Positions 1-64,000 of a DNA stretch of 64,000 bases are shown one piece after another. The DNA is from Candidatus Kapaibacterium sp. Its GTDB lineage: Bacteria > Bacteroidota > Ignavibacteria > Kapaibacteriales > UBA4661. A program made the translations under genes and the position numbers. Below the pieces are notes generated by a model. That model was not told the DNA's origin. It worked only from the letters and a program-made list of their open reading frames with translations, and made no database searches. The stretch spans positions 1 through 64,000 of the forward strand of contig JANYIG010000093.1 in assembly GCA_025358765.1 (NCBI GenBank), given 5' to 3'. The first letter of the stretch is position 1. Each line of letters starts with the position of its first letter.

Positions 1-60
1 TAGATAACCTTGACTACCCTCAAGCGCATCACCCCTCTGCAAGCCGCTTCACGTCTTGCT

Positions 61-80
61 TCTCCCCTTATAAGGGGAGA
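61..80. repeat. Perfect 20-bp palindrome TCTCCCCTTATAAGGGGAGA followed by TTGAGTGGGGTT; probably a copy of a dispersed intergenic repeat
   Basis: Perfect inverted symmetry read in the sequence; only one copy seen in this window. Confidence 0.5.
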
Positions 81-142
81 TTGAGTGGGGTTCTTGCGCG
101 TAAGGTTTGATGCGGTTTTCAGGAATTTATCTAAACTTCAAT

Positions 143-1309
143 TCAGGCTTTCACAGTCATAAGCGAGCGGCGGAGTTCAAGCGAAAGCGTTGTGAGTAAC
201 AGCGTCGTGTTGACGTTTTTACGAAGCAGCTCAATCGCATGTTCAATATGGCGGGCGGCAACGTCAAGCGCTCCACGAGCCGCAAATTTACCGACAAAAC
301 TCTGTAAATCTTTCACTTGGTCAATGTTTATAATAGTTGCCGTGTCGTCCGATACTGAAAGTGCGTAGGCATCGCGTACCCAGAGCAGCAGTAAAATGAG
401 CATTTTTTCGAGTTTTGCACGATCGCGGTCACCCGCCGCACTTTCTAACTCATGCGTAAGACGCAAAATATAACCACGTGGCGTAAGTATTGTTCGCAGC
501 AAGCTCACCACGTCGAACCGCAATTGCCGTAAATCCTCGCCCAAAAGTTCCGCTGCTTTCGAGTAGCTCCCATCTGCTAACCGAGCAATGAGCATTGCTT
601 CTTGTTCCGGCACGTTCAGGCGTTCATGTAATGCGCGAGCAACACTATCGTCGGGAAGCGGGTCGCAGCGCAGTTGCTGGCAGCGAGAGAGAATCGTCTG
701 CAACAGCTGTTCGCGGCGTGAACTCGTCAGAATAATCGTCACATTCGACGATGGCTCTTCTAACGTTTTCAGAAAGGCGTTTGCCGCTTCCATCGTCATC
801 GCATCGGCTTCGGAGATAATAATTACCCTCCTGCCGCGTTGCGATGCGCTCATGGATATGTTTTTTTTTACGTCGCGGATGGATGCAATACGAATTTGTG
901 CGGCGTTCGGGATTGAAATATTATGATACGGGTTCTCTGCTTTGGCGTGAAGTTGTTCCTGAATCAGCGTAATTTGGTCGTCCGTAAGCTTCAAAATTGC
1001 CGAATCCATACCATCCGCCGTTTTTGCATCTGCCTTTGCCGCTGGCAGCGAAAACACAAATTGAATATTTGGATGTTGCAACCGCGATGCTTGTAGGCAG
1101 CTTTTGCACGTGCCACAGGCTTCCACACTTGTTGCGGAGCGCATCGGCTTTTCGCAATTCAGCACCGTTGCAAACTCTAATGCCAGAGCGTCTTTGCCAA
1201 TACCTTCCGCACCCCAAAAACAGTAGGCATGAGCCACGCGCCCTTCTAAAACTGCCCTCTGGAGGATAGATTTTACACGCTCCTGACCGATAATGTTTTT
1301 CCAAGCCAT
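143..1309 (-). CDS. holB: DNA polymerase III subunit delta' (clamp-loader AAA+ ATPase)
   Basis: MAWKNIIGQERVKSILQRA...AHAYCFWGAEGIGKDALALEFA; CxxCxxC-type zinc region; ANAFLKTLEEP motif; ORF 143..1339 with likely internal start. Confidence 0.8.
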   Translation of the reverse strand: MAWKNIIGQERVKSILQRAVLEGRVAHAYCFWGAEGIGKDALALEFATVLNCEKPMRSATSVEACGTCKSCLQASRLQHPNIQFVFSLPAAKADAKTADGMDSAILKLTDDQITLIQEQLHAKAENPYHNISIPNAAQIRIASIRDVKKNISMSASQRGRRVIIISEADAMTMEAANAFLKTLEEPSSNVTIILTSSRREQLLQTILSRCQQLRCDPLPDDSVARALHERLNVPEQEAMLIARLADGSYSKAAELLGEDLRQLRFDVVSLLRTILTPRGYILRLTHELESAAGDRDRAKLEKMLILLLLWVRDAYALSVSDDTATIINIDQVKDLQSFVGKFAARGALDVAARHIEHAIELLRKNVNTTLLLTTLSLELRRSLMTVKA

Positions 1310-1357
1310 ATATTCGATGGGTATAATATTCTCTATCATTAATTTGCCGCACTAATT

Positions 1358-3034
1358 CTACCGAACAGGCAATGCTTTACCGTCAATATTCTTCATTGTA
1401 ATGCCTAATATTTTCGCCATGGTAGGCGCTATATCTGCCGGCGATACACGTTCTTGATGGATGCTCGGTTTAATGCCCGCACCAAAGAAACAAAGCGGTG
1501 TATGGCGGTCGTAGTCATGCGGTGTGCCATGTGTGGCGGTTGCACCTCCCAAAATCCAGTTTCGGCGTGGATAGAACATCACTTCGCCGGTGCGAGGTGC
1601 ATAATAATCGTTACGAATCAGATCAAAAACTTCCTGCGAAACGTCTTTTGGTCGGCGTTTTGCCACCAGTTCATCTGCCGTCACAACTGCGCCCATGCCT
1701 GCAAAACGCTTCATTACTGCCTTGAGTGAATCCATTAGCACCACCCGCTTCACGCCTGCTTTCTGGGCAGCATCCATCGCTTTCGGGCTGAGAAACACGG
1801 ATGGCGGCTCAAGGTTTTGCACCCATTTTTCTGCTTTTGCTTGCGGGAATGCCCGTTGCAAACCATCGTCAATTGCCTCGATAAGCTCCAATCCTCGTAT
1901 GCGTCCCGCATCGGCAGTATCGCCCTGCGTCATCTTGATGTACTCTGGAACGGGCGCTACGCCGTGGTCGGACGTGATAGCCAGCACGTAGTTTTCGCGC
2001 CCAATCGTACTGTCTAAATAATCAATAAACTCGCCAAAAAATTTATCCACTTGAGCATACATCTCCGGCAGTTCGCGGCTGTGCGGTCCGAATTGATGTC
2101 CGACGTAGTCCGTAGCGGAAATACTCAGGCAGAAAATATCCGTTACGTTGTTCTTGCCGACCTCGTATTGCTGCATGACCGAGCGTGCAAACGAAAACAA
2201 ATGCTCCACCGAAAACGGCGAGAGCAAAAACCGCGCATTCATCTGTTTGAGGCTGTCTGCCGACGGGATTGTGTACGGAAATACATTGCGTCCGCCAGGA
2301 AGCGCTTCAAAACTCATGGTGTCAGGAATAGCTGTAATCATGGGGTCGGTGAGTGCTGTATTCCAGACTTTTCCGGCGTAGGAGCGCATATTATGGCTTT
2401 CGTTCCAACTTTGAAGCCATGAAGGTAGTGCTTTTGTGTAATAATCCGACGTTGTATAGCCTCCTGCTTCATGTTCAAACCAGAAAGCAGCATCCGCGTC
2501 GTGTCCTGACATCAAAATCGCAGCACGGTCTTTCTGAGACACACCCAAAACCTTGCTTTTAGGTGAAATTTTTTTCAGGTACGTTCCGAGCGTCGGCACT
2601 TTCAGGTTTGTGGGCGAATGCCACTCTTTGGGGTCTGTCATCCCGAAAGTTTTTCGCATGGTGTCTTGTACACAATAGAGTTCCAATCCGGCATTGCGGT
2701 CGTAATAATCGTTAGAAACAATGCCCGTTTTATGTGGGTAGCAGCCTGTTAAATGTACTGCGTGTCCCGGAGCCGTAATGTTCGAGGCATGGTTAAAATA
2801 GCAGTTCGGGAACCACGCTCCCTCCTTGATAAGGCGATTAAAACCCTTGTCACCCCATGTTTTACCCCACAATGCGGGGTAATCACCTCGCATCTGGTCG
2901 AAGGCAACAACGAATACAACTTTGGGTTTGGGTGATTTTTTCGGGGAAGACTTGGGCGCGGCATAGAGGCTACACCATATGCAGCAACAAGCTGTAATAA
3001 GAATGGAGAATGTGGTTTTGGCGATGTAATTCAT
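1358..3034 (-). CDS. PafA-like alkaline phosphatase / nucleotide pyrophosphatase family, secreted
   Basis: AFDQMRGDYPALW..., NITAPGHAVHLTGCYPHKTGIVSNDYYDR, TSDHGVAPVPE; signal-peptide start MNYIAKTTFSILITACC. Confidence 0.8.
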   Translation of the reverse strand: MNYIAKTTFSILITACCCIWCSLYAAPKSSPKKSPKPKVVFVVAFDQMRGDYPALWGKTWGDKGFNRLIKEGAWFPNCYFNHASNITAPGHAVHLTGCYPHKTGIVSNDYYDRNAGLELYCVQDTMRKTFGMTDPKEWHSPTNLKVPTLGTYLKKISPKSKVLGVSQKDRAAILMSGHDADAAFWFEHEAGGYTTSDYYTKALPSWLQSWNESHNMRSYAGKVWNTALTDPMITAIPDTMSFEALPGGRNVFPYTIPSADSLKQMNARFLLSPFSVEHLFSFARSVMQQYEVGKNNVTDIFCLSISATDYVGHQFGPHSRELPEMYAQVDKFFGEFIDYLDSTIGRENYVLAITSDHGVAPVPEYIKMTQGDTADAGRIRGLELIEAIDDGLQRAFPQAKAEKWVQNLEPPSVFLSPKAMDAAQKAGVKRVVLMDSLKAVMKRFAGMGAVVTADELVAKRRPKDVSQEVFDLIRNDYYAPRTGEVMFYPRRNWILGGATATHGTPHDYDRHTPLCFFGAGIKPSIHQERVSPADIAPTMAKILGITMKNIDGKALPVR

Positions 3035-3124
3035 ATGAAATAAGAGCAGCCATGTGAATAAAGTGGGTATTAAAGGGTATCCAAAAATACGCAAAATGAC
3101 GCAGATGAAATATAAAAGAAGCGT

Positions 3125-3157
3125 AAAAAAGCCTACCAAATCGAGATTTAGTAGGCT
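3125..3157 (-). terminator. Rho-independent terminator for the T9SS cargo gene
   Basis: Hairpin AGCCTACTAAAT..ATTTGGTAGGCT followed by a T-run on the minus strand. Confidence 0.7.
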
Positions 3158-3209
3158 GAAGACATCACCATAGATTGTGACAGTAAAATATCACTTGGAG
3201 AGTATGCCT

Positions 3210-6200
3210 TTATTTCACAATCTGCAACGGTTTCATATCGAATACAGAACCAGCATACAAACGATAGAAGTACATTCCGTTCGGCAACGTACTCACATCC
3301 ACCGGAAGCGTGTATGTGCCTGCTGTCTGGGTTGTATTCACGATCGTCATCACCGATTGACCAAGCAGATTTACGATTTCTAATGTTACCACGGCTTGCC
3401 CCGTAAGAACGTATTCAAACGTCATGCGCCCGTCGGACGGATTTGGGAAGGCATTCAGTTGTAACGCAAGGCGTTCTGCGTTCGTCGGTTCGGCTTTCAC
3501 GCTTGTTACCACGTCAGCCCGAAGAACGATTGTGCTGTCAATTTTTCCGTCGTTCTTGAAGTCAATATAAAGCGTAACGCCCGTTTTTCCGATGTCGCCA
3601 AAATTTTGAATAGCAAATGTATGTGCTTCATTTGCACCAACGTTAATACCTTTAAAATCTGAAGCATCTGCACCACGACTGAAATTAACATCATAGCGTT
3701 TTGCACTGCCATAATTAGTCACCACCACGTTTCCGCCGTCATTGAGCAAGCGCACGTCAAGCGAGTCATTAGCGGCAAGTGCCGTATTTTGTAGCCGGAC
3801 TACGTTTTCCCACTCTGCGTTGGGACCGAGCTTTGCAAGCGTCATCGAGAAGGCGGAACTTGCGCCGGATGAACGCACAGCAAAGAGGTCGTTACCAAAA
3901 TCTGCGGCAGCCACCTGCGGTTGATCGGTGGAACCAGCCTTCCAGCGCATATTTGCACTGAAGCGGTCAGCACTATTCACCGCAAGGGTGTTTTGGTCGT
4001 TTGTGTTCGCAGGTTTGAAGTTCACAGTGAGTGCATTCGTGGGCAGGCGCGGCAGAGAAAGTCCTATCGGTGCGGTCAGCGTTGCAACACTACTGCCGCT
4101 CAAGGGAATAATGGGAAATGCACCTTCAATCGTCTGGTCGCCGCCGAACAAGTCTTTTCCGGTGCTTGTCGCACTTCCACCTTGCGGCAGATTGACTGAA
4201 ACCTCCGGTTGTGCGCCGCTTGAGGTTTTGAAATAGACATTCACCGTACGATCCGGCGTATCGCCAACGGCTTGAATAATCGGACGACCGGTAAACGACA
4301 CAACTTTTTCGCCCGTGCCGACGTTATCGGGCATAAAGCCTTTGTTGCCGCCCCACGGCTGATTGGAGCCGGCCGTTGCATTCAAACCAGCATTGGGGTA
4401 AAGCCACGTATTTGCCGTCCGATTTACGACGATAGCCTTTGTCAAGTCACCGGGCCAGTTATTGTCGTAAACATAGAGGCTATCAATAATATTATTCGAG
4501 GCATCGCGGCTGCTGGTGATTTTGTACGGCACAACGGAGTGTCCGCCTTGAATCTGCGTTCCCACATAATTAAAAATCGCAATGCTTTGGTATTGATTGG
4601 GAGCTTGTCCCAGCATTTGACGCAGTGTTGTCACGGTTTGATTGGGCGTAATAGTAAAGTCGCGGTTCACAAACCCCTGATACGCTTGATGGCGGTTGAT
4701 AAGGGTGCGAATCTGGTTGTTGGGCTGCAAACTAAACGGCACAGCAGCATTATATGTGCCGATGTAATTGAATAGGCTCGACACCGTAAATCCATAACAC
4801 GAACCACCCCAGTCACTCGGCTGCCAAGCATTGATAATTTGTTGCGTTGGGATATTGTTGACATACACTGTGAACCCGCGCCCGACGGAGGCAGCAAAAT
4901 CATCCCAACTCGGCGATAAATCGGAACGAGTGGCTTTAGTACGAAACTCCACAGGGTATGTTGAATAAGGGGCTGCGTTGTAATTGATACTGCTCCAGTA
5001 CGCTGAGGGCCAGACGTTATTGTCACAATTACAAAAATTCCAACCATTACTCCGCGTAGCAAATGCCGATGATACGGTCGGGTCTGCCGGAGTGCTGGCG
5101 GCAAAAACACCCACGCTGCTCGTGATGCTCCCCGGAGCATTATCCACCGTCAACGTGTACGTGCCTGCTGGAGCGCTTGCCGGAACAGCAAACGAAGCCT
5201 GCATCGTCGTGGCTGTGCGGGAAGTAATCGTCCCCGTAATCGTCGTGGAGCCAGAGTTTATGCGTACAGCCGTTGCGCCGACAAAATTCGTGTTTGTGCC
5301 ATTCATCGTCAGCGTTGCTGTTTGCCCTATGGTTAATGTTGTCGGTGCTACCGATGCAATCACCACAGGCAATCCTACTTTGAAGCTCATCACTGGTGAC
5401 CAAGGACCACTTTGACCATTCACCGTTGCTCGCACTCGTGCAAAATACTGGGTTCCTGCAACAGTCAACGTTGAAAACCAGCTGCTGCTGAGTGACACAG
5501 ACGTACCCGTGATTGCGCTGCTGTTTTGGAAGAAGGATGTGAATTGTTGGTCGGTGCCGATGTTTATCGTGTAGCCCGATGCGCTGGCGATTGCCGTCCA
5601 GCCAAGCGTCACGGGCGTACCAAGAACAGTCGTTGACGACGAAGGCTGCGTAATAGTCGGAGCGCCTGCTACAGCGTTGCTGCTCGGTGGCGCAAATGTG
5701 TAGCTAATGTTCTGTGGTTTCACCGACACACTCAGTGGCACGGCAAAGCCTGAACCCGTCGTCGGGCTTGGACTCGACCATGCGCCAGTGCGAGCATTCA
5801 CGTCATTCGTCGTCGCCCCACGCAAGCCTACCTGCGGCGTTCGTTGGGTGAAGGTGCTTCCAAGCGAAAACGTGCCATATTCAAAATTGATGGCTCCATT
5901 TTCATTTAGCGTCATTTCCATCGTGAACGTACTATTGCTTGGGTCGCTATAAAAACCAAAGTTTTGCCACTGCACTATAAACTGGCGATTGGGTGCAGTT
6001 CCAATAGTTTTGGAGAAAACACTTCCTGTTGCTGTTCCCTTCAAATCCGCACCAAGCATAGCGATACAACCGCTCCCAATCGCATTTGCTATCGGAAAAC
6101 GATATACTTTGCCGCTTGGTGCTGCTGCGACCGTGCCAAAATACACCGCGCCGTTAGCATCTATCGTGAGCGACGTGTACGAAGCACCGTTGAACGAAAA

Positions 6201-6404
6201 CGCAAACCCAATGGAAACATTTGCATACAACTGATCGTCCACAGTCACCCCCGAACCGTGTGTTGTAGCGTTGTTGACATCAACCAAGCTTACTGCCGTC
6301 CCCGTATTAAATGTATAGGCGCTAATCTGCGCCCATGTCGTCGCCGTACCAAATACACCGAACATGCCGAAAATAAATGCCCAAAGTACCAAGCGTTTAC
6401 ACAT
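3210..6404 (-). CDS. Large secreted multidomain protein with Ig-like/IPT and FN3-like domains, papain-like cysteine-peptidase-like segment and T9SS type A C-terminal sorting domain
   Basis: Signal peptide MCKRLVLWAFIFGMFGVFGTATTWAQ; WGGSCYGF, GGHSVVPYKI, VYDNNWPG; C-terminus NAFPNPSDGRMTFEYVL...NGMYFYRLYAGSVFDMKPLQIVK. Confidence 0.75.
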   Translation of the reverse strand: MCKRLVLWAFIFGMFGVFGTATTWAQISAYTFNTGTAVSLVDVNNATTHGSGVTVDDQLYANVSIGFAFSFNGASYTSLTIDANGAVYFGTVAAAPSGKVYRFPIANAIGSGCIAMLGADLKGTATGSVFSKTIGTAPNRQFIVQWQNFGFYSDPSNSTFTMEMTLNENGAINFEYGTFSLGSTFTQRTPQVGLRGATTNDVNARTGAWSSPSPTTGSGFAVPLSVSVKPQNISYTFAPPSSNAVAGAPTITQPSSSTTVLGTPVTLGWTAIASASGYTINIGTDQQFTSFFQNSSAITGTSVSLSSSWFSTLTVAGTQYFARVRATVNGQSGPWSPVMSFKVGLPVVIASVAPTTLTIGQTATLTMNGTNTNFVGATAVRINSGSTTITGTITSRTATTMQASFAVPASAPAGTYTLTVDNAPGSITSSVGVFAASTPADPTVSSAFATRSNGWNFCNCDNNVWPSAYWSSINYNAAPYSTYPVEFRTKATRSDLSPSWDDFAASVGRGFTVYVNNIPTQQIINAWQPSDWGGSCYGFTVSSLFNYIGTYNAAVPFSLQPNNQIRTLINRHQAYQGFVNRDFTITPNQTVTTLRQMLGQAPNQYQSIAIFNYVGTQIQGGHSVVPYKITSSRDASNNIIDSLYVYDNNWPGDLTKAIVVNRTANTWLYPNAGLNATAGSNQPWGGNKGFMPDNVGTGEKVVSFTGRPIIQAVGDTPDRTVNVYFKTSSGAQPEVSVNLPQGGSATSTGKDLFGGDQTIEGAFPIIPLSGSSVATLTAPIGLSLPRLPTNALTVNFKPANTNDQNTLAVNSADRFSANMRWKAGSTDQPQVAAADFGNDLFAVRSSGASSAFSMTLAKLGPNAEWENVVRLQNTALAANDSLDVRLLNDGGNVVVTNYGSAKRYDVNFSRGADASDFKGINVGANEAHTFAIQNFGDIGKTGVTLYIDFKNDGKIDSTIVLRADVVTSVKAEPTNAERLALQLNAFPNPSDGRMTFEYVLTGQAVVTLEIVNLLGQSVMTIVNTTQTAGTYTLPVDVSTLPNGMYFYRLYAGSVFDMKPLQIVK

Positions 6405-6582
6405 AAAACCCCCTAATGACCTTGAATGAAAAGGATATGAATTGAATTTCAAAAAAATGGAGAAGGCTTCCTCCCTGAAAGCCGACATCAAAAGCAGTCA
6501 ATACGTAGTCAATAGCGACAAAGTACAAGAAAAACATGGTTTCTCCAATACTATATCGGGTAAAATTTGATGTGTGATGCTA

Positions 6583-7716
6583 TTATGGTATGCCAGCGTT
6601 AAATTGCGCCAAAAATTCCTGTTTCCACGCCATGTAGGTTCCAGCAAAAATATGGATGCGGGCGGTTTTTACAAGCCAGAGGTAAAATGCAATATTGTGC
6701 TGTGTGGCGAGTTGCAAGGCAAGGATTTCTTCGACATTAAAGAGGTGGCGGATATATGCGAGCGAAAAATTACGGCTTGCGTACGAATTTATGGTATCGT
6801 CAATTGGCGTGTCGGTGAACTTAAACTTTGCGTTGCGGAGGTTAATTTTACCATACGTGGTAAACAGCGTGGCGTTGCGAGCGTTGCGCGTGGGCATTAC
6901 GCAATCGAACATATCCACGCCCCGCTCAATGCACTCCAACAGGTTTTGCGGCGTTCCAACACCCATTAGGTAGCGCGGTTTGTCGGCGGGCAGAACATCA
7001 GTCGAAAGGTCAACTGTTTCGTACATAGCTTCGGCAGGTTCTCCGACGGCAAGCCCACCAATAGCGTAGCCCGGAAAGTCAATATCTATCAATGCTTCGA
7101 GCGATGCACGTCGTAAATCCTTAAACGTGCTGCCCTGCCCAATGCCGAACAAAAGTTGTTTGTGTCCATAACGGTCATCAGAATTCACCCAAGCGTCCTT
7201 GCAGCGCTGCGCCCAGCGCATGGATCGTTCCATCGAATCTTTGGCGTAGTCGTATGTGGCTGGATATGGCGTACATTCGTCAAGCACCATCATAATATCA
7301 GAACCAATACAACGTTCAATCTCAATCACGCGCTCCGGCGAAAAAAAATGCCGTGAACCATCCAGATGCGAGGCAAATGCAACTCCCTCTTCGGTAATCG
7401 TCCGCAATTCCTTGAGCGAAAACACCTGAAAGCCGCCACTGTCCGTGAGAATAGGCTTTTGCCAGTTCATAAACCGATGTAAGCCGCCGAGCCGTGACAG
7501 GACTTCTTCGCCCGGACGCAAATACAAATGATACGTATTGCCCAAAATGATGTGTGCGCCCAATTCCACAAGCTCGCGCTGCTCCAGCGCCTTCACGGTT
7601 CCTTGCGTGCCGACGGGCATAAATATCGGCGTTTCAATATCACCGTTATCCGTGTGAAGCACACCAGCACGGGCTTTGCTGTTAGGGTCGGTTGTGAGAA
7701 GGTTAAAATGATTCAT
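6583..7716 (-). CDS. tgt: Queuine tRNA-ribosyltransferase
   Basis: MPVGTQGTVKALEQREL, ILGNTYHLYLRPG, DSGGFQVFSL, YAIGGLAVGEP, GVDMFDCVMPTRNARN. Confidence 0.93.
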   Translation of the reverse strand: MNHFNLLTTDPNSKARAGVLHTDNGDIETPIFMPVGTQGTVKALEQRELVELGAHIILGNTYHLYLRPGEEVLSRLGGLHRFMNWQKPILTDSGGFQVFSLKELRTITEEGVAFASHLDGSRHFFSPERVIEIERCIGSDIMMVLDECTPYPATYDYAKDSMERSMRWAQRCKDAWVNSDDRYGHKQLLFGIGQGSTFKDLRRASLEALIDIDFPGYAIGGLAVGEPAEAMYETVDLSTDVLPADKPRYLMGVGTPQNLLECIERGVDMFDCVMPTRNARNATLFTTYGKINLRNAKFKFTDTPIDDTINSYASRNFSLAYIRHLFNVEEILALQLATQHNIAFYLWLVKTARIHIFAGTYMAWKQEFLAQFNAGIP

Positions 7717-7728
7717 TCGGTCGCTGGC

Positions 7729-8511
7729 TTACACTCGTATTGTTGATTGCATATCCGACAAAATCTCATCGCCACGATAATACACACGCTCCAAAAACAA
7801 ACCCGACGGCGGCGCTGTGAGCTTTGCCGGAATATCCGAATGCTCGTAAAGAAAACTCCGTGCCTCGGCAGTGGTGAGCTTCCCTCGCCCAACTTCTGCC
7901 ATCACGCCCACAATACGCCGCACCATATTCCACAGAAAGTGCGAACCCCGAACGCGAATCAGAATCAGGTTTCCAGCTTCTTCCACGCGAATTTCTTCCA
8001 ACAATGCTTTCATGGATTTTTCGTCGGGGTCATCGGCGGTAAACGAACGGAAATCTTTCATTCCCAAAAATAGTGCACCTGTATCGCGCATCAAATCTGC
8101 GTTCAGCGCATCTTTTATCCACCACACATACCGTTTGGCAAATGCTGCACGGCGACGCGAAATTTGGTAGAGATAACTTCTGGATACCGCATCGTATCGT
8201 GCGTGGAACGCTTTGTGTATTTTTTCGACCTCAAGGATATTAATGTCCGCAGGAAGGTTATCGTTGATTTTCATACGAAGGATGTGTGGTGCGAGCATCG
8301 TCTGCGCCTCCAAATGCGCCACTTGTGCCAGAGCGTGAACACCAGCATCGGTGCGCCCGGAACCATAGAGCTCAAAATTATCGGTTCCCAATATCTCGCG
8401 CAATGCGCCGATGATATCCCCCTGCACGGTACGGGCGTTTTTCTGCGACTGCCAGCCGCTGTACCGTGTGCCTTCGTATTCGAGTGTGAGTTTGAATCGC
8501 ATACATGTCAT
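7729..8511 (-). CDS. truA: tRNA pseudouridine(38-40) synthase
   Basis: LEYEGTRYSGWQSQ..., GSGRTDAGVHALAQVAH, LWNMVRRIVG. Confidence 0.92.
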   Translation of the reverse strand: MTCMRFKLTLEYEGTRYSGWQSQKNARTVQGDIIGALREILGTDNFELYGSGRTDAGVHALAQVAHLEAQTMLAPHILRMKINDNLPADINILEVEKIHKAFHARYDAVSRSYLYQISRRRAAFAKRYVWWIKDALNADLMRDTGALFLGMKDFRSFTADDPDEKSMKALLEEIRVEEAGNLILIRVRGSHFLWNMVRRIVGVMAEVGRGKLTTAEARSFLYEHSDIPAKLTAPPSGLFLERVYYRGDEILSDMQSTIRV

Positions 8512-8582
8512 TTGTGATTGAACCTATTTACCGTAACGCTTTTGAATAAGCTGCATGGGGCATTCTTAGGCAAAACATTCTC

Positions 8583-9671
8583 TCAGACAAACGGCAGTTT
8601 AACAACTTCGGCAGGATATTCTTTTCCGCGTACTTCTATGTGGACAATCGTTCCGAGCTGGCTTTGTTCTGAGTTCACGTAGCCAAGTGCTATGCCTTTG
8701 TTTAGCACGGGCGAGATGGAACCGCTGGTGATTTCGCCCGTGTGCTGCCCATTTGCGAACACTTTGTAATGCGGGCGCGGTATGATCTTTTCTTGCTGAA
8801 GCTGCATCCCCACTAATTTGCGCCCAACACCCACTTCTTTTGCTTTAACAAGCACATCTTTCCCAACAAAGTTTTCTTTGGATAGCTTGGTAATCCAGCC
8901 TAATCCTGCTTCGAGCGGATGGGTGGTTTGGTCAATATCGTTGCCGTAGAGGCAATATCCTTTTTCCAAGCGCAAGGTGTCACGTGCTCCCAAACCAATC
9001 GGTTCAATACCAAACTCCGAGCCAGCATCCATAATGGCGTTCCAAACCGTTGCGGAGGCGTAATGGTTTCCCTTAAAATAGAGTTCAAAACCAATTTCAC
9101 CCGTGTACCCTGTACGCGAAAGTATCATCTCCACTCCTGCCAGCGTTCCCATCACAAAGGAGTAATACGGAACATCTGCCAGATGAGCGGTGGTAAGTTT
9201 TTGCAGCGTTGTTATAGATTTCGGTCCTTGCACGGCAAGAAGGCTAACTTCATCGCTGACATTTTTGAGTTCAAGGTCGTGGAAACCGCTTGTATGCTGC
9301 TTCATCCAGTCAATATCTTTTTCAATATTCGAGGCATTAATCACGAGCATATAGTGGTCGCCGCAGTGGTACACGAGCAAATCGTCCACGATGCCGCCAT
9401 TATCGTAGCACATCGCAGAATACTGCGCTTTGCCATGGGTGAGTTTTGATGCGTCATTGATGGTGATGTGCTGTATAAACGCAAGCGCATCAGCACCGCG
9501 TATTTCCACTTCGCCCATATGGGAAACGTCGAACATACCAACGGCGGTGCGAACGGCATTGTGTTCAGCCAAAATACCTTTGGAATAATTCACCGGCATG
9601 TCAAATCCAGCGAACGGAATGACCTTGGCACCGAGTTGTTTGTGCAGGTCGTAGAAGTGAGTACGGTTCAT
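8583..9671 (-). CDS. gcvT: Glycine cleavage system T protein (aminomethyltransferase)
   Basis: FDMPVNYSKGILAEHNAVRTAVGMFDVSHMGEVEIRG..., SRTGYTGEIGFELY, LGARDTLRLEKGYCLYGNDID. Confidence 0.93.
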   Translation of the reverse strand: MNRTHFYDLHKQLGAKVIPFAGFDMPVNYSKGILAEHNAVRTAVGMFDVSHMGEVEIRGADALAFIQHITINDASKLTHGKAQYSAMCYDNGGIVDDLLVYHCGDHYMLVINASNIEKDIDWMKQHTSGFHDLELKNVSDEVSLLAVQGPKSITTLQKLTTAHLADVPYYSFVMGTLAGVEMILSRTGYTGEIGFELYFKGNHYASATVWNAIMDAGSEFGIEPIGLGARDTLRLEKGYCLYGNDIDQTTHPLEAGLGWITKLSKENFVGKDVLVKAKEVGVGRKLVGMQLQQEKIIPRPHYKVFANGQHTGEITSGSISPVLNKGIALGYVNSEQSQLGTIVHIEVRGKEYPAEVVKLPFV

Positions 9672-9761
9672 GGGAAAGTCAGCAACAATGCGTGAAACAA
9701 ATACGAAGACGGTGTCAAAAATGAATGCTACCAAAATAGGTTTTTTCCACGCCGGACGGAA

Positions 9762-9800
9762 ATAAAAAAGCGCCGCATCACGTTTGGTGCGGCGCTTTGA
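9762..9800 (-). terminator. Rho-independent terminator downstream of the 55-aa secreted peptide gene
   Basis: 9-bp stem AGCGCCGCA/TGCGGCGCT with T-tract on the minus strand. Confidence 0.7.
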
Positions 9801-9826
9801 AAAGAGAATCATTCTCCAAAGAAGAA

Positions 9827-9994
9827 TTATTTTTTCTCTTCCATTTTTTCCTTTTTAGCTTTTTTAGCCTTTTTAGCTTTTTTCTCCGCCTTTTTCTCCA
9901 TTTTCGGTTCTTCTTTTGGCTTGTCTTGAGCAAAGGTTGGAACAACTGCGGCAAATGCAAAAAGTGCTGTCAAAGCGATAAGGGATTTACGCAT
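9827..9994 (-). CDS. Small (55 aa) secreted Lys/Glu-rich peptide
   Basis: MRKSLIALTALFAFAAVVPTFAQDKPKEEPKMEKKAEKKAKKAKKAKKEKMEEKK; preceded by TTTAGGAGGTGATCAA (extended anti-SD complement); absent from the supplied ORF track, apparently because it is short. Confidence 0.75.
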   Translation of the reverse strand: MRKSLIALTALFAFAAVVPTFAQDKPKEEPKMEKKAEKKAKKAKKAKKEKMEEKK

Positions 9995-10101
9995 TTGATC
10001 ACCTCCTAAAAAAATTAGTGGAACAGAATTACATACACCGAAAAATAGGGGAACAAATTATCACTTCCAAAAAAATCTTTGAGTACCATCTTCTTCAACA
10101 T

Positions 10102-10150
10102 AAAAAACGCCGCATGGAAAAACTTCTAAGAGTCCTTTTTATGCGGCGTT
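10102..10150 (-). terminator. Rho-independent terminator of the 126-aa secreted protein
   Basis: 10-bp stem AACGCCGCAT/ATGCGGCGTT followed by T-run on the minus strand. Confidence 0.65.
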
Positions 10151-10204
10151 GAGAGAATGCGTGGTGATAGCGTTGTTGCTATCGAAATTGGCGGCAAACG
10201 TTTA

Positions 10205-10585
10205 TTAGTTCATCATTTTGAACGAGAACGGAATGCGAACCGCACTGCCGTTATACTCTGGTGAGAATTTATATTTGCTCACGGCATCCGTAGCTGCGCT
10301 AATCAAGTCTTTCATCAAAAATGTTTTGCTTTCGTCTGCTAATTCATAGTTGGTTGCGACAATCCTACCGTCTTGACCAATATAAACCAAAATATCAAAC
10401 TGTCCTTCAATCTGGCGCTGCAATGCGATTTGGGGATATTGAAGCGCCTTTTTGAGTGCTACAACATCTTCCTTTAAAATCGTTTTACTGTTAAAATCAA
10501 TCGCCGTGTTTTGAGCGAACGCTACTTGTGAACCGATAACGGCAACTGCTACAAGAGCAAGGGTAGTAAAAAATGTGCGTTTCAT
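10205..10585 (-). CDS. Secreted protein resembling a TonB C-terminal domain
   Basis: Signal peptide MKRTFFTTLALVAVAVIGSQVAFAQ; LQRQIEGQFDILVYIGQDGRI...SKYKFSPEYNGSAVRIPFSFKM resembles TonB_C. Confidence 0.5.
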   Translation of the reverse strand: MKRTFFTTLALVAVAVIGSQVAFAQNTAIDFNSKTILKEDVVALKKALQYPQIALQRQIEGQFDILVYIGQDGRIVATNYELADESKTFLMKDLISAATDAVSKYKFSPEYNGSAVRIPFSFKMMN

Positions 10586-10847
10586 AACAAAATTCCTTAA
10601 AATAACATTGGTGAAATATGAACTGTATTTTCTTGTTTGTGATTTATACGATTATATTGCTGATAAAGTTTCAATGTTTTTCGCAATATTTTTTCATCAA
10701 TCGTTCTTCTTTTCTATAGTTTAACGAATCCTTGAAAAAAAAGTTTCACAAAATATTCTACCTTCAAAAAAAATGATGGTGTTGTTTATTTGCGCGGCAT
10801 GGGAAATTTTCGGAAGTTCATAACACTACTATTATATTTATGGCTAT

Positions 10848-10978
10848 TAGAGTTTATTCCGATTATTGTACAGGGCTGTCATGCCAACCCCAGCCTTCGC
10901 TGGGGTTGGCATCCATAGTCCGCACTACCTCTGGCTGGGGACTGGAATGACATTCAAAAGTAATCGGAATAAACTCTA
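10848..10978. repeat. MITE/REP-like element with 18-bp terminal inverted repeats enclosing a 14-bp-stem hairpin
   Basis: TAGAGTTTATTCCGATTA (10848-10865) / TAATCGGAATAAACTCTA (10961-10978); inner stem ATGCCAACCCCAGC-CTTC-GCTGGGGTTGGCAT (10881-10912). Confidence 0.7.
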
Positions 10979-10998
10979 CTGAACATATTGGAGATTTG

Positions 10999-11661
10999 AT
11001 GTTTACCGGACTTATTGAAGAACTTGGCACGGTACGCGGTGTACGCAAGCAAGGAAGCGGCATTCGGATGATTGTTGAAGCACACATCATTATGGATGAT
11101 GTGAAAATTGACGATTCTATTTCCATCAACGGTGCATGTCAGACGGTCGTGGCGCTAACTGCAACCACGTTCGAGGTGGAAGCGGTTGAAGAAACCTTGA
11201 TGAAAACAACACTTGGCGGTTTTGCTGTAGGCAAACGGGTGAATTTGGAGCGTGCTATGCGGTTAGGGGGACGGATGGGCGGACATCTTGTGCAAGGACA
11301 CGTGGATACGAGCGGTACGGTAGCTCGCATTGAGCAAAAACAAGGCAGTTGGCTTTTGACAATTAATTTTCCCGTGAATTATGCCCGGTATGTCATCCCC
11401 GTTGGCTCTGTCTGTATTGACGGTGTAAGCCTTACGACGGCTCGCGTAGAGGGTGCAAGTTTTACTGTTTCCATTATTCCCCACACGTGGGCACATACAA
11501 CGCTCAATGAACTCCGCCCGGGAGCCGCTGCCAATCTTGAGTTTGATGTGATTGGGAAATACGTCGAAAAAATGTTGCAATCAGGAGTTGTGCAGATGCC
11601 GAATGCAGAGCAACCGCAAGGCTCCATGACGGAGGGCTGGTTAGCGAGTATGGGGTATTGA
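10999..11661 (+). CDS. ribE: Riboflavin synthase alpha subunit
   Basis: MFTGLIEELGTV..., DSISINGACQTV, GGHLVQGHVDTSG, SVCIDGVSLT. Confidence 0.93.
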   Translation: MFTGLIEELGTVRGVRKQGSGIRMIVEAHIIMDDVKIDDSISINGACQTVVALTATTFEVEAVEETLMKTTLGGFAVGKRVNLERAMRLGGRMGGHLVQGHVDTSGTVARIEQKQGSWLLTINFPVNYARYVIPVGSVCIDGVSLTTARVEGASFTVSIIPHTWAHTTLNELRPGAAANLEFDVIGKYVEKMLQSGVVQMPNAEQPQGSMTEGWLASMGY

Positions 11662-11689
11662 GAAGGAATATAGAAGAAAATCCGTTCGT

Positions 11690-12115
11690 TTATATCGTAG
11701 TGTTGTTTTCCGTCGGGATGCGTTTCCTGCCCATGTACCCTGCCTGAACACTATGATAATGGGTGAGTTCTGGCTCATCGCTGCGCCAGCAGAGCAATAC
11801 TTCTTCGTCGTTAATACGAGCAGGGAAATCTACTAACCCAATCGTAAAATTCCAGTCTTTGAAGAAGCACCCTAATTCTTCTAATTCACTCATATAACTC
11901 TCCAAACGGCTTCGGAGTACGGAAAACTCATGGTGTTCCTGTTCATCTTGTTCGTCGGACACAAGCAATTGTCGCATGGAACGACTTGTATCCAAAATAT
12001 CTTCCACAATTTTTTTCACAAGTGGCAGGGTTTTTGTGGCTTCGGCAGGCGTGAAATATTTTTTGAAGGACGGCGATGCTGGTTCGGAGGAGTTTTCTGA
12101 AATGTTCGTATTCAT
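11690..12115 (-). CDS. DUF2203 family protein
   Basis: YFTPAEATKTLPLVKKIVEDI..., LGCFFKDWNFTIGLVDFPARINDEEVLLCWRSDEPELTHYHSVQAGYMGR. Confidence 0.75.
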   Translation of the reverse strand: MNTNISENSSEPASPSFKKYFTPAEATKTLPLVKKIVEDILDTSRSMRQLLVSDEQDEQEHHEFSVLRSRLESYMSELEELGCFFKDWNFTIGLVDFPARINDEEVLLCWRSDEPELTHYHSVQAGYMGRKRIPTENNTTI

Positions 12116-12134
12116 AACGGGTACCTTCGTTTGA

Positions 12135-13229
12135 ATGGTGATACAGATGTTGGTTGTCTGCGATATTTATGGCAAATTTGGAAAATTTTTGTCAAACAAT
12201 CAGCCACTATTTTTCGACAAACTTTTTCAGAATCTTTTTCAGAACACGATTCGGTGCGTCGTCTGCACACCAGATTTGAGGCAAGAGACTCCTGTGGAAA
12301 CACTTGTAACATTATATTTTGACACATATCGGACGTACATCGCCCATTTGGAGCATACCGCGCAGGGACTATGTTTGTCGGGCATTCATGTGACGAATGC
12401 TCCCGTTGATCTCTCGCAGAACTTGGATGATGTGCGGGCATCCGTCGGGATGGAGGAAGTAGAACGGTGCTTGGAGCATCTGTCCGAACGCCATGAGCGT
12501 ATTGATGCCATTGCGGTTTCGTTAGATATGGACAGCGTTTTGGCATATCCGATTCCCTATTCACCAGCACTCACAAGCCAGCAACTCAGTGAATATGCGG
12601 CATTTGAGCTGATGCAACATGTTCCTGATGCTGACCCAAAACAGTTTTTTACGTCACTGTATCCGTTCCGCTCCGATGAAGATTCACCAATGGCATTTGC
12701 CGTCCACGTTGGCGCGAATGCGGCTTCTGTAGCGGTTCATGCGGCGGCGGTGCTTCGGAGTACGCTCCGACGGATAAGCGTTTCGCAGGCAGATGCTCAC
12801 AACGTTTTTGCGTATAATTATGCAGACGAGGCGCACAAAACCGTTGCACTCTGCGGCGTTCAGGACAAATACGTGGATATAAGCGTTCTCTGCAACAATA
12901 CAATTCTCGACGTTGCTACGCTTGAAGTCGATCACTTGTCGCCATCGTCACCGCTTGGAAGCGTTTGCAAGGCATACGTGCAAAATCTTGACGACGAACA
13001 AGGAATAACGCTCGATACAGCCTATTTTTTTGGAACAGATTTAACAAAAAATGACATAGACACGGTTCACCGCGAACTTTCTATGCCTGTGAAGCGTTTG
13101 AACCCGCTCAAAATGCTTACCTCAACACTTACACTCCGCGAACGGGAATATTGCTCCCGGATAGCGCATGTGCTTGTGCCGTCGGTCGGAAGCATGTTGC
13201 CGGAAGCGTTTGCAAGCATTCGGTTGTAG
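12135..13229 (+). CDS. Possible actin-fold (PilM-like) protein; start uncertain, possibly near 12293
   Basis: LYFDTYRTYIAHLEHTAQGLCLSG near the N-terminus and KTVALCGVQDKYVDISVLCNNTILD mid-protein resemble PilM strands; weak. Confidence 0.35.
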   Translation: MVIQMLVVCDIYGKFGKFLSNNQPLFFDKLFQNLFQNTIRCVVCTPDLRQETPVETLVTLYFDTYRTYIAHLEHTAQGLCLSGIHVTNAPVDLSQNLDDVRASVGMEEVERCLEHLSERHERIDAIAVSLDMDSVLAYPIPYSPALTSQQLSEYAAFELMQHVPDADPKQFFTSLYPFRSDEDSPMAFAVHVGANAASVAVHAAAVLRSTLRRISVSQADAHNVFAYNYADEAHKTVALCGVQDKYVDISVLCNNTILDVATLEVDHLSPSSPLGSVCKAYVQNLDDEQGITLDTAYFFGTDLTKNDIDTVHRELSMPVKRLNPLKMLTSTLTLREREYCSRIAHVLVPSVGSMLPEAFASIRL

Positions 13230-13312
13230 ATTTGGTTGCTGGTTGCTTGGTCATTGTTCTTGTTTTACATTTCGATACTCCACCTTTTTTATACCTTTAA
13301 ATCTCCACTGCC

Positions 13313-14668
13313 ATGATTATCCGTGCTTTCAAAAACTCCGTCGGGCTACGAATGTTCGTCATTGGTTTTTTAACGCTTGCAATGCTCATTCCAGCATGGT
13401 TGATAGAAAACTTGATTCAAGAACGCCAACAACGCCGCGACGAAGCGGTGCAGGAAGTAAGCGAAAAATGGGGTGGCGTGCAGACGGTTTCCGGTCCGGT
13501 GTTGTCCGTGCCGTACAAAACGCTTGCCCGCACGGAAACAACGGACGATAAGGGCGTGAAACATACCGAAATACATGAAATCATTACGTACACTCATTTG
13601 CTGCCTGAGAATCTGAACATCAAAGCGGATATTGTGCCAGAAGTGCGGTATCGAGGTATTTATGAGGTGATTTTGTACCACTCAGCGATTACGGTTGAAG
13701 GTGTATTTTCGTTTGCGCCATTCAAGGAATTGAATATTCCTGCAAAAGATATTCTCTGGAATGACGCGTTTTTGGCAGTGGGCATTGCCGACGTGAAGGG
13801 GATTAAAGATATCGTAAAAGTTCGTTGGAATGGTACAGAACTTCTTGCCAATCCGGGCATACCTTCAAGCGACGTTCTTGATGTGGGCATTACGGTCAAA
13901 CCTGCACTTTCCCAGGCAGATGTGGATGCAAACACGCAATACTCTGTCGCGCTCGACCTGAATTTGAACGGGAGTAGTGAACTTTATTTTGTCCCGGTCG
14001 GACGTGAAACAAAAACCACAGTGCGCTCCAAATGGGGTAATCCAAGTTTTGTTGGGCAGTTTTTGCCGGAAAACAGAACGGTGGAAGCCAGCACTTTTAG
14101 CGCTGATTGGAAGATTCTCCATTTGAACCGCAATTTTCCGCAAGCGTGGCGTGGAGCGCAATACAAGATTCAGCAATCTGCGTTTGGCGTAAAACTGTTG
14201 ATGGCGATTGATGAATATCAAAAAATTACGCGCACCGCAAAATATGCCATTATGTTTATTACACTTACGTTTTTGTCATTTTTTATGGCAGAAGTGTTGA
14301 CTAAGCGCGTTATTCATCCGATTCAGTACGTGCTTATCGGGCTTGCGCTGTCAATTTTCTATACATTATTGCTTTCATTGTCTGAGCAAATCAACTTTAA
14401 TCGTGCGTACGTGCTTTCCAGTGCGGCGATTATTGTACTGATAGCCGCCTACACGCGCAATGTTTTGGGTGGCAACCTCGCAACTGCCGTCATCACTGGG
14501 ATTCTTGTGACGCTGTATGGCTTCCTCTATATCGTTCTGCAATTGCAAGACTATGCACTATTATTGGGCAGCGTCGGGCTATTCGTGATTCTGGCAGTGG
14601 TGATGTACATTACACGGAAGATAGATTGGTTCTCGCTTGGCGGTTCAGGCGAGGATGCAGTGCCATAA
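13313..14668 (+). CDS. creD: Cell envelope integrity inner-membrane protein CreD
   Basis: SVGLRMFVIGFLTLAMLIPAWLIENLIQERQQRRDEAVQEVSEKWGGVQTVSGPVLSVPY; several C-terminal TM helices; TYGFLY-like motif LYGFLYIVLQLQDYALL. Confidence 0.9.
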   Translation: MIIRAFKNSVGLRMFVIGFLTLAMLIPAWLIENLIQERQQRRDEAVQEVSEKWGGVQTVSGPVLSVPYKTLARTETTDDKGVKHTEIHEIITYTHLLPENLNIKADIVPEVRYRGIYEVILYHSAITVEGVFSFAPFKELNIPAKDILWNDAFLAVGIADVKGIKDIVKVRWNGTELLANPGIPSSDVLDVGITVKPALSQADVDANTQYSVALDLNLNGSSELYFVPVGRETKTTVRSKWGNPSFVGQFLPENRTVEASTFSADWKILHLNRNFPQAWRGAQYKIQQSAFGVKLLMAIDEYQKITRTAKYAIMFITLTFLSFFMAEVLTKRVIHPIQYVLIGLALSIFYTLLLSLSEQINFNRAYVLSSAAIIVLIAAYTRNVLGGNLATAVITGILVTLYGFLYIVLQLQDYALLLGSVGLFVILAVVMYITRKIDWFSLGGSGEDAVP

Positions 14669-14755
14669 CTATTGTGTGAATGCCGTCTCCAATAGTCAGT
14701 ATGAAAATTCGTCTGTAAACTTTGCGGACGAATTTCTCTACCATTACCCTACATC

Positions 14756-15310
14756 ATGACTTCCATATTGACCTCAGAGGAACGAATAGCACTCCGAAAA
14801 GAATTGATGCTCTCCCACGACCGTTTATTGGTGGAAATAGAGTCGCTTTCGCCTGTGCAGATGAACGATAAGCCTAAACCCGAACAATGGTCTGCTGCAG
14901 AATGTCTTGAGCATATCATCAATGTTGACCTGTGGATTTTTCAGCAACTCTCCTCGTGTCGATTTTCGACGAATAACATCGAGGCGATGTCAACAGGATT
15001 AGCCGTGACCGAAAACGGCATTCTCACCATCATGGCAAATCGCAAAGAAACCATGAAAACACCGCCGTTTTTGGAGCCGAAGCTGCCCTATTATCAGAAA
15101 GAACTGCTTTTGAACCGTTTCGGCGCTACGAATACGGTACTCCAAGACTATGTGGCTTCGACCGATGACCATTTACACATCTTTTGCGCCGACCATCCCA
15201 TCTTTGGCGTAATAACGGGCTATCAATGGCTTGTATATCTGTATGCACACCGCCATCGGCACATTGAGCAGATACGGAGCGTGAGAGAAGATGCTGGTGC
15301 ATTTGCGTAG
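14756..15310 (+). CDS. DinB superfamily protein
   Basis: QWSAAECLEHIINVDLWIF..., AHRHRHIEQI. Confidence 0.7.
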   Translation: MTSILTSEERIALRKELMLSHDRLLVEIESLSPVQMNDKPKPEQWSAAECLEHIINVDLWIFQQLSSCRFSTNNIEAMSTGLAVTENGILTIMANRKETMKTPPFLEPKLPYYQKELLLNRFGATNTVLQDYVASTDDHLHIFCADHPIFGVITGYQWLVYLYAHRHRHIEQIRSVREDAGAFA

Positions 15311-15364
15311 TTCGTGTTTGCGTAAAAAGCATCCTCATTCTTGAATAATAGCATTCCCTTGATT

Positions 15365-16777
15365 ATGGATATCCTTGCAACAATCAAAACCCTCGAAGCC
15401 TTAGCAGACGTACCAGATGAGCAGCTCGCGTGGTTTATTGAAAACGCCGAACTGCAACGGTTTGCTGTTGGCGATTTTATGTTCACACCCGGTGCAGTGA
15501 TTGACGAAGTGCAGATTATTCTTGAGGGAAAACTTCGCATTTATTCTGTGCAAAACGGCACAGAACGCGAGTGGCTGACATATCAAGCGCTTTCTATACT
15601 CGGACAGCTGCCATATTCACGGATGAAAGCCGCCGTATCCTACGGACAAGTGCGGGAGCCAATAACGCTCCTTGCCTTGCACAAAAGCAAATTCCGTACA
15701 ATGATTTGCGACCAACACGAACTCACCCAAGCATTCGTAAGCGTGATGACCTCGCGGACGCGGGATTTCACAGCACTCCAACAACAAAGCGAAAAATTGA
15801 TGGCGCTTGGGAAGCTCTCTGCGGGGCTGGCACACGAACTGAATAACCCCGCCGCCGCTATTGTACGCTCGTCGCAAGAACTGAAAAAACATTTAAGCCT
15901 ACTTCCGGTTAATTTTAAAGCCGTGATGAGCATTCGTATGGAAGAGAAACATATTGATTGCATCAACAATACGCTCTTTCAGCGTTTGCAAGAGTACCAC
16001 ACAAATCCGTCACAGCCTTTGTCATTGCTTGAGAAAACGTCACGTGAAAACGACATTGCGGATTGGATGGACGACCATGACATTGTGGACGGCGTGGATA
16101 TGGCGGAAAATTACGTGGAATTTGATTTCACAATGGAGCATTTGAACGATATTTTTGAAGCAACAGGAGCCGCAAACGCTCAAGCAGTGCTGAAGTGGAT
16201 AGACGACAACCTGACCACAGAGCGTATGGTGACGGACATACAAGACGCATCAAAGCGTATCGGCGACCTTGTGCAGTCGGTGAAGTCGTACACGTACATG
16301 GACAAAGCGCAGGGAAAACAGACGGTGAATGTTCACGAAGGCATCAAAAACACAGTGACGATGCTGCACCACAAATTCAAGAAATTTAATGTGAAATTCG
16401 TGGAATCGTTCGACCCCAAAACGCCAGCGTTGGAGGGCTTCCCTGGTGAGTTGAACCAAGTTTGGACAAACTTGATAGACAATGCGCTTGACGCACTCGA
16501 AGACCAGAAACAGAGCGGCACGGGAATAGTCGAAGTCCAAACAAAGAACGATGGCGAGTTCCTCTGCGTCAATGTGATTGACAACGGCGGCGGCATTCCG
16601 CAGGATGTTCAAAATAACATTTTCGACCCCTTTTTTACGACCAAAGACATCGGCAAAGGCACGGGAATGGGCTTAGACGTGGTGCGGAAGATTGTGCTGC
16701 ATCATAACGCCGATATTCGTGTTTCCTCCAAGCCCGGACGCACGGAGTTTGCTTTGCGTTTTTTGGTAAAGGGGTAA
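15365..16777 (+). CDS. Cyclic-nucleotide-binding-domain sensor histidine kinase
   Basis: N-terminal cNMP-binding-like FAVGDFMFTPGAVIDEVQIILEGKLRIY; H-box LGKLSAGLAHELNNPAAA; N and G boxes ELNQVWTNLIDNALDAL, GTGMGLDVVRKIV. Confidence 0.85.
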   Translation: MDILATIKTLEALADVPDEQLAWFIENAELQRFAVGDFMFTPGAVIDEVQIILEGKLRIYSVQNGTEREWLTYQALSILGQLPYSRMKAAVSYGQVREPITLLALHKSKFRTMICDQHELTQAFVSVMTSRTRDFTALQQQSEKLMALGKLSAGLAHELNNPAAAIVRSSQELKKHLSLLPVNFKAVMSIRMEEKHIDCINNTLFQRLQEYHTNPSQPLSLLEKTSRENDIADWMDDHDIVDGVDMAENYVEFDFTMEHLNDIFEATGAANAQAVLKWIDDNLTTERMVTDIQDASKRIGDLVQSVKSYTYMDKAQGKQTVNVHEGIKNTVTMLHHKFKKFNVKFVESFDPKTPALEGFPGELNQVWTNLIDNALDALEDQKQSGTGIVEVQTKNDGEFLCVNVIDNGGGIPQDVQNNIFDPFFTTKDIGKGTGMGLDVVRKIVLHHNADIRVSSKPGRTEFALRFLVKG

Positions 16778-16855
16778 TTGCTCACAAGAAGGCTTGTTGA
16801 AGGTTGTCAACATTTTGCAAACTATGAAATCCATTATCGAACGGAGTTTTGACGC

Positions 16856-18532
16856 ATGAAACAACCCATTATCTTCTCGATTGACGACGACCCGCAGGTT
16901 CTTCGAGCCATCCAGCGCGACTTGCGGAACCAGTATCGCAAGGATTACCGTATTCTCAGCACGTCGTCGGCGCAAGAAGCACTCGACACGTTAGTGGAAC
17001 TCAAAAAACAAGGCGAAGTCGTGGCGCTGTTTCTGAGTGATCAACGAATGCCGGAAATGGAGGGCGTGGAATTCCTTGAAAAGGCTCGTGCATTGTACCC
17101 CGATGCAAAGCGTGTGCTGCTCACGGCGTACTCTGACACCGATGCAGCCATAAAAGCCATCAACGACGTGCGGCTTGATTATTACCTGCTCAAACCATGG
17201 GATCCACCCGAAGAAAAACTCTATCCAACGCTAAACGACTTGCTCGACGACTGGCATGCGGGTTATATCCCAGAATTTACGGGCAACCGTGTGGTGGGCT
17301 ACCAGTTTTCGCCGAAGTCGCATCATATCAAAGATTTTTTGGCGGGAAATCTTTTTCCGTACCAATGGCTCGACGTGGAAACCAGCGACAAAGCGCTTGA
17401 ACTCTTGCAATTGAATAGCATTGAGCACAAAGATTTACCCGCAATGTTTTTCGAGGATGGTTCATTTATCGTCAATCCACAATTGCCAGACATTGCACAA
17501 AAGTTAGGTTTGCAGCCGAAAGCAGCAAATTCAATGTATGATGTTGTCATTATTGGCGCAGGTCCGGCAGGGCTGGCAGCGGCAGTGTATGGCGCTTCGG
17601 AAGGTTTAAAAACCTTGCTTGTGGAGCGTCGTGCACCCGGTGGGCAGGCGGGAACAAGCTCACGGATTGAAAACTACCTCGGTTTCCCGACGGGATTAAG
17701 CGGTTCCGACCTTGCCCGTCGTGCTATTACACAAGCGACGCGTTTGGGAACGGAATTTCTGGTTCCACAGCAAGTGACTTCGATTCGTTTGCAGGACGGC
17801 TATAAAATCCTCATGCTCGCCGATGGACAGGAAATCAACACGCGCAGCGTAGTGGTGACAACGGGCGTGGATTACCGAATGCTCGAAACCAAGGGCGTGG
17901 GTGATTTCACCGGTGCAGGTGTGTATTACGGCGCAGCAACAACGGAAGCGGCAATTTGTAGCGACAAAGACGTGTACGTGGTGGGTGGTGGGAATTCTGC
18001 GGGGCAGGCAGCGGTTTATTTGGCGCGGTTTGCGCGGAATGTGTTCATTGTTATTCGCCGCGAAGACCTGACTGCCACGATGTCGTCGTATTTGATTGAC
18101 CAGATTGCAGGCATTGCAAACATTCAGGTGTTGCCAAAAACCGAAATCATTGAGGCGTTTGGCGAACACAATGGAGAAAACGAACGCTTGTCATGCCTCA
18201 TCATCGAAAACATTGACACGAAGGAAACGCGCAAAGTTCCAGCGGCGGCGCTATTCATCTTTATCGGCGCGAAGCCTTACACAGAGTGGCTTCCGAACGA
18301 TGTTGTGAAAGATGAGCGTGGATTTGTGTTCACTGGACGGGATTTAGTGGATGAAGATTCCTTCAAAAAACTCTGGAAGCGTGACCGAGAGCCGTATCTG
18401 TTGGAAACCAGCGTTCCCGGTATCTTCGCGGCGGGCGACGTTCGCTCAAGCGCCATGAATCGCGTTGCTTCTGCTGTTGGCGAAGGTGCAATGGCGATTA
18501 GTTTTGTTCACAAGTATTTGGCGGAGGTGTAG
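16856..18532 (+). CDS. Response regulator receiver fused to Trx-like and thioredoxin-reductase-like FAD/NAD(P) domain lacking CxxC
   Basis: Receiver FSIDDDPQVLRAIQ...LSDQRMPEMEG...LLTAYSD...LLKPWDPP; FAD motif VVIIGAGPAGLAAAVYGASEGLKTLLVERRAPGGQAG; NADPH motif VYVVGGGNSAGQAAVYLA; GIFAAGDVR. Confidence 0.9.
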   Translation: MKQPIIFSIDDDPQVLRAIQRDLRNQYRKDYRILSTSSAQEALDTLVELKKQGEVVALFLSDQRMPEMEGVEFLEKARALYPDAKRVLLTAYSDTDAAIKAINDVRLDYYLLKPWDPPEEKLYPTLNDLLDDWHAGYIPEFTGNRVVGYQFSPKSHHIKDFLAGNLFPYQWLDVETSDKALELLQLNSIEHKDLPAMFFEDGSFIVNPQLPDIAQKLGLQPKAANSMYDVVIIGAGPAGLAAAVYGASEGLKTLLVERRAPGGQAGTSSRIENYLGFPTGLSGSDLARRAITQATRLGTEFLVPQQVTSIRLQDGYKILMLADGQEINTRSVVVTTGVDYRMLETKGVGDFTGAGVYYGAATTEAAICSDKDVYVVGGGNSAGQAAVYLARFARNVFIVIRREDLTATMSSYLIDQIAGIANIQVLPKTEIIEAFGEHNGENERLSCLIIENIDTKETRKVPAAALFIFIGAKPYTEWLPNDVVKDERGFVFTGRDLVDEDSFKKLWKRDREPYLLETSVPGIFAAGDVRSSAMNRVASAVGEGAMAISFVHKYLAEV

Positions 18533-18542
18533 TGTGTCCTTC

Positions 18543-19748
18543 ATGACTATCGAGAACGCTCTCGACCTCTACACGTCGGTCCGAGAACGCTCCGTGGCTC
18601 TTTGCAAACCGCTTCAAGCGGAAGATTATGTTGTGCAACCTGTTGTAGAGGTTAGCCCACCCAAATGGCATCTTGGACACACCACGTGGTTTTTCGAGAC
18701 GTTTTTTTTGAAGCCGTATAAAACGGGCTATAAGGAATTTCATCCCGAATACAATTTCGTATTTAACTCATACTACGAAACGGTTGGTGCGAGGGTGCTA
18801 CGAACGGATAGAGGGAACCTCAGCCGCCCGTCGGTCAGCGATGTGTATGCGTACCGCGCTCACGTGGATGAGCAAATGCGAGCGTGGATTTGCAACGGTA
18901 TGGAGAGCATGGACAACAATGCAATGTCAGAGCTGACAAGCCTTCTGGAGCTTGGGTTGAACCACGAGCAGCAGCATCAAGAGCTTCTGGCAACTGACAT
19001 CAAATACATCTTTGGTCACAATCCACTTTTTCCGTCATATCAAACGCTGATTCCAGCATTACAAGGTTCTACGGGGTCTATGGGTTGGATTCGTGTTCCC
19101 GAAAACGTGTATGAAGTCGGCTACAAAGGTGATGGATTCTGTTTCGACAACGAATTGGGTGTTCACAAAGTATATATCCACGAGTTTCAGATTGCTGACC
19201 GTTTAGTGACAAATGCTGAATATCTTGAATTTATGCGCTCCGGCGGTTATAAAGATTTTCGTCACTGGCTCGGCGAAGGCTGGCAATGGGTAAACGATAA
19301 CACCGTGCAAGCACCAATGTATTGGTACGAGATTGATGGGCAATGGATGAACTATTCGCCCGACGGATTAAAACCTATTGCCCTCGATGAACCCGTCCAA
19401 CACGTGAGTTTTTACGAGGCAGATGCCTATGCTGCTTGGATTGGTGCGCGGCTGGCAACGGAGTTCGAGTGGGAAGTGGCTTCAAACCAGCTTCAACAGG
19501 AACCTCAGCATAAATTTCAGTACGGTGAACTCTGGGAGTGGACGAATAGCGCGTATTTACCGTATCCGGGCTTCACGAAGGCAGCGGGGGCGATTGGCGA
19601 GTACAATGGGAAATTCATGGTGAACCAAATGGTGCTGCGTGGCGGTTCGGTGGCTACGCCTGCCGGACATGCTCGCCGTACGTATCGGAATTTTTTTCAT
19701 CCACCGCTTCGCTGGCAGTTTATGGGCATTCGGCTTGTAAAGAGGTAG
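18543..19748 (+). CDS. egtB: Ergothioneine biosynthesis protein EgtB-like (hercynine oxygenase, DinB_2 + FGE-sulfatase)
   Basis: Iron motifs WHLGHTTWFFE and NHEQQHQELLATDIKY; C-terminal VLRGGSVATPAGHARRTYRNFFHPPLRWQFMGIRL. Confidence 0.92.
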   Translation: MTIENALDLYTSVRERSVALCKPLQAEDYVVQPVVEVSPPKWHLGHTTWFFETFFLKPYKTGYKEFHPEYNFVFNSYYETVGARVLRTDRGNLSRPSVSDVYAYRAHVDEQMRAWICNGMESMDNNAMSELTSLLELGLNHEQQHQELLATDIKYIFGHNPLFPSYQTLIPALQGSTGSMGWIRVPENVYEVGYKGDGFCFDNELGVHKVYIHEFQIADRLVTNAEYLEFMRSGGYKDFRHWLGEGWQWVNDNTVQAPMYWYEIDGQWMNYSPDGLKPIALDEPVQHVSFYEADAYAAWIGARLATEFEWEVASNQLQQEPQHKFQYGELWEWTNSAYLPYPGFTKAAGAIGEYNGKFMVNQMVLRGGSVATPAGHARRTYRNFFHPPLRWQFMGIRLVKR

Positions 19749-19807
19749 TGGACAGTGTGATGCCGCCGCTTCAGGAAACCTATTGTGCGTATTTTTTTAT
19801 AGATTTG

Positions 19808-20746
19808 ATGAATGCTCAATTTGCTCACGACGTGATTGCAGGGTTATCCGCCCGCCCCAAACGCCTTTCGTCCAAGTATTTTTACGACGACGAGGGCAGC
19901 CGTCTCTTTCAAGAAATAATGGGTTTGGAGGAATACTATCTCACTAGTGCGGAATTCGAGATTTTGACCACGCACAAAGCTCGTATTCTTGAGTATAGCG
20001 GCGTGAACAAGCCCTTCGAGTTGATAGAATTTGGTGCTGGTGATGGCTTAAAAACGAAGATTCTTTTGCGATATTTTCTTGAACAACAGGCACAATGCGT
20101 GTACGAGCCGATTGATATTTCCGAAGCCGCATTGAACGGGCTTGCAGCAACGCTGTTGCGCGAAATACCGGCAATAAACGTGCGCCCAATGCACGGCGAA
20201 TATTTCGAGGCGCTAAGGCGCTTAAATGCTGCTTCACAAACAAAAAAAGTGATTCTGTTTTTGGGCAGTAATGTTGGCAATTTCACCCACGATGAAACGC
20301 TTGCTTTCCTCGCGGAAGTCCGTCAGAACATGCGTTCAGGCGATGTGCTTATCATCGGATTTGACCTCAAAAAAGACCCGCAGATTATCCTTCGCGCCTA
20401 CAACGACGCTGGCGGCGTTACCGCACAATTCAACCGCAACCTGCTGCGCCGCATCAATACAGAACTTGATGCCGATTTTGACCTAAACACATTTATTCAT
20501 GCTCCCGTCTATGACCCCGCGCTCGGCGAGGCTCGTAGCTATTTGGTAAGTACGAAACAGCAGATGGTTTCCATTGCTGATGCATCGTTCACGTTCGAGG
20601 CATGGGAGGCAATTCACACCGAAATTTCCCGCAAATACAGCATTCCGTACATCGAAGATTTGGCAAGGCTTGTAGGGTTTTCTGTCTGCGAACACCTCTT
20701 TGATGTCAATCGTTATTTTGTTGACAGCGTTTGGGCAGTCAAGTGA
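19808..20746 (+). CDS. egtD: L-histidine N(alpha)-methyltransferase
   Basis: LSARPKRLSSKYFYDDEGSRLFQEIMGLEEYYLTSAEFEIL, ELIEFGAGDGLKTKILL, LFLGSNVGNF. Confidence 0.92.
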   Translation: MNAQFAHDVIAGLSARPKRLSSKYFYDDEGSRLFQEIMGLEEYYLTSAEFEILTTHKARILEYSGVNKPFELIEFGAGDGLKTKILLRYFLEQQAQCVYEPIDISEAALNGLAATLLREIPAINVRPMHGEYFEALRRLNAASQTKKVILFLGSNVGNFTHDETLAFLAEVRQNMRSGDVLIIGFDLKKDPQIILRAYNDAGGVTAQFNRNLLRRINTELDADFDLNTFIHAPVYDPALGEARSYLVSTKQQMVSIADASFTFEAWEAIHTEISRKYSIPYIEDLARLVGFSVCEHLFDVNRYFVDSVWAVK

Positions 20747-20847
20747 TAATGGTTAATGTTTGAAAAAAGCTCCTAATTGCCGTAATTTGACAATATTGTG
20801 TTGTTGCACACAAACGAATCATTTTTTCACCATCAACTCTTGTTCCC

Positions 20848-21351
20848 ATGCGACTGACCATTTTTTATGCCCTTCTTTGCTTGTGTGGAGCCACTTCTGG
20901 AGCATTTGCCCAGAAACAAGCCACGTCATCATCTTCTTCGTCATTAGCATCTTCCACACTCAAACAGCCTGCGTACCGCGTTGTGACGGCAAGTGAGGCA
21001 AAACTGATGCTCTCGCTTGATACGGCGATGGTGAAATTGGATGTCCGTACGCAAGACGAATTTAACTCGCCCGCAGGACACCTGAAAGATGCTATTCTCA
21101 TCCCTGTGCAAGAATTAGACCGCCGTTGGAAGGAGCTGCTGCCGTACAAAAAACGCCGTATTATGGTTTATTGTTGTATGTGTCCACGTAGTGCCGAGGC
21201 TTCTGAAATCTTGACAAAAAAAGGTTTTACGGTAACCAAGATGGATGGCGGTATTGACGCTTGGAACACCGAAAAATTCCCCGTTATCGTCGAAAAAACC
21301 TCCTCCGGTGGAACCTACGCTCCTGCCTCGTGCAGTACCAAAAAACACTAA
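20848..21351 (+). CDS. Secreted rhodanese-like domain protein
   Basis: Signal peptide; VKLDVRTQDEFNSPAGHLKDAILIPVQEL; catalytic-loop Cys YCCMCPRSAEAS. Confidence 0.8.
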   Translation: MRLTIFYALLCLCGATSGAFAQKQATSSSSSSLASSTLKQPAYRVVTASEAKLMLSLDTAMVKLDVRTQDEFNSPAGHLKDAILIPVQELDRRWKELLPYKKRRIMVYCCMCPRSAEASEILTKKGFTVTKMDGGIDAWNTEKFPVIVEKTSSGGTYAPASCSTKKH

Positions 21352-21394
21352 TGCAAACCATGGTATGAGCTTGTTTACCATTTTCTCAAGGTTG

Positions 21395-21501
21395 ACCGCA
21401 GAGGCGCAGAGATACGGAGGCAGAGAGGAAAATAATTCCTGCTTTTTTGAGTATTCATTCCGCATAACTTTGATTCTCTGCGCCCTCTGCGCCTCCGCGG
21501 T
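21395..21501. repeat. Imperfect inverted repeat (ACCGCRGAGGCGCAGAG arms) between rhodanese and mlaE genes
   Basis: ACCGCAGAGGCGCAGAG at 21395 and its near-perfect complement CTCTGCGCCTCCGCGGT ending at 21501. Confidence 0.55.
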
Positions 21502-21522
21502 AAAAAACTTTAGACAATTTCT

Positions 21523-22302
21523 ATGACTGATTTTATAGCCCGCATCGGACGGAAGATATTAAATTTTTTGGCGCAAACCGGACAGCTTATGATGCTGCTT
21601 GGCGCAATTATTCGTTATTTGCCGCGTTTGTTCAAGGATAGGCGGCTCGTACTGGAACAAATGTCCATTGTGGGCGCAGAATCTCTGCCGCTTGTGGCAT
21701 TGATTGGCTCTTTCACTGGCGCTATTGCGGCGCTGCAAGCCACGAATATCTTTGCAAAATTTAACCTCGTAGGCATTGCTCGACCGTTTATCGGCGGCTC
21801 AATTGCAACGGTCGTGTTTACGGAACTTACGCCCGTTCTCACAGCACTCGTGATTGCAGGGCGCGTGGGCGGCGCAATGACCGCGCAGATAGGCACAATG
21901 CAGGTTTCCGAGCAGATAGACGCGCTTGAAATGATGGCGATTGACAAAAACCGGTATCTTTCGATGCCGCGCGTGTTTGCGGCGCTAACGATGATGCCCG
22001 TACTCGCTGTATTCTCGAACATTGTTGCTATCGTCGGCGCATATATCCTTACGAACATTAAATTCGGTTTTTCATTCGAGATGTTTTTTGACTCTATTCA
22101 GCGCTTTTTCAGCGTTGCGGAGATTATGACGGGCATTTTCAAATCCGCAGTGTTTGGCGGTGTAACGGCGCTGATAGGCTGTTACGTGGGCTTCGATACG
22201 ACGGGCGGTGCCGAAGGCGTTGGTAACAGCACCGTGCGGTCGTTTACGCTGTCGGCGGCTTCCATTCTACTCTTGGATGCCATTTTGGGGGCGATTTTGT
22301 AA
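21523..22302 (+). CDS. mlaE: MlaE family ABC transporter permease
   Basis: GAESLPLVALIGSFTGAIAALQA..., ELTPVLTALVIAGRVGGAMTAQIGTMQVSEQIDALEMM. Confidence 0.9.
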   Translation: MTDFIARIGRKILNFLAQTGQLMMLLGAIIRYLPRLFKDRRLVLEQMSIVGAESLPLVALIGSFTGAIAALQATNIFAKFNLVGIARPFIGGSIATVVFTELTPVLTALVIAGRVGGAMTAQIGTMQVSEQIDALEMMAIDKNRYLSMPRVFAALTMMPVLAVFSNIVAIVGAYILTNIKFGFSFEMFFDSIQRFFSVAEIMTGIFKSAVFGGVTALIGCYVGFDTTGGAEGVGNSTVRSFTLSAASILLLDAILGAIL

Positions 22303-22359
22303 AAAAGACAGACATTCAAATGTAGTCGGTCAGGCTTGTAGTACAAAATCAGTAAGCAG

Positions 22360-22408
22360 AAAAAAAACAGGCGAAACGATTGTGTTCAAAACAATCATTT
22401 CGCCTGTT
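22360..22408 (-). terminator. Rho-independent terminator of rplI
   Basis: Stem ACAGGCGAAAcGATTGT/ACAATCaTTTCGCCTGT with T-run on minus strand. Confidence 0.75.
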
Positions 22409-22433
22409 GAATTTTATCGGATGGGTTAGAGCC

Positions 22434-22880
22434 TTATGCTGCGCTTGTAACCCAGACTTTCACGGTTGCCACCACGTCGTGATGCAACTTGATGTGAACT
22501 TCGTAATTACCGAGTTTTTTAATCGGTTCATCAATCACAATCGTGCGGCGATCGAGTTCGATGCCTTTCACCGAAAGCTCTTGAGCAATCATCTGGTTCG
22601 TGACGCTACCAAAGAGGCGATCGTCCTCGCCTGCTTGCATAGCGAAAGTCAGTTGTAGATCGTTAAGTTTGGATGCTAAAAGTTCCGCTTCGGTTTTGAG
22701 TTTGTCCATGCGGGCTTCATATTGCTTTTTCTCGGATGCGAGAACGCGAAGGGCTTTTGGGGATGCAAAGTACGCAAAACCGCGTGGAATCAAGAAGTTA
22801 CGCGCATAGCCGTCTTTAACGTTCACCAATTCGCCAACGTTGCCGAGTGTTTCAACGTTTTGTCGAAGAATGATTTTCAT
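22434..22880 (-). CDS. rplI: 50S ribosomal protein L9
   Basis: MKIILRQNVETLGNVGELVNVKDGYARNFLIPRGFA. Confidence 0.96.
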   Translation of the reverse strand: MKIILRQNVETLGNVGELVNVKDGYARNFLIPRGFAYFASPKALRVLASEKKQYEARMDKLKTEAELLASKLNDLQLTFAMQAGEDDRLFGSVTNQMIAQELSVKGIELDRRTIVIDEPIKKLGNYEVHIKLHHDVVATVKVWVTSAA

Positions 22881-22942
22881 GGGTAGAGGTCGTTTTTAAG
22901 TTCTACAATATATCAATTTTCAAAAGGTAAGCGAGGCTTGCA

Positions 22943-23401
22943 TTATAGCTCTACTTCTATTTCTTCTGCGAGTTCGGGGGTAATCACTTCTGGAATAATT
23001 TTTGCCGCTGGAGCATCGGCAACCACTTTTGGCGCAGGAACCGTACCCGGCTCAATCATACGCTCCGTGCGGTTCGTAAGGAAGTTGCGGCGAAATTCCA
23101 ATGCTTGCGGCGACATCGTTACCGTCAAATGGCGAATAACGTTTTCTTCAAGCTGAAAGTAACGAGCGAACTGGGGCAGCATTGAAGCAGGCGATTCAAA
23201 GAGTACATAGACATAATAGCCATTGTGCTTTTTTTGGATCGGATATGCAAGGCGGCGGCGACCCCATTTATCGAGGGTGTCAATCGTTCCACCATTGTTT
23301 TTGATAAATTCGGCTGTTGTGTTGATGATACCATCAATGGTAGTATCTTCCAGCGCGGAGTTGACGATAAACGTCGTCTCATACATGCGTCGAGGATTCA
23401 T
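22943..23401 (-). CDS. rpsF: 30S ribosomal protein S6
   Basis: YETTFIVNSALEDTTIDGII...GRRRLAYPIQKKHNGYYVYVLFESPAS; extended acidic C-terminus. Confidence 0.94.
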   Translation of the reverse strand: MNPRRMYETTFIVNSALEDTTIDGIINTTAEFIKNNGGTIDTLDKWGRRRLAYPIQKKHNGYYVYVLFESPASMLPQFARYFQLEENVIRHLTVTMSPQALEFRRNFLTNRTERMIEPGTVPAPKVVADAPAAKIIPEVITPELAEEIEVEL

Positions 23402-23618
23402 AAAACCTGACTCCTATGGATGTTGATTTGTTGAAAACAGCTCTCCAAGTCTCGTGTGAGCAAGTTTTTGGAAAGCAGGAGTGTTAATTAGTCAAGACTA
23501 CAAATCTACGAGGATTTTTTGGATTGCACAAATTTTTACTGTTCTACCACGCGGATTAAACGTATTCGCACCCTGAACTTATCCAATATTTACGTATATT
23601 TGTAGCTTGTAAGCCACT

Positions 23619-23639
23619 TGTCATTTGTCATCTGTCATT
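23619..23639. repeat. Heptanucleotide tandem repeat (TTGTCAT x3, one variant)
   Basis: TTGTCAT TTGTCAT CTGTCAT upstream of the aminotransferase gene. Confidence 0.6.
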
Positions 23640-23649
23640 TTGTTGTTGT

Positions 23650-24843
23650 ATGAATACGCTTTCCGCACGAGTTTTGTCTGCTAACGAATCAGCGACGCTT
23701 GCCATTTCCGCCAAAGCAAAAGCCATGAAGGCGCAAGGTATCAATGTTGTAGCGTTATCCGCCGGCGAACCGGATTTCGGAACGCCGCAAGTGGTCAAAG
23801 ATGCTGCCATTCAAGCCATTCACGATAATTTTACGTACTACACCGACAGCAACGGGATTCCCGAACTTCGCACGGCAATCGCCGAAAAACTCCACCGTGA
23901 AAATGACATTACCGACGCAAAACCAGAAACAGTGCTGGTTTCAACGGGCGGCAAACAATCGCTGTTCAATATTCTGATGGCAATGTGCAACGCGGGCGAC
24001 GAAATCCTGCTGGCTGCACCGTACTGGGTGAGTTATCCGGCAATGGTGCAAATTTGTGGCGCAACGCCAGTGATTGTGAATACTACGCTCGAAAATCGCT
24101 ACAAAATGACACCAGATGAGCTTCAGAAGGCACTTACGCCAAAAACAAAATGCGTAATTCTGAATTCACCCTCGAACCCAACGGGCGTGATGTACACACC
24201 GGATGAAATCAAGGCTTTGGGGCATGTATTGGCAAAGCACGATTGTTTTATCATCAGCGATGAACTCTACGAAAAAATCTCCTTCGGAACGCCGCATTTC
24301 AGCATTGGTGCTATGCCGGAGCTTGCGGGGCGTGTGATTACCGTGAACGGCATGTCCAAAGCGTATTCCATGACGGGCTGGCGCGTCGGGTACCTGACAG
24401 GTCCGGCAGCGCTTGTGAAGCAAGCCGCGAAGGTACAAGGGCAATCCACCTCGAACGTCAATTCTATCGCCCAGAAAGCCGCACTTGCCGCAATCCTGCA
24501 CACGGCTTCGGATGTGGAGATGATGCGAAAAGAATTTCACCGCCGCCGCGATATGGTGTGCGAGATTATTAGCCACATTCCGGGCGTACGGACACTCACG
24601 CCAGACGGCGCATTCTACCTGTTTGTAGATATCAACGACGCGCTCAAAGCCTCGAAACATCCTGACATCACAACCTCGGTACAATTCTGTGAATTTGCGC
24701 TCGATAAACATCATTTGGCGGGTGTTCCGGGCGAAGCATTTGGCGCAGACGGCTGTGTACGATTTTCGTATGCGGCTGCGGACGAAACGCTAAAAGAAGG
24801 ATTGAAGCGCTTTGCGGCGGCGATTGCGGAGATGACTACATAA
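23650..24843 (+). CDS. Pyridoxal-phosphate-dependent aminotransferase (aspartate aminotransferase class I)
   Basis: LSAGEPDFGTPQVVKDAA..., NSPSNPTGVMY, SDELYEKI, GMSKAYSMTGWRVGYL. Confidence 0.92.
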   Translation: MNTLSARVLSANESATLAISAKAKAMKAQGINVVALSAGEPDFGTPQVVKDAAIQAIHDNFTYYTDSNGIPELRTAIAEKLHRENDITDAKPETVLVSTGGKQSLFNILMAMCNAGDEILLAAPYWVSYPAMVQICGATPVIVNTTLENRYKMTPDELQKALTPKTKCVILNSPSNPTGVMYTPDEIKALGHVLAKHDCFIISDELYEKISFGTPHFSIGAMPELAGRVITVNGMSKAYSMTGWRVGYLTGPAALVKQAAKVQGQSTSNVNSIAQKAALAAILHTASDVEMMRKEFHRRRDMVCEIISHIPGVRTLTPDGAFYLFVDINDALKASKHPDITTSVQFCEFALDKHHLAGVPGEAFGADGCVRFSYAAADETLKEGLKRFAAAIAEMTT

Positions 24844-25042
24844 CATGCCGAGGCGTTCTCTATTTTTCGGTATTAATCGTGACAATGAATCCGATAGATT
24901 ATAATCCGCCACACTTTCATGCGATGTATGGCGAATTGAAGTGTTATTTGCCATTCAAACGTTGGAAATTCTCGCTGAAGAGCTTCCAGCCAAACAATTG
25001 AGCCTTTGACTACACCAAGCTCAATTTTTTCGTGCTGTTTTT

Positions 25043-26206
25043 ATGAACCGCTTTCTTCTTGCCTTCACCGCTATTCTCTTCCTTGTGGCTGCACCAACGG
25101 CTACGCTCAACGCGCAATGGGCTTTGATGCGTGCCGATGCCGACCAAGCCGTGCGTGTCGGTGTGAAGCACATCTACAATTTAGAATTTGACAGCGCTTC
25201 GGTGGAATTTCAGAAAGTCATTGCCGCGTATCCGAAGCATCCGGCGGGCTATTTCCTTGATGCAATGGTTGATTGGTGGCAAATCGTCACCGACCCACGC
25301 AATAAAAAAACTGATGAACGTTTTCTGATGAAAGTGGATAAGGTCTTAACGGTCTGCGATGCGATGTTGGAGGAAAATCCGAGCGATATTGTAGGATTGT
25401 TCTTTAAAGGTGGTATTATCGGTTTTCGCGGGCGCTACCGGGTAAATCGTGACGAATGGATAAAAGCTGCGTCTGATGGCAAAGATGCACTCGACATTGT
25501 AATGAAGTGTTCGCAAATCGCGCCTGGCAACAAAGATGTGCTGCTCGGAACGGGAATTTATCATTATTTCGCCGAAGCAATTCCAGAGCGGTATTCCATG
25601 GTAAAACCACTTATGTCCTTCATGCCGCCCGGCGATAAGCGTACAGGGATTCAAGAACTCAAGCTCGCCGCCGCGCAAGCCCGTTACGCTTCAACGGAAG
25701 CAAAAGTGACGCTGTTGCAATTATATTATGGCTTCGAGAAAAATTATGTAGAAGCGTTGGCGATTGCCGAACAGCTTGTGCAGGAATATCCGAAAAATTC
25801 CATGTTTAAGGCGTACATGGCTCGTTGTTACGTGTATCTGGGGAATTACGAAAAAATGGAAGCCGCATGGCGCGACATTCTGATCAGCTGTATTGACAAA
25901 AAAACTGGCTACGACTACGTTACCGCCCGCGAGGCGATGTTTTATATTGGCACGGCACTCATGAATCGTGGCAAGTATGACGACGCACTCACTTACCTCT
26001 ACAAATGCGACGAGTTCTGCCGCAAGCTCGACCAGAAGCCATCCGGATGGATGATTATGCTGAACAATCGTGTGGGTAATATCTACGACCTTCAAGGCAA
26101 ACGCGAACTCGCCATTGGGCAGTACAACAAGGTTCTAAGCTGGGATGATTATTTCGATTCTCACAAATATGCCAAGCAGTTCATTCAGAAGCCGTTTGGG
26201 AAATAA
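25043..26206 (+). CDS. Secreted tetratricopeptide-repeat protein
   Basis: Signal peptide MNRFLLAFTAILFLVAAPTATLNAQ; TPR-like helical repeats (FDSASVEFQKVIAAYPKHPAGYF; NRGKYDDALTYLYKCDEF; RELAIGQYNKVLSW). Confidence 0.7.
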   Translation: MNRFLLAFTAILFLVAAPTATLNAQWALMRADADQAVRVGVKHIYNLEFDSASVEFQKVIAAYPKHPAGYFLDAMVDWWQIVTDPRNKKTDERFLMKVDKVLTVCDAMLEENPSDIVGLFFKGGIIGFRGRYRVNRDEWIKAASDGKDALDIVMKCSQIAPGNKDVLLGTGIYHYFAEAIPERYSMVKPLMSFMPPGDKRTGIQELKLAAAQARYASTEAKVTLLQLYYGFEKNYVEALAIAEQLVQEYPKNSMFKAYMARCYVYLGNYEKMEAAWRDILISCIDKKTGYDYVTAREAMFYIGTALMNRGKYDDALTYLYKCDEFCRKLDQKPSGWMIMLNNRVGNIYDLQGKRELAIGQYNKVLSWDDYFDSHKYAKQFIQKPFGK

Positions 26207-26233
26207 GGACTCAGTAGCATAAAATCTGATAGC

Positions 26234-27847
26234 TTACCGCTCTAACGATTTTAGCAACGACGCACGATTTCTTTTATCTGTCGCACGAATAGTGCCTGTG
26301 ATGGGTTTATCGGAATCGCTACGGCGTATAACGAAAAGTTGCGTTGATTCTTGACGGTCATCGTTGAACCGATAATCCCCCAAACGCTCGTTAATAGTGA
26401 CGTTGTTGGCTTTTGTAGCATCGAGCATGACGCGATTTTCCTGCCCATTCGCCTGCCCAAAACAGCGCGTTCGTACCAATAAAATCTTGTTTTCCGGTAT
26501 AATTTCCACAATTTCAGGCGGCGGGAAATCTTCCACCGGAATTGTCACCGTCTCGCCCGCCGAGCGTTGATTGACAAACCGCTCAAATACTAATGCCTTC
26601 CCAACATCGGACTCTTTTGGCGACCATGTAAACGATTCACCTTGCAAACTCGTGGAATAACGCACTCTGCCGCCGTTCTGCGGAGCGTCGGAGATCACGG
26701 CTTTCACTTCTTGGTTTGTTAAAAGCGGCAGTTTAGGGTCGAATTTATACGACATTCCCGGATACATCTTTGCCGGAAACTCTGGAGGCTGTAGCTGCGA
26801 CACGCGAACGGTAAATTGGGCGAATTTTTCTTTGCCATCGGAAGCACGAACGACAGATACGCGGACAGTCATCACATCTTTGCTGGGTGCTATGCCTTGT
26901 ACGCGGAGCGATATGTCCTGAATATCTGTCACGACAGCACTTCCAGGTCTTCCATTGCCTACGGACTGTAATGGAATAACTTGCGGTGGACGCTTGGTCT
27001 CGGTACGAAGGTTAAAATTGCCATAAACCCCAATGACGGTTTCCCATTGCTGCGAGGGTAATACGTCAATAGTAGAGTTTCTCGGTGCAAGCTCGAAGTT
27101 TCCGGGTTCGACGGGACGCATGGTGGAAAACGTTGGATTTCCATTGTTTATTCCATTATTCACGCCGTTGAAGGTTAGGGGAGGATTTCCAACAGTTCCT
27201 ATCGTTGCGGTACTGGTTTGGAGCGTACTGTCATTGAAAGCAAGCTGTGAAGCACTATCAAAAATCACATTTACCGTAAAGCTCGTTCGCGCAGTGTCGA
27301 GCGTGTTGGTTTCGTTGATAAGGCGTTGGAGTTTGTCGCGTAGCACTGGGTCAGTAATGCCCGTAGGAATGAGCAGTCGTGCGGTTGCCACGACCTGAAC
27401 GTTGAACATCTTATTACGTCGTGTTCCCAAATCCGGTTTCCACGAAAAGAGTGCCGTTCCAAGCCGCGAATCTTCTTGTACGTTAAAACTCCCAACGGAG
27501 CCTTTTTTTGCAGAAACGGAAATAACGTTTCGGAGCGATAAATCCTCAATCTGAAATTCGTAGTGAATATCCGTCACGTCGCCATTTGAAAAAATGGTAT
27601 TCAGCGAATCAAGAGCGACGATCTGCGGCGAACCACCGATGGTAACAAGCTGACATGTGAGCGACGTTCGTTCTGGTTGAATAAAAAACCGAGATTTCAT
27701 CAACTCCCGTGCGAGTGACGGATCGGTAGTGGGTGCTTTTTCGCGTTTGTTGGGCAAAAGCAAGAGCAGAGCGGCAAGATAGAGGATAAAATACACCTCA
27801 ATTTGCCGACGGGGGCGACGAGTGGATGATTTGCTGGAACTCTTCAT
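26234..27847 (-). CDS. Single-TM-anchored periplasmic Ig-like protein, candidate GldM/PorM-like T9SS motor subunit
   Basis: N-terminal TM VYFILYLAALLLLLP then long beta-rich ectodomain; 537 aa; ATGA overlap with the upstream GldL-like gene. Confidence 0.5.
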   Translation of the reverse strand: MKSSSKSSTRRPRRQIEVYFILYLAALLLLLPNKREKAPTTDPSLARELMKSRFFIQPERTSLTCQLVTIGGSPQIVALDSLNTIFSNGDVTDIHYEFQIEDLSLRNVISVSAKKGSVGSFNVQEDSRLGTALFSWKPDLGTRRNKMFNVQVVATARLLIPTGITDPVLRDKLQRLINETNTLDTARTSFTVNVIFDSASQLAFNDSTLQTSTATIGTVGNPPLTFNGVNNGINNGNPTFSTMRPVEPGNFELAPRNSTIDVLPSQQWETVIGVYGNFNLRTETKRPPQVIPLQSVGNGRPGSAVVTDIQDISLRVQGIAPSKDVMTVRVSVVRASDGKEKFAQFTVRVSQLQPPEFPAKMYPGMSYKFDPKLPLLTNQEVKAVISDAPQNGGRVRYSTSLQGESFTWSPKESDVGKALVFERFVNQRSAGETVTIPVEDFPPPEIVEIIPENKILLVRTRCFGQANGQENRVMLDATKANNVTINERLGDYRFNDDRQESTQLFVIRRSDSDKPITGTIRATDKRNRASLLKSLER

Positions 27848-28647
27848 CGTTGGCGGTTGATGTCCATCCGATTTGCCAGAATACTCTCTACTTCAATGCG
27901 GACAGCACGTTCGATTTCCTCGCGGTGCAACGACGCAGCAGACGCAGTGAACGATTGTACTGACGCATTAAACTGTTGCAACGCACGATTGGTTTCGGTG
28001 ATGGTACTTACAAATGCTGGTTGCGGCGATACAGCAAGCGCTGTTAGCCCCGTTAATTCTTTGATAGAATTGATAAGTTCATCTTGGCGACCTATCAATC
28101 CTGTGAGCGCATCTGCGATGTTGTCTAATTTATCCGCCATTGCCGCATAATCACTACTTATTTCGCCCACTTCGCCAATCAACTCCTGAATCTCACTTGG
28201 TTTTTCGTCTTCCGGCGCTTGCTCCATCTCAATGTCATCTGCTGGCGAGAAGAACATTACCACAAACAGCAGCACCAGCAAAAATGCCTCAAAACCAACA
28301 CTGGCAATCGCTATACGGCTGTCCACCACATCGGTGAAACGGTATGCGGCAATAACGAGTAGCAGCATAGCCGCACCAAGATAAACCAACGAATTCATTA
28401 CCGGAAAGTAGAACCGATTGATGATTTCCCGCATCCAAAGCGACGTTCCAGCAAACACACCAAGCGCGTGGAGGACGGTTACTTGAAATTTGCTATAGCG
28501 GTAAATCTCGCGGTCAAAGGTACAAAGCCGCCAGCACGTGAGCAATGCCGTGAAACCGCTGACTTGTTTTTCGTAGCGGAGTTCGCGGAACACGTCGCGC
28601 AACAAAGCGCGTCCGCGAGCGGTGGAGAGGGTTTGAATATGCTCCAT
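27844..28647 (-). CDS. Candidate GldL/PorL-like T9SS motor membrane protein
   Basis: SLVYLGAAMLLLVIAAYRFTDVVDSRIAIASVGFEAFLLVLLFVVMFFSPADDIE resembles the GldL two-TM core, including a Glu in the second TM helix, followed by a helical cytoplasmic-type region. Confidence 0.55.
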   Translation of the reverse strand: MEHIQTLSTARGRALLRDVFRELRYEKQVSGFTALLTCWRLCTFDREIYRYSKFQVTVLHALGVFAGTSLWMREIINRFYFPVMNSLVYLGAAMLLLVIAAYRFTDVVDSRIAIASVGFEAFLLVLLFVVMFFSPADDIEMEQAPEDEKPSEIQELIGEVGEISSDYAAMADKLDNIADALTGLIGRQDELINSIKELTGLTALAVSPQPAFVSTITETNRALQQFNASVQSFTASAASLHREEIERAVRIEVESILANRMDINRQR

Positions 28648-28671
28648 TACGTCCTAAATTACATCCTAAAT

Positions 28672-29631
28672 TTACGTCCTGAGTTTGGCTAATTGTTTGA
28701 ACAGCTCGCGTTCTTTGTCGGTGAGTAGCTTGGGAAGTTGCACAACCAGCCGTGCATAAAGGTCACCATGTTCGTCAGGTTTAACGTAATGAGGCATTCC
28801 TTGACCTTTCAGGCGCAACTTCGAGCCATTCTGTGATTCTGGAGCGACTTTAATTTTTACTTTGCCCGAAAGTGTCGTTAATTCAATATCTCCGCCCAAA
28901 ATAGCCGTGTAAAGCGGCACGGAAACATCCGTCGTTAAATTATGACCATCGCGTTGGAATTCTGGGTCAGATGCTATGGTCACTACAACATAAATATCCG
29001 GAACCGGAGCAATAGCTGTTGATGCTGGGTTTGGGATCTTGAGTTTTTTTTCATTCTCGATACCGGGCTTTATGCTCAACTTGATTTTTTTACCCTGCAC
29101 AGTAATTGTCTTGTGTGTACCAGCAAATGCCTCTTTGAGGGTAATTTCAACAGGGATATTTGCCTCACTCTCTTTTTTGCTGCTAAATACCGAACTAAAA
29201 AAGTCTGAAAATCCACCGCCAGAACTTTTACCGCTTCCACCAAAACGGTTTCCAAATTCGCTAAAAAAATCATCGTCAGCGGGATTGCCCGAACCATCAG
29301 ATGAACCGGAACGGGGGGTACTTGTACGAGTGCTGCCTGCACGAGCGTTTGATTGTGCGCGTTGCTGCCATGCTCCTGAAGGGTCGGTCGTTCCTTGGCG
29401 CTGCTGTTTGCGCCAGTCGGAACCAAGGCGATCATACTTTTTGCGTTTATCGGGGTCGCCAAGTACCTCATATGCTTCGGTGACATCCCTAAATTTTTGT
29501 TCAGCAACCTTGTCGTTTGGGCGTGCGTCCGGATGATACTGCCGAGCGAGCGAGCGATAGGCTTTTTTAATATCGTCCATAGTGGCGGTTTTGGTCACGC
29601 CAAGCGTTTTGTAATAATCTTTAAATTCCAT
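28672..29631 (-). CDS. DnaJ/CbpA-like J-domain protein
   Basis: KDYYKTLGVTKTATMDDIKKAYRSLARQYHPDARP; HPD motif; G-rich linker; DnaJ_C region. Confidence 0.9.
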   Translation of the reverse strand: MEFKDYYKTLGVTKTATMDDIKKAYRSLARQYHPDARPNDKVAEQKFRDVTEAYEVLGDPDKRKKYDRLGSDWRKQQRQGTTDPSGAWQQRAQSNARAGSTRTSTPRSGSSDGSGNPADDDFFSEFGNRFGGSGKSSGGGFSDFFSSVFSSKKESEANIPVEITLKEAFAGTHKTITVQGKKIKLSIKPGIENEKKLKIPNPASTAIAPVPDIYVVVTIASDPEFQRDGHNLTTDVSVPLYTAILGGDIELTTLSGKVKIKVAPESQNGSKLRLKGQGMPHYVKPDEHGDLYARLVVQLPKLLTDKERELFKQLAKLRT

Positions 29632-29864
29632 ATATGTGCATTCCAAGGGTGCTGTGTGAGCGATGTCGTCATTAGGTTCGTGCGATAGATAGTGAAACCG
29701 CAATTTACATAGCTTTTATGACAAACCGAAGAGCTATGGAAATTATTGGAACGAAGATGTTTGGTAGCGCCGTATTTTTTCGTAGTTTTAAAATCTTGTG
29801 CAAGGCTATAATGCCTTCAATATAGCTCGCAACGGGCTTTTTGTGTGACTGTGAATTTTTCACC

Positions 29865-30806
29865 ATGAATAAACAACGTTCGACGGAAATTAAAGTTGGT
29901 GTGGTAACGCTGGTATCATTGCTGCTGTTTGTGTTGGCGTTGGTGTTTGGGCGCGGCGTGAATCTACGCGGCAGCCAGCCGACAGTAAAAATGCTCTTTC
30001 CTAATTCTGGCGGTCTTGAATTGTCCTCGCCTGTGGCTGTCAATGGCGTGAAACGTGGTACGGTTACGGCAGTGGAGCCATACAACAATGCGGTACTCGT
30101 GACCGCGACGTTAGACAACATCAACGACCTCAAAAAAGATGCTACTGCGCGGCTACTAATGCTGGAAATTACTGGTGGTAAAAAAATAGAAATTGCTCCC
30201 GGAGCAAGTGCTGACGCGCTTGCAAGCGGCGATATGATTCAAGGAAAAACGGCGGCGGATGTGTCGGAATTGATTGCCCTCGTAGGCGATGTGGCAGATA
30301 ATGCAAAATCTATCATCAAAAAACTCGATACCGTGATGACCTCAGCCACAGAGCTGCTTGCGGACGGACAAGTAATATTGGATACAAAAAAAGCGATGCA
30401 CCATCTGAGTTCCGTTGCGGAGACCGCCGACAACTTGCTTGCCCGCAATCGCTCAAGCCTGCAAGCCACGTTTGACGACCTTCGTGTGCTTTCGTCCGAT
30501 TTGCGGAACATTGCCCATACAAATGGTCCTAAGGTGGATTCGCTTGTAAATCGTATTGACAAACTCGTCGTGAGTGCCAACAAATTCCTTGGGAATACGG
30601 AAAAAACCATGCGTGGAGCAGATACGCTTATTGCACAGATAAACGGGCTTGTGCGCGACGTTCGCACGAACGAAGGTGGTTTGGCATACAAACTCGTCTA
30701 TGATAAACAGTTCACCGCACGGCTTGATAGCTTGGTGCTTTCGCTGCGCCGCATTCTTGATATGGATGGTGTGAACGTGAACGTCCGTTTGGGAACGAGA
30801 CCGTAG
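29865..30806 (+). CDS. mlaD: MlaD/MCE family protein
   Basis: STEIKVGVVTLVSLLLFVLALVFG..., VKMLFPNSGGLELSSPVAVNGVKRGTVTAVE. Confidence 0.85.
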   Translation: MNKQRSTEIKVGVVTLVSLLLFVLALVFGRGVNLRGSQPTVKMLFPNSGGLELSSPVAVNGVKRGTVTAVEPYNNAVLVTATLDNINDLKKDATARLLMLEITGGKKIEIAPGASADALASGDMIQGKTAADVSELIALVGDVADNAKSIIKKLDTVMTSATELLADGQVILDTKKAMHHLSSVAETADNLLARNRSSLQATFDDLRVLSSDLRNIAHTNGPKVDSLVNRIDKLVVSANKFLGNTEKTMRGADTLIAQINGLVRDVRTNEGGLAYKLVYDKQFTARLDSLVLSLRRILDMDGVNVNVRLGTRP

Positions 30807-30847
30807 AATCATTGATTTCTTGAAACCTGAAATTTGAACCTTTGCCC

Positions 30848-31498
30848 ATGAAATGCGCCGCTATAACACCTGAAATCCATCACTATATATGCGAGATGTT
30901 TCCTGCCGAAGACGATTTTTTGCGGCAATTGAACGTTGACTCTGTGCAACACGGAATGCCCGCGATTAGCATTGCGCCGGAGCAGTTGGCATTTCTTCAA
31001 ATGCTCTTGCGTTCACTGTCTGCGAAATATGTGTTAGAAATCGGATCGTTGGCTGGCTATTCAGCAATAGGAATGGCGCGGGTTTTGCCGGAAGATGGCA
31101 AGGTTGTGGCGTTCGAGGTGAATCCCAAACATGCGGAATTTATTCACAAAAAAGCCGTTGCCGCGGGTGTTGACCACAAGATTCAGCTTCACGTGGGCGA
31201 TGCTAAACAGCTTTTGCAAGACTTCGTGCCAAATTTCGAGTTCGATTTTGTTTTCATTGATGCCGAAAAGACAGGCTACGTGCGCTATCTGGAGCTGTCA
31301 GCACCACTCGTCCGCAAAGGCGGGATCATCTGCGGCGACAATACGCTGGCGTGGGGTGAAATTGCTAACGGTGCAAGTGCGGATACCACTGTTCAAGCGC
31401 TTCAGGCGTTCAACCGCGCTATGAGTACGGACGACCGCCTACAATCCTGCTTGGTTCCGATTGCCGACGGAATGACACTTGGTACAAAATTTCGTTGA
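30848..31498 (+). CDS. O-methyltransferase (class I SAM)
   Basis: VLEIGSLAGYSAIGMARVLPEDGKVVAFEV..., FDFVFIDAEKTGYVRYLE, GGIICGDNTL. Confidence 0.85.
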   Translation: MKCAAITPEIHHYICEMFPAEDDFLRQLNVDSVQHGMPAISIAPEQLAFLQMLLRSLSAKYVLEIGSLAGYSAIGMARVLPEDGKVVAFEVNPKHAEFIHKKAVAAGVDHKIQLHVGDAKQLLQDFVPNFEFDFVFIDAEKTGYVRYLELSAPLVRKGGIICGDNTLAWGEIANGASADTTVQALQAFNRAMSTDDRLQSCLVPIADGMTLGTKFR

Positions 31499-31511
31499 TA
31501 CTTCCTTCACT

Positions 31512-32522
31512 ATGAGCCGCTCCACAATCACCATCAAACTGTACACCGAGAAGCACCGCGCTTTGTGGGATACGTTCGTGGATACGGCGAATAACGGCAC
31601 AATGTTCCATAAACAAACATTTTTGGCATACCATCCCGCAGAACGATTTTTATTTCACCACCTGATGTTCTACGAAGGCGAAGAACTTGTGGCTGTGCTT
31701 CCGGGCGGTATCAAACAGAATTTCCACAACCGCGAAGTATTTTGGTCGCCCATAGGTGCAAGCTATGGCGGGCTTGTGACGGGCGACATCAGCTTTGAAC
31801 GTGCCTTGCGGCTTGTGGATGCGTTGATAGAGTATGGTCGTCGCGCTGGATGGAGCGATATCTATATGATCCCACCGCCTATTATCTACAATCGGGTAAT
31901 GACCCAGCATTTAGAATATGCGATGCTCTACCGACGGTTCGACTATGAACTGCACTATATCTCCCATGCGGTTGACCTCTCTATGGGCGCTGACTCCGAG
32001 GATGTTATTGAGCAATACGGAAAATCAGCGCGGAAAACCGTGCGAAAAATTTTGCGCGAAGGAAGGATTACGACTGCTGAACGGAGCGATGACGAAAGCT
32101 ACAGGGTATTCTACGAGATTTTGCTTGAGAATAAACGCAAACATAATGCTACCCCAACGCATTCGTTAGGGGAAATGATAAAATTGCGGGAATTGATGCC
32201 AGAGAATATCAAATTACTCTCTGTCTATCACGACGGCAAGCCGATAGCCGGTTCGTGGTTGTTCGTCTGCAATCGTGATGTGGTGCTATGTTTCTATAAT
32301 ATGTTGTTGTATGAATACCAGCATTTGAACCCAATTTATCTTGTGATGCACGAAACTGTACGTTGGGCACACGCAAATGGTTATCGCTGGGTGGACATTG
32401 GTGTTTCACAGGTTCCGGGCGACCCTGACCCAATGACACCTTCGATGAATTTAATTGAGTTCAAAGAACGTTTCCATGCGCGAGGCGTGATTCGGAGTAC
32501 CTATCATTACGCTTTTGTGTAA
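31512..32522 (+). CDS. GNAT/FemAB-like acyltransferase
   Basis: WDTFVDTANNGTMFHKQTFLAYHP..., GKPIAGSWLFVCNRDVVLCFYNML, INPIYL-like region and VDIGVSQVPGD. Confidence 0.6.
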   Translation: MSRSTITIKLYTEKHRALWDTFVDTANNGTMFHKQTFLAYHPAERFLFHHLMFYEGEELVAVLPGGIKQNFHNREVFWSPIGASYGGLVTGDISFERALRLVDALIEYGRRAGWSDIYMIPPPIIYNRVMTQHLEYAMLYRRFDYELHYISHAVDLSMGADSEDVIEQYGKSARKTVRKILREGRITTAERSDDESYRVFYEILLENKRKHNATPTHSLGEMIKLRELMPENIKLLSVYHDGKPIAGSWLFVCNRDVVLCFYNMLLYEYQHLNPIYLVMHETVRWAHANGYRWVDIGVSQVPGDPDPMTPSMNLIEFKERFHARGVIRSTYHYAFV

Positions 32523-32713
32523 TCCGAATTATCATCTTTGCACCAACCCCATAACAATTCATCTCTTTGCGTCGGCATTGATTGAATTTGCGTTTGCACT
32601 TTGTCACAAAATACCTATATTTGCGGTCTGTCTTTTTTACCCCACATTATTTGGCGGAATGACAGAAGCTAATTCTATCATTTTTTGTATGACTTTTTTG
32701 CTGCTGTCCCGAT

Positions 32714-34246
32714 ATGAGTGACGAACTGAACCCACAAGAAGGTGCTGTTGCGACCGAAGAATCAACGACTGCGCCCGTAGCTACTGAAGCAATTGCTGAA
32801 ATAATTACCGAAGTAAATATTGATGCGCCTGTTGAAGTCGCTATTGAAACTCCGATGCCCGCACCCACTGATGCGGTTGCTGCTGAGGTAATTCCTTCGG
32901 AAGTCCCTGCTTCGGAAGTCCCTGCTTCGGAAGCAAATGTTTCAGAGGCAGAGCCTGCTCCAGCCCCTGCAAAACAGCCTGACTACGACATTGATGCAAT
33001 TTATGCAGAACTCGTAACGGCGAAAAATAATAAATCACCATTGGAGGTATTAGGCTTGCGCCGCGTACGCGGTGGTATTTTGGTCGGCTACAAAAATATG
33101 CCGCTCTTTTTACCAACGTCACATTTATCACTCAAATCAAACCCCAGTGAGAATGAGCTTCTGGGACTAATTCAGAAAAATTTTACGGTTCATGTTCACG
33201 AATTGAACGATGCGGACAAAACGAAAGTTATCGTTAGCCGTCGCCGTTCGTTGCGCGTAGAATCGTTGGATGAATTTAAGGTTGGTCAAATCGTTGAAGG
33301 CAAAGTTGTATCGCTCACCGATTTTGGTGCATTTATCAATTTGGGTAGTGTAGATGGCATGGTTCACGTGTCCGCAATGTCGCGTCGGCGTGTTACACAT
33401 CCTTCCGAAATTCTGCAAAAAGGCGATACAGTTCGTGCTGTTGTGAAAGAAATCAATCAAGGTAGTCAACGCCTCTCGTTGAGCATGAAAGACTTGGAAG
33501 CTGACCCGTGGACGGGTGCAGCCGCTGAGTTTCCGGCAGGTGGCAAACACACAGGCAAAGTTAAAAGTCTGACTGATTTTGGCGCATATATTGAGCTGAA
33601 ACCGGGCGTTGAGGGCTTAGTACACATCTCCGAGATGTCTTGGGCACGCCGCATCAAACATCCATCTGAATTGTTCCAAGCCGGTCAGGAAATTACGGTG
33701 CAGGTGTTAGAAATTTCTGAAGAAAAACACAAAGTAGCACTCGGCTACAAACAAACGCAGCCAAACCCTTGGGACGGCATTAACGAACGATTCCAAGTTG
33801 GTCAAGTCGTCACTGGAACGGTGAAAGAGGTCATCAATCGTGGTGTCGTCGTGAACATTGCAGATGATATTGATGCCTTTATGCCGCGCGGCAAGATGCA
33901 TCCTTCGGTTCGTAGCCAAAATGCTCCGTTTAATGTGGGCGATAAAATTGAAAACGTTCTTGTGATGGATGTTGTGGCAGAAAATCACTCGCTTATCTTG
34001 GGTATGGAAGGTTTCGACCAAGGTAGTGGTGACGATGCTCCGCGTGAACCACGTGGCGAACGCGGCGAGCGAGGCGGCAATCGCGGTGGTGGTCGTGACC
34101 GAGGCGATAGAGGTAATCGTGGTGGTCGTGACCGTGACCGAGGCGAACAAGTATCTATACCAGAAGCAAAGCAGGATGTTTCACTTGCGGACTTGCTCTC
34201 CGATGAAGAGAAACGTAAGTTGTTTGGTGATGATGCTTCATCATAA
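32714..34246 (+). CDS. S1 RNA-binding domain protein (ribosomal protein S1-like) with low-complexity N-terminus and RG-rich C-terminal tail
   Basis: S1 repeats GQIVEGKVVSLTDFGAFINLGSVDGMVHVSAMS; HTGKVKSLTDFGAYIELKPGVEGLVHISEMSW; tail PRGERGERGGNRGGGRDRGDRGNRGGRDRDRG. Confidence 0.85.
   Translation: MSDELNPQEGAVATEESTTAPVATEAIAEIITEVNIDAPVEVAIETPMPAPTDAVAAEVIPSEVPASEVPASEANVSEAEPAPAPAKQPDYDIDAIYAELVTAKNNKSPLEVLGLRRVRGGILVGYKNMPLFLPTSHLSLKSNPSENELLGLIQKNFTVHVHELNDADKTKVIVSRRRSLRVESLDEFKVGQIVEGKVVSLTDFGAFINLGSVDGMVHVSAMSRRRVTHPSEILQKGDTVRAVVKEINQGSQRLSLSMKDLEADPWTGAAAEFPAGGKHTGKVKSLTDFGAYIELKPGVEGLVHISEMSWARRIKHPSELFQAGQEITVQVLEISEEKHKVALGYKQTQPNPWDGINERFQVGQVVTGTVKEVINRGVVVNIADDIDAFMPRGKMHPSVRSQNAPFNVGDKIENVLVMDVVAENHSLILGMEGFDQGSGDDAPREPRGERGERGGNRGGGRDRGDRGNRGGRDRDRGEQVSIPEAKQDVSLADLLSDEEKRKLFGDDASS
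32896..32933. repeat. 15-bp in-frame tandem repeat (TTCGGAAGTCCCTGC, 2.5 copies) encoding SEVPA repeats
   Basis: Direct reading of nucleotide repeat inside the S1 gene. Confidence 0.85.
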
Positions 34247-34311
34247 GAATGTGAATACTGCGAAACAGAATATCTTCGCAGCGCCTTAACACTTTTTAAC
34301 ATAGAAGACAC

Positions 34312-34354
34312 GAAAGCCGATAGGTTCCACGTCAGGATGCTATCGGCTTTTTTC
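34312..34354 (+). terminator. Rho-independent terminator of the S1-domain gene
   Basis: 11-bp stem AAAGCCGATAG/CTATCGGCTTT followed by T-run. Confidence 0.8.
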
Positions 34355-34434
34355 GTATATTGTTGTGCAATGCTTACCCAAAGCAGTTGCCATCCCATAA
34401 CTACACTCTTATTCAGCCTTTCCGACGATTGACG

Positions 34435-35286
34435 ATGCACATTTCCATCACCACACGCGGTTTTGTTCGTAAATTCGCTTGCATACTCTTGTATGCAGGA
34501 TTTTTAGTGACAGCCTTCAGCGTTTACGCCGTCGCCCAATCATCTTCCAAGAAGAATACGCGTTCGCAGCCCATAGATTCCAGCAAAACCAGCATTCTGC
34601 AGCGTAAAGACATCCCAACCAGCTACGTAAATTCCAGCGATTCCACAAGGAGCGAGGCAGATACAACCAAACCTGTTGGGACAACGACACCCGGCGAGTA
34701 CCCGTTCACGCCTGAACAAGACAAAGCGTTTTACGAAGCAATGCAAGTGAAAATTCCAGCATCAATGAGGTTCCAAGCGGATGCACAGCGTTTTTCGCAA
34801 GCGTGGATGGCGCTTCAAGAGCTTCGCCGAAAAGACCCGATGGCAACAGCATTCTCAAACATGAGCGTTCCGGCTTCCATGTACATTCCCACCGCCCGCG
34901 AACAGACGGCATACGATTACGGTATTGCCCAGTCATTCACAATTCCGGGCATTTACGAGCCATTCAAAGGCGGAGGTGTAGGAAAAGGCAATGGCTTACA
35001 CATCCCGCTATCACTGATTGGTCAGCTTTTAGGGCTGGTGGAAGATGTTTCGCCAACATTTTCGTATAGTGTCGAACAGCCGTCTGCGGAAGTGGAAGTG
35101 ATAGTTTATTCTGTGCAAGCGCGTTCTGTAGCCCATATTGTAAAAACCCGCCAAAATGAGGGCAGCTACACAATGACATGGAATTTGAAAAATGACGCAG
35201 GCTTGCCTGTGCCGCGCGGCGACTATATCGCTGAAACTCGTATTAGCAACACGAGAATTTTCCGCAAGCGCATTCGAGTGGAGTAA
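34435..35286 (+). CDS. Secreted protein with C-terminal FlgD/T9SS-CTD-like Ig domain
   Basis: Signal peptide MHISITTRGFVRKFACILLYAGFLVTAFSVYAVAQ; C-terminus GSYTMTWNLKNDAGLPVPRGDYIAETRISNTRIFRKRIRVE. Confidence 0.5.
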   Translation: MHISITTRGFVRKFACILLYAGFLVTAFSVYAVAQSSSKKNTRSQPIDSSKTSILQRKDIPTSYVNSSDSTRSEADTTKPVGTTTPGEYPFTPEQDKAFYEAMQVKIPASMRFQADAQRFSQAWMALQELRRKDPMATAFSNMSVPASMYIPTAREQTAYDYGIAQSFTIPGIYEPFKGGGVGKGNGLHIPLSLIGQLLGLVEDVSPTFSYSVEQPSAEVEVIVYSVQARSVAHIVKTRQNEGSYTMTWNLKNDAGLPVPRGDYIAETRISNTRIFRKRIRVE

Positions 35287-35393
35287 CACAGACCAATGTC
35301 GGTAAACTGTTAATAGTTCCCATTTCTCAATGTATTTCTTGAGAATGCCCGTACCATCCCATACATAGAGTTACACTAACGTTTCTTTAATTC

Positions 35394-36068
35394 CTATCGT
35401 CTGCGGACGCTACCACTGCCGCTTACGGATTGGCTGATGGAAGGGTTGCCCTTGTATGCAACATCTCCACTGCCGGAAATGCTCACCTTCAATTGTTTTG
35501 TGGCATTCACTTCGCAATCGCCCGAACCCGAAACCTTTATTGTTGCATTCTCTGATTCAAGGTCAAAACAGGACAAACTGCCGGAGCCGCTGATACGGGC
35601 ATCGTGTACGGTTGCCTTGCCAGCAAGTTTGATATTGCCGGAGCCGCTAATTGACGTGTACAAGTCATTGGTAGTTATCGGCGTTTTCCCTACGATGTCG
35701 CCTGAGCCCGACACGGTGAGTTTATGCACTTCCGGCATTGTTACATGCACTTTCAGTGTGACATTATTGTAACTGCCGTTTTCCATTTCGACTCCCAAAA
35801 CGCCGTTTTTTACTTCAGTCCGTACTTTTTTTATCACATTATCATCGGCTTCGATGCGAAGGCTTAACGGCGAACCTTGCGTGACATACACATTGCCGCT
35901 ACCCGACAGATGTACTCCTGAAAATGATTCAGTCGTGCGGTTTTCCGACACAATAGTCCCAGAGCCTTTCACACGCTCGCCACCACCCCACCATTGAGCA
36001 TTGGCGGTCGTTACAAATGATGCCGTACACACAAGTAATAGCGCGGACATGAGAATAGAAGATTTCAT
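35394..36068 (-). CDS. Secreted head-GIN/DUF2807 beta-helix-like protein
   Basis: Signal peptide; GSGTIVSENRTTESFSGVHLSGSGNVYVTQG; regularly repeated (V/I/L)SGSG(N/D/S) motifs. Confidence 0.8.
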   Translation of the reverse strand: MKSSILMSALLLVCTASFVTTANAQWWGGGERVKGSGTIVSENRTTESFSGVHLSGSGNVYVTQGSPLSLRIEADDNVIKKVRTEVKNGVLGVEMENGSYNNVTLKVHVTMPEVHKLTVSGSGDIVGKTPITTNDLYTSISGSGNIKLAGKATVHDARISGSGSLSCFDLESENATIKVSGSGDCEVNATKQLKVSISGSGDVAYKGNPSISQSVSGSGSVRRR

Positions 36069-36206
36069 AGCGGTTTCTCCAGAATTGAATAGAACAAGAG
36101 TGGAATATTCTTTTGGTAATGATACGCATTGTCCCGAAAAAAAGTTGCGTTCAAGAGGGTGCAAAGCGGGAAAGGATATTTTCTTATGGCAATTATTTCG
36201 ACGCTT

Positions 36207-37535
36207 TTAAAAGAGTACCCAGCACCGTGTGGGTTCGTTCGAGGTACTCTCTACGTGAAACGAAAATTTGTGAGCCGCACAAACTTCTTGTGTAAATGTA
36301 AGTCCAATGCCTTGTCCTTGCTCTTTTGTGCTAAAAAATGGCGTTAGAAGCTGCGCTTGAACCTCTGGCGAAAAACCGCTTCCTGTATCTTCGATGCACA
36401 CGAATGGTTCCCTGTTGTGCTTCTCGAAAGGTCGGTTACCCAAACGAATGGTAATAATACCCTCTTCACCGATTGCCTCTACTGCGTTTTTGATGAGGTT
36501 GATAAACACGTGTTCCATCTGTGCTTTATCCATAAAAACATCTTCCAACGCCGACTCTATCTGCCATTGCACCGTAATTTTTTGTTCTCGACATTGTTCA
36601 CGGAACAACATGACGATATTTTCCAAGAGCTGCTGTACATCGCACTGTTGCTTCGTTGGCGCAGGAAGTTTTACGACCTCGGCATACCGTTTCATAAATG
36701 CCGCAAGCTGCTCGGAGCGCTTAATAGCAACATGTAATGCCATTTCAAAATCGGCACGGTCGTCGGAAGCCTCATTGGTACTGATGTGCGGAGCATAGCG
36801 TAAACACGACGACAGGAGCGAGGTTGTCGCTCCAACAGAATTATTCACTTCATGCGCCAGCAGACGAATAACGCGCTCGTAGGCGGCTTTTTCGCTTGCG
36901 CGGAGTTCGTCGGTCAGCTCTTCTATCATCACAAAAGTGCGTGGAAACCCTCTATCCATAAACTGTGCCTTTTGCACCTTAAAGCGCCGTACACCGTGCG
37001 TCAGTACATCTGCCGCGCTCATATTCATACGACTTATGGATTCTGCAAACGGAAGATTGCTTTCCATCAAGGTTTTGCCAAACATTGTCGGCATATGAAC
37101 GTCAAACATCGCTTCAACGCTTGGGTTCATGTTCGTGATTTGACCGTCGAACCCCAAAATAATGATGCCGGCGGGCGAAGCGGCAATGATGGTTGAAAGC
37201 AGATATTCTTGCTCTTGCAACCGCAACCGCTCCTCACGAAGGCTTGCGATCATCGCGTTATAGACGCTAATAAGCGTATCGGTTTCGGGTTGCCCGACGA
37301 GCTTCAGAAATGAGGTAAAATCTCGCTCTTTCAAAAACTCTGCGCTTTCGACGATAAGCTGCAAGGGCGTAAAAAATCCTGCAAACAAACGGTATGCAAT
37401 GATAAATGACACTATACACGAAACCTCTATCGCAAGCAACCATGCTGCTTCTGAGCGTAGCAGATAAACAAAAGCTGCTCCACACACGAGATGAAGTCCG
37501 GCAAGATAGATGATAAATTTATGTCGGAGGTTCAT
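36207..37535 (-). CDS. PAS-containing sensor histidine kinase (NtrY-like)
   Basis: TM N-terminus, LSTIIAASPAGIIILGFDGQITNMNPSVEAMFD (PAS), RLLAHEVNNSVGATTSLL (H-box), FINLIKNAVEAI, GQGIGLTFTQEVC. Confidence 0.88.
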   Translation of the reverse strand: MNLRHKFIIYLAGLHLVCGAAFVYLLRSEAAWLLAIEVSCIVSFIIAYRLFAGFFTPLQLIVESAEFLKERDFTSFLKLVGQPETDTLISVYNAMIASLREERLRLQEQEYLLSTIIAASPAGIIILGFDGQITNMNPSVEAMFDVHMPTMFGKTLMESNLPFAESISRMNMSAADVLTHGVRRFKVQKAQFMDRGFPRTFVMIEELTDELRASEKAAYERVIRLLAHEVNNSVGATTSLLSSCLRYAPHISTNEASDDRADFEMALHVAIKRSEQLAAFMKRYAEVVKLPAPTKQQCDVQQLLENIVMLFREQCREQKITVQWQIESALEDVFMDKAQMEHVFINLIKNAVEAIGEEGIITIRLGNRPFEKHNREPFVCIEDTGSGFSPEVQAQLLTPFFSTKEQGQGIGLTFTQEVCAAHKFSFHVESTSNEPTRCWVLF

Positions 37536-37561
37536 AGATTTTAATACTATTTACAACGCCA

Positions 37562-38935
37562 TTACAAAACAATGCCGTACTTCTCAAGCCGCCGGTAAAG
37601 CGCCTGTCGCGTCAAACCTAATGTTTCTGCAACATGCGAGACATTGCCCGGAAACTGTTCCAACGTCTTCAGAATCATCGCCCGCTCTACTTCGTCCAAC
37701 GTCATGCTGCCCACCGCCGGGAGCATATCTTTCCGTGATTCTTCCTGTTCAATGGCAAGCGCTGCAAGGAAATCTCTGGTTTCTAATGCCGTTCCCGTAC
37801 TCATCAACACCGTACGCTCAATCAGATGTTTGAGTTCGCGGATGTTTCCCGGGAAGTTCCGTCCTTGCAGCCATTTCAGCGCACCCGGCGCTATGGAGCC
37901 AACTTCACGACGATACTGATGGGCGGCGGCGATCAGAAAATGTGAAGCGAGCAAAGGAATATCATCGCGCCGTTCGCGCAATGGCGGCAGGTGTACGGCG
38001 ATTAAGTTCAAGCGATACAGCAAATCCTCGCGGAACCGTCCGTGCGAAATCATGTCCTGCAAATTGCGGTTGGTTGCAGAAATCACCCGTACATCCACAG
38101 TGCGCGTCATGCTGGAGCCAACTGCCTCGAACGTGCGTTCTTGCAACACTCGGAGGAGTTTTACTTGGCAGGAAAAATCGAGGTCGCCAATTTCATCCAG
38201 AAAAATTGTTCCCGCATCGGCATGTTCAAACCTACCTTTGCGGTCGCTTACTGCGCTCGTGAACGCACCTTTGACGTGTCCAAACAGCTCGCTTTCAAAC
38301 AACGTCGGCGTGATGCTGCCTAAATTCACCTTCACTGACGGCTTTTCGCGGCGCTTGCTGTTGCTGTGAATAGCATCGGCAATGAGTTCTTTGCCCGTAC
38401 CACTTTCACCCGTAATCAGCACTGGCGCTTCTGTTGCAGCGATTCTTCCCACAATATCGAGAATGTGCATAAGTTTCGGGTCGTGTCCGATGATGCCCTT
38501 AAAATTATATCGTGCATCAAGCTCCTCCCGCGAAAATGAGGTTGTATCAGCCTTTGCAGCGTTGATATCCAACACCGTTTCGATACGGCGGATAATCTGT
38601 TCGTTCGTCCAAGGTTTTGTGATAAAGTCTGCTGCTCCATATTTCATGCCTCGCACAGCCAACTCAATCGAACCCCACGCCGTTATCAACATCACAGGCA
38701 ATGCGGGAAACTCTGTTTTGATGTTTTCCAACAGCTGCAATCCCTCTTCACCACTTGTTTTACGGGAAAAATTCATGTCTTGCAATACAGCGTCGAATAT
38801 TTCGCGGCGCAAGCATTGAAGGGCTTCTTGAGCATTTGCCGCTGTGCGCGAGGCGTAACCAGCTTGTTTGAGTGCCAGTGCCAGCGACGCAAGGACGGAA
38901 GCGTCATCATCTACAATAAGAATGGTTCGGTTCAT
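37562..38935 (-). CDS. Sigma-54-dependent response regulator (NtrC family)
   Basis: Receiver ILIVDDDASVLASL; ITGESGTGKELIADAIH; ELFGHVKGAFTSA; GTIFLDEIGDL; Fis-type HTH NVSHVAETLGLTRQALYRRLEKYGI. Confidence 0.93.
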   Translation of the reverse strand: MNRTILIVDDDASVLASLALALKQAGYASRTAANAQEALQCLRREIFDAVLQDMNFSRKTSGEEGLQLLENIKTEFPALPVMLITAWGSIELAVRGMKYGAADFITKPWTNEQIIRRIETVLDINAAKADTTSFSREELDARYNFKGIIGHDPKLMHILDIVGRIAATEAPVLITGESGTGKELIADAIHSNSKRREKPSVKVNLGSITPTLFESELFGHVKGAFTSAVSDRKGRFEHADAGTIFLDEIGDLDFSCQVKLLRVLQERTFEAVGSSMTRTVDVRVISATNRNLQDMISHGRFREDLLYRLNLIAVHLPPLRERRDDIPLLASHFLIAAAHQYRREVGSIAPGALKWLQGRNFPGNIRELKHLIERTVLMSTGTALETRDFLAALAIEQEESRKDMLPAVGSMTLDEVERAMILKTLEQFPGNVSHVAETLGLTRQALYRRLEKYGIVL

Positions 38936-39005
38936 ACATGGTTTCAGTAAGCGGATTCAAAAACGAAGATACGACGGATTCTGCAATGTATGACTTTGGG
39001 ATAGA

Positions 39006-39051
39006 GAAAAATCTTCCTTTTAAGCATAGAAAAATCTTCCTTTTAAGCATA
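39006..39051. repeat. 23-bp tandem duplication (GAAAAATCTTCCTTTTAAGCATA x2)
   Basis: Direct reading. Confidence 0.85.
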
Positions 39052-39111
39052 GAAAAAAATGGCTTTCGGTCACATGATTCGTGAGCAGCAAACGTGCATT
39101 TTTGTACCAGT

Positions 39112-39152
39112 AATTGTTATGGAATTGTTAAGGAGTTGTTAAAAAGTTGTAA
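39112..39152. promoter_or_regulatory. Four 11-bp-phased direct repeats (TTAACA-like boxes on minus strand), possible OmpR/PhoP-type operator
   Basis: AATTGTTA (39112), AATTGTTA (39123), AGTTGTTA (39134), AGTTGTAA (39145), exact 11-bp period. Confidence 0.5.
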
Positions 39153-39254
39153 CGAACTATTCACAGCGTGGTTAATAGCAACACCAAACCACGCGTACAC
39201 TTTTTTCGCACCTTTTCGCATTCACTATTGTTCAACCACTTACGGGAAACCACC

Positions 39255-40685
39255 ATGAAATCGTTTTTTTGCACAGCACTACTATGTGCAGCTCTTTCTC
39301 TTGCTGGATGCGCCACCGATGCTGCATTGCCCATTGATACGAGTGCCGACGCTGACATAGCGTCACGACGCAATCCTAATCCCAACCCACAGCCGAATGG
39401 CGACGAACGGCTTGCCGGCGGTGCAACAACGGTATTTTTGACCGATGAAGATGCCTTCGGACAACCCGCCCCGAATCTATCACCAGCAAGTTTATTACGC
39501 CATAACCAAGGCGATAGCGCTTTCGGTGCGGAGTTTGCTGCGATTGCTTCGGCAGGTCATCCGGGCGGCTTAGGTCCAATTTTTAATCATACTGCCTGCG
39601 AAGGCTGTCATGTAGGCGACGGGCGTGGACGACCAGTTGCTCTAAGCGGCGAGATGAATTCTCTCCTTTTGCGTATTAGTTTGCCGGGTATGGCTGCTCA
39701 CGGCTCGGCGATTGCTGTAACGGGTTTTGGTGGACAAATTCAAGATCAAGCCGTTGCTGGCGTACAGCCCGAAGCGAAATTTTCTATTGTTTATACCGAA
39801 CAACCTGGCTCCTTTGCCGACGGTGCTTCGTATTCACTCCGAATGCCGCAGTATCGTTTGCAAAACACCTATCTACCGTTTCCCGGAGGAGCCTTGATTT
39901 CACCGCGTATTGCCTCGCCAGTGTTCGGTTTGGGTTTGTTAGAAGCAATTAGTGAACAAACAATCCTGTCGTTTGCCGACCCCGACGACCGTAACAATGA
40001 TGGCATTTCCGGCAAAGCAAATTACGTATGGGACGTGCAATCGCAAAAGCTCGTATTGGGGCGGTTCGGATGGAAATCAAATCAGCCCTCGCTGCTTCAA
40101 CAAAACGCCGCCGCTTTTAACGGTGATATGGGTGTAACTACATCGCTATTCCCCGATGAAAGTTCCGCAGGGCAGTTGCAAGCTATAGCAGCACACACGC
40201 CGGAGGTGAACGATGTCACGCTGAACGCCGTCGTGCATTATACGCGGACATTAGGCGTTCCAGCACGTCGCAACACCAACGACCCAACGGTTCAAAAAGG
40301 AAAAGAAATATTTAACGTCGCAAAGTGTGCGAGTTGCCACATTCCCTCAATGCAAACAGGTACAATACAGAATGTGCCGGAAATTTCTAATCAACCGATT
40401 TTCCCTTATACCGATTTGCTCGTACACGATATGGGCGAAGGGCTTACGGACAACCGTTCAGATTTTGCAGCTAATGGGCGTGAATGGCGTACAGCACCGC
40501 TTTGGGGCATTGGGCTGACCAGCACGGTAAACAAGCACACGTTTTTCTTGCACGACGGACGTGCAAGAAGCCTGATGGAAGCTGTTCTCTGGCATGGTGG
40601 CGAAGCAGCTTCGTCACGGGATTATGTGCGTAAATTGCCAAAGCCTGACCGCGAGGCGCTCGTGAAGTTTCTGGAATCGTTGTGA
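39255..40685 (+). CDS. Di-heme oxidoreductase (DUF1111) family lipoprotein
   Basis: Lipobox SLAGC; two CxxCH motifs (CEGCH, CASCH); GLGLLEAISEQTILSFADPDDRNNDGISGKAN. Confidence 0.85.
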   Translation: MKSFFCTALLCAALSLAGCATDAALPIDTSADADIASRRNPNPNPQPNGDERLAGGATTVFLTDEDAFGQPAPNLSPASLLRHNQGDSAFGAEFAAIASAGHPGGLGPIFNHTACEGCHVGDGRGRPVALSGEMNSLLLRISLPGMAAHGSAIAVTGFGGQIQDQAVAGVQPEAKFSIVYTEQPGSFADGASYSLRMPQYRLQNTYLPFPGGALISPRIASPVFGLGLLEAISEQTILSFADPDDRNNDGISGKANYVWDVQSQKLVLGRFGWKSNQPSLLQQNAAAFNGDMGVTTSLFPDESSAGQLQAIAAHTPEVNDVTLNAVVHYTRTLGVPARRNTNDPTVQKGKEIFNVAKCASCHIPSMQTGTIQNVPEISNQPIFPYTDLLVHDMGEGLTDNRSDFAANGREWRTAPLWGIGLTSTVNKHTFFLHDGRARSLMEAVLWHGGEAASSRDYVRKLPKPDREALVKFLESL

Positions 40686-40694
40686 AAGACCCGT

Positions 40695-41651
40695 TTATTC
40701 ACGCGCCTTCCAGCCGTAGGTCACGTATTCGCGGTCGAAGGAGCCATCATCGTAAAGGTTTACGAGGGCGTAGCCGGGATCACATTCTTTCCATGCACCG
40801 CCCCACCAGCCGCCGCTCACGGCACCATTGCAAAAGTAGGTCACGCCCGTGTAATCTACGCGGTCAACAAGGTGTGTGTGTCCGCTCAAGCAAACCTTTA
40901 CGTTCGGGTGCTGCAAAAAAAGCTGTTGCAGTTGAAGACCGTCGGCGTGCATAAGATTCCGTGGAATCGTCCACTCAGCATTTTGGTCGGGTTTGCGAAG
41001 AAAAAACGCTGCCGTCATGCTTAAAATCGGAATGTGGGAGAGAATTAAAATCGGCGTTTCACGTTTGACGGCGTTCAGTTCGCCACGGAGCCATTCGTAC
41101 TGTTCGCCGTCAAGCCGCGCCTCGTAGCCAGCATTTCCACGCGATTGTGTGCTATCAAGCACAATAAAATGCCAGCCAGCTTGTGCAAAACTGTAATATC
41201 GATTGGGCAGAGCCAACACGTCTTGCGCCCAGCGTTTGCCGTAAAGCGGTTCCGTACCTAATGCGCCGCTTTTGGTCTGAATCCAGCCCCAAGCGTCATG
41301 ATTGCCCAAACAATGCTTGACGGAGAACGCATTTTCGTCTTTTAGCACTTTCGTAAATAAATCCCATTGGGTTTTTACACGGCTTGCAGGCTGTTCGAGT
41401 GAGTCCATGATGGAGTCGCCGCCATTGAGAATGAGTTCAGGTTTATCAGACAGAGAGCGAAGGTGTTGTAAACACGCCGCCATACCAAGCCCTGCGCCAC
41501 GTTCGGGCTGCACGTGGATATCCGTAATGTGGGCGATGCGAAGAACACGCTTGCGCTCAATCTTAGATTCATTTGTCGGAGTCGCTCCAACAATCGTGCT
41601 TGCAGCCAAGGCAGTACCGGCATTTGCGAGAAATATGCGACGAGAGTTCAT
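40695..41651 (-). CDS. Metallophosphoesterase (calcineurin-like), possible Tat-type signal
   Basis: MNSRRIFLANAGTALAAS; IAHITDIHVQP, LNGGDSIMD, CLGNHDAWG, LSGHTHLVD. Confidence 0.87.
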   Translation of the reverse strand: MNSRRIFLANAGTALAASTIVGATPTNESKIERKRVLRIAHITDIHVQPERGAGLGMAACLQHLRSLSDKPELILNGGDSIMDSLEQPASRVKTQWDLFTKVLKDENAFSVKHCLGNHDAWGWIQTKSGALGTEPLYGKRWAQDVLALPNRYYSFAQAGWHFIVLDSTQSRGNAGYEARLDGEQYEWLRGELNAVKRETPILILSHIPILSMTAAFFLRKPDQNAEWTIPRNLMHADGLQLQQLFLQHPNVKVCLSGHTHLVDRVDYTGVTYFCNGAVSGGWWGGAWKECDPGYALVNLYDDGSFDREYVTYGWKARE

Positions 41652-41722
41652 AGCTTTTGTAGGATGTTATGAATGGAAGATATTTTCCGAAAACTTACCA
41701 CTCATGCAGCAAACTTCAAAAT

Positions 41723-42928
41723 CTACTCATATCGCAGCGCCTCGGACGGCTGAATACGGCTTGCCAACATGCTTGGATACAAACCGCATAACGCCGTGAT
41801 TCCGTACATAATGCTCATAGCAAGCACCATACTTGCCGCATACACACTGGCATCAACAAGATCCAAAAACCCCACAAGCGGCAGTTGTAAAAGCAACACA
41901 ACACCAGCTATAAGCGCAAAAGTCGTGATAATGAGCAGTTCGCCTAACACAAAAAAATGGACATCACCGTATGTTGCCCCGAACGCCCGTCGTACACCGA
42001 TTTCTCGTGTACGCCGCGTAACACTTTGCCACACAATACCCACTAAGCCAAGCGCTACCATTAGCAGGAGGAAACCCACCACCAAACCAAGCAGAACAAA
42101 CGGAATCATCACGTTTTTTAGAGTAGAATCGTGCGATTCTTGGAGTGGCGTGATCCGGTATGACCAGTCCTTAACCGTTGCTTGGAGTGTTTTGACGAGT
42201 GTTTCTTCAAAGGCGGCTGTCGTTCCTGATCGAAGTTTGAGCATGAGATTGTGCGGTACGTGAAACGATGCGGTATCGTTCATATTAATTCGTTCTGCCA
42301 TAAAAAGGCTGGGTCTCGGAAGCTCACCATTTTTGCGAAAGTCGGTAATTACTCCCACCACACGCCGCTCTTTTTCGCCCGGCTCCGGTTTGTACAAGGG
42401 TTTTCCAAGAGGGCTTTCGCTACCAAATCCAGCCGCGCAGAGGCGTTCGTTAATGATTACCGGAATCCAGTTCTGCCCATCATCGCTTGGATTGAACCAG
42501 CGTCCATTGGTGAGTTGGAGGTTCATAACGTCCTTGAAACTGTCGGTCACTTCGTTTATATCCATCCTTAGTTGTTTGCCGTTGATAGTATAGTTGCCCC
42601 CTTTCCCACTATTACTAAAAGGCACCGTGAAGCTTGCCGTCACATTCTCTACCTCGCTGAGGGTTTGCGCGGAACGTATCAAACGTCGTAAACGTTCAGT
42701 TTGTTCGGCGGAAGGTTTGTCGCCCTGCTCTTTTCGGTCAATCTCTACTTGCCAGACGTTAGCGTAGGAAAAACCAAGCGGTTTATTGTAATTGCTCCAA
42801 AAGAAAAGCGATAGTGCTGTCACACCGTAGAGTGCCAGAAATGCGATAAAGAGTTCAAGCATAATCAGGGCATTGCTGCGTTTGCGATTCCACACGAGTT
42901 TAAACAGATGAGCGGTTGTTGCTATCAT
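41723..42928 (-). CDS. ABC transporter permease (MacB_PCD/FtsX family)
   Basis: N-terminal TM + periplasmic domain; TRRTREIGVRRAFGATYGDVHFFVLGELLIITTFAL. Confidence 0.85.
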   Translation of the reverse strand: MIATTAHLFKLVWNRKRSNALIMLELFIAFLALYGVTALSLFFWSNYNKPLGFSYANVWQVEIDRKEQGDKPSAEQTERLRRLIRSAQTLSEVENVTASFTVPFSNSGKGGNYTINGKQLRMDINEVTDSFKDVMNLQLTNGRWFNPSDDGQNWIPVIINERLCAAGFGSESPLGKPLYKPEPGEKERRVVGVITDFRKNGELPRPSLFMAERINMNDTASFHVPHNLMLKLRSGTTAAFEETLVKTLQATVKDWSYRITPLQESHDSTLKNVMIPFVLLGLVVGFLLLMVALGLVGIVWQSVTRRTREIGVRRAFGATYGDVHFFVLGELLIITTFALIAGVVLLLQLPLVGFLDLVDASVYAASMVLAMSIMYGITALCGLYPSMLASRIQPSEALRYE

Positions 42929-42930
42929 TA

Positions 42931-44184
42931 TTATACGCCTCCCTTCAAGGCTTGTACGGGGTTGAGGCGCGACATCTTCCATGCCGGATATACGCCGGAG
43001 AATAACCCAAAAAATGTTATGATACACATCCCATAAAAAAAGATGCGTCCGTTTATATGAAAATCACCTTTGCCGTAAGGTATAATCTGAACGGTGTTCA
43101 AGAAGTGAAGCACCGCTATCGAAAGGATAAAGCCTATGAGTCCACCACACAGCGTCAGCACAAGGTTTTCCGTCACAAATTGCCCGACAAGTGTCACGCG
43201 GGAAGCGCCAAATGCTTTACGAACGCCAATTTCCGATGCTCGCTCCATAATACGGCTCACATTCAAGTTTACGAGATTGATGGCTGGAAGCAGCATAAAT
43301 AGGAGCATCAGCGTGAAGAAGATTGCGACTAAACGCTCTACATGTGTGTCGAACTCCGGAGCCTGAAACATCATGCGAGCAATACTCTCCAGCACAGTAT
43401 CCGCCCCACCATAGAGTTGATTGTATTCCTTCGGGTCGGGAAATTGAGCATGTTTGAGTGCTTCCCGAAACTCCGCTTTAATGGCAGGGAAATCGCCTGC
43501 ATTTTTTGCTAAAATTATTGCCTGAAAGCCACCCATAAGCTCGTTTTTATAGGTAGTGGATTTTGAAGTGCTGATAGGAACCCATATATCGGCAAATGGC
43601 GTAAAACGATACACGGGAACATCCGGCACAACGCCAACAACACGAAAACGCTGCCCATCTATTTCGATGGTTTTACCGACGGCATTTGCCTCGCCGAAGT
43701 AGCGTTCACGCAACGATTTCGAGATAACAGCAACAAAATTTGCATTTTTTTCATCGTCAGCTGTAAACGCAGCACCTTCCAAAAACTGAAAATCTAATAT
43801 TTGCCAGAACTCGCCATCGGTATATTTGAAACCAACGTCAAACTTACTGCCATTTTTATATGCTGCCACCCAATAAGCTTCAGCGCTCAAAATGGAAACT
43901 TTTTCTGCGCTTGGCAGTGTGCGGACATATTTGTCGAGTAAACCGTAACCTGCCGGACCTTGCCACGTGTTTTTGCCATCTGGACTCATCATAACCATGT
44001 CTCGTACACCCAATGTGCGTTCAAGGTTCGTTTCTGGTGGGTAGCCGTTCACAATGCTATCCAGCAATGCCGTTACGACGAGTAACACGGCTAAGGTAAA
44101 GCTGATTCCAAACAGACTGACGAAAGTGAAAAACTTCCGCCGCCGGAGAACAGCCAGAGCGAGTTTGAGATAGTTTGCGAGCAT
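42931..44184 (-). CDS. ABC transporter permease (MacB_PCD/FtsX family)
   Basis: RRRKFFTFVSLFGISFTLAVLLV; RIMERASEIGVRKAFGASRVTLVGQFVTENLVLTL. Confidence 0.87.
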   Translation of the reverse strand: MLANYLKLALAVLRRRKFFTFVSLFGISFTLAVLLVVTALLDSIVNGYPPETNLERTLGVRDMVMMSPDGKNTWQGPAGYGLLDKYVRTLPSAEKVSILSAEAYWVAAYKNGSKFDVGFKYTDGEFWQILDFQFLEGAAFTADDEKNANFVAVISKSLRERYFGEANAVGKTIEIDGQRFRVVGVVPDVPVYRFTPFADIWVPISTSKSTTYKNELMGGFQAIILAKNAGDFPAIKAEFREALKHAQFPDPKEYNQLYGGADTVLESIARMMFQAPEFDTHVERLVAIFFTLMLLFMLLPAINLVNLNVSRIMERASEIGVRKAFGASRVTLVGQFVTENLVLTLCGGLIGFILSIAVLHFLNTVQIIPYGKGDFHINGRIFFYGMCIITFFGLFSGVYPAWKMSRLNPVQALKGGV

Positions 44185-44852
44185 TATTGCACCTGCCTTC
44201 CGTCAAAAATCCGAATCGTCCTGTCCGTCTGTGTTGCAAGGCGCTCATCGTGCGTGACCATTGCAATCGTTGTCCCGCGCTTTTGATTCAGCTCGTGCAA
44301 AATGCTCATAATTTCCTCGCTCATGGCGCTATCAAGATTCCCAGTCGGCTCATCGGCAAGTAGCAACGAGGGTTTACCTACGATTGCTCGTGCAATAGCT
44401 ACGCGCTGCTGTTGTCCGCCTGAAAGCTGCGTCGGAAAATGTTTCGTGCGCGAGGTAAGCCCAACGGCATCCAATGCTTCCAACGCGAGTTTGCGCCGCT
44501 CGGAGCCGCTTAAACCCTTGCGGTATAAAAGCGGAATTTCCACGTTATCCACCACGCGCAAATCACTAATCAAATGGAATGACTGAAAAATAAAGCCGAT
44601 TTCGCGGTTCCGCACCTGCGCCAGTTCTTTGTCGCGGAAGGATTGAAGAGGCTTGCCGTGCAGTGCAATCGTGCCTGCTGTCGGCTCGTCTAACAAACCT
44701 AACATGTTCAAAAGCGTAGATTTACCGGAGCCGGATGGTCCCATTATCGAAACAAATTCGCCTTGTTGTACCGCAACATTGATGTTCGACAGTGCAACGG
44801 TTTCGAGCGAGTCGGTACGATAGACCTTTTCGATATGTTCAAGTTGTATCAT
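44184..44852 (-). CDS. ABC transporter ATP-binding protein (LolD/MacB-type)
   Basis: [55 protein letters not shown]. Confidence 0.93.
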
Positions 44853-44861
44853 AGTAATTGA

Positions 44862-44896
44862 GAATGAAGAATGAAGAATGAAGAATGAAGAATTGA
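44862..44896. repeat. Heptanucleotide tandem repeat (GAATGAA x4 + variant GAATTGA)
   Basis: Direct reading; 10 bp upstream of the ABC ATPase start codon. Confidence 0.85.
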
Positions 44897-44992
44897 GAGC
44901 TAAGTTTGTAATCAATAATTTTCCGGTACAATCTTGTGAACAAGGTAGCATGCTGCCTTGTTGTCTATACTGCATTACTTTTACCGAAGAAC

Positions 44993-46252
44993 TTAATTTC
45001 TAATTTTGAGGGTTTTTAAATGAAGATGTTCTTGCATATCGGAAATTATCACTTCATCACCTGATTGTAAGCCTTCTACCACTTCGTAATAATCGGCATT
45101 CGAGATACCCAGAGTTGCCAAACGCCGCTCTGCAACCTGCGTACCGCCGTCGTTCACGACAACAAACACTTCCTGCCGCCCTTCGCCCCGCGCAAAAGCT
45201 CCTTTTTTGATGCGAAGAACATTGTTTTTTTGTGCCGTAACAACGTACACATCCACACGCAGGTTTGAACGCAAGGCAGAATGTGACTTCTCGGTGAGAG
45301 CAACGGCAAATTTCACCACGCCGTTTTCTATTGCGGGCTGAATCGTGGCAATAATGCCCTCTATGTATTGTTCACCCGCTTTGATTTTTACGAGCATTCC
45401 AACTGCCAACCGTGACCGGTGTACGTCAGACACCTGAGCATCCACGCGGAACGTGGATAAATCCGCCACTTTTGCCATCACATCTCCTTTGTGCAGCGTA
45501 GAGCCTTCCGTCTGTACTATCCACGTCACAATACCCGCGTGTTCAGCCTTCGCGCTTACCCGCTCTAATTCTTGTTGCGACTGAATTTTTTCTTTATTGA
45601 GCATCGCGATTTCGAGCGCAATGCCTTCCTGTTGTAAGCGTGATGCGGTCTGTGCATTACGTTGTTCCTTGAGCAGCGCATCAAGTTCGTCTTTTGCTTT
45701 GCTGTATTGGATGGCGAATTGGTTGAGGTCGGTGCGCGAGACATAATTTTTCTCGAAGAGCCGTTGATTTTGCTCGTACCTATTGCTATCAGATTCTATT
45801 TCACGCCGTTTAATGCGAATATCATTATCGAATTTGATAAGTCGTGCTTCGAGCGTTGCGCCAAGTTGTGCCTGTTGGTTAGCTTTGAGTGCAATGTTAT
45901 CCTTGAGTTTGTCGAGCGCCAGTGCCGATGCACCTGCATCTAACATCAGGATGGATTCACCACGCCCGACGCTGTCGCCCGCATGTTTGAGAATACGTAG
46001 CACACGTGCCTCTACGGGGCTTGTTATCACGGCATCAAATTCGGGGACGACCGTACCGGAGGCATCAATCGCACCTTCCACGTTACCGCGCTCTATCACC
46101 GCCGTGCGAATGCGACTTCGCTCTAATGTTGGTGCTAACCAGCCAGCGCCCCACGCGATTGCCGTGAACACTAGCACAAGCGGCACGGCAATTTTGATCG
46201 CAAGTACCCATCGGCGTTTGCGGAGGGTTTCGAGTGAAAATTCTCTGTCCAT
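44993..46252 (-). CDS. HlyD/RND-type periplasmic adaptor subunit
   Basis: Single N-terminal TM; VIERGNVEGAIDASGTVVPEFDAVITSPVEARVLRILKHAGDSVGRGESILMLD; coiled-coil hairpin; AGIVTWIVQTEGSTLHKGDVMAKVADLS. Confidence 0.88.
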   Translation of the reverse strand: MDREFSLETLRKRRWVLAIKIAVPLVLVFTAIAWGAGWLAPTLERSRIRTAVIERGNVEGAIDASGTVVPEFDAVITSPVEARVLRILKHAGDSVGRGESILMLDAGASALALDKLKDNIALKANQQAQLGATLEARLIKFDNDIRIKRREIESDSNRYEQNQRLFEKNYVSRTDLNQFAIQYSKAKDELDALLKEQRNAQTASRLQQEGIALEIAMLNKEKIQSQQELERVSAKAEHAGIVTWIVQTEGSTLHKGDVMAKVADLSTFRVDAQVSDVHRSRLAVGMLVKIKAGEQYIEGIIATIQPAIENGVVKFAVALTEKSHSALRSNLRVDVYVVTAQKNNVLRIKKGAFARGEGRQEVFVVVNDGGTQVAERRLATLGISNADYYEVVEGLQSGDEVIISDMQEHLHLKTLKIRN

Positions 46253-46544
46253 CGAGTTGTTAAGGTTCGGGTTGTAGTTTGTATATTTCAGGCAGATTTA
46301 TCAAGAAGTGTACCAGTTGTGAAGAGTGTGATTTTATGCGGCTTGCAGGGGAATCCGGCACGTGAAATGTACGTGAAATGTGTCCGAAATCGGACGCGGT
46401 CGTCCGTTTGTGGTCTGCAAGGATACCGTGTACGCCCCGTTGTGAACTTTTCTATTGAAACAATCTGGAAAAATCCGTAGATTGAAATGTATGTTCGCTG
46501 TGAGCGTTGCTCTTGAAGCGGACAGTCACAAACCAAACGTAACG

Positions 46545-46832
46545 ATGAAAACAGTGCGTGTAACTATCGGTGGTCAAGACTACAATCTCCGAAGCGACGA
46601 TGAAACGAAAGTTCGTTCCATCGCTGGCAACGTGGATACGCAAATGCGTCAAATCCAGAGCGCAAGCAAAGAACAATCCACCGCAACGCTTTCGATACTC
46701 ACGGCTCTTAATATCGCTGAAAAAGAATACGAATCCCGCAAACAACAGCAGACAGACACCCAATATCTCGTTTCTGAGGTTGAACAAATGGTCGCGTTTC
46801 TCCGACAGTCGTACGCGGAGACTATTCTCTGA
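46545..46832 (+). CDS. zapA: Cell division protein ZapA
   Basis: MKTVRVTIGGQDYNLRSDDETKVRSIAGNVDTQMRQIQ; ILTALNIAEKEYE. Confidence 0.8.
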   Translation: MKTVRVTIGGQDYNLRSDDETKVRSIAGNVDTQMRQIQSASKEQSTATLSILTALNIAEKEYESRKQQQTDTQYLVSEVEQMVAFLRQSYAETIL

Positions 46833-47015
46833 CGAACGTCATAAATGTACCGAACCAGCGCATGATTCCTGTCCTGACTCTGCTGCACGTTAATGAGATG
46901 AAAAGAGTTAATAGAAGTTGATGGAAAGAGTTGTTGCAAGACAGATGTACACGTTTTTTCGTTCTTTGAACCTAATCTCAATATAGCCGTATCGGTTCAT
47001 CGTTACACTCGCTAT

Positions 47016-47204
47016 ATAAGAACTTACAAATTATATCGATTAGGGAATTCTGCTCTGACTATAAATTGCAGGCCTCACCTCATCTTCGGATGATGGAAAT
47101 TTCGTCCGAACACCCGCAATATGCGCTTCTTCGGGTCAAACGGGGTTCAGTGGAAGCAAAATATAGACAGGCGTTTACCCGCTGTGTCACTAAGGAGTTC
47201 TTAT
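47016..47204 (+). ncRNA. ssrS: Probable 6S RNA
   Basis: ~189-nt noncoding segment between zapA and rny; closing stem ATAAGAACT/AGTTCTTAT; inner stem CTATAaaTTGC/GCAAaaTATAG; small 3' bubble hairpin ACAGgCG..CGCTGT; UUCG hairpin TCATC-TTCG-GATGA. Confidence 0.55.
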
Positions 47205-47338
47205 CATGCCTTAAAGCCCTTTATTGGGGGCGATGAATTGTTACGGCTTTTTTATGTCCGATATTGACAACACCTCATATTTGCCTCATATATTATGTTC
47301 ACATTTCCTAAAGAAACCAAGATTGGAGAATTTTATTT

Positions 47339-48901
47339 ATGGAATCCATAATGCCCATTATTCTAAGCGTTCTTGGGCTTGCATTCGGATTCGGTGTCGG
47401 GTATTTTGTAAACAACAAAACTGCTACCCGATTGATTACCGACGCTGAAAACCGTGCAAAAACGCTACTCGAAGATGCTGATAAAGAAGCTGAAACAATT
47501 AAAAAAGACCGACTTATTGAAATTAAAGATGAGTGGTACAAGAAAAAACAAGAGTACGATACGCACGTACAGTCAAAAAAAGACAAACTGCAAGCTCACG
47601 AAAAGCAGGTAAAAACACGCGAAGAAGGCATTAACAAAAAAGTTGAGTTGATAAACCGCAAGGAAAAGCAACTGCAACAAATGGACAAAGAATTGACCGA
47701 TAAAAAGGATGAATTTGATGCCAAATTCCAACAAATAGAACACCTCGTCCATGAGCAAACACAAAAATTGGAGCGCATTACTGGCATGTCCCGCGAGGAT
47801 GCAAAGAAGTTCCTTATCGAAAACATGACGAACGAGGCAAAAACCGAAGCCGCGCAAATTGTGAAGGACATCCGCGATGAAGCAAAGGAAAACGGTAAAC
47901 GCGAAGCGCAAAAAATCATCGTACAAGCCATTCAGCGCACTGCGTCTGACCATTCGGTGGAAACAACAGTGTCGGTGGTGAATCTTGCTAGCGAGGACAT
48001 GAAAGGGCGTATTATCGGTCGCGAAGGGCGCAATATCCGTGCCTTTGAATCGGCAACAGGTATTGACCTCATTATTGACGACACGCCGGAAGCGGTTCTC
48101 ATTTCAGGCTTCGACCCGTTCCGCCGCGAAGTCGCCCGTATTGCGCTTGAACGCTTGATGTCAGACGGTCGGATTCACCCGACCCGCATTGAAGAGATCG
48201 TGGAAAAAACCACGAAAGAACTTGAAGAAGAAATGCGAATGGTGGGCGAGAACTCCCTGCTGGAGCTTGGTATTCATGGTGTTCACAACGAACTCGTGAA
48301 ATTAGTTGGGCGCATGAAATACCGCTCAAGTTATGGTCAAAACCTGCTCCATCATTCTATGGAAGTGGCGTATTTGGCGAGTGTGATGGCAACGGAGATA
48401 GGATTAGACCCAATTTTGGCAAAACGCGCCGGATTGCTGCACGATATGGGCAAATGTGTGGATAAAAGCATCGAAGGTCCGCATGCGTTGATTGGCTTTG
48501 ATTTGGCGAAAAAGTATCACGAAAGCCAACTCATTGCCAATGCGATTGGTGCTCACCACGACGATATCCCGATGGAATCGCCGATTGCAGCGCTCATCCA
48601 AGCAGCAGATAGCATCAGTGGTGCACGTCCGGGCGCACGCCGCGAGTCGCTTGAAAGCTATATTAAGCGCCTTGAAAACCTCGAAGCCATTGCCCACAGC
48701 TTTGAAGGTGTTTCCAAAACGTTTGCTATTCAAGCAGGACGCGAAATCCGCGTCATCGTTGAGCCAGAGCGCATCAATGATTTGCTTGCTGACACGCTTG
48801 CCCACGATATTGCGAATCGTATCGAAAATGAAATGGAATATCCGGGACAAATCCGCGTGACGGTCGTCCGCGAAAGGCGTAGCAGCGCGCTTGCCAAATA
48901 A
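47339..48901 (+). CDS. rny: Ribonuclease Y
   Basis: N-terminal TM, long coiled coil, KH motif GRIIGREGRNIRAFESATGIDLIIDDTPE, HD motif GLLHDMGK. Confidence 0.96.
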   Translation: MESIMPIILSVLGLAFGFGVGYFVNNKTATRLITDAENRAKTLLEDADKEAETIKKDRLIEIKDEWYKKKQEYDTHVQSKKDKLQAHEKQVKTREEGINKKVELINRKEKQLQQMDKELTDKKDEFDAKFQQIEHLVHEQTQKLERITGMSREDAKKFLIENMTNEAKTEAAQIVKDIRDEAKENGKREAQKIIVQAIQRTASDHSVETTVSVVNLASEDMKGRIIGREGRNIRAFESATGIDLIIDDTPEAVLISGFDPFRREVARIALERLMSDGRIHPTRIEEIVEKTTKELEEEMRMVGENSLLELGIHGVHNELVKLVGRMKYRSSYGQNLLHHSMEVAYLASVMATEIGLDPILAKRAGLLHDMGKCVDKSIEGPHALIGFDLAKKYHESQLIANAIGAHHDDIPMESPIAALIQAADSISGARPGARRESLESYIKRLENLEAIAHSFEGVSKTFAIQAGREIRVIVEPERINDLLADTLAHDIANRIENEMEYPGQIRVTVVRERRSSALAK

Positions 48902-48948
48902 GAAGAAACAAAGTATCGCCCAAAAGCACTATTATTTTCGTATTTTTG

Positions 48949-48991
48949 AAGCACCGTACAGCGCACTCAAGCGTTTTACGGTGCTTTTTTT
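48949..48991 (+). terminator. Rho-independent terminator of rny
   Basis: 10-bp stem AAGCACCGTA/TACGGTGCTT followed by T-run. Confidence 0.8.
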
Positions 48992-49010
48992 CTTATCTCT
49001 GTCGAGAAGC

Positions 49011-49925
49011 ATGTCCTCCAAACCCCTTGAGTTATTGCGTAGTCTGAATCTGCCCACGCACGATTATGTGATTTTGGGCAGCGCCCCGCTGTTCGCGCAC
49101 GGCTTAATTCCCTCGTTAGAACACGATGTGGATGTTGTCGCCCGTAACGCAGCGTGGAAAGCTGCCTGTAGCATTATGTCGTCTGTGCGTGGTGCGAAGG
49201 GTGATTTAGTTGTACGGCTTTTTGACGGCATGGTGGAAATTTTCGACGGTTGGTCACCCATGCAATGGGATATTGATGAGATCATTGAATGTGCCGACAT
49301 CATAGACGGATTGCCGTTTGCGCGTTTAGAGTACGTGCTGGAATTCAAGCGTGTTCTCAATCGCCCTAAAGACCAAGTTCATATTCGGCTTATTGAACCA
49401 TATCTTCAAACCATATCTTCAAACCATATCTACACATCTATGACCACAGCTCATTTTCTTGACCAGCTTGACTACACGCTTTGGGGTAACAAACGCGCTA
49501 TCGCAAGTCTTGAAACGCTCCAACAGCAAAATATCGCGCCGCCAGAACGTGCAGTGCAGATTATGTCGCATATCGTTGCCGCGCAGCATATCTGGTACGC
49601 ACGGGTGGCTGGAAAACCAGATGTAGCGCTGCCTGTGTGGGGCGAACTTTCCTTCGCGGAAATGAACGAACGTATTCTTAGTATTCATACAGCGTGGGTG
49701 AAATACCTTAAAGGCAAGACGGACGCTGAGTTACCGTCGCTTTCATTCAGCTACAAAAACTCCCTTGGACAGGAATATACAAACACGCTGCTCGAAATCG
49801 TGACGCATTTCCCGATTCATTCGGAGCATCATCGTGGTCAAATTGCTTTGTTGGTGCGGCAAGCAGGCGGTACACCCGTAAATACAGATTACATCCAGTT
49901 TGCCCGCGAAGAGCACAAACGATAA
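49011..49925 (+). CDS. Fusion protein: N-terminal nucleotidyltransferase-like domain + C-terminal DinB-family domain
   Basis: YVILGSAPLFAHGLIPSLEHDVDVVAR (NTase-like GS..D.D); DinB-like TTAHFLDQLDYTLWGNKRAIASLETLQ...MSHIVAAQHIWYAR...VTHFPIHSEHHRGQIALLVRQAGGTPVNTDYIQFARE. Confidence 0.7.
   Translation: MSSKPLELLRSLNLPTHDYVILGSAPLFAHGLIPSLEHDVDVVARNAAWKAACSIMSSVRGAKGDLVVRLFDGMVEIFDGWSPMQWDIDEIIECADIIDGLPFARLEYVLEFKRVLNRPKDQVHIRLIEPYLQTISSNHIYTSMTTAHFLDQLDYTLWGNKRAIASLETLQQQNIAPPERAVQIMSHIVAAQHIWYARVAGKPDVALPVWGELSFAEMNERILSIHTAWVKYLKGKTDAELPSLSFSYKNSLGQEYTNTLLEIVTHFPIHSEHHRGQIALLVRQAGGTPVNTDYIQFAREEHKR
49398..49430. repeat. 13-bp tandem repeat (CCATATCTTCAAA, 2.5 copies) at NTase/DinB domain boundary
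   Basis: Direct reading; unit length not divisible by 3. Confidence 0.9.
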
Positions 49926-49943
49926 ACCCATTACCTAATTTGT

Positions 49944-50900
49944 ATGAGTCAGTGGCAATTTTGTGTACTTGGCACGAAAGCAGGTGGAGCGCCCCTTGTA
50001 AAGCGGCATTCCTCCTCAACTGCACTGCTACTACCCTCCACAACGTTGTTGTTTGATTGTGCCGAACACACGCAAGTACAGCTTCTTCGTGCGGGCATCT
50101 CGCGTGCGAATATTGACCACATATTTCTATCGCATCTGCACGGCGACCACATCCTGGGTTTGCCCGGCTTGATTTCGACATTTGCTGGCGAAAATCGCTC
50201 TCGACCGCTTCATATCTACGCTCCAAACAATGGCGACCACAACCTTGAAGAATGGCTTCGCTATGGGCTGCGGATGATGGATATTACGGGTTCCCATGGC
50301 GCGGAAGAATTTCCGATTCATATTCACGAATTGCACGAGACCACGAATGGCGTTATTTATCAAACAGCCAACCAAACGTCGGGCTTCACGGTATCAGCAA
50401 GAATGCTGGAGCATCGCATCACGAGTTTTGGTTTTCGCGTGGATGAAATTTCCCAGCCCAATATTGACCTTGTACGCGCTGCCGCGCTTGGTTTGGAGCC
50501 GGGCAAACGTTTAGGCGACATCAAACGTTTGGGTCGTGTGCAACTTGACGACGGGCGCGTGATTCGGCTTGAGGACATCAGCAGCCCGCCACGCAAGCCG
50601 CGGAGCTTTGTGTATTGCGGCGACACGCGTGTTTGCGCGGCAACGGTCGAACTTGCCCGCAATGCTTCGGTGATGGTGCATGAGGCTACGTTTGCCGATG
50701 AAATACTCGACAAAGCCTCCGAGCGGTATCATTGCACTGGCTCGCAAGCGGCTTCCCAAGCGCTATTAGCAAACGTAGAGCGACTCTACCTCACTCACTT
50801 TAGCGTTCGGTACAAAACCCTGCGTCCAATGCTGCATCAGGCACGGCGCGTATTTCCGCATACGGTCATTGCCAAAGAGCTTCGTATCGAGACAATATGA
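49944..50900 (+). CDS. rnz: Ribonuclease Z
   Basis: LFDCAEHTQVQLLRAGISRANIDHIFLSHLHGDHILGLPGLISTFA; FVYCGDTRVCAATVELARNASVMVHEATF. Confidence 0.93.
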   Translation: MSQWQFCVLGTKAGGAPLVKRHSSSTALLLPSTTLLFDCAEHTQVQLLRAGISRANIDHIFLSHLHGDHILGLPGLISTFAGENRSRPLHIYAPNNGDHNLEEWLRYGLRMMDITGSHGAEEFPIHIHELHETTNGVIYQTANQTSGFTVSARMLEHRITSFGFRVDEISQPNIDLVRAAALGLEPGKRLGDIKRLGRVQLDDGRVIRLEDISSPPRKPRSFVYCGDTRVCAATVELARNASVMVHEATFADEILDKASERYHCTGSQAASQALLANVERLYLTHFSVRYKTLRPMLHQARRVFPHTVIAKELRIETI

Positions 50901-51022
50901 AGGAATTATTCCGAAATGATTTTGCAATAAGTTTCCAGACAAAATTTCAGCAAAATCTGAGAATATCGTAAATTCGTATTCTCTTCACTCTATTTTTTAT
51001 CATTTTTCGTAACGGACATTTC

Positions 51023-51436
51023 ATGAGAAACACCCTAAACAAAACGCTAATCGCAGCGGCAATCTTTTTCGCTGCAACATTTGTCTATGCCCAAAAAAGC
51101 ACAGAATGGAAAGAAAAAGAAACATTCCACGATGTGATGGCAAAAACATTCCATCCAATGGAAGAGGGCAACTTGAAACCCATCATAGCACGTGCGAGCG
51201 AGCTGTCAGATAAAGCAAAAGCGTGGGCGAGTGCTATGCCACCAAAACAATTCGATAAACCCGTTATCAAAGAACTTCTTGGCAAACTGAGCACCGAATC
51301 AAAGGCGCTCGCTGACCTCGTAGCAGCAAAGGGCGACGAAGCTGCTATCAAAAAATCCCTTCATGCACTGCATGAGCGCTTCCACGAGGTTGCTGGCGCG
51401 TGTAGTACCGATGAGCATAAAAAAGACAAAAAATAA
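51023..51436 (+). CDS. Secreted small helical protein of unknown function
   Basis: Signal peptide MRNTLNKTLIAAAIFFAATFVYAQ; cytochrome c'/b562-like helical pattern (HDVM...HERFHEVAGAC) without CxxCH. Confidence 0.6.
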   Translation: MRNTLNKTLIAAAIFFAATFVYAQKSTEWKEKETFHDVMAKTFHPMEEGNLKPIIARASELSDKAKAWASAMPPKQFDKPVIKELLGKLSTESKALADLVAAKGDEAAIKKSLHALHERFHEVAGACSTDEHKKDKK

Positions 51437-51516
51437 CACTCTGGTGAATCGAAGCAGTAGTGTAGCTTCAAGCCATACTACTGCTCGTTTATGAACTCAC
51501 AATCAGTCCAATATCA

Positions 51517-52347
51517 ATGAATTACTCTTTTCTAAAAAATACTCTTTTTCTGGCGATTCTCTGCCTTGCGCTTTCCAAGCCGCTTCTGGCGCATGATACG
51601 TGGTTGCTTGCTAGGCAGAGCATACTCATGCCACCCGGTTTGGTGGTGTTTGACTTAACAAGCGGAATGAGCTTCCCAAAACTTGAATACGTCATAAAAA
51701 AAGATCGCGTACAACAAGCTTTGATACGCGTTGGTGGGCTGTTGACTTCAATCGAAGGATTCAATGAAGTTGCTGGGAAATCGCTTCAATTCAGCCTACC
51801 CGCTACAAAACAAGGCTTTGCTGTGTGTTGCGTGGAATTGAAGCCTAAAGAGCTTGAACTCAAAGCCGATAAAGTGCGGGAGTATTTGGCGGAAATTGGC
51901 GCGTCGGATTCGCTCAAAGCCTTGTGGAAGCGGCCGTCGGCGGGCTTGCGTTGGCGCGAACAGTACGTCAAACATGCAAAAACGTTTGTGTCGGTTGGAA
52001 AGCCGGAAGTTGTAAGCAAAATGGATTCATCGTGGTCAAAACCTGTGGGAATGGTGTTGGAAATTGTTCCACAAACGAATCCTCTTTTGCTCAAAGCGGG
52101 CAATACCATGACGGTGCAAGTGCTCAAAAACGGCACTCCGCTTGCGGGCTTCGTGCTGGGCTGCGAGCGCGAGAATGACAGCAAACACGAAGTGCTAAAA
52201 ACTACCGACGCACAAGGCAAAACAACGTTTACACTCAGTAAATCCGGAAAATGGTTGCTGCACGGCACAGAACTTCGCCCTTCCAGCAAGCCTAATCTGG
52301 AGTACGAAAGCGATTTTACAACACTGACCGTCGAGGTTCGTCCATAA
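51517..52347 (+). CDS. DUF4198-like periplasmic protein
   Basis: Signal peptide then AHDTWLLARQSILMPPGLVVFDLTSGMSFPK; C-terminal GNTMTVQVLKNGTPLAGFVLGCERENDSKHEVLKTTDAQGKTTFTLSKSGKWLLHGTEL. Confidence 0.7.
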   Translation: MNYSFLKNTLFLAILCLALSKPLLAHDTWLLARQSILMPPGLVVFDLTSGMSFPKLEYVIKKDRVQQALIRVGGLLTSIEGFNEVAGKSLQFSLPATKQGFAVCCVELKPKELELKADKVREYLAEIGASDSLKALWKRPSAGLRWREQYVKHAKTFVSVGKPEVVSKMDSSWSKPVGMVLEIVPQTNPLLLKAGNTMTVQVLKNGTPLAGFVLGCERENDSKHEVLKTTDAQGKTTFTLSKSGKWLLHGTELRPSSKPNLEYESDFTTLTVEVRP

Positions 52348-52393
52348 TCTGTGAGTTCAGCTCAGGATTTTCCACTTTGTTATCTTCACCGTT

Positions 52394-53056
52394 ATGTACC
52401 ATTCACTGCTTAAAAAATTCGGATTTGCGGCTGTTGCCATCGCTGTAGCATTTGTTTGCGTGTATGGTTTTATGCGGTATTCCGCACCCAAGCAAGAACC
52501 CGTGCAAGCTCATAATCACGCCACTTCTGGCGACCATAAACAATGTGCAGTGAACATTGCTGGAAAGCAACTCCCGTCGCTAACGCTCCGCGATACGGAT
52601 GGACGTGTCGTGCAGGCAGCACAGATGTCCACTGTGCAGCCAGTAATTCTTATTCGCTATCTTGGTTATGGTTGTTCACACTGCATTGAGCAATTATTGG
52701 CGTTGCAAAAAAACACCGACAAACTCAAAGCGCTGAACGCGAAAGTGATTGCCTTTAGCGAAGACGGCGCAGACGAAAATAAAGCGGTCGTAAAGAAGTA
52801 TGGTTTTGACGAAAACGTGTTCACCTTTGCCAGCGACGCGGCGAATATGTCTGCCGACCAGATTGGCGCACTCTACAAAGAAAAAGACGGCACAACAACG
52901 GAGCTTCACGTAGCAATGGTGCTGGAAAACGGCAGAGTGATTTTCGCCAATATGGATACAAAGCCATTTATGGACGTTCAAGTATTGCTCACGCAAGCTT
53001 CGCTCCGACAAAACGAACAAGCCGCACAGCAGAAGGCGCAGCGACCGTCTCTTTAA
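52394..53056 (+). CDS. Membrane-anchored redoxin (AhpC/TSA-type thioredoxin fold) protein
   Basis: LPSLTLRDTDGRVVQAAQ...ILIRYLGYGCSHCIEQLLALQ; N-terminal TM. Confidence 0.75.
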   Translation: MYHSLLKKFGFAAVAIAVAFVCVYGFMRYSAPKQEPVQAHNHATSGDHKQCAVNIAGKQLPSLTLRDTDGRVVQAAQMSTVQPVILIRYLGYGCSHCIEQLLALQKNTDKLKALNAKVIAFSEDGADENKAVVKKYGFDENVFTFASDAANMSADQIGALYKEKDGTTTELHVAMVLENGRVIFANMDTKPFMDVQVLLTQASLRQNEQAAQQKAQRPSL

Positions 53057-53158
53057 GTTTTCGGTTCCTACTTATTTTAGCCATTGTACCAAACGCCGTA
53101 CAATGGTTTTTTGATGGCTTTTTTGTTGGGTATTTTGATACGATTACTTGCAACCACC

Positions 53159-53917
53159 ATGAACTTTAAAGATCTCTTTTCTACGCAAGCCGCAGATTAC
53201 GCGAAACACCGCCCGCAGTATCCGCCCGAACTTTTTGCCTACCTTGCTTCGCTTGCTCCAAGCCGCCTCGTTGCGTGGGATTGCGCTACGGGCAATGGGC
53301 AAGCTGCCATTGGGCTTGCGCCGCACTTCCAGCGCGTGATTGCCACCGATGCCAGCGCTAATCAACTTTCTAATGCTCTTGACCATGAAAACATTACGTA
53401 TTGCGTTGCAACGGCGGAAGATTCTGGTTTGGAAACAGCTTCTATAGACCTTTTGACGGTAGCACAAGCAGCACATTGGTTTGATTTCGAGCGATTTTAT
53501 GCAGAGGCAAAGCGTATTCTGAAGCCGCAGGGCGTGATTGCGCTATGGACGTACACAATGGCACAAATTGAGCCAAGTATTGATGCGGCATTTGGAGAAT
53601 TCTACGAAAGTTTAACGCCATATTGGTCGCCAGAGCGCCTTTTGGTGGAGGCTATGTATCAAACGATTCCCTTCCCGTTCGATGAAATCATGCCCGAAAC
53701 AATATCAGCGCCGCCGACGTTTTACATGGAAGTGCAATGGACATTTGCCGATTTTTTGGGGTATCTTGGAACGTGGTCAGCCGTACAAGAATTTATCAAG
53801 CAGCACAAGTACGACCCAGTAGAAGAGTTCGGACGACGTTTGCAGCCGTTATGGACAGAGCCAGATATTGAACGAAAGGCACAGTGGCAAGTATATATGA
53901 GAGTTGGGAGGGTCTAA
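53159..53917 (+). CDS. Class I SAM-dependent methyltransferase
   Basis: YAKHRPQYPPELFAYLASL..., AWDCATGNGQAAIGLAPHFQRVIATDASANQL, AQAAHWFDFERFYAEAKRILKPQGVIALW. Confidence 0.87.
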   Translation: MNFKDLFSTQAADYAKHRPQYPPELFAYLASLAPSRLVAWDCATGNGQAAIGLAPHFQRVIATDASANQLSNALDHENITYCVATAEDSGLETASIDLLTVAQAAHWFDFERFYAEAKRILKPQGVIALWTYTMAQIEPSIDAAFGEFYESLTPYWSPERLLVEAMYQTIPFPFDEIMPETISAPPTFYMEVQWTFADFLGYLGTWSAVQEFIKQHKYDPVEEFGRRLQPLWTEPDIERKAQWQVYMRVGRV

Positions 53918-53931
53918 CGTCTCCAGCATTT

Positions 53932-55758
53932 TTACTCAGCTTTGTTGGGCGATTTCGACGATTTTTTGAATGCGGAGGCAACATATTTGCGAATTTCGAT
54001 GCCCGTATTGAGCTGGAGTGCCTCCGTGGTGAGCGTAACGGCATCGGTGTAGCTTGTTTTGCGAATGCGCTTTTTGAGTTCCAAAATTACGCTCGGAACC
54101 ACGCTCAACTCTTCAATCCCCAAACCAATAAGCAGTTCCGTAGCCGCCGAATGCCCAGCAAATTCACCACACACCGCCACCGGAATATTATTGAATTGTG
54201 CTGCCTCGACAGTCATCTTAATCAGCCGCAACACGGCGGGATGAAACGAATCATACACGTTGATAATACTTGCGTTCAGGCGGTCAGCGGCGAGCGTATA
54301 TTGGATAAGATCGTTCGTGCCGATGCTAAAAAAATCCGCCAATGCGCCTAATTCTCGCGCCATAAGTGCCGCCGAGGGCGTTTCAATCATCGCGCCAACG
54401 GGCAAGTTATCATCAAAAAGCATTTCATCGTCACGGAGTGATTTTTTTGCCTGTTCTACAATCGCAAGCCCCTTCTGAAATTCCTGCACACTCGTTACCA
54501 TCGGGAGCATGAGCCGCACATTGCGGTGCTGCGAGGCGCGTAAAATAGCGCGAATTTGCCCCATAAACGCTCCCCTGTTTTTAAGCAGAAAGCGTAATCC
54601 CCTGAGTCCAAGTGCTGGGTTAGGTTCCGGAGGCAACATCCCAAACGATTTATCACTTCCGATGTCGAACGCCCGTACCGTGAGTGGAAGCGGATATGCT
54701 CGTTCCGCAAGCTCGGTGTACCATTCAACTTGCTCTTCTTCTGTTGGAAGTCGTTTGAGTTCAATCAGTTGAAGCTCTGTGCGGACGAGTCCTACGCCTT
54801 CGGCTCCACTGGAACGGGCTTCTTCAATTTCGTCGAGCGTATCAGCATTGGCAAAAAGATGAATTTTGCGCCCGTCGCTGGTTTGTGAATTAAGTTTTGT
54901 GAGTCTGCCGAGTTTTTTTTCCCGTTTCTCGAAATCAATACGGCGGCGCTCATATTTGGCAACGGTTTCTGGTTTCGGGTGGATAATAACAATGCCTGCA
55001 TAGCCGTCAATAATCACCGGAACGCCAGAATTGATACGACTGGCAACGTTTGGAACACCAATCACTGAGGGCAGATGCAGCGATCGCGCCAAAATTGCCG
55101 TATGCGAAGCAATGCCGCTGAGTTCCGTCACGAACGCCACCATGCCAGATTTTTTGAAGAGCATCACGTCGGAGGGTGTCAAAACACTGCCCAATACGAT
55201 GCAACCTGCCTCGACATCACGAGTACCAGTGCGGTTACAGAGGTAATCCAAGAGACGATTTTTTACATTGTCTAAATCCATCGCCCGTTCGCGCAAATAC
55301 GTGTCCGGCGCATGTTGCAGAATCCGATGATGTTCGTCAAACACCTGTTGTACAGCGTATTCAGCGGTTATGAGTTGCTCAATGCGCTGTTGAATCATCT
55401 CGCCAACGGTTGGGTCGTTCATAATAAAAAGCTGTGCCTCCAAGATAGGGGCGGCGACGGGGGCTTCCTCTTGCGCCATCACAATAATACGCTGCAATTC
55501 GCTTGTACACTCATGCACAGCCGTCCGAAAGCGCTCCTGCTCGAGTGCGACATCCTGCGCTGCAATAGAATTAGTGCGAATGGTCAGAGGTTCGGTTGTA
55601 TGGGTGATGGCGCGTCCAATCACAATACCGGGCGAGGCGGGTAATCCTTTGAACCGTTTTTCTTTGCGGCGGTCGGATTTTGGCGCGGAACTACGGCGCG
55701 ATGTCGTCACACCTTGAATCAGGGCAGAAAGTTCGTTATGTTCGAGCGCTGTATTCAA
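53932..55758 (-). CDS. ptsI: Phosphoenolpyruvate-protein phosphotransferase (PTS enzyme I)
   Basis: FKGLPASPGIVIGRA; active-site TELSGIASHTAILARSLHLPSVIG; EGVGLVRTELQLI; MLPMVTSVQEF; FFSIGTNDLIQYTLAADR. Confidence 0.94.
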   Translation of the reverse strand: MNTALEHNELSALIQGVTTSRRSSAPKSDRRKEKRFKGLPASPGIVIGRAITHTTEPLTIRTNSIAAQDVALEQERFRTAVHECTSELQRIIVMAQEEAPVAAPILEAQLFIMNDPTVGEMIQQRIEQLITAEYAVQQVFDEHHRILQHAPDTYLRERAMDLDNVKNRLLDYLCNRTGTRDVEAGCIVLGSVLTPSDVMLFKKSGMVAFVTELSGIASHTAILARSLHLPSVIGVPNVASRINSGVPVIIDGYAGIVIIHPKPETVAKYERRRIDFEKREKKLGRLTKLNSQTSDGRKIHLFANADTLDEIEEARSSGAEGVGLVRTELQLIELKRLPTEEEQVEWYTELAERAYPLPLTVRAFDIGSDKSFGMLPPEPNPALGLRGLRFLLKNRGAFMGQIRAILRASQHRNVRLMLPMVTSVQEFQKGLAIVEQAKKSLRDDEMLFDDNLPVGAMIETPSAALMARELGALADFFSIGTNDLIQYTLAADRLNASIINVYDSFHPAVLRLIKMTVEAAQFNNIPVAVCGEFAGHSAATELLIGLGIEELSVVPSVILELKKRIRKTSYTDAVTLTTEALQLNTGIEIRKYVASAFKKSSKSPNKAE

Positions 55759-55980
55759 GGCGTGCCTTTTTTGTGGAATAATTTATTGTAGAATTACGAA
55801 GGTTGTATCGTTTTCGTCATATCATCTTTGTAGTGTGAATTTAGAAGAACGCGAGGAGAATATCAAGTATTTTACGTAAAGGCAATGATATTTCTGAATA
55901 TTCTTTCATTTTTTGGGTCATTCATGATTTTCAGTAATGGTAGCCTTCTATTATTCCATTCTATTTATTCGCAACATTTC

Positions 55981-56745
55981 CTATGTATATAAGTCCGATG
56001 TATCCGCTTCTGCGAGGTCAATCAAAAACTGTCCTATATAATCCGTCACGGCTTCCGCAAAGGCACGTCCCTTCTCTGGCGTAGATGCTATCGGATTGCC
56101 AACGCCAGTATCTGCCGATATGGTCGTCCATGGGCGCGGCGACCAGACTTTTCCGTCGCGCATTGCCTGAATAATTGGACGTTTTTGCGCCCCCTCGCCC
56201 GCTTCAGCAAGCGGTAATACAAACTCTGGTATGATGTGCATCATCATGCTTGTTTCAAGCTCGCCTGCGTGATCGCCCGGCTCGTCGAAATATGGTTTCG
56301 GGTCAACGCTAGTGTACCAATTTAAAGCGCACAAAAACACTCGTGTGCGTGGCTGTAGCTCTCGAATCATCTGTCGGAAATCATTGCCACCATGACCGTT
56401 AAAAATGACCAATTTCCGAATGCCTTGTCCTTCCAATGCGGAAACAATATCAGCTAGTAATGCCGCTTGGGTGCTGGGGTTCATGTTTAAACACAGTTTG
56501 ATGTCTAATTGGGTTGTGTTCACGCCAAACGGGACGGTTGGAAGCACAATCACCTTCGTATCCGCCTCCCACGCCTTGCGTGCGGCTTCGGCAGCGAGAA
56601 AATCGCACTGTATTGTGTCGGTGGCGTAAGGGAGGTGGTAGTTGTGCGCTTCGGTAGCACCCCACGGCAAAATTGCCACCTCGTAGGGTGTTGATGCTAC
56701 GGTTTTCCATGTTGTTTCGGCAAGGATATAGGGTCTTCCGAGCAT
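55981..56745 (-). CDS. Creatininase family amidohydrolase
   Basis: AILPWGATEAHNYHLPYATDTIQCDFLA; FNGHGGNDFRQMIREL; GDHAGELETSMMMHI. Confidence 0.88.
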   Translation of the reverse strand: MLGRPYILAETTWKTVASTPYEVAILPWGATEAHNYHLPYATDTIQCDFLAAEAARKAWEADTKVIVLPTVPFGVNTTQLDIKLCLNMNPSTQAALLADIVSALEGQGIRKLVIFNGHGGNDFRQMIRELQPRTRVFLCALNWYTSVDPKPYFDEPGDHAGELETSMMMHIIPEFVLPLAEAGEGAQKRPIIQAMRDGKVWSPRPWTTISADTGVGNPIASTPEKGRAFAEAVTDYIGQFLIDLAEADTSDLYT

Positions 56746-56770
56746 AAGAGTTTTTAGTATTGGTAGAATA

Positions 56771-57799
56771 TTATGCCGCCGGAAACTCGCCGCGCAAGAA
56801 TGCCTCTGCTTCTAACACATCCTCGCGGCTACCGATATAAAACGGCGTTCGTTCGTGAATAGCGGTGGGTTTCAGTTCCAGAATACGGCGTACACCATCT
56901 GTTGCACGTCCGCCAGCTTGTTCGACAATCATCGAAAGCGGGTTTGCCTCATACATCAGGCGTAGTTTACCTTTCGGACTACTGCTGTCTGCCGGATACA
57001 TAAAAATTCCACCGTAAATGAGCGTTCTATGTAAATCCGCAATTGCCGAACCCACGTATCGTGCGGAATAGGGGCGTTTGTTGTCGGGTGATGGTGTTTT
57101 TAAATGTTCGATGTATCGTTTTAGGTTGTCGTTCCACTTTGACGAATTACCCTCGTTGACGCTGTAATACTTGCCGCGTGCGGGTATTTGCACTTTTTCA
57201 TCGCTCAAAAGAAATTCGCCAATTGTTGGGTCGTAAGTAAACACATCCACGCCGTTGCCTGTTGTGTAAACGAGTTGGGTACTACTTCCATAACAGACGT
57301 AACCCGCAGCAACCTGGCGCAAACCCTGCTGCAACACGTCTTCGAGCGTTCCGTCGCCAAGATAATCCGGCGTAACACGGCGATAGACAGAAAAAATCGT
57401 TCCAATCGTCACATTGACATCAATATTTGATGAGCCGTCAAGCGGGTCGAAAAGCAGAACGTACTTGCCGCGTGGGTACTCTTGTGGGATAGGGATAAGG
57501 TCTTCGGATTCTTCGCTTGCCATCACGCAGAGGTGTCCGCCGTGATCCATTGCACGAAAAATCGTGTCGTTGGCAATTTGATCGAGCTTTTTAACTTGTT
57601 CGCCATGGACGTTTTGGTTTTCGGTAAGTCCCAAAATATCGTTCAGCCCCGCACGGCGTACATCGCGCGAAATCAGGCGGATTGCCAGCGTTAAGTCTCG
57701 CATTAAACGTGAAAATTCACCAGTAGCCCCGCCGTGCAAATGTTCTTCTTCAGCAATGTGGCGTTCGATTGTAACAACTTTGCTTACGCGCATTCTCAT
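56771..57799 (-). CDS. fbp: Class 1 fructose-1,6-bisphosphatase
   Basis: ASEESEDLIPI; YVLLFDPLDGSSNIDVNVTIGTIFSVYR; KLRLMYEANPLSMIVEQAGG. Confidence 0.95.
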   Translation of the reverse strand: MRMRVSKVVTIERHIAEEEHLHGGATGEFSRLMRDLTLAIRLISRDVRRAGLNDILGLTENQNVHGEQVKKLDQIANDTIFRAMDHGGHLCVMASEESEDLIPIPQEYPRGKYVLLFDPLDGSSNIDVNVTIGTIFSVYRRVTPDYLGDGTLEDVLQQGLRQVAAGYVCYGSSTQLVYTTGNGVDVFTYDPTIGEFLLSDEKVQIPARGKYYSVNEGNSSKWNDNLKRYIEHLKTPSPDNKRPYSARYVGSAIADLHRTLIYGGIFMYPADSSSPKGKLRLMYEANPLSMIVEQAGGRATDGVRRILELKPTAIHERTPFYIGSREDVLEAEAFLRGEFPAA

Positions 57800-58005
57800 T
57801 AGGCATCTCTCCCTTAAAATATAGATGAAAGTAAGAAGGATAGGGGGTAATTTTTGAATGGTAGGAAAAATACTCAAAAGTTCGCCTGTAGCGAATAAAA
57901 TTTTGCAATGGTCAGAAGAAATGTGATGAATTCTTGATAATATAGTATTTATTCACTAAATTTAGCAATGAGGGAATCTGTATCACATTGAGAGTGTTGG
58001 GAGCG

Positions 58006-58614
58006 ATGCAAGACGCAATGACAAACCCGCCAAACCTTTTGCTGGCGAATATTTCATCCTTTGTCGTGGAACTTTTCCAGAACCGTTTGCCCGAGCATTA
58101 CTGTTTTCACAATATTCAGCATACGATTGAAGTTGTTGAGATGGCGGCGCAAATCGGTCAGGCATCAGGCTTGGACGAGGGGCAGATGGAGATCGTTGCC
58201 ATAGCTGCTTGGTTCCACGACACGGGCTATACGGAGCAATATAAAGGTCATGAGGACATTAGTATGCGAATTGCTGGTGATTATTTGCATCATATCGGAT
58301 ACCCTACCGATAAAATTCGCCGTGTTCAATCCTGCATCAACGCCACAAATATCCCTCATGAACCGCATAATCTCATGGAACAGGTGTTGTGCGATGCCGA
58401 TGTAGCTAACATTGGTACGGAAACATTCGTCGCAAAAACCGAGGCACTCCGCCATGAACAAGAAATCTCCTTCGATCGCCATTTTAGCCACGACGAATGG
58501 TATCGCATGAGCATTAAATTCTGCCGTCAGCACCAATTCCACACCGACTACGCCCGCCGCATCTTTTCAAACCAACTTGCTGCTAATATTGCTTTGATGG
58601 AGCAAAGCCTCTAA
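58006..58614 (+). CDS. HD-domain phosphohydrolase
   Basis: YCFHNIQHTIEVVEMA; IAAWFHDTGY; VLCDADVANIG. Confidence 0.82.
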   Translation: MQDAMTNPPNLLLANISSFVVELFQNRLPEHYCFHNIQHTIEVVEMAAQIGQASGLDEGQMEIVAIAAWFHDTGYTEQYKGHEDISMRIAGDYLHHIGYPTDKIRRVQSCINATNIPHEPHNLMEQVLCDADVANIGTETFVAKTEALRHEQEISFDRHFSHDEWYRMSIKFCRQHQFHTDYARRIFSNQLAANIALMEQSL

Positions 58615-58702
58615 ATTATACAGCATTAAAGCTCTCTGCGAGAGCAAATGCGAAAAAAAATCTCCAAAAGTCTATTGTCCGAACTATTGTACTAAGTGAG
58701 CC

Positions 58703-60007
58703 TCACGCCGCCCGATACACTACCTTCCCACGAACGTAGGTGCGAAGTACTTTCGTTGCTGCACCGCCATAGACAATACGCGAAACAAGGTTGCTATGGC
58801 TTGAAAATACGGTTTCACGCGGCATCAAGTTCTCTAATGACACAACCACAAAATCTGCATCCTTTCCCGCCTTAAAATGCCCAATTGTATCATCCAAACC
58901 CAATGCCTGAGCGCCTCCGAGCGTTGCCAACCACAGAGCTTCTTCTGCGGTGATGGTAGGAACTTCCTGCCCACGATTGAGGATATTCCACGTCTTCGAG
59001 CTTTCGGCGGCTTCACGTGCTTCGTTCAAGATAGACAGCGAATAGCCGCCCGCAACGTCGCTTCCTAAGCCAATTCTAAACCCCTCGCTCATAGAATGTC
59101 TGAGTGCCATCACTCCGCTTTGCAAGAATCGGTTGGAACACGGACAGTGCGCTATAGCACAGTCGTAGGCTTTAAGCGTAACGCGCTCCTCACGGCTTAG
59201 GTAGATGCTGTGTGCCATTATGGTCTTATTCGTCAAGATGCCTGTGCGGTGATATACGTCCGTGTAGGATGCGGCTTCGGGGAAAAGCGAGGCGATATAA
59301 CGCAATTCTGCTGGATTTTCCGAGAGATGTGTTTGAATGCGAAAGCCGTCTGCGCGAGCAATCTCACCCGTTTTCGTCAATAATTCCTTCGAGCAGCTTC
59401 CCGCAAAACGTGGTGTAAGTGTGTATTGAAGCCGTCCGCCGTCTGTGCCATGCCACTGTTTTGCAATAGCAAGGCTGTCGGTAATGTTTTGTTCTGCCGA
59501 AAAAAGGATGTTCTGTGGCGCACCAAAGTCCATCATTGTTTTGCCCATGCACACACGGATACCTGCTCTGAAAGCCTCTTCAAAAGCCACATCTGTGGCT
59601 TTGTGTTGGGACGAACAATAAACAGACATCGTGGTTGTACCAACGGACAAAGCATCGTGAAAAAACTGAGTGCTTTGTGTACGAGCATACATCTCATCGG
59701 CGAACCGTGCCTCAAGCGAAAAAATGTAGGTATTCAGCCAATCTAACAGCTCACCCGTACCGACTGCCGCTGCCTGATATTGTGGCAAATGCACGTGCGT
59801 ATCCACCAAACCCGGCATAATCACGGCGTTCTCGAAGCGTTCCATTTGCGTATCCGCGAAACGTACCGACGCATCGGTCAGCGTTCCGACAAATACAATT
59901 TTGCCAGTATCGTTCACAATCAAGCACCCATCGGGTAGGTACTCCAATTGTGGCTTCGAGAAGTTGGATTCAAGCGGGTTGATGAGCAGTCCGGCGTAAA
60001 GGCGCAT
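58703..60007 (-). CDS. guaD: Guanine deaminase / amidohydrolase
   Basis: MPGLVDTHVHLPQYQAAAVGTGELLDWLNTYIFSLEARFAD; IQTHLSENPAE; GLGSDVAGGYSLSILNEARE. Confidence 0.88.
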   Translation of the reverse strand: MRLYAGLLINPLESNFSKPQLEYLPDGCLIVNDTGKIVFVGTLTDASVRFADTQMERFENAVIMPGLVDTHVHLPQYQAAAVGTGELLDWLNTYIFSLEARFADEMYARTQSTQFFHDALSVGTTTMSVYCSSQHKATDVAFEEAFRAGIRVCMGKTMMDFGAPQNILFSAEQNITDSLAIAKQWHGTDGGRLQYTLTPRFAGSCSKELLTKTGEIARADGFRIQTHLSENPAELRYIASLFPEAASYTDVYHRTGILTNKTIMAHSIYLSREERVTLKAYDCAIAHCPCSNRFLQSGVMALRHSMSEGFRIGLGSDVAGGYSLSILNEAREAAESSKTWNILNRGQEVPTITAEEALWLATLGGAQALGLDDTIGHFKAGKDADFVVVSLENLMPRETVFSSHSNLVSRIVYGGAATKVLRTYVRGKVVYRAA

Positions 60008-60046
60008 GGATTGTGAATGGAGAATAGTGGATAGGTTTTTAAAGCG

Positions 60047-61057
60047 TTACGCCGTTACTTGATTTGGGTTGTTTTTCTCGAAAAGGGCTTCGGTAAACGC
60101 CTGTGGGTCGAAGGGCTGCAAGTCTGTAATCTTCTCGCCCACACCGATATAGCGTACAGGAATTTTGAATTCGTTTGCAATAGCAATCACCACGCCACCT
60201 TTGGCAGTTCCATCAAGTTTTGTCAGAATTAAACCTGTTACGGGAGCCACTTTCGTGAATTCCTTTGCTTGCTGAATGGCGTTCTGCCCTGTTGTTGCAT
60301 CCAACACGAGGAATACTTCATCCGGTGCGCTCGGTTTTAGTTTTTTCATCACGCGGCTGATTTTTTCAAGTTCTGCCATGAGTCCTGTTTTGTTATGCAA
60401 TCGTCCTGCTGTATCAATAATAACCATATCGGCATTACGAGAAAGAGCGGCTTGGAGCGTGTCGTAGGCAACAGCGGCGGGGTCTGCGCCTTGTGATTGC
60501 TTGATAATGTCCACGTCCGCACGTTGCGCCCACACTTCAAGCTGTTCGTTTGCAGCAGCGCGAAAGGTGTCTGCCGCACCGATAATCACGTGCATTCCAT
60601 CGTTTTTGAAGTTGTGTGCGAGTTTGCCGATGCTCGTGGTTTTGCCCACACCATTCACGCCGACAACCATCATTACATAAGGTGGCTCTGCGTTTACGGT
60701 TTCTTTGTCGCCTCCAGCTTGGAGGATAGTGAGAATTTCATCTTTGATGAGGTCGTAGAGCGCTTCGGCGCTTTCCAAACCCTGTTTGCGAACGCGAGAC
60801 CGCACGGCGGTCAAAATCGCTGTTGTTGTTCTCACGCCGATGTCTGCCGTGAGTAAAATTTCCTCAATCTCCGTCATTAGCGTTTCATCAATCTTCCTGC
60901 CCGGCAGTAACGCTCCAGCAAGGCGATTCACGAGGTTCTCGCGTGTTTTGGTTAGTCCTTCTTTCAGCCGATCGAAGCCCAATGCCCCACTAACGGCATC
61001 TTTTGTGGAGCTAACGGCATCGGTTACTTTCTGCCTAAATTTATCGAATAACGACAT
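60047..61057 (-). CDS. ftsY: Signal recognition particle receptor FtsY
   Basis: MVVGVNGVGKTTSIGKLAHNFK; GAADTFRAAANEQLEVWAQR; IDTAGRLHNKTGLMAELEKI; LTKLDGTAKGGVVIAIA. Confidence 0.96.
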   Translation of the reverse strand: MSLFDKFRQKVTDAVSSTKDAVSGALGFDRLKEGLTKTRENLVNRLAGALLPGRKIDETLMTEIEEILLTADIGVRTTTAILTAVRSRVRKQGLESAEALYDLIKDEILTILQAGGDKETVNAEPPYVMMVVGVNGVGKTTSIGKLAHNFKNDGMHVIIGAADTFRAAANEQLEVWAQRADVDIIKQSQGADPAAVAYDTLQAALSRNADMVIIDTAGRLHNKTGLMAELEKISRVMKKLKPSAPDEVFLVLDATTGQNAIQQAKEFTKVAPVTGLILTKLDGTAKGGVVIAIANEFKIPVRYIGVGEKITDLQPFDPQAFTEALFEKNNPNQVTA

Positions 61058-61115
61058 GGTATTTTGGAAGTATTTTTGCTACAAATGTGAAAAAAAATCG
61101 CCTGCAAACGTACAA

Positions 61116-61168
61116 CAAAAAAACCCGAAAAGCAAGATGCTATCAGATGATGGCTCTCGTTTTCGGGC
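61116..61168 (-). terminator. Rho-independent terminator of the sigma factor gene
   Basis: CCCGAAAA/TTTTCGGG stem followed by T-run on the minus strand. Confidence 0.6.
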
Positions 61169-61267
61169 TTGCAAGTAGGATCCTAAACGAATTAGGAACT
61201 AGAAAGAATTGGGAGTTACGAACAAAGAGTCCAGAAAAACTCTTCATTCGTAATTCATAATTCATAC

Positions 61268-62131
61268 TTAACCAAGATAGGCGCGAAGCGACTTCGAGCG
61301 CGATGCGTGGCGCAAACGGCGAATCGCTTTTTCTTTGATTTGGCGGACACGTTCACGCGTAAGGTTGAATCGCTCGCCTATTTCTTCAAGCGTAAGCGAA
61401 TGTTCGTTGTCCAAACCGAAGTACAACCGCACTACTTCTGCCTCGCGCTCGGAAAGCGTGGAAAGTGCTCGGCGTACCTCAATGCAAAGCGATTCATTCA
61501 TCAAGCCGTGATCCGGCGGCGGCTGCTGCTCGTTCGGAAGTACGTCTAATAAGCGATTGTCTTCACCTTCGTTAAACGGTGCATCCACAGATAAATGACG
61601 ACCAGAAATCTTAATCGTATCGGTCACTTCGCTCATGCTCATGTCAAGCTGTTCGGCGAGTTCAGCGCTTGTAGGTTCGCGTTCATATGCTTGTTCGAGT
61701 TCGCTATATTTTTTGCCGATTTTATTAAGTGCGCCAACACGATTGAGCGGCAGCCGAACGATGCGTGACTGTTCTGCAAGTGCTTGTAAAATGGACTGGC
61801 GAATCCACCACACTGCATACGAGATGAACTTAAAGCCACGTGTTTCGTCAAAGCGTTTTGCGGCTTTAATCAAGCCAAGATTGCCCTCATTGATAAGGTC
61901 ACCAAGGGAAAGCCCTTGATTTTGGTACTGTTTTGCAACCGAGACCACAAAACGAAGATTTGCTTTCGTCAGGCGTTCCATGGCTCGTTGCCCTTCTTCG
62001 CCACCTTTTTTGATCTGCTTTGCAATTTCGATTTCTTCGTCGCCAGAGAGAAGTTCGACGCGCCCGATTTCCTGCAAATACTTGTCTAAGGACTGACTTT
62101 CGCGGTTTGTGTACTGTTTGGTTATCCGCAT
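61268..62131 (-). CDS. rpoD: Primary RNA polymerase sigma factor (RpoD/SigA family, short form)
   Basis: [106 protein letters not shown]. Confidence 0.95.
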
Positions 62132-62619
62132 GTTGAAATAACCTGCTAATAAAGAATGAAATAAAACTCGTTTAATTACCGATTTCAGTAGGTGATTGTA
62201 CTCAATGCCTTCTGGAATTGTCTGACGAAAATGTGGTGAAAAAATTATGCCAAATTGCTATCGTATTGTCTGTGGTGCTTCAATAATGGATAGCAACGCT
62301 CCCTGTGCAAAAAATACAAGGTGCAAATATATTTTACTGGGACGTTTTGCACAAGTGAATATTTACTCATAAATATACCCATGTCGGCGTAGCAAGGAAC
62401 TGTATGATATATGAGACGAAGCCACCGCCAAATTTGTTTAAATATCTCTGTCACAGAGTACCAATAGTTCTATAAATTGCTGTGAAATGAGGTGAAAAAT
62501 TGCTATTTTTGCGCTCGCTGTTTCAGCGCAAGACTTCTGCGTCATGTTTTGCATAACGCTTTGCGGAAAGAGTACAATCAACTGGAGTACGATTGCATTT
62601 AGGTAAGAGGTACATCATA

Positions 62620-63708
62620 ATGGCTGAAGAGAAAGAAAAACCGACCAAAACCACAGAAAAAGCCGATGCGAAAGCAGACGGCAAGAACGATGGTAAATCC
62701 GGCGAGGCACGGCAAAAAGCACTTGCCGCAGCAATAGAGCAAATTGAAAAAGAGCATGGCAAGGGTGCGGTGATGCGCCTGAGTGATAAAGTCGTTGTGC
62801 CGATAGATGCTATTTCGACCGGCTGCATCTCGCTTGACAACGCCATCGGCATCGGTGGTGTGCCACGGGGCAGAATTATTGAAATCTTCGGACCGGAATC
62901 CTCTGGTAAGACCACGATTTGTTTGCACGTTATTGCCGAAGCTCAGAAAGCAGGCGGCATGGCTGCGTTTATAGATACGGAACACGCGCTTGATATCCAA
63001 TATGCGCGGCGTTTGGGCGTGGATTTAAGCAACCTGCTTCTGGCGCAACCAGAATTTGGCGAACAGGCGCTGGAAATCACCGAAACGCTCGTTCGCAGCG
63101 GGGCGATTGATGTTATCATTATTGACTCCGTAGCAGCGCTAACGCCTCGCGCAGAGATAGAAGGCGACATGGGCGACGCACAGATGGGTTCCCATGCACG
63201 GTTGATGTCACAGGCAATGCGAAAGCTCAATGCTGCGATCGGCGTTTCCAAAACGACGGTAATGTTCACGAACCAACTACGCTCGAAAATCGGTGTTGTG
63301 TATGGCAATCCTGAAACCACAACGGGCGGAAATGCTCTTAAATTCTACGCTTCGGTGCGGTTGGACATTCGCCGCAAAGAGATGATTAAAGAGGGTGCAG
63401 ACAATATTGTCGGCAACCGTGTGAAGGTGAAAGTTGTAAAAAACAAAGTCGCGCCGCCGTTTAAGGAAGTCGAGTTTGATATTATGTACGATGAAGGTAT
63501 TTCCAAGCTCGGCGATATGATTGATGTTGCGCTCGACCACAAAATTATCGCCAAAAGCGGCGCATGGTTTAGCTACGATAGTGAACGAGTGCAAGGACGC
63601 GATGCATTGCGCCAGATTCTCAAAGACACCCCAAAACTATTGGCAAAACTTGAGCAGGAAGTGAAGGCAAAGCTCGCCGCGCCTGCGGAGGAAGTTGTGG
63701 CAGCCTGA
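62620..63708 (+). CDS. recA: Recombinase RecA
   Basis: [64 protein letters not shown]. Confidence 0.98.
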
Positions 63709-63779
63709 CGTGTTTGCGTGGAATAACGCTCCCCGTCTTGTTCAATCATGTTTAATCGTTTTTGTGGAAGGCGGTTATT

Positions 63780-64000
63780 ATGTCGCGAGGATTTAACCAA
63801 GTGATTCTCATCGGGAACGTCGGCAAAGACCCTGATGTACGCTACACGGCAAGCGGGATTCCGGTAGCAACATTTTCCATCGCCACGTCTGAGGTTTGGC
63901 GCGACAAAGACGGCAATCAGCAAGAGCGTACCGATTGGCATAATATTGTCGCATGGAGAAAGCTCGCAGAAACCATTCAAGAGTTCGTAAAAAAAGGTTC
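63780..64000 (+). CDS. ssb: Single-stranded DNA-binding protein, truncated by window end
   Basis: [73 protein letters not shown]; not in ORF track because it runs off the window. Confidence 0.95.

Follow-up and report, generated by a model that had tools for sequence, protein, structure and literature searches.

Two overlapping genes of Candidatus Kapaibacterium sp. probably encode a GldLM-type motor of the inner membrane that would be driven by protons, a reading that draws on how the genes are arranged, on membrane topology, on conservation and on the similarity of the protein profiles to those of GldL and GldM. In Bacteroidota, GldL and GldM make up the proton-driven motor behind type IX secretion (T9SS) and gliding. 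We conclude that each genome has two or more GldLM-like motors and that this pair is one of them. The window, a stretch of 64,000 nucleotides of contig JANYIG010000093.1, belongs to a genome of 4.86 Mb in 362 contigs (G000). L, a predicted GldL-like ring subunit of 267 amino acids, is encoded on the minus strand at 27844..28647, and M, a predicted GldM-like axle or arch subunit of 537 amino acids, follows on the same strand at 26234..27847; both assignments combine the open reading frame, hydropathy, AlphaFold2 models, conservation and profile alignment by hhalign. The stop codon of L and the start codon of M overlap in ATGA (27844..27847), exactly as described in an earlier note made from the sequence alone. 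The same 4-base overlap is also the commonest layout in relatives, where L lies directly upstream of M in most of the loci examined; M is not beside L in a few loci, including several that have the closest L (L123, L124, L126 and L127). A DnaJ-type gene is located upstream of L on the same strand, and a gene for a TPR protein is located downstream of M in convergent orientation. Since the order, strand and near-overlap of L and M are kept across Kapabacteria, their pairing is not accidental.

L has two transmembrane (TM) helices by hydropathy, at residues 83-101 and 112-130. In the AlphaFold2 model of the monomer (mean pLDDT 89), helices span 64-104 and 110-132 and the tail at 152-266 is a coiled coil, in agreement with the earlier note, which had seen a core followed by a helical tail. 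The two-TM core, residues 83-131 (28255..28401, minus strand), was delimited by the hhalign blocks and by conservation, and is common to GldL, to the four-TM paralogs discussed below, and to the L proteins from other orders of the class. The N-terminal domain, approximately residues 1-64, is predicted to be cytoplasmic. The extra N-terminal segment of ~80 residues that the earlier note had remarked on is real and conserved, with G12, R13, G63, G67, E74 and R78 invariant in an alignment of 56 sequences. R78, Y89, G91 and E120 are likewise invariant across 56 sequences, and E120 is the glutamate of the second TM helix.

M has a single TM helix by hydropathy, at residues 15-33, in which Y19, F20, L22 and Y23 are invariant among 61 sequences. 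Its AlphaFold2 monomer model (mean pLDDT 87) starts with a single helix, after which come about four β-domains, so that the size, the single TM helix and the β-rich ectodomain anticipated for this protein are all borne out. Domain D1 of GldM is helical; in the model of M, the first unit of the ectodomain, which occupies the same place, is a β-domain. Residues ~261-450 match D2-D4 of GldM in profile alignment.

Neither protein is recognized by any Pfam or NCBIfam model that we searched. L has no match to the GldL model TIGR03513 at E<=1, and M matches neither TIGR03517 nor the Pfam domains of GldM. A Cyt_c_ox_IV identity for L (Pfam, E=5e-4) was rejected, as it falls under the gathering cut-off. 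Foldseek comparison of the L monomer model with PDB gave nothing significant and did not return GldL; the same search with the M model returned generic Ig-like chains, and GldM was not among them.

Profile-profile comparison gives the main evidence of kinship. Other genomes of the phylum supplied the GldL and GldM target alignments, and that of GldL absorbed three weak members of the f26 lineage (see below) in the course of iteration. With these targets, hhalign aligned L with GldL at P=1.2e-7 (probability 94) over the span from TM1 to TM2, and M with GldM at P=1.6e-5 (probability 79) over 164 columns, co-linear from D2 into D4. Reversed alignments gave P>=0.0065, and the lowest P among 29 unrelated neighbour families was 0.005. 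The relationship of the pair to GldL and GldM, proposed in the earlier note from the GldL core, thus lies beyond the controls, and the TM2 glutamates of L and GldL do line up as that note had said. Direct searches of PDB sequences by hmmsearch are less decisive. With the full L profile, GldL (7sax_C) comes up at E=2.8e-4, and nearly all of the better matches are coiled coils; the top ones, designed coiled coils and a chemoreceptor, were discounted because they stem from the tail. The two-TM core alone finds GldL at E=0.72, which is at noise level, so the tail contributes to the match of the full profile. For M, a profile made from one alignment reaches PorM only at E~0.9, and a larger M alignment, also at noise level, does not find it in PDB.

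It is possible to read the GldM similarity as a fold-level resemblance among Ig-like domains and the pair as an unrelated couple of membrane proteins, and both the generic Ig-like chains returned by Foldseek and the marginal similarity at the HMMER level would fit such a reading. We consider it improbable. Other β-rich families, including pieces of PorU and cargo, align with M at P>=0.02, against 1.6e-5 for GldM; moreover, L matches GldL independently, and both gene order and topology are consistent between the two matches.

The pair shares with GldL/PorL and GldM/PorM (TIGR03513/TIGR03517; PDB structures 7sax and 6ey5) the L-M gene order, a protein with two TM helices, a TM2 glutamate and a helical tail, and a partner with a single TM helix and a periplasmic part made of β-domains that match D2-D4 co-linearly. 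It differs in the extra N-terminal domain of L, in the β-domain that stands in M in place of the helical D1, and in the lack of a match to the curated model of either protein. Unlike in gldKLMN operons, there is no gldK or gldN beside the pair: none is adjacent in the window, as the earlier note had observed, and the neighbourhoods of ~100 loci hold no conserved candidate. In its general architecture, a ring subunit with a single-TM partner, the pair also resembles the 5:2 motors of the MotAB, ExbBD and TolQR types, but L and M have no family match to these in Pfam or NCBIfam. GldLM itself is described as having no clear sequence homology to motors of the MotAB/ExbBD/TolQR type (PMC9389320).

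The mechanism that we propose takes its stoichiometry, proton coupling, rotation and periplasmic reach from the literature on GldLM. L would form a ring, by analogy a pentamer, in which E120 of TM2 would be the proton-carrying residue, while the coiled-coil tail and the N-terminal domain would lie in the cytoplasm. In Flavobacterium johnsoniae, E49 in TM2 of GldL is required for secretion and has been linked to proton harvesting (PMC8986121). M would be a dimeric axle with its TM helix inside the L ring, and its arch of β-domains would carry torque over the periplasm to a partner in the outer membrane. The outer-membrane machine driven by the pair may be T9SS export, adhesin movement, or something else.

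The phyletic distribution was studied in two samples, one of 249 genomes of the phylum, 20 of them from the same order (G000 included), and one of 41 genomes of the order. M is present in 41/41 genomes of the latter, and each of the five other genomes sampled from the family of G000 has it. In the phylum-wide sample it occurs in every same-order genome, G000 included, and in one genome of the same class outside the order. Most of the relatives retrieved by the L alignment carry the names Candidatus Kapaibacterium, Kapabacteria or Ignavibacteria bacterium. At one locus (L188), a second L-like stretch follows the first L, ~3 kb further downstream. A tree of the ~85-residue cores was weakly supported, and orthology was not judged from it.

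The same genomes carry T9SS. SprA, which the earlier note had suggested looking for, was found in each of the 20 same-order genomes of the phylum sample, among them G000, as well as in all of the listed genomes of the same class. Canonical GldL and GldM score over the curated cut-offs in none of the same-order genomes of the 249-genome sample and are also absent from the listed same-class genomes; in G000 the curated GldL model gives only sub-threshold matches. GldN (TIGR03523) is over its cut-off in 0/21 genomes and is not detected in the order. GldK (TIGR03525) is likewise over its cut-off in 0/21, with generic sub-threshold matches only, none of which is in G000; those in the order cover only the C-terminal part of the model and also occur in control genomes, and were rejected. 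A canonical gldKLMN operon elsewhere, which would have counted against the idea of the earlier note, was thus searched for, and none was found in G000 or in the order. A T9SS cargo is indeed encoded in the window, as that note had claimed: the 1093-residue protein at 3210-6491 has a type A sorting domain (TIGR04183, E=4.7e-9). The presence of SprA together with the absence of canonical GldLM fits the idea of a T9SS motor, yet it does not single out this pair.

Whether the pair alone powers T9SS export in Kapabacteria, functionally replacing GldLM, is a matter on which we lean slightly to the negative. In its favor, the pair is universal in the sampled order alongside SprA and in the absence of canonical GldLM, no other candidate here has periplasmic domains that match D2-D4 of GldM as those of M do, and the genome has a T9SS-tailed cargo. 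The pair itself, however, has no recognized T9SS neighbour (in the neighbourhoods of ~100 loci, no T9SS gene is recognizably conserved beside it), and there is a second GldLM-like set that is equally widespread, with four-TM paralogs of L in same-order genomes and an axle-like protein, M', in 41/41 genomes of the order.

In same-order genomes, the L profile additionally picks up one or two proteins of ~320-560 residues. By hydropathy they have about four TM segments, and the L core corresponds to the last two. In 12/19 loci, the larger of these paralogs immediately precedes the gene of a PorU-like C25 sortase (~1,720-1,930 residues), on the same strand and with a gap of 21-282 bp (L293, L305-L309, L311-L315 and L317). 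NCBIfam models identified the three sortases that were compared with them (E ~1e-60), and the others matched one of these three by phmmer. The four-TM paralogs of G000 are found on two contigs, G000:C214 (L286:5236-8732) and G000:C119 (L285:5667-7340). The one on G000:C214 is directly followed by M', a protein of 727 residues with a YFVLYLAVILELLIIIVERDEAE start and a YFVLY TM helix, and there is a second copy of M' in G000 at G000:C182. Two proteins with outer-membrane-barrel-like ends come after M' in 7/10 loci that were read at length (L345-L347 and L349-L352), and an OmpA-like protein is found further on in 6/10; VWA and OmpA domains are present in the one that was checked. The barrel-ended pair at L346 has no match in Pfam or NCBIfam. 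M', the barrel-ended proteins and the OmpA-like protein possibly make up an envelope-spanning motor operon.

The earlier note had described the pair as the T9SS or gliding motor of this lineage. Its kinship with GldLM stands on the strength of the profiles, but its status as the motor of the lineage is not supported, given that a second GldLM-like set is present and that the four-TM subunit of this set, not the pair, adjoins the PorU-like sortase. With about the same reservation as in the case of the pair, one may suppose instead that the four-TM paralogs and M' are the T9SS motor, and that the pair is a separate motor of the GldLM type, serving, e.g., adhesin movement and gliding or another envelope process. 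The PorU-like gene downstream of the four-TM paralog agrees with this, as does the similarity of the second set to operons from other orders of the class, which have SprA and no canonical GldLM: M' has a TM/ERDE segment in common with their M proteins (P=1.7e-9), and the second outer-membrane-like protein that follows M' matches one of those found there (Y2 vs f8Yb, P=1.7e-21). At the same time, the second set has little similarity to GldLM (P of 0.033 for M' vs GldM and of 0.0054 for the four-TM paralog vs GldL), no porU is found in the examined stretches beside the two large four-TM paralogs of G000, and genomic adjacency does not prove function. The match of M to D2-D4 of GldM speaks for the pair, and the linkage to the sortase speaks for the second set; both may be involved.

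L-M operons of other orders of the class were found at L295-L297, L299-L301, L303, L304, L323 and L324. Their L proteins have two TM helices with the same core, and L of the window matches them at P=4.7e-19. Their M proteins have the YF-LY TM helix, and M of L295/L296 matches M of the window in D2-D3 (P=4e-5). They differ from the pair in that L is mostly shorter and lacks the N-terminal domain, and in that genes for secreted and outer-membrane-like proteins continue the operon. Since L of the other orders matches L of the window, and their M has the TM/ERDE segment in common with M', divergent L-M motors appear to form a broad family in the class, with the window pair as one of its branches. 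Three L-M copies are present in one genome (G055), and the operon at L323 contains an L with about four TM segments.

Genomes of another lineage of the phylum (f26; L220-L222) also have a divergent GldL/GldM pair in the L-M order, intermediate in character, and some of their proteins match TIGR03513/TIGR03517 weakly. They are far closer to the canonical proteins than the window pair is (P=3e-44 for GldL and P=1e-12 for GldM). The f26 M differs from M of the window in having 380 residues and aligning from D2 right after the TM helix, apparently without D1. Domain D1 of GldM looks evolutionarily variable, judging from one structural model, in which M has a β-domain at this place, and one profile alignment, in which the f26 GldM starts at D2. 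Judging from these proteins together, an N-terminal domain can apparently be added to GldL, and D1 of GldM can apparently be replaced or lost.

The L/M pair would be a new, deeply divergent variant of GldLM. The claim of novelty is a weak one on the side of the literature, where a search by title and abstract, with subscription papers mostly outside its scope, returned nothing on these proteins or on a T9SS motor of Kapabacteria. A more far-reaching scenario, which we put forward as a speculation with somewhat less confidence than either assignment of the T9SS motor, is that Kapabacteria have at least two GldLM-like motors and belong to a class with an unrecognized family of such motors, including four-TM rings of MotA-like topology that are tied to the T9SS sortase; in that case, separate motors would power T9SS export and surface movement, and the four-TM proteins could be evolutionary intermediates linking GldL, with its two TM helices, to MotA-type rings, with four. 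The relation of GldLM to other 5:2 motors was left as future work in the 2025 phylogeny of MotAB (PMC12505986), and the pair and related sets supply intermediate sequences for asking this question. In the 249-genome sample, SprA is over the curated cut-off in 192 genomes, GldL in 59 and GldM in 59, so that most T9SS-bearing genomes are without a recognized motor. The pair and its related sets are concrete candidates for the missing motors of these lineages.
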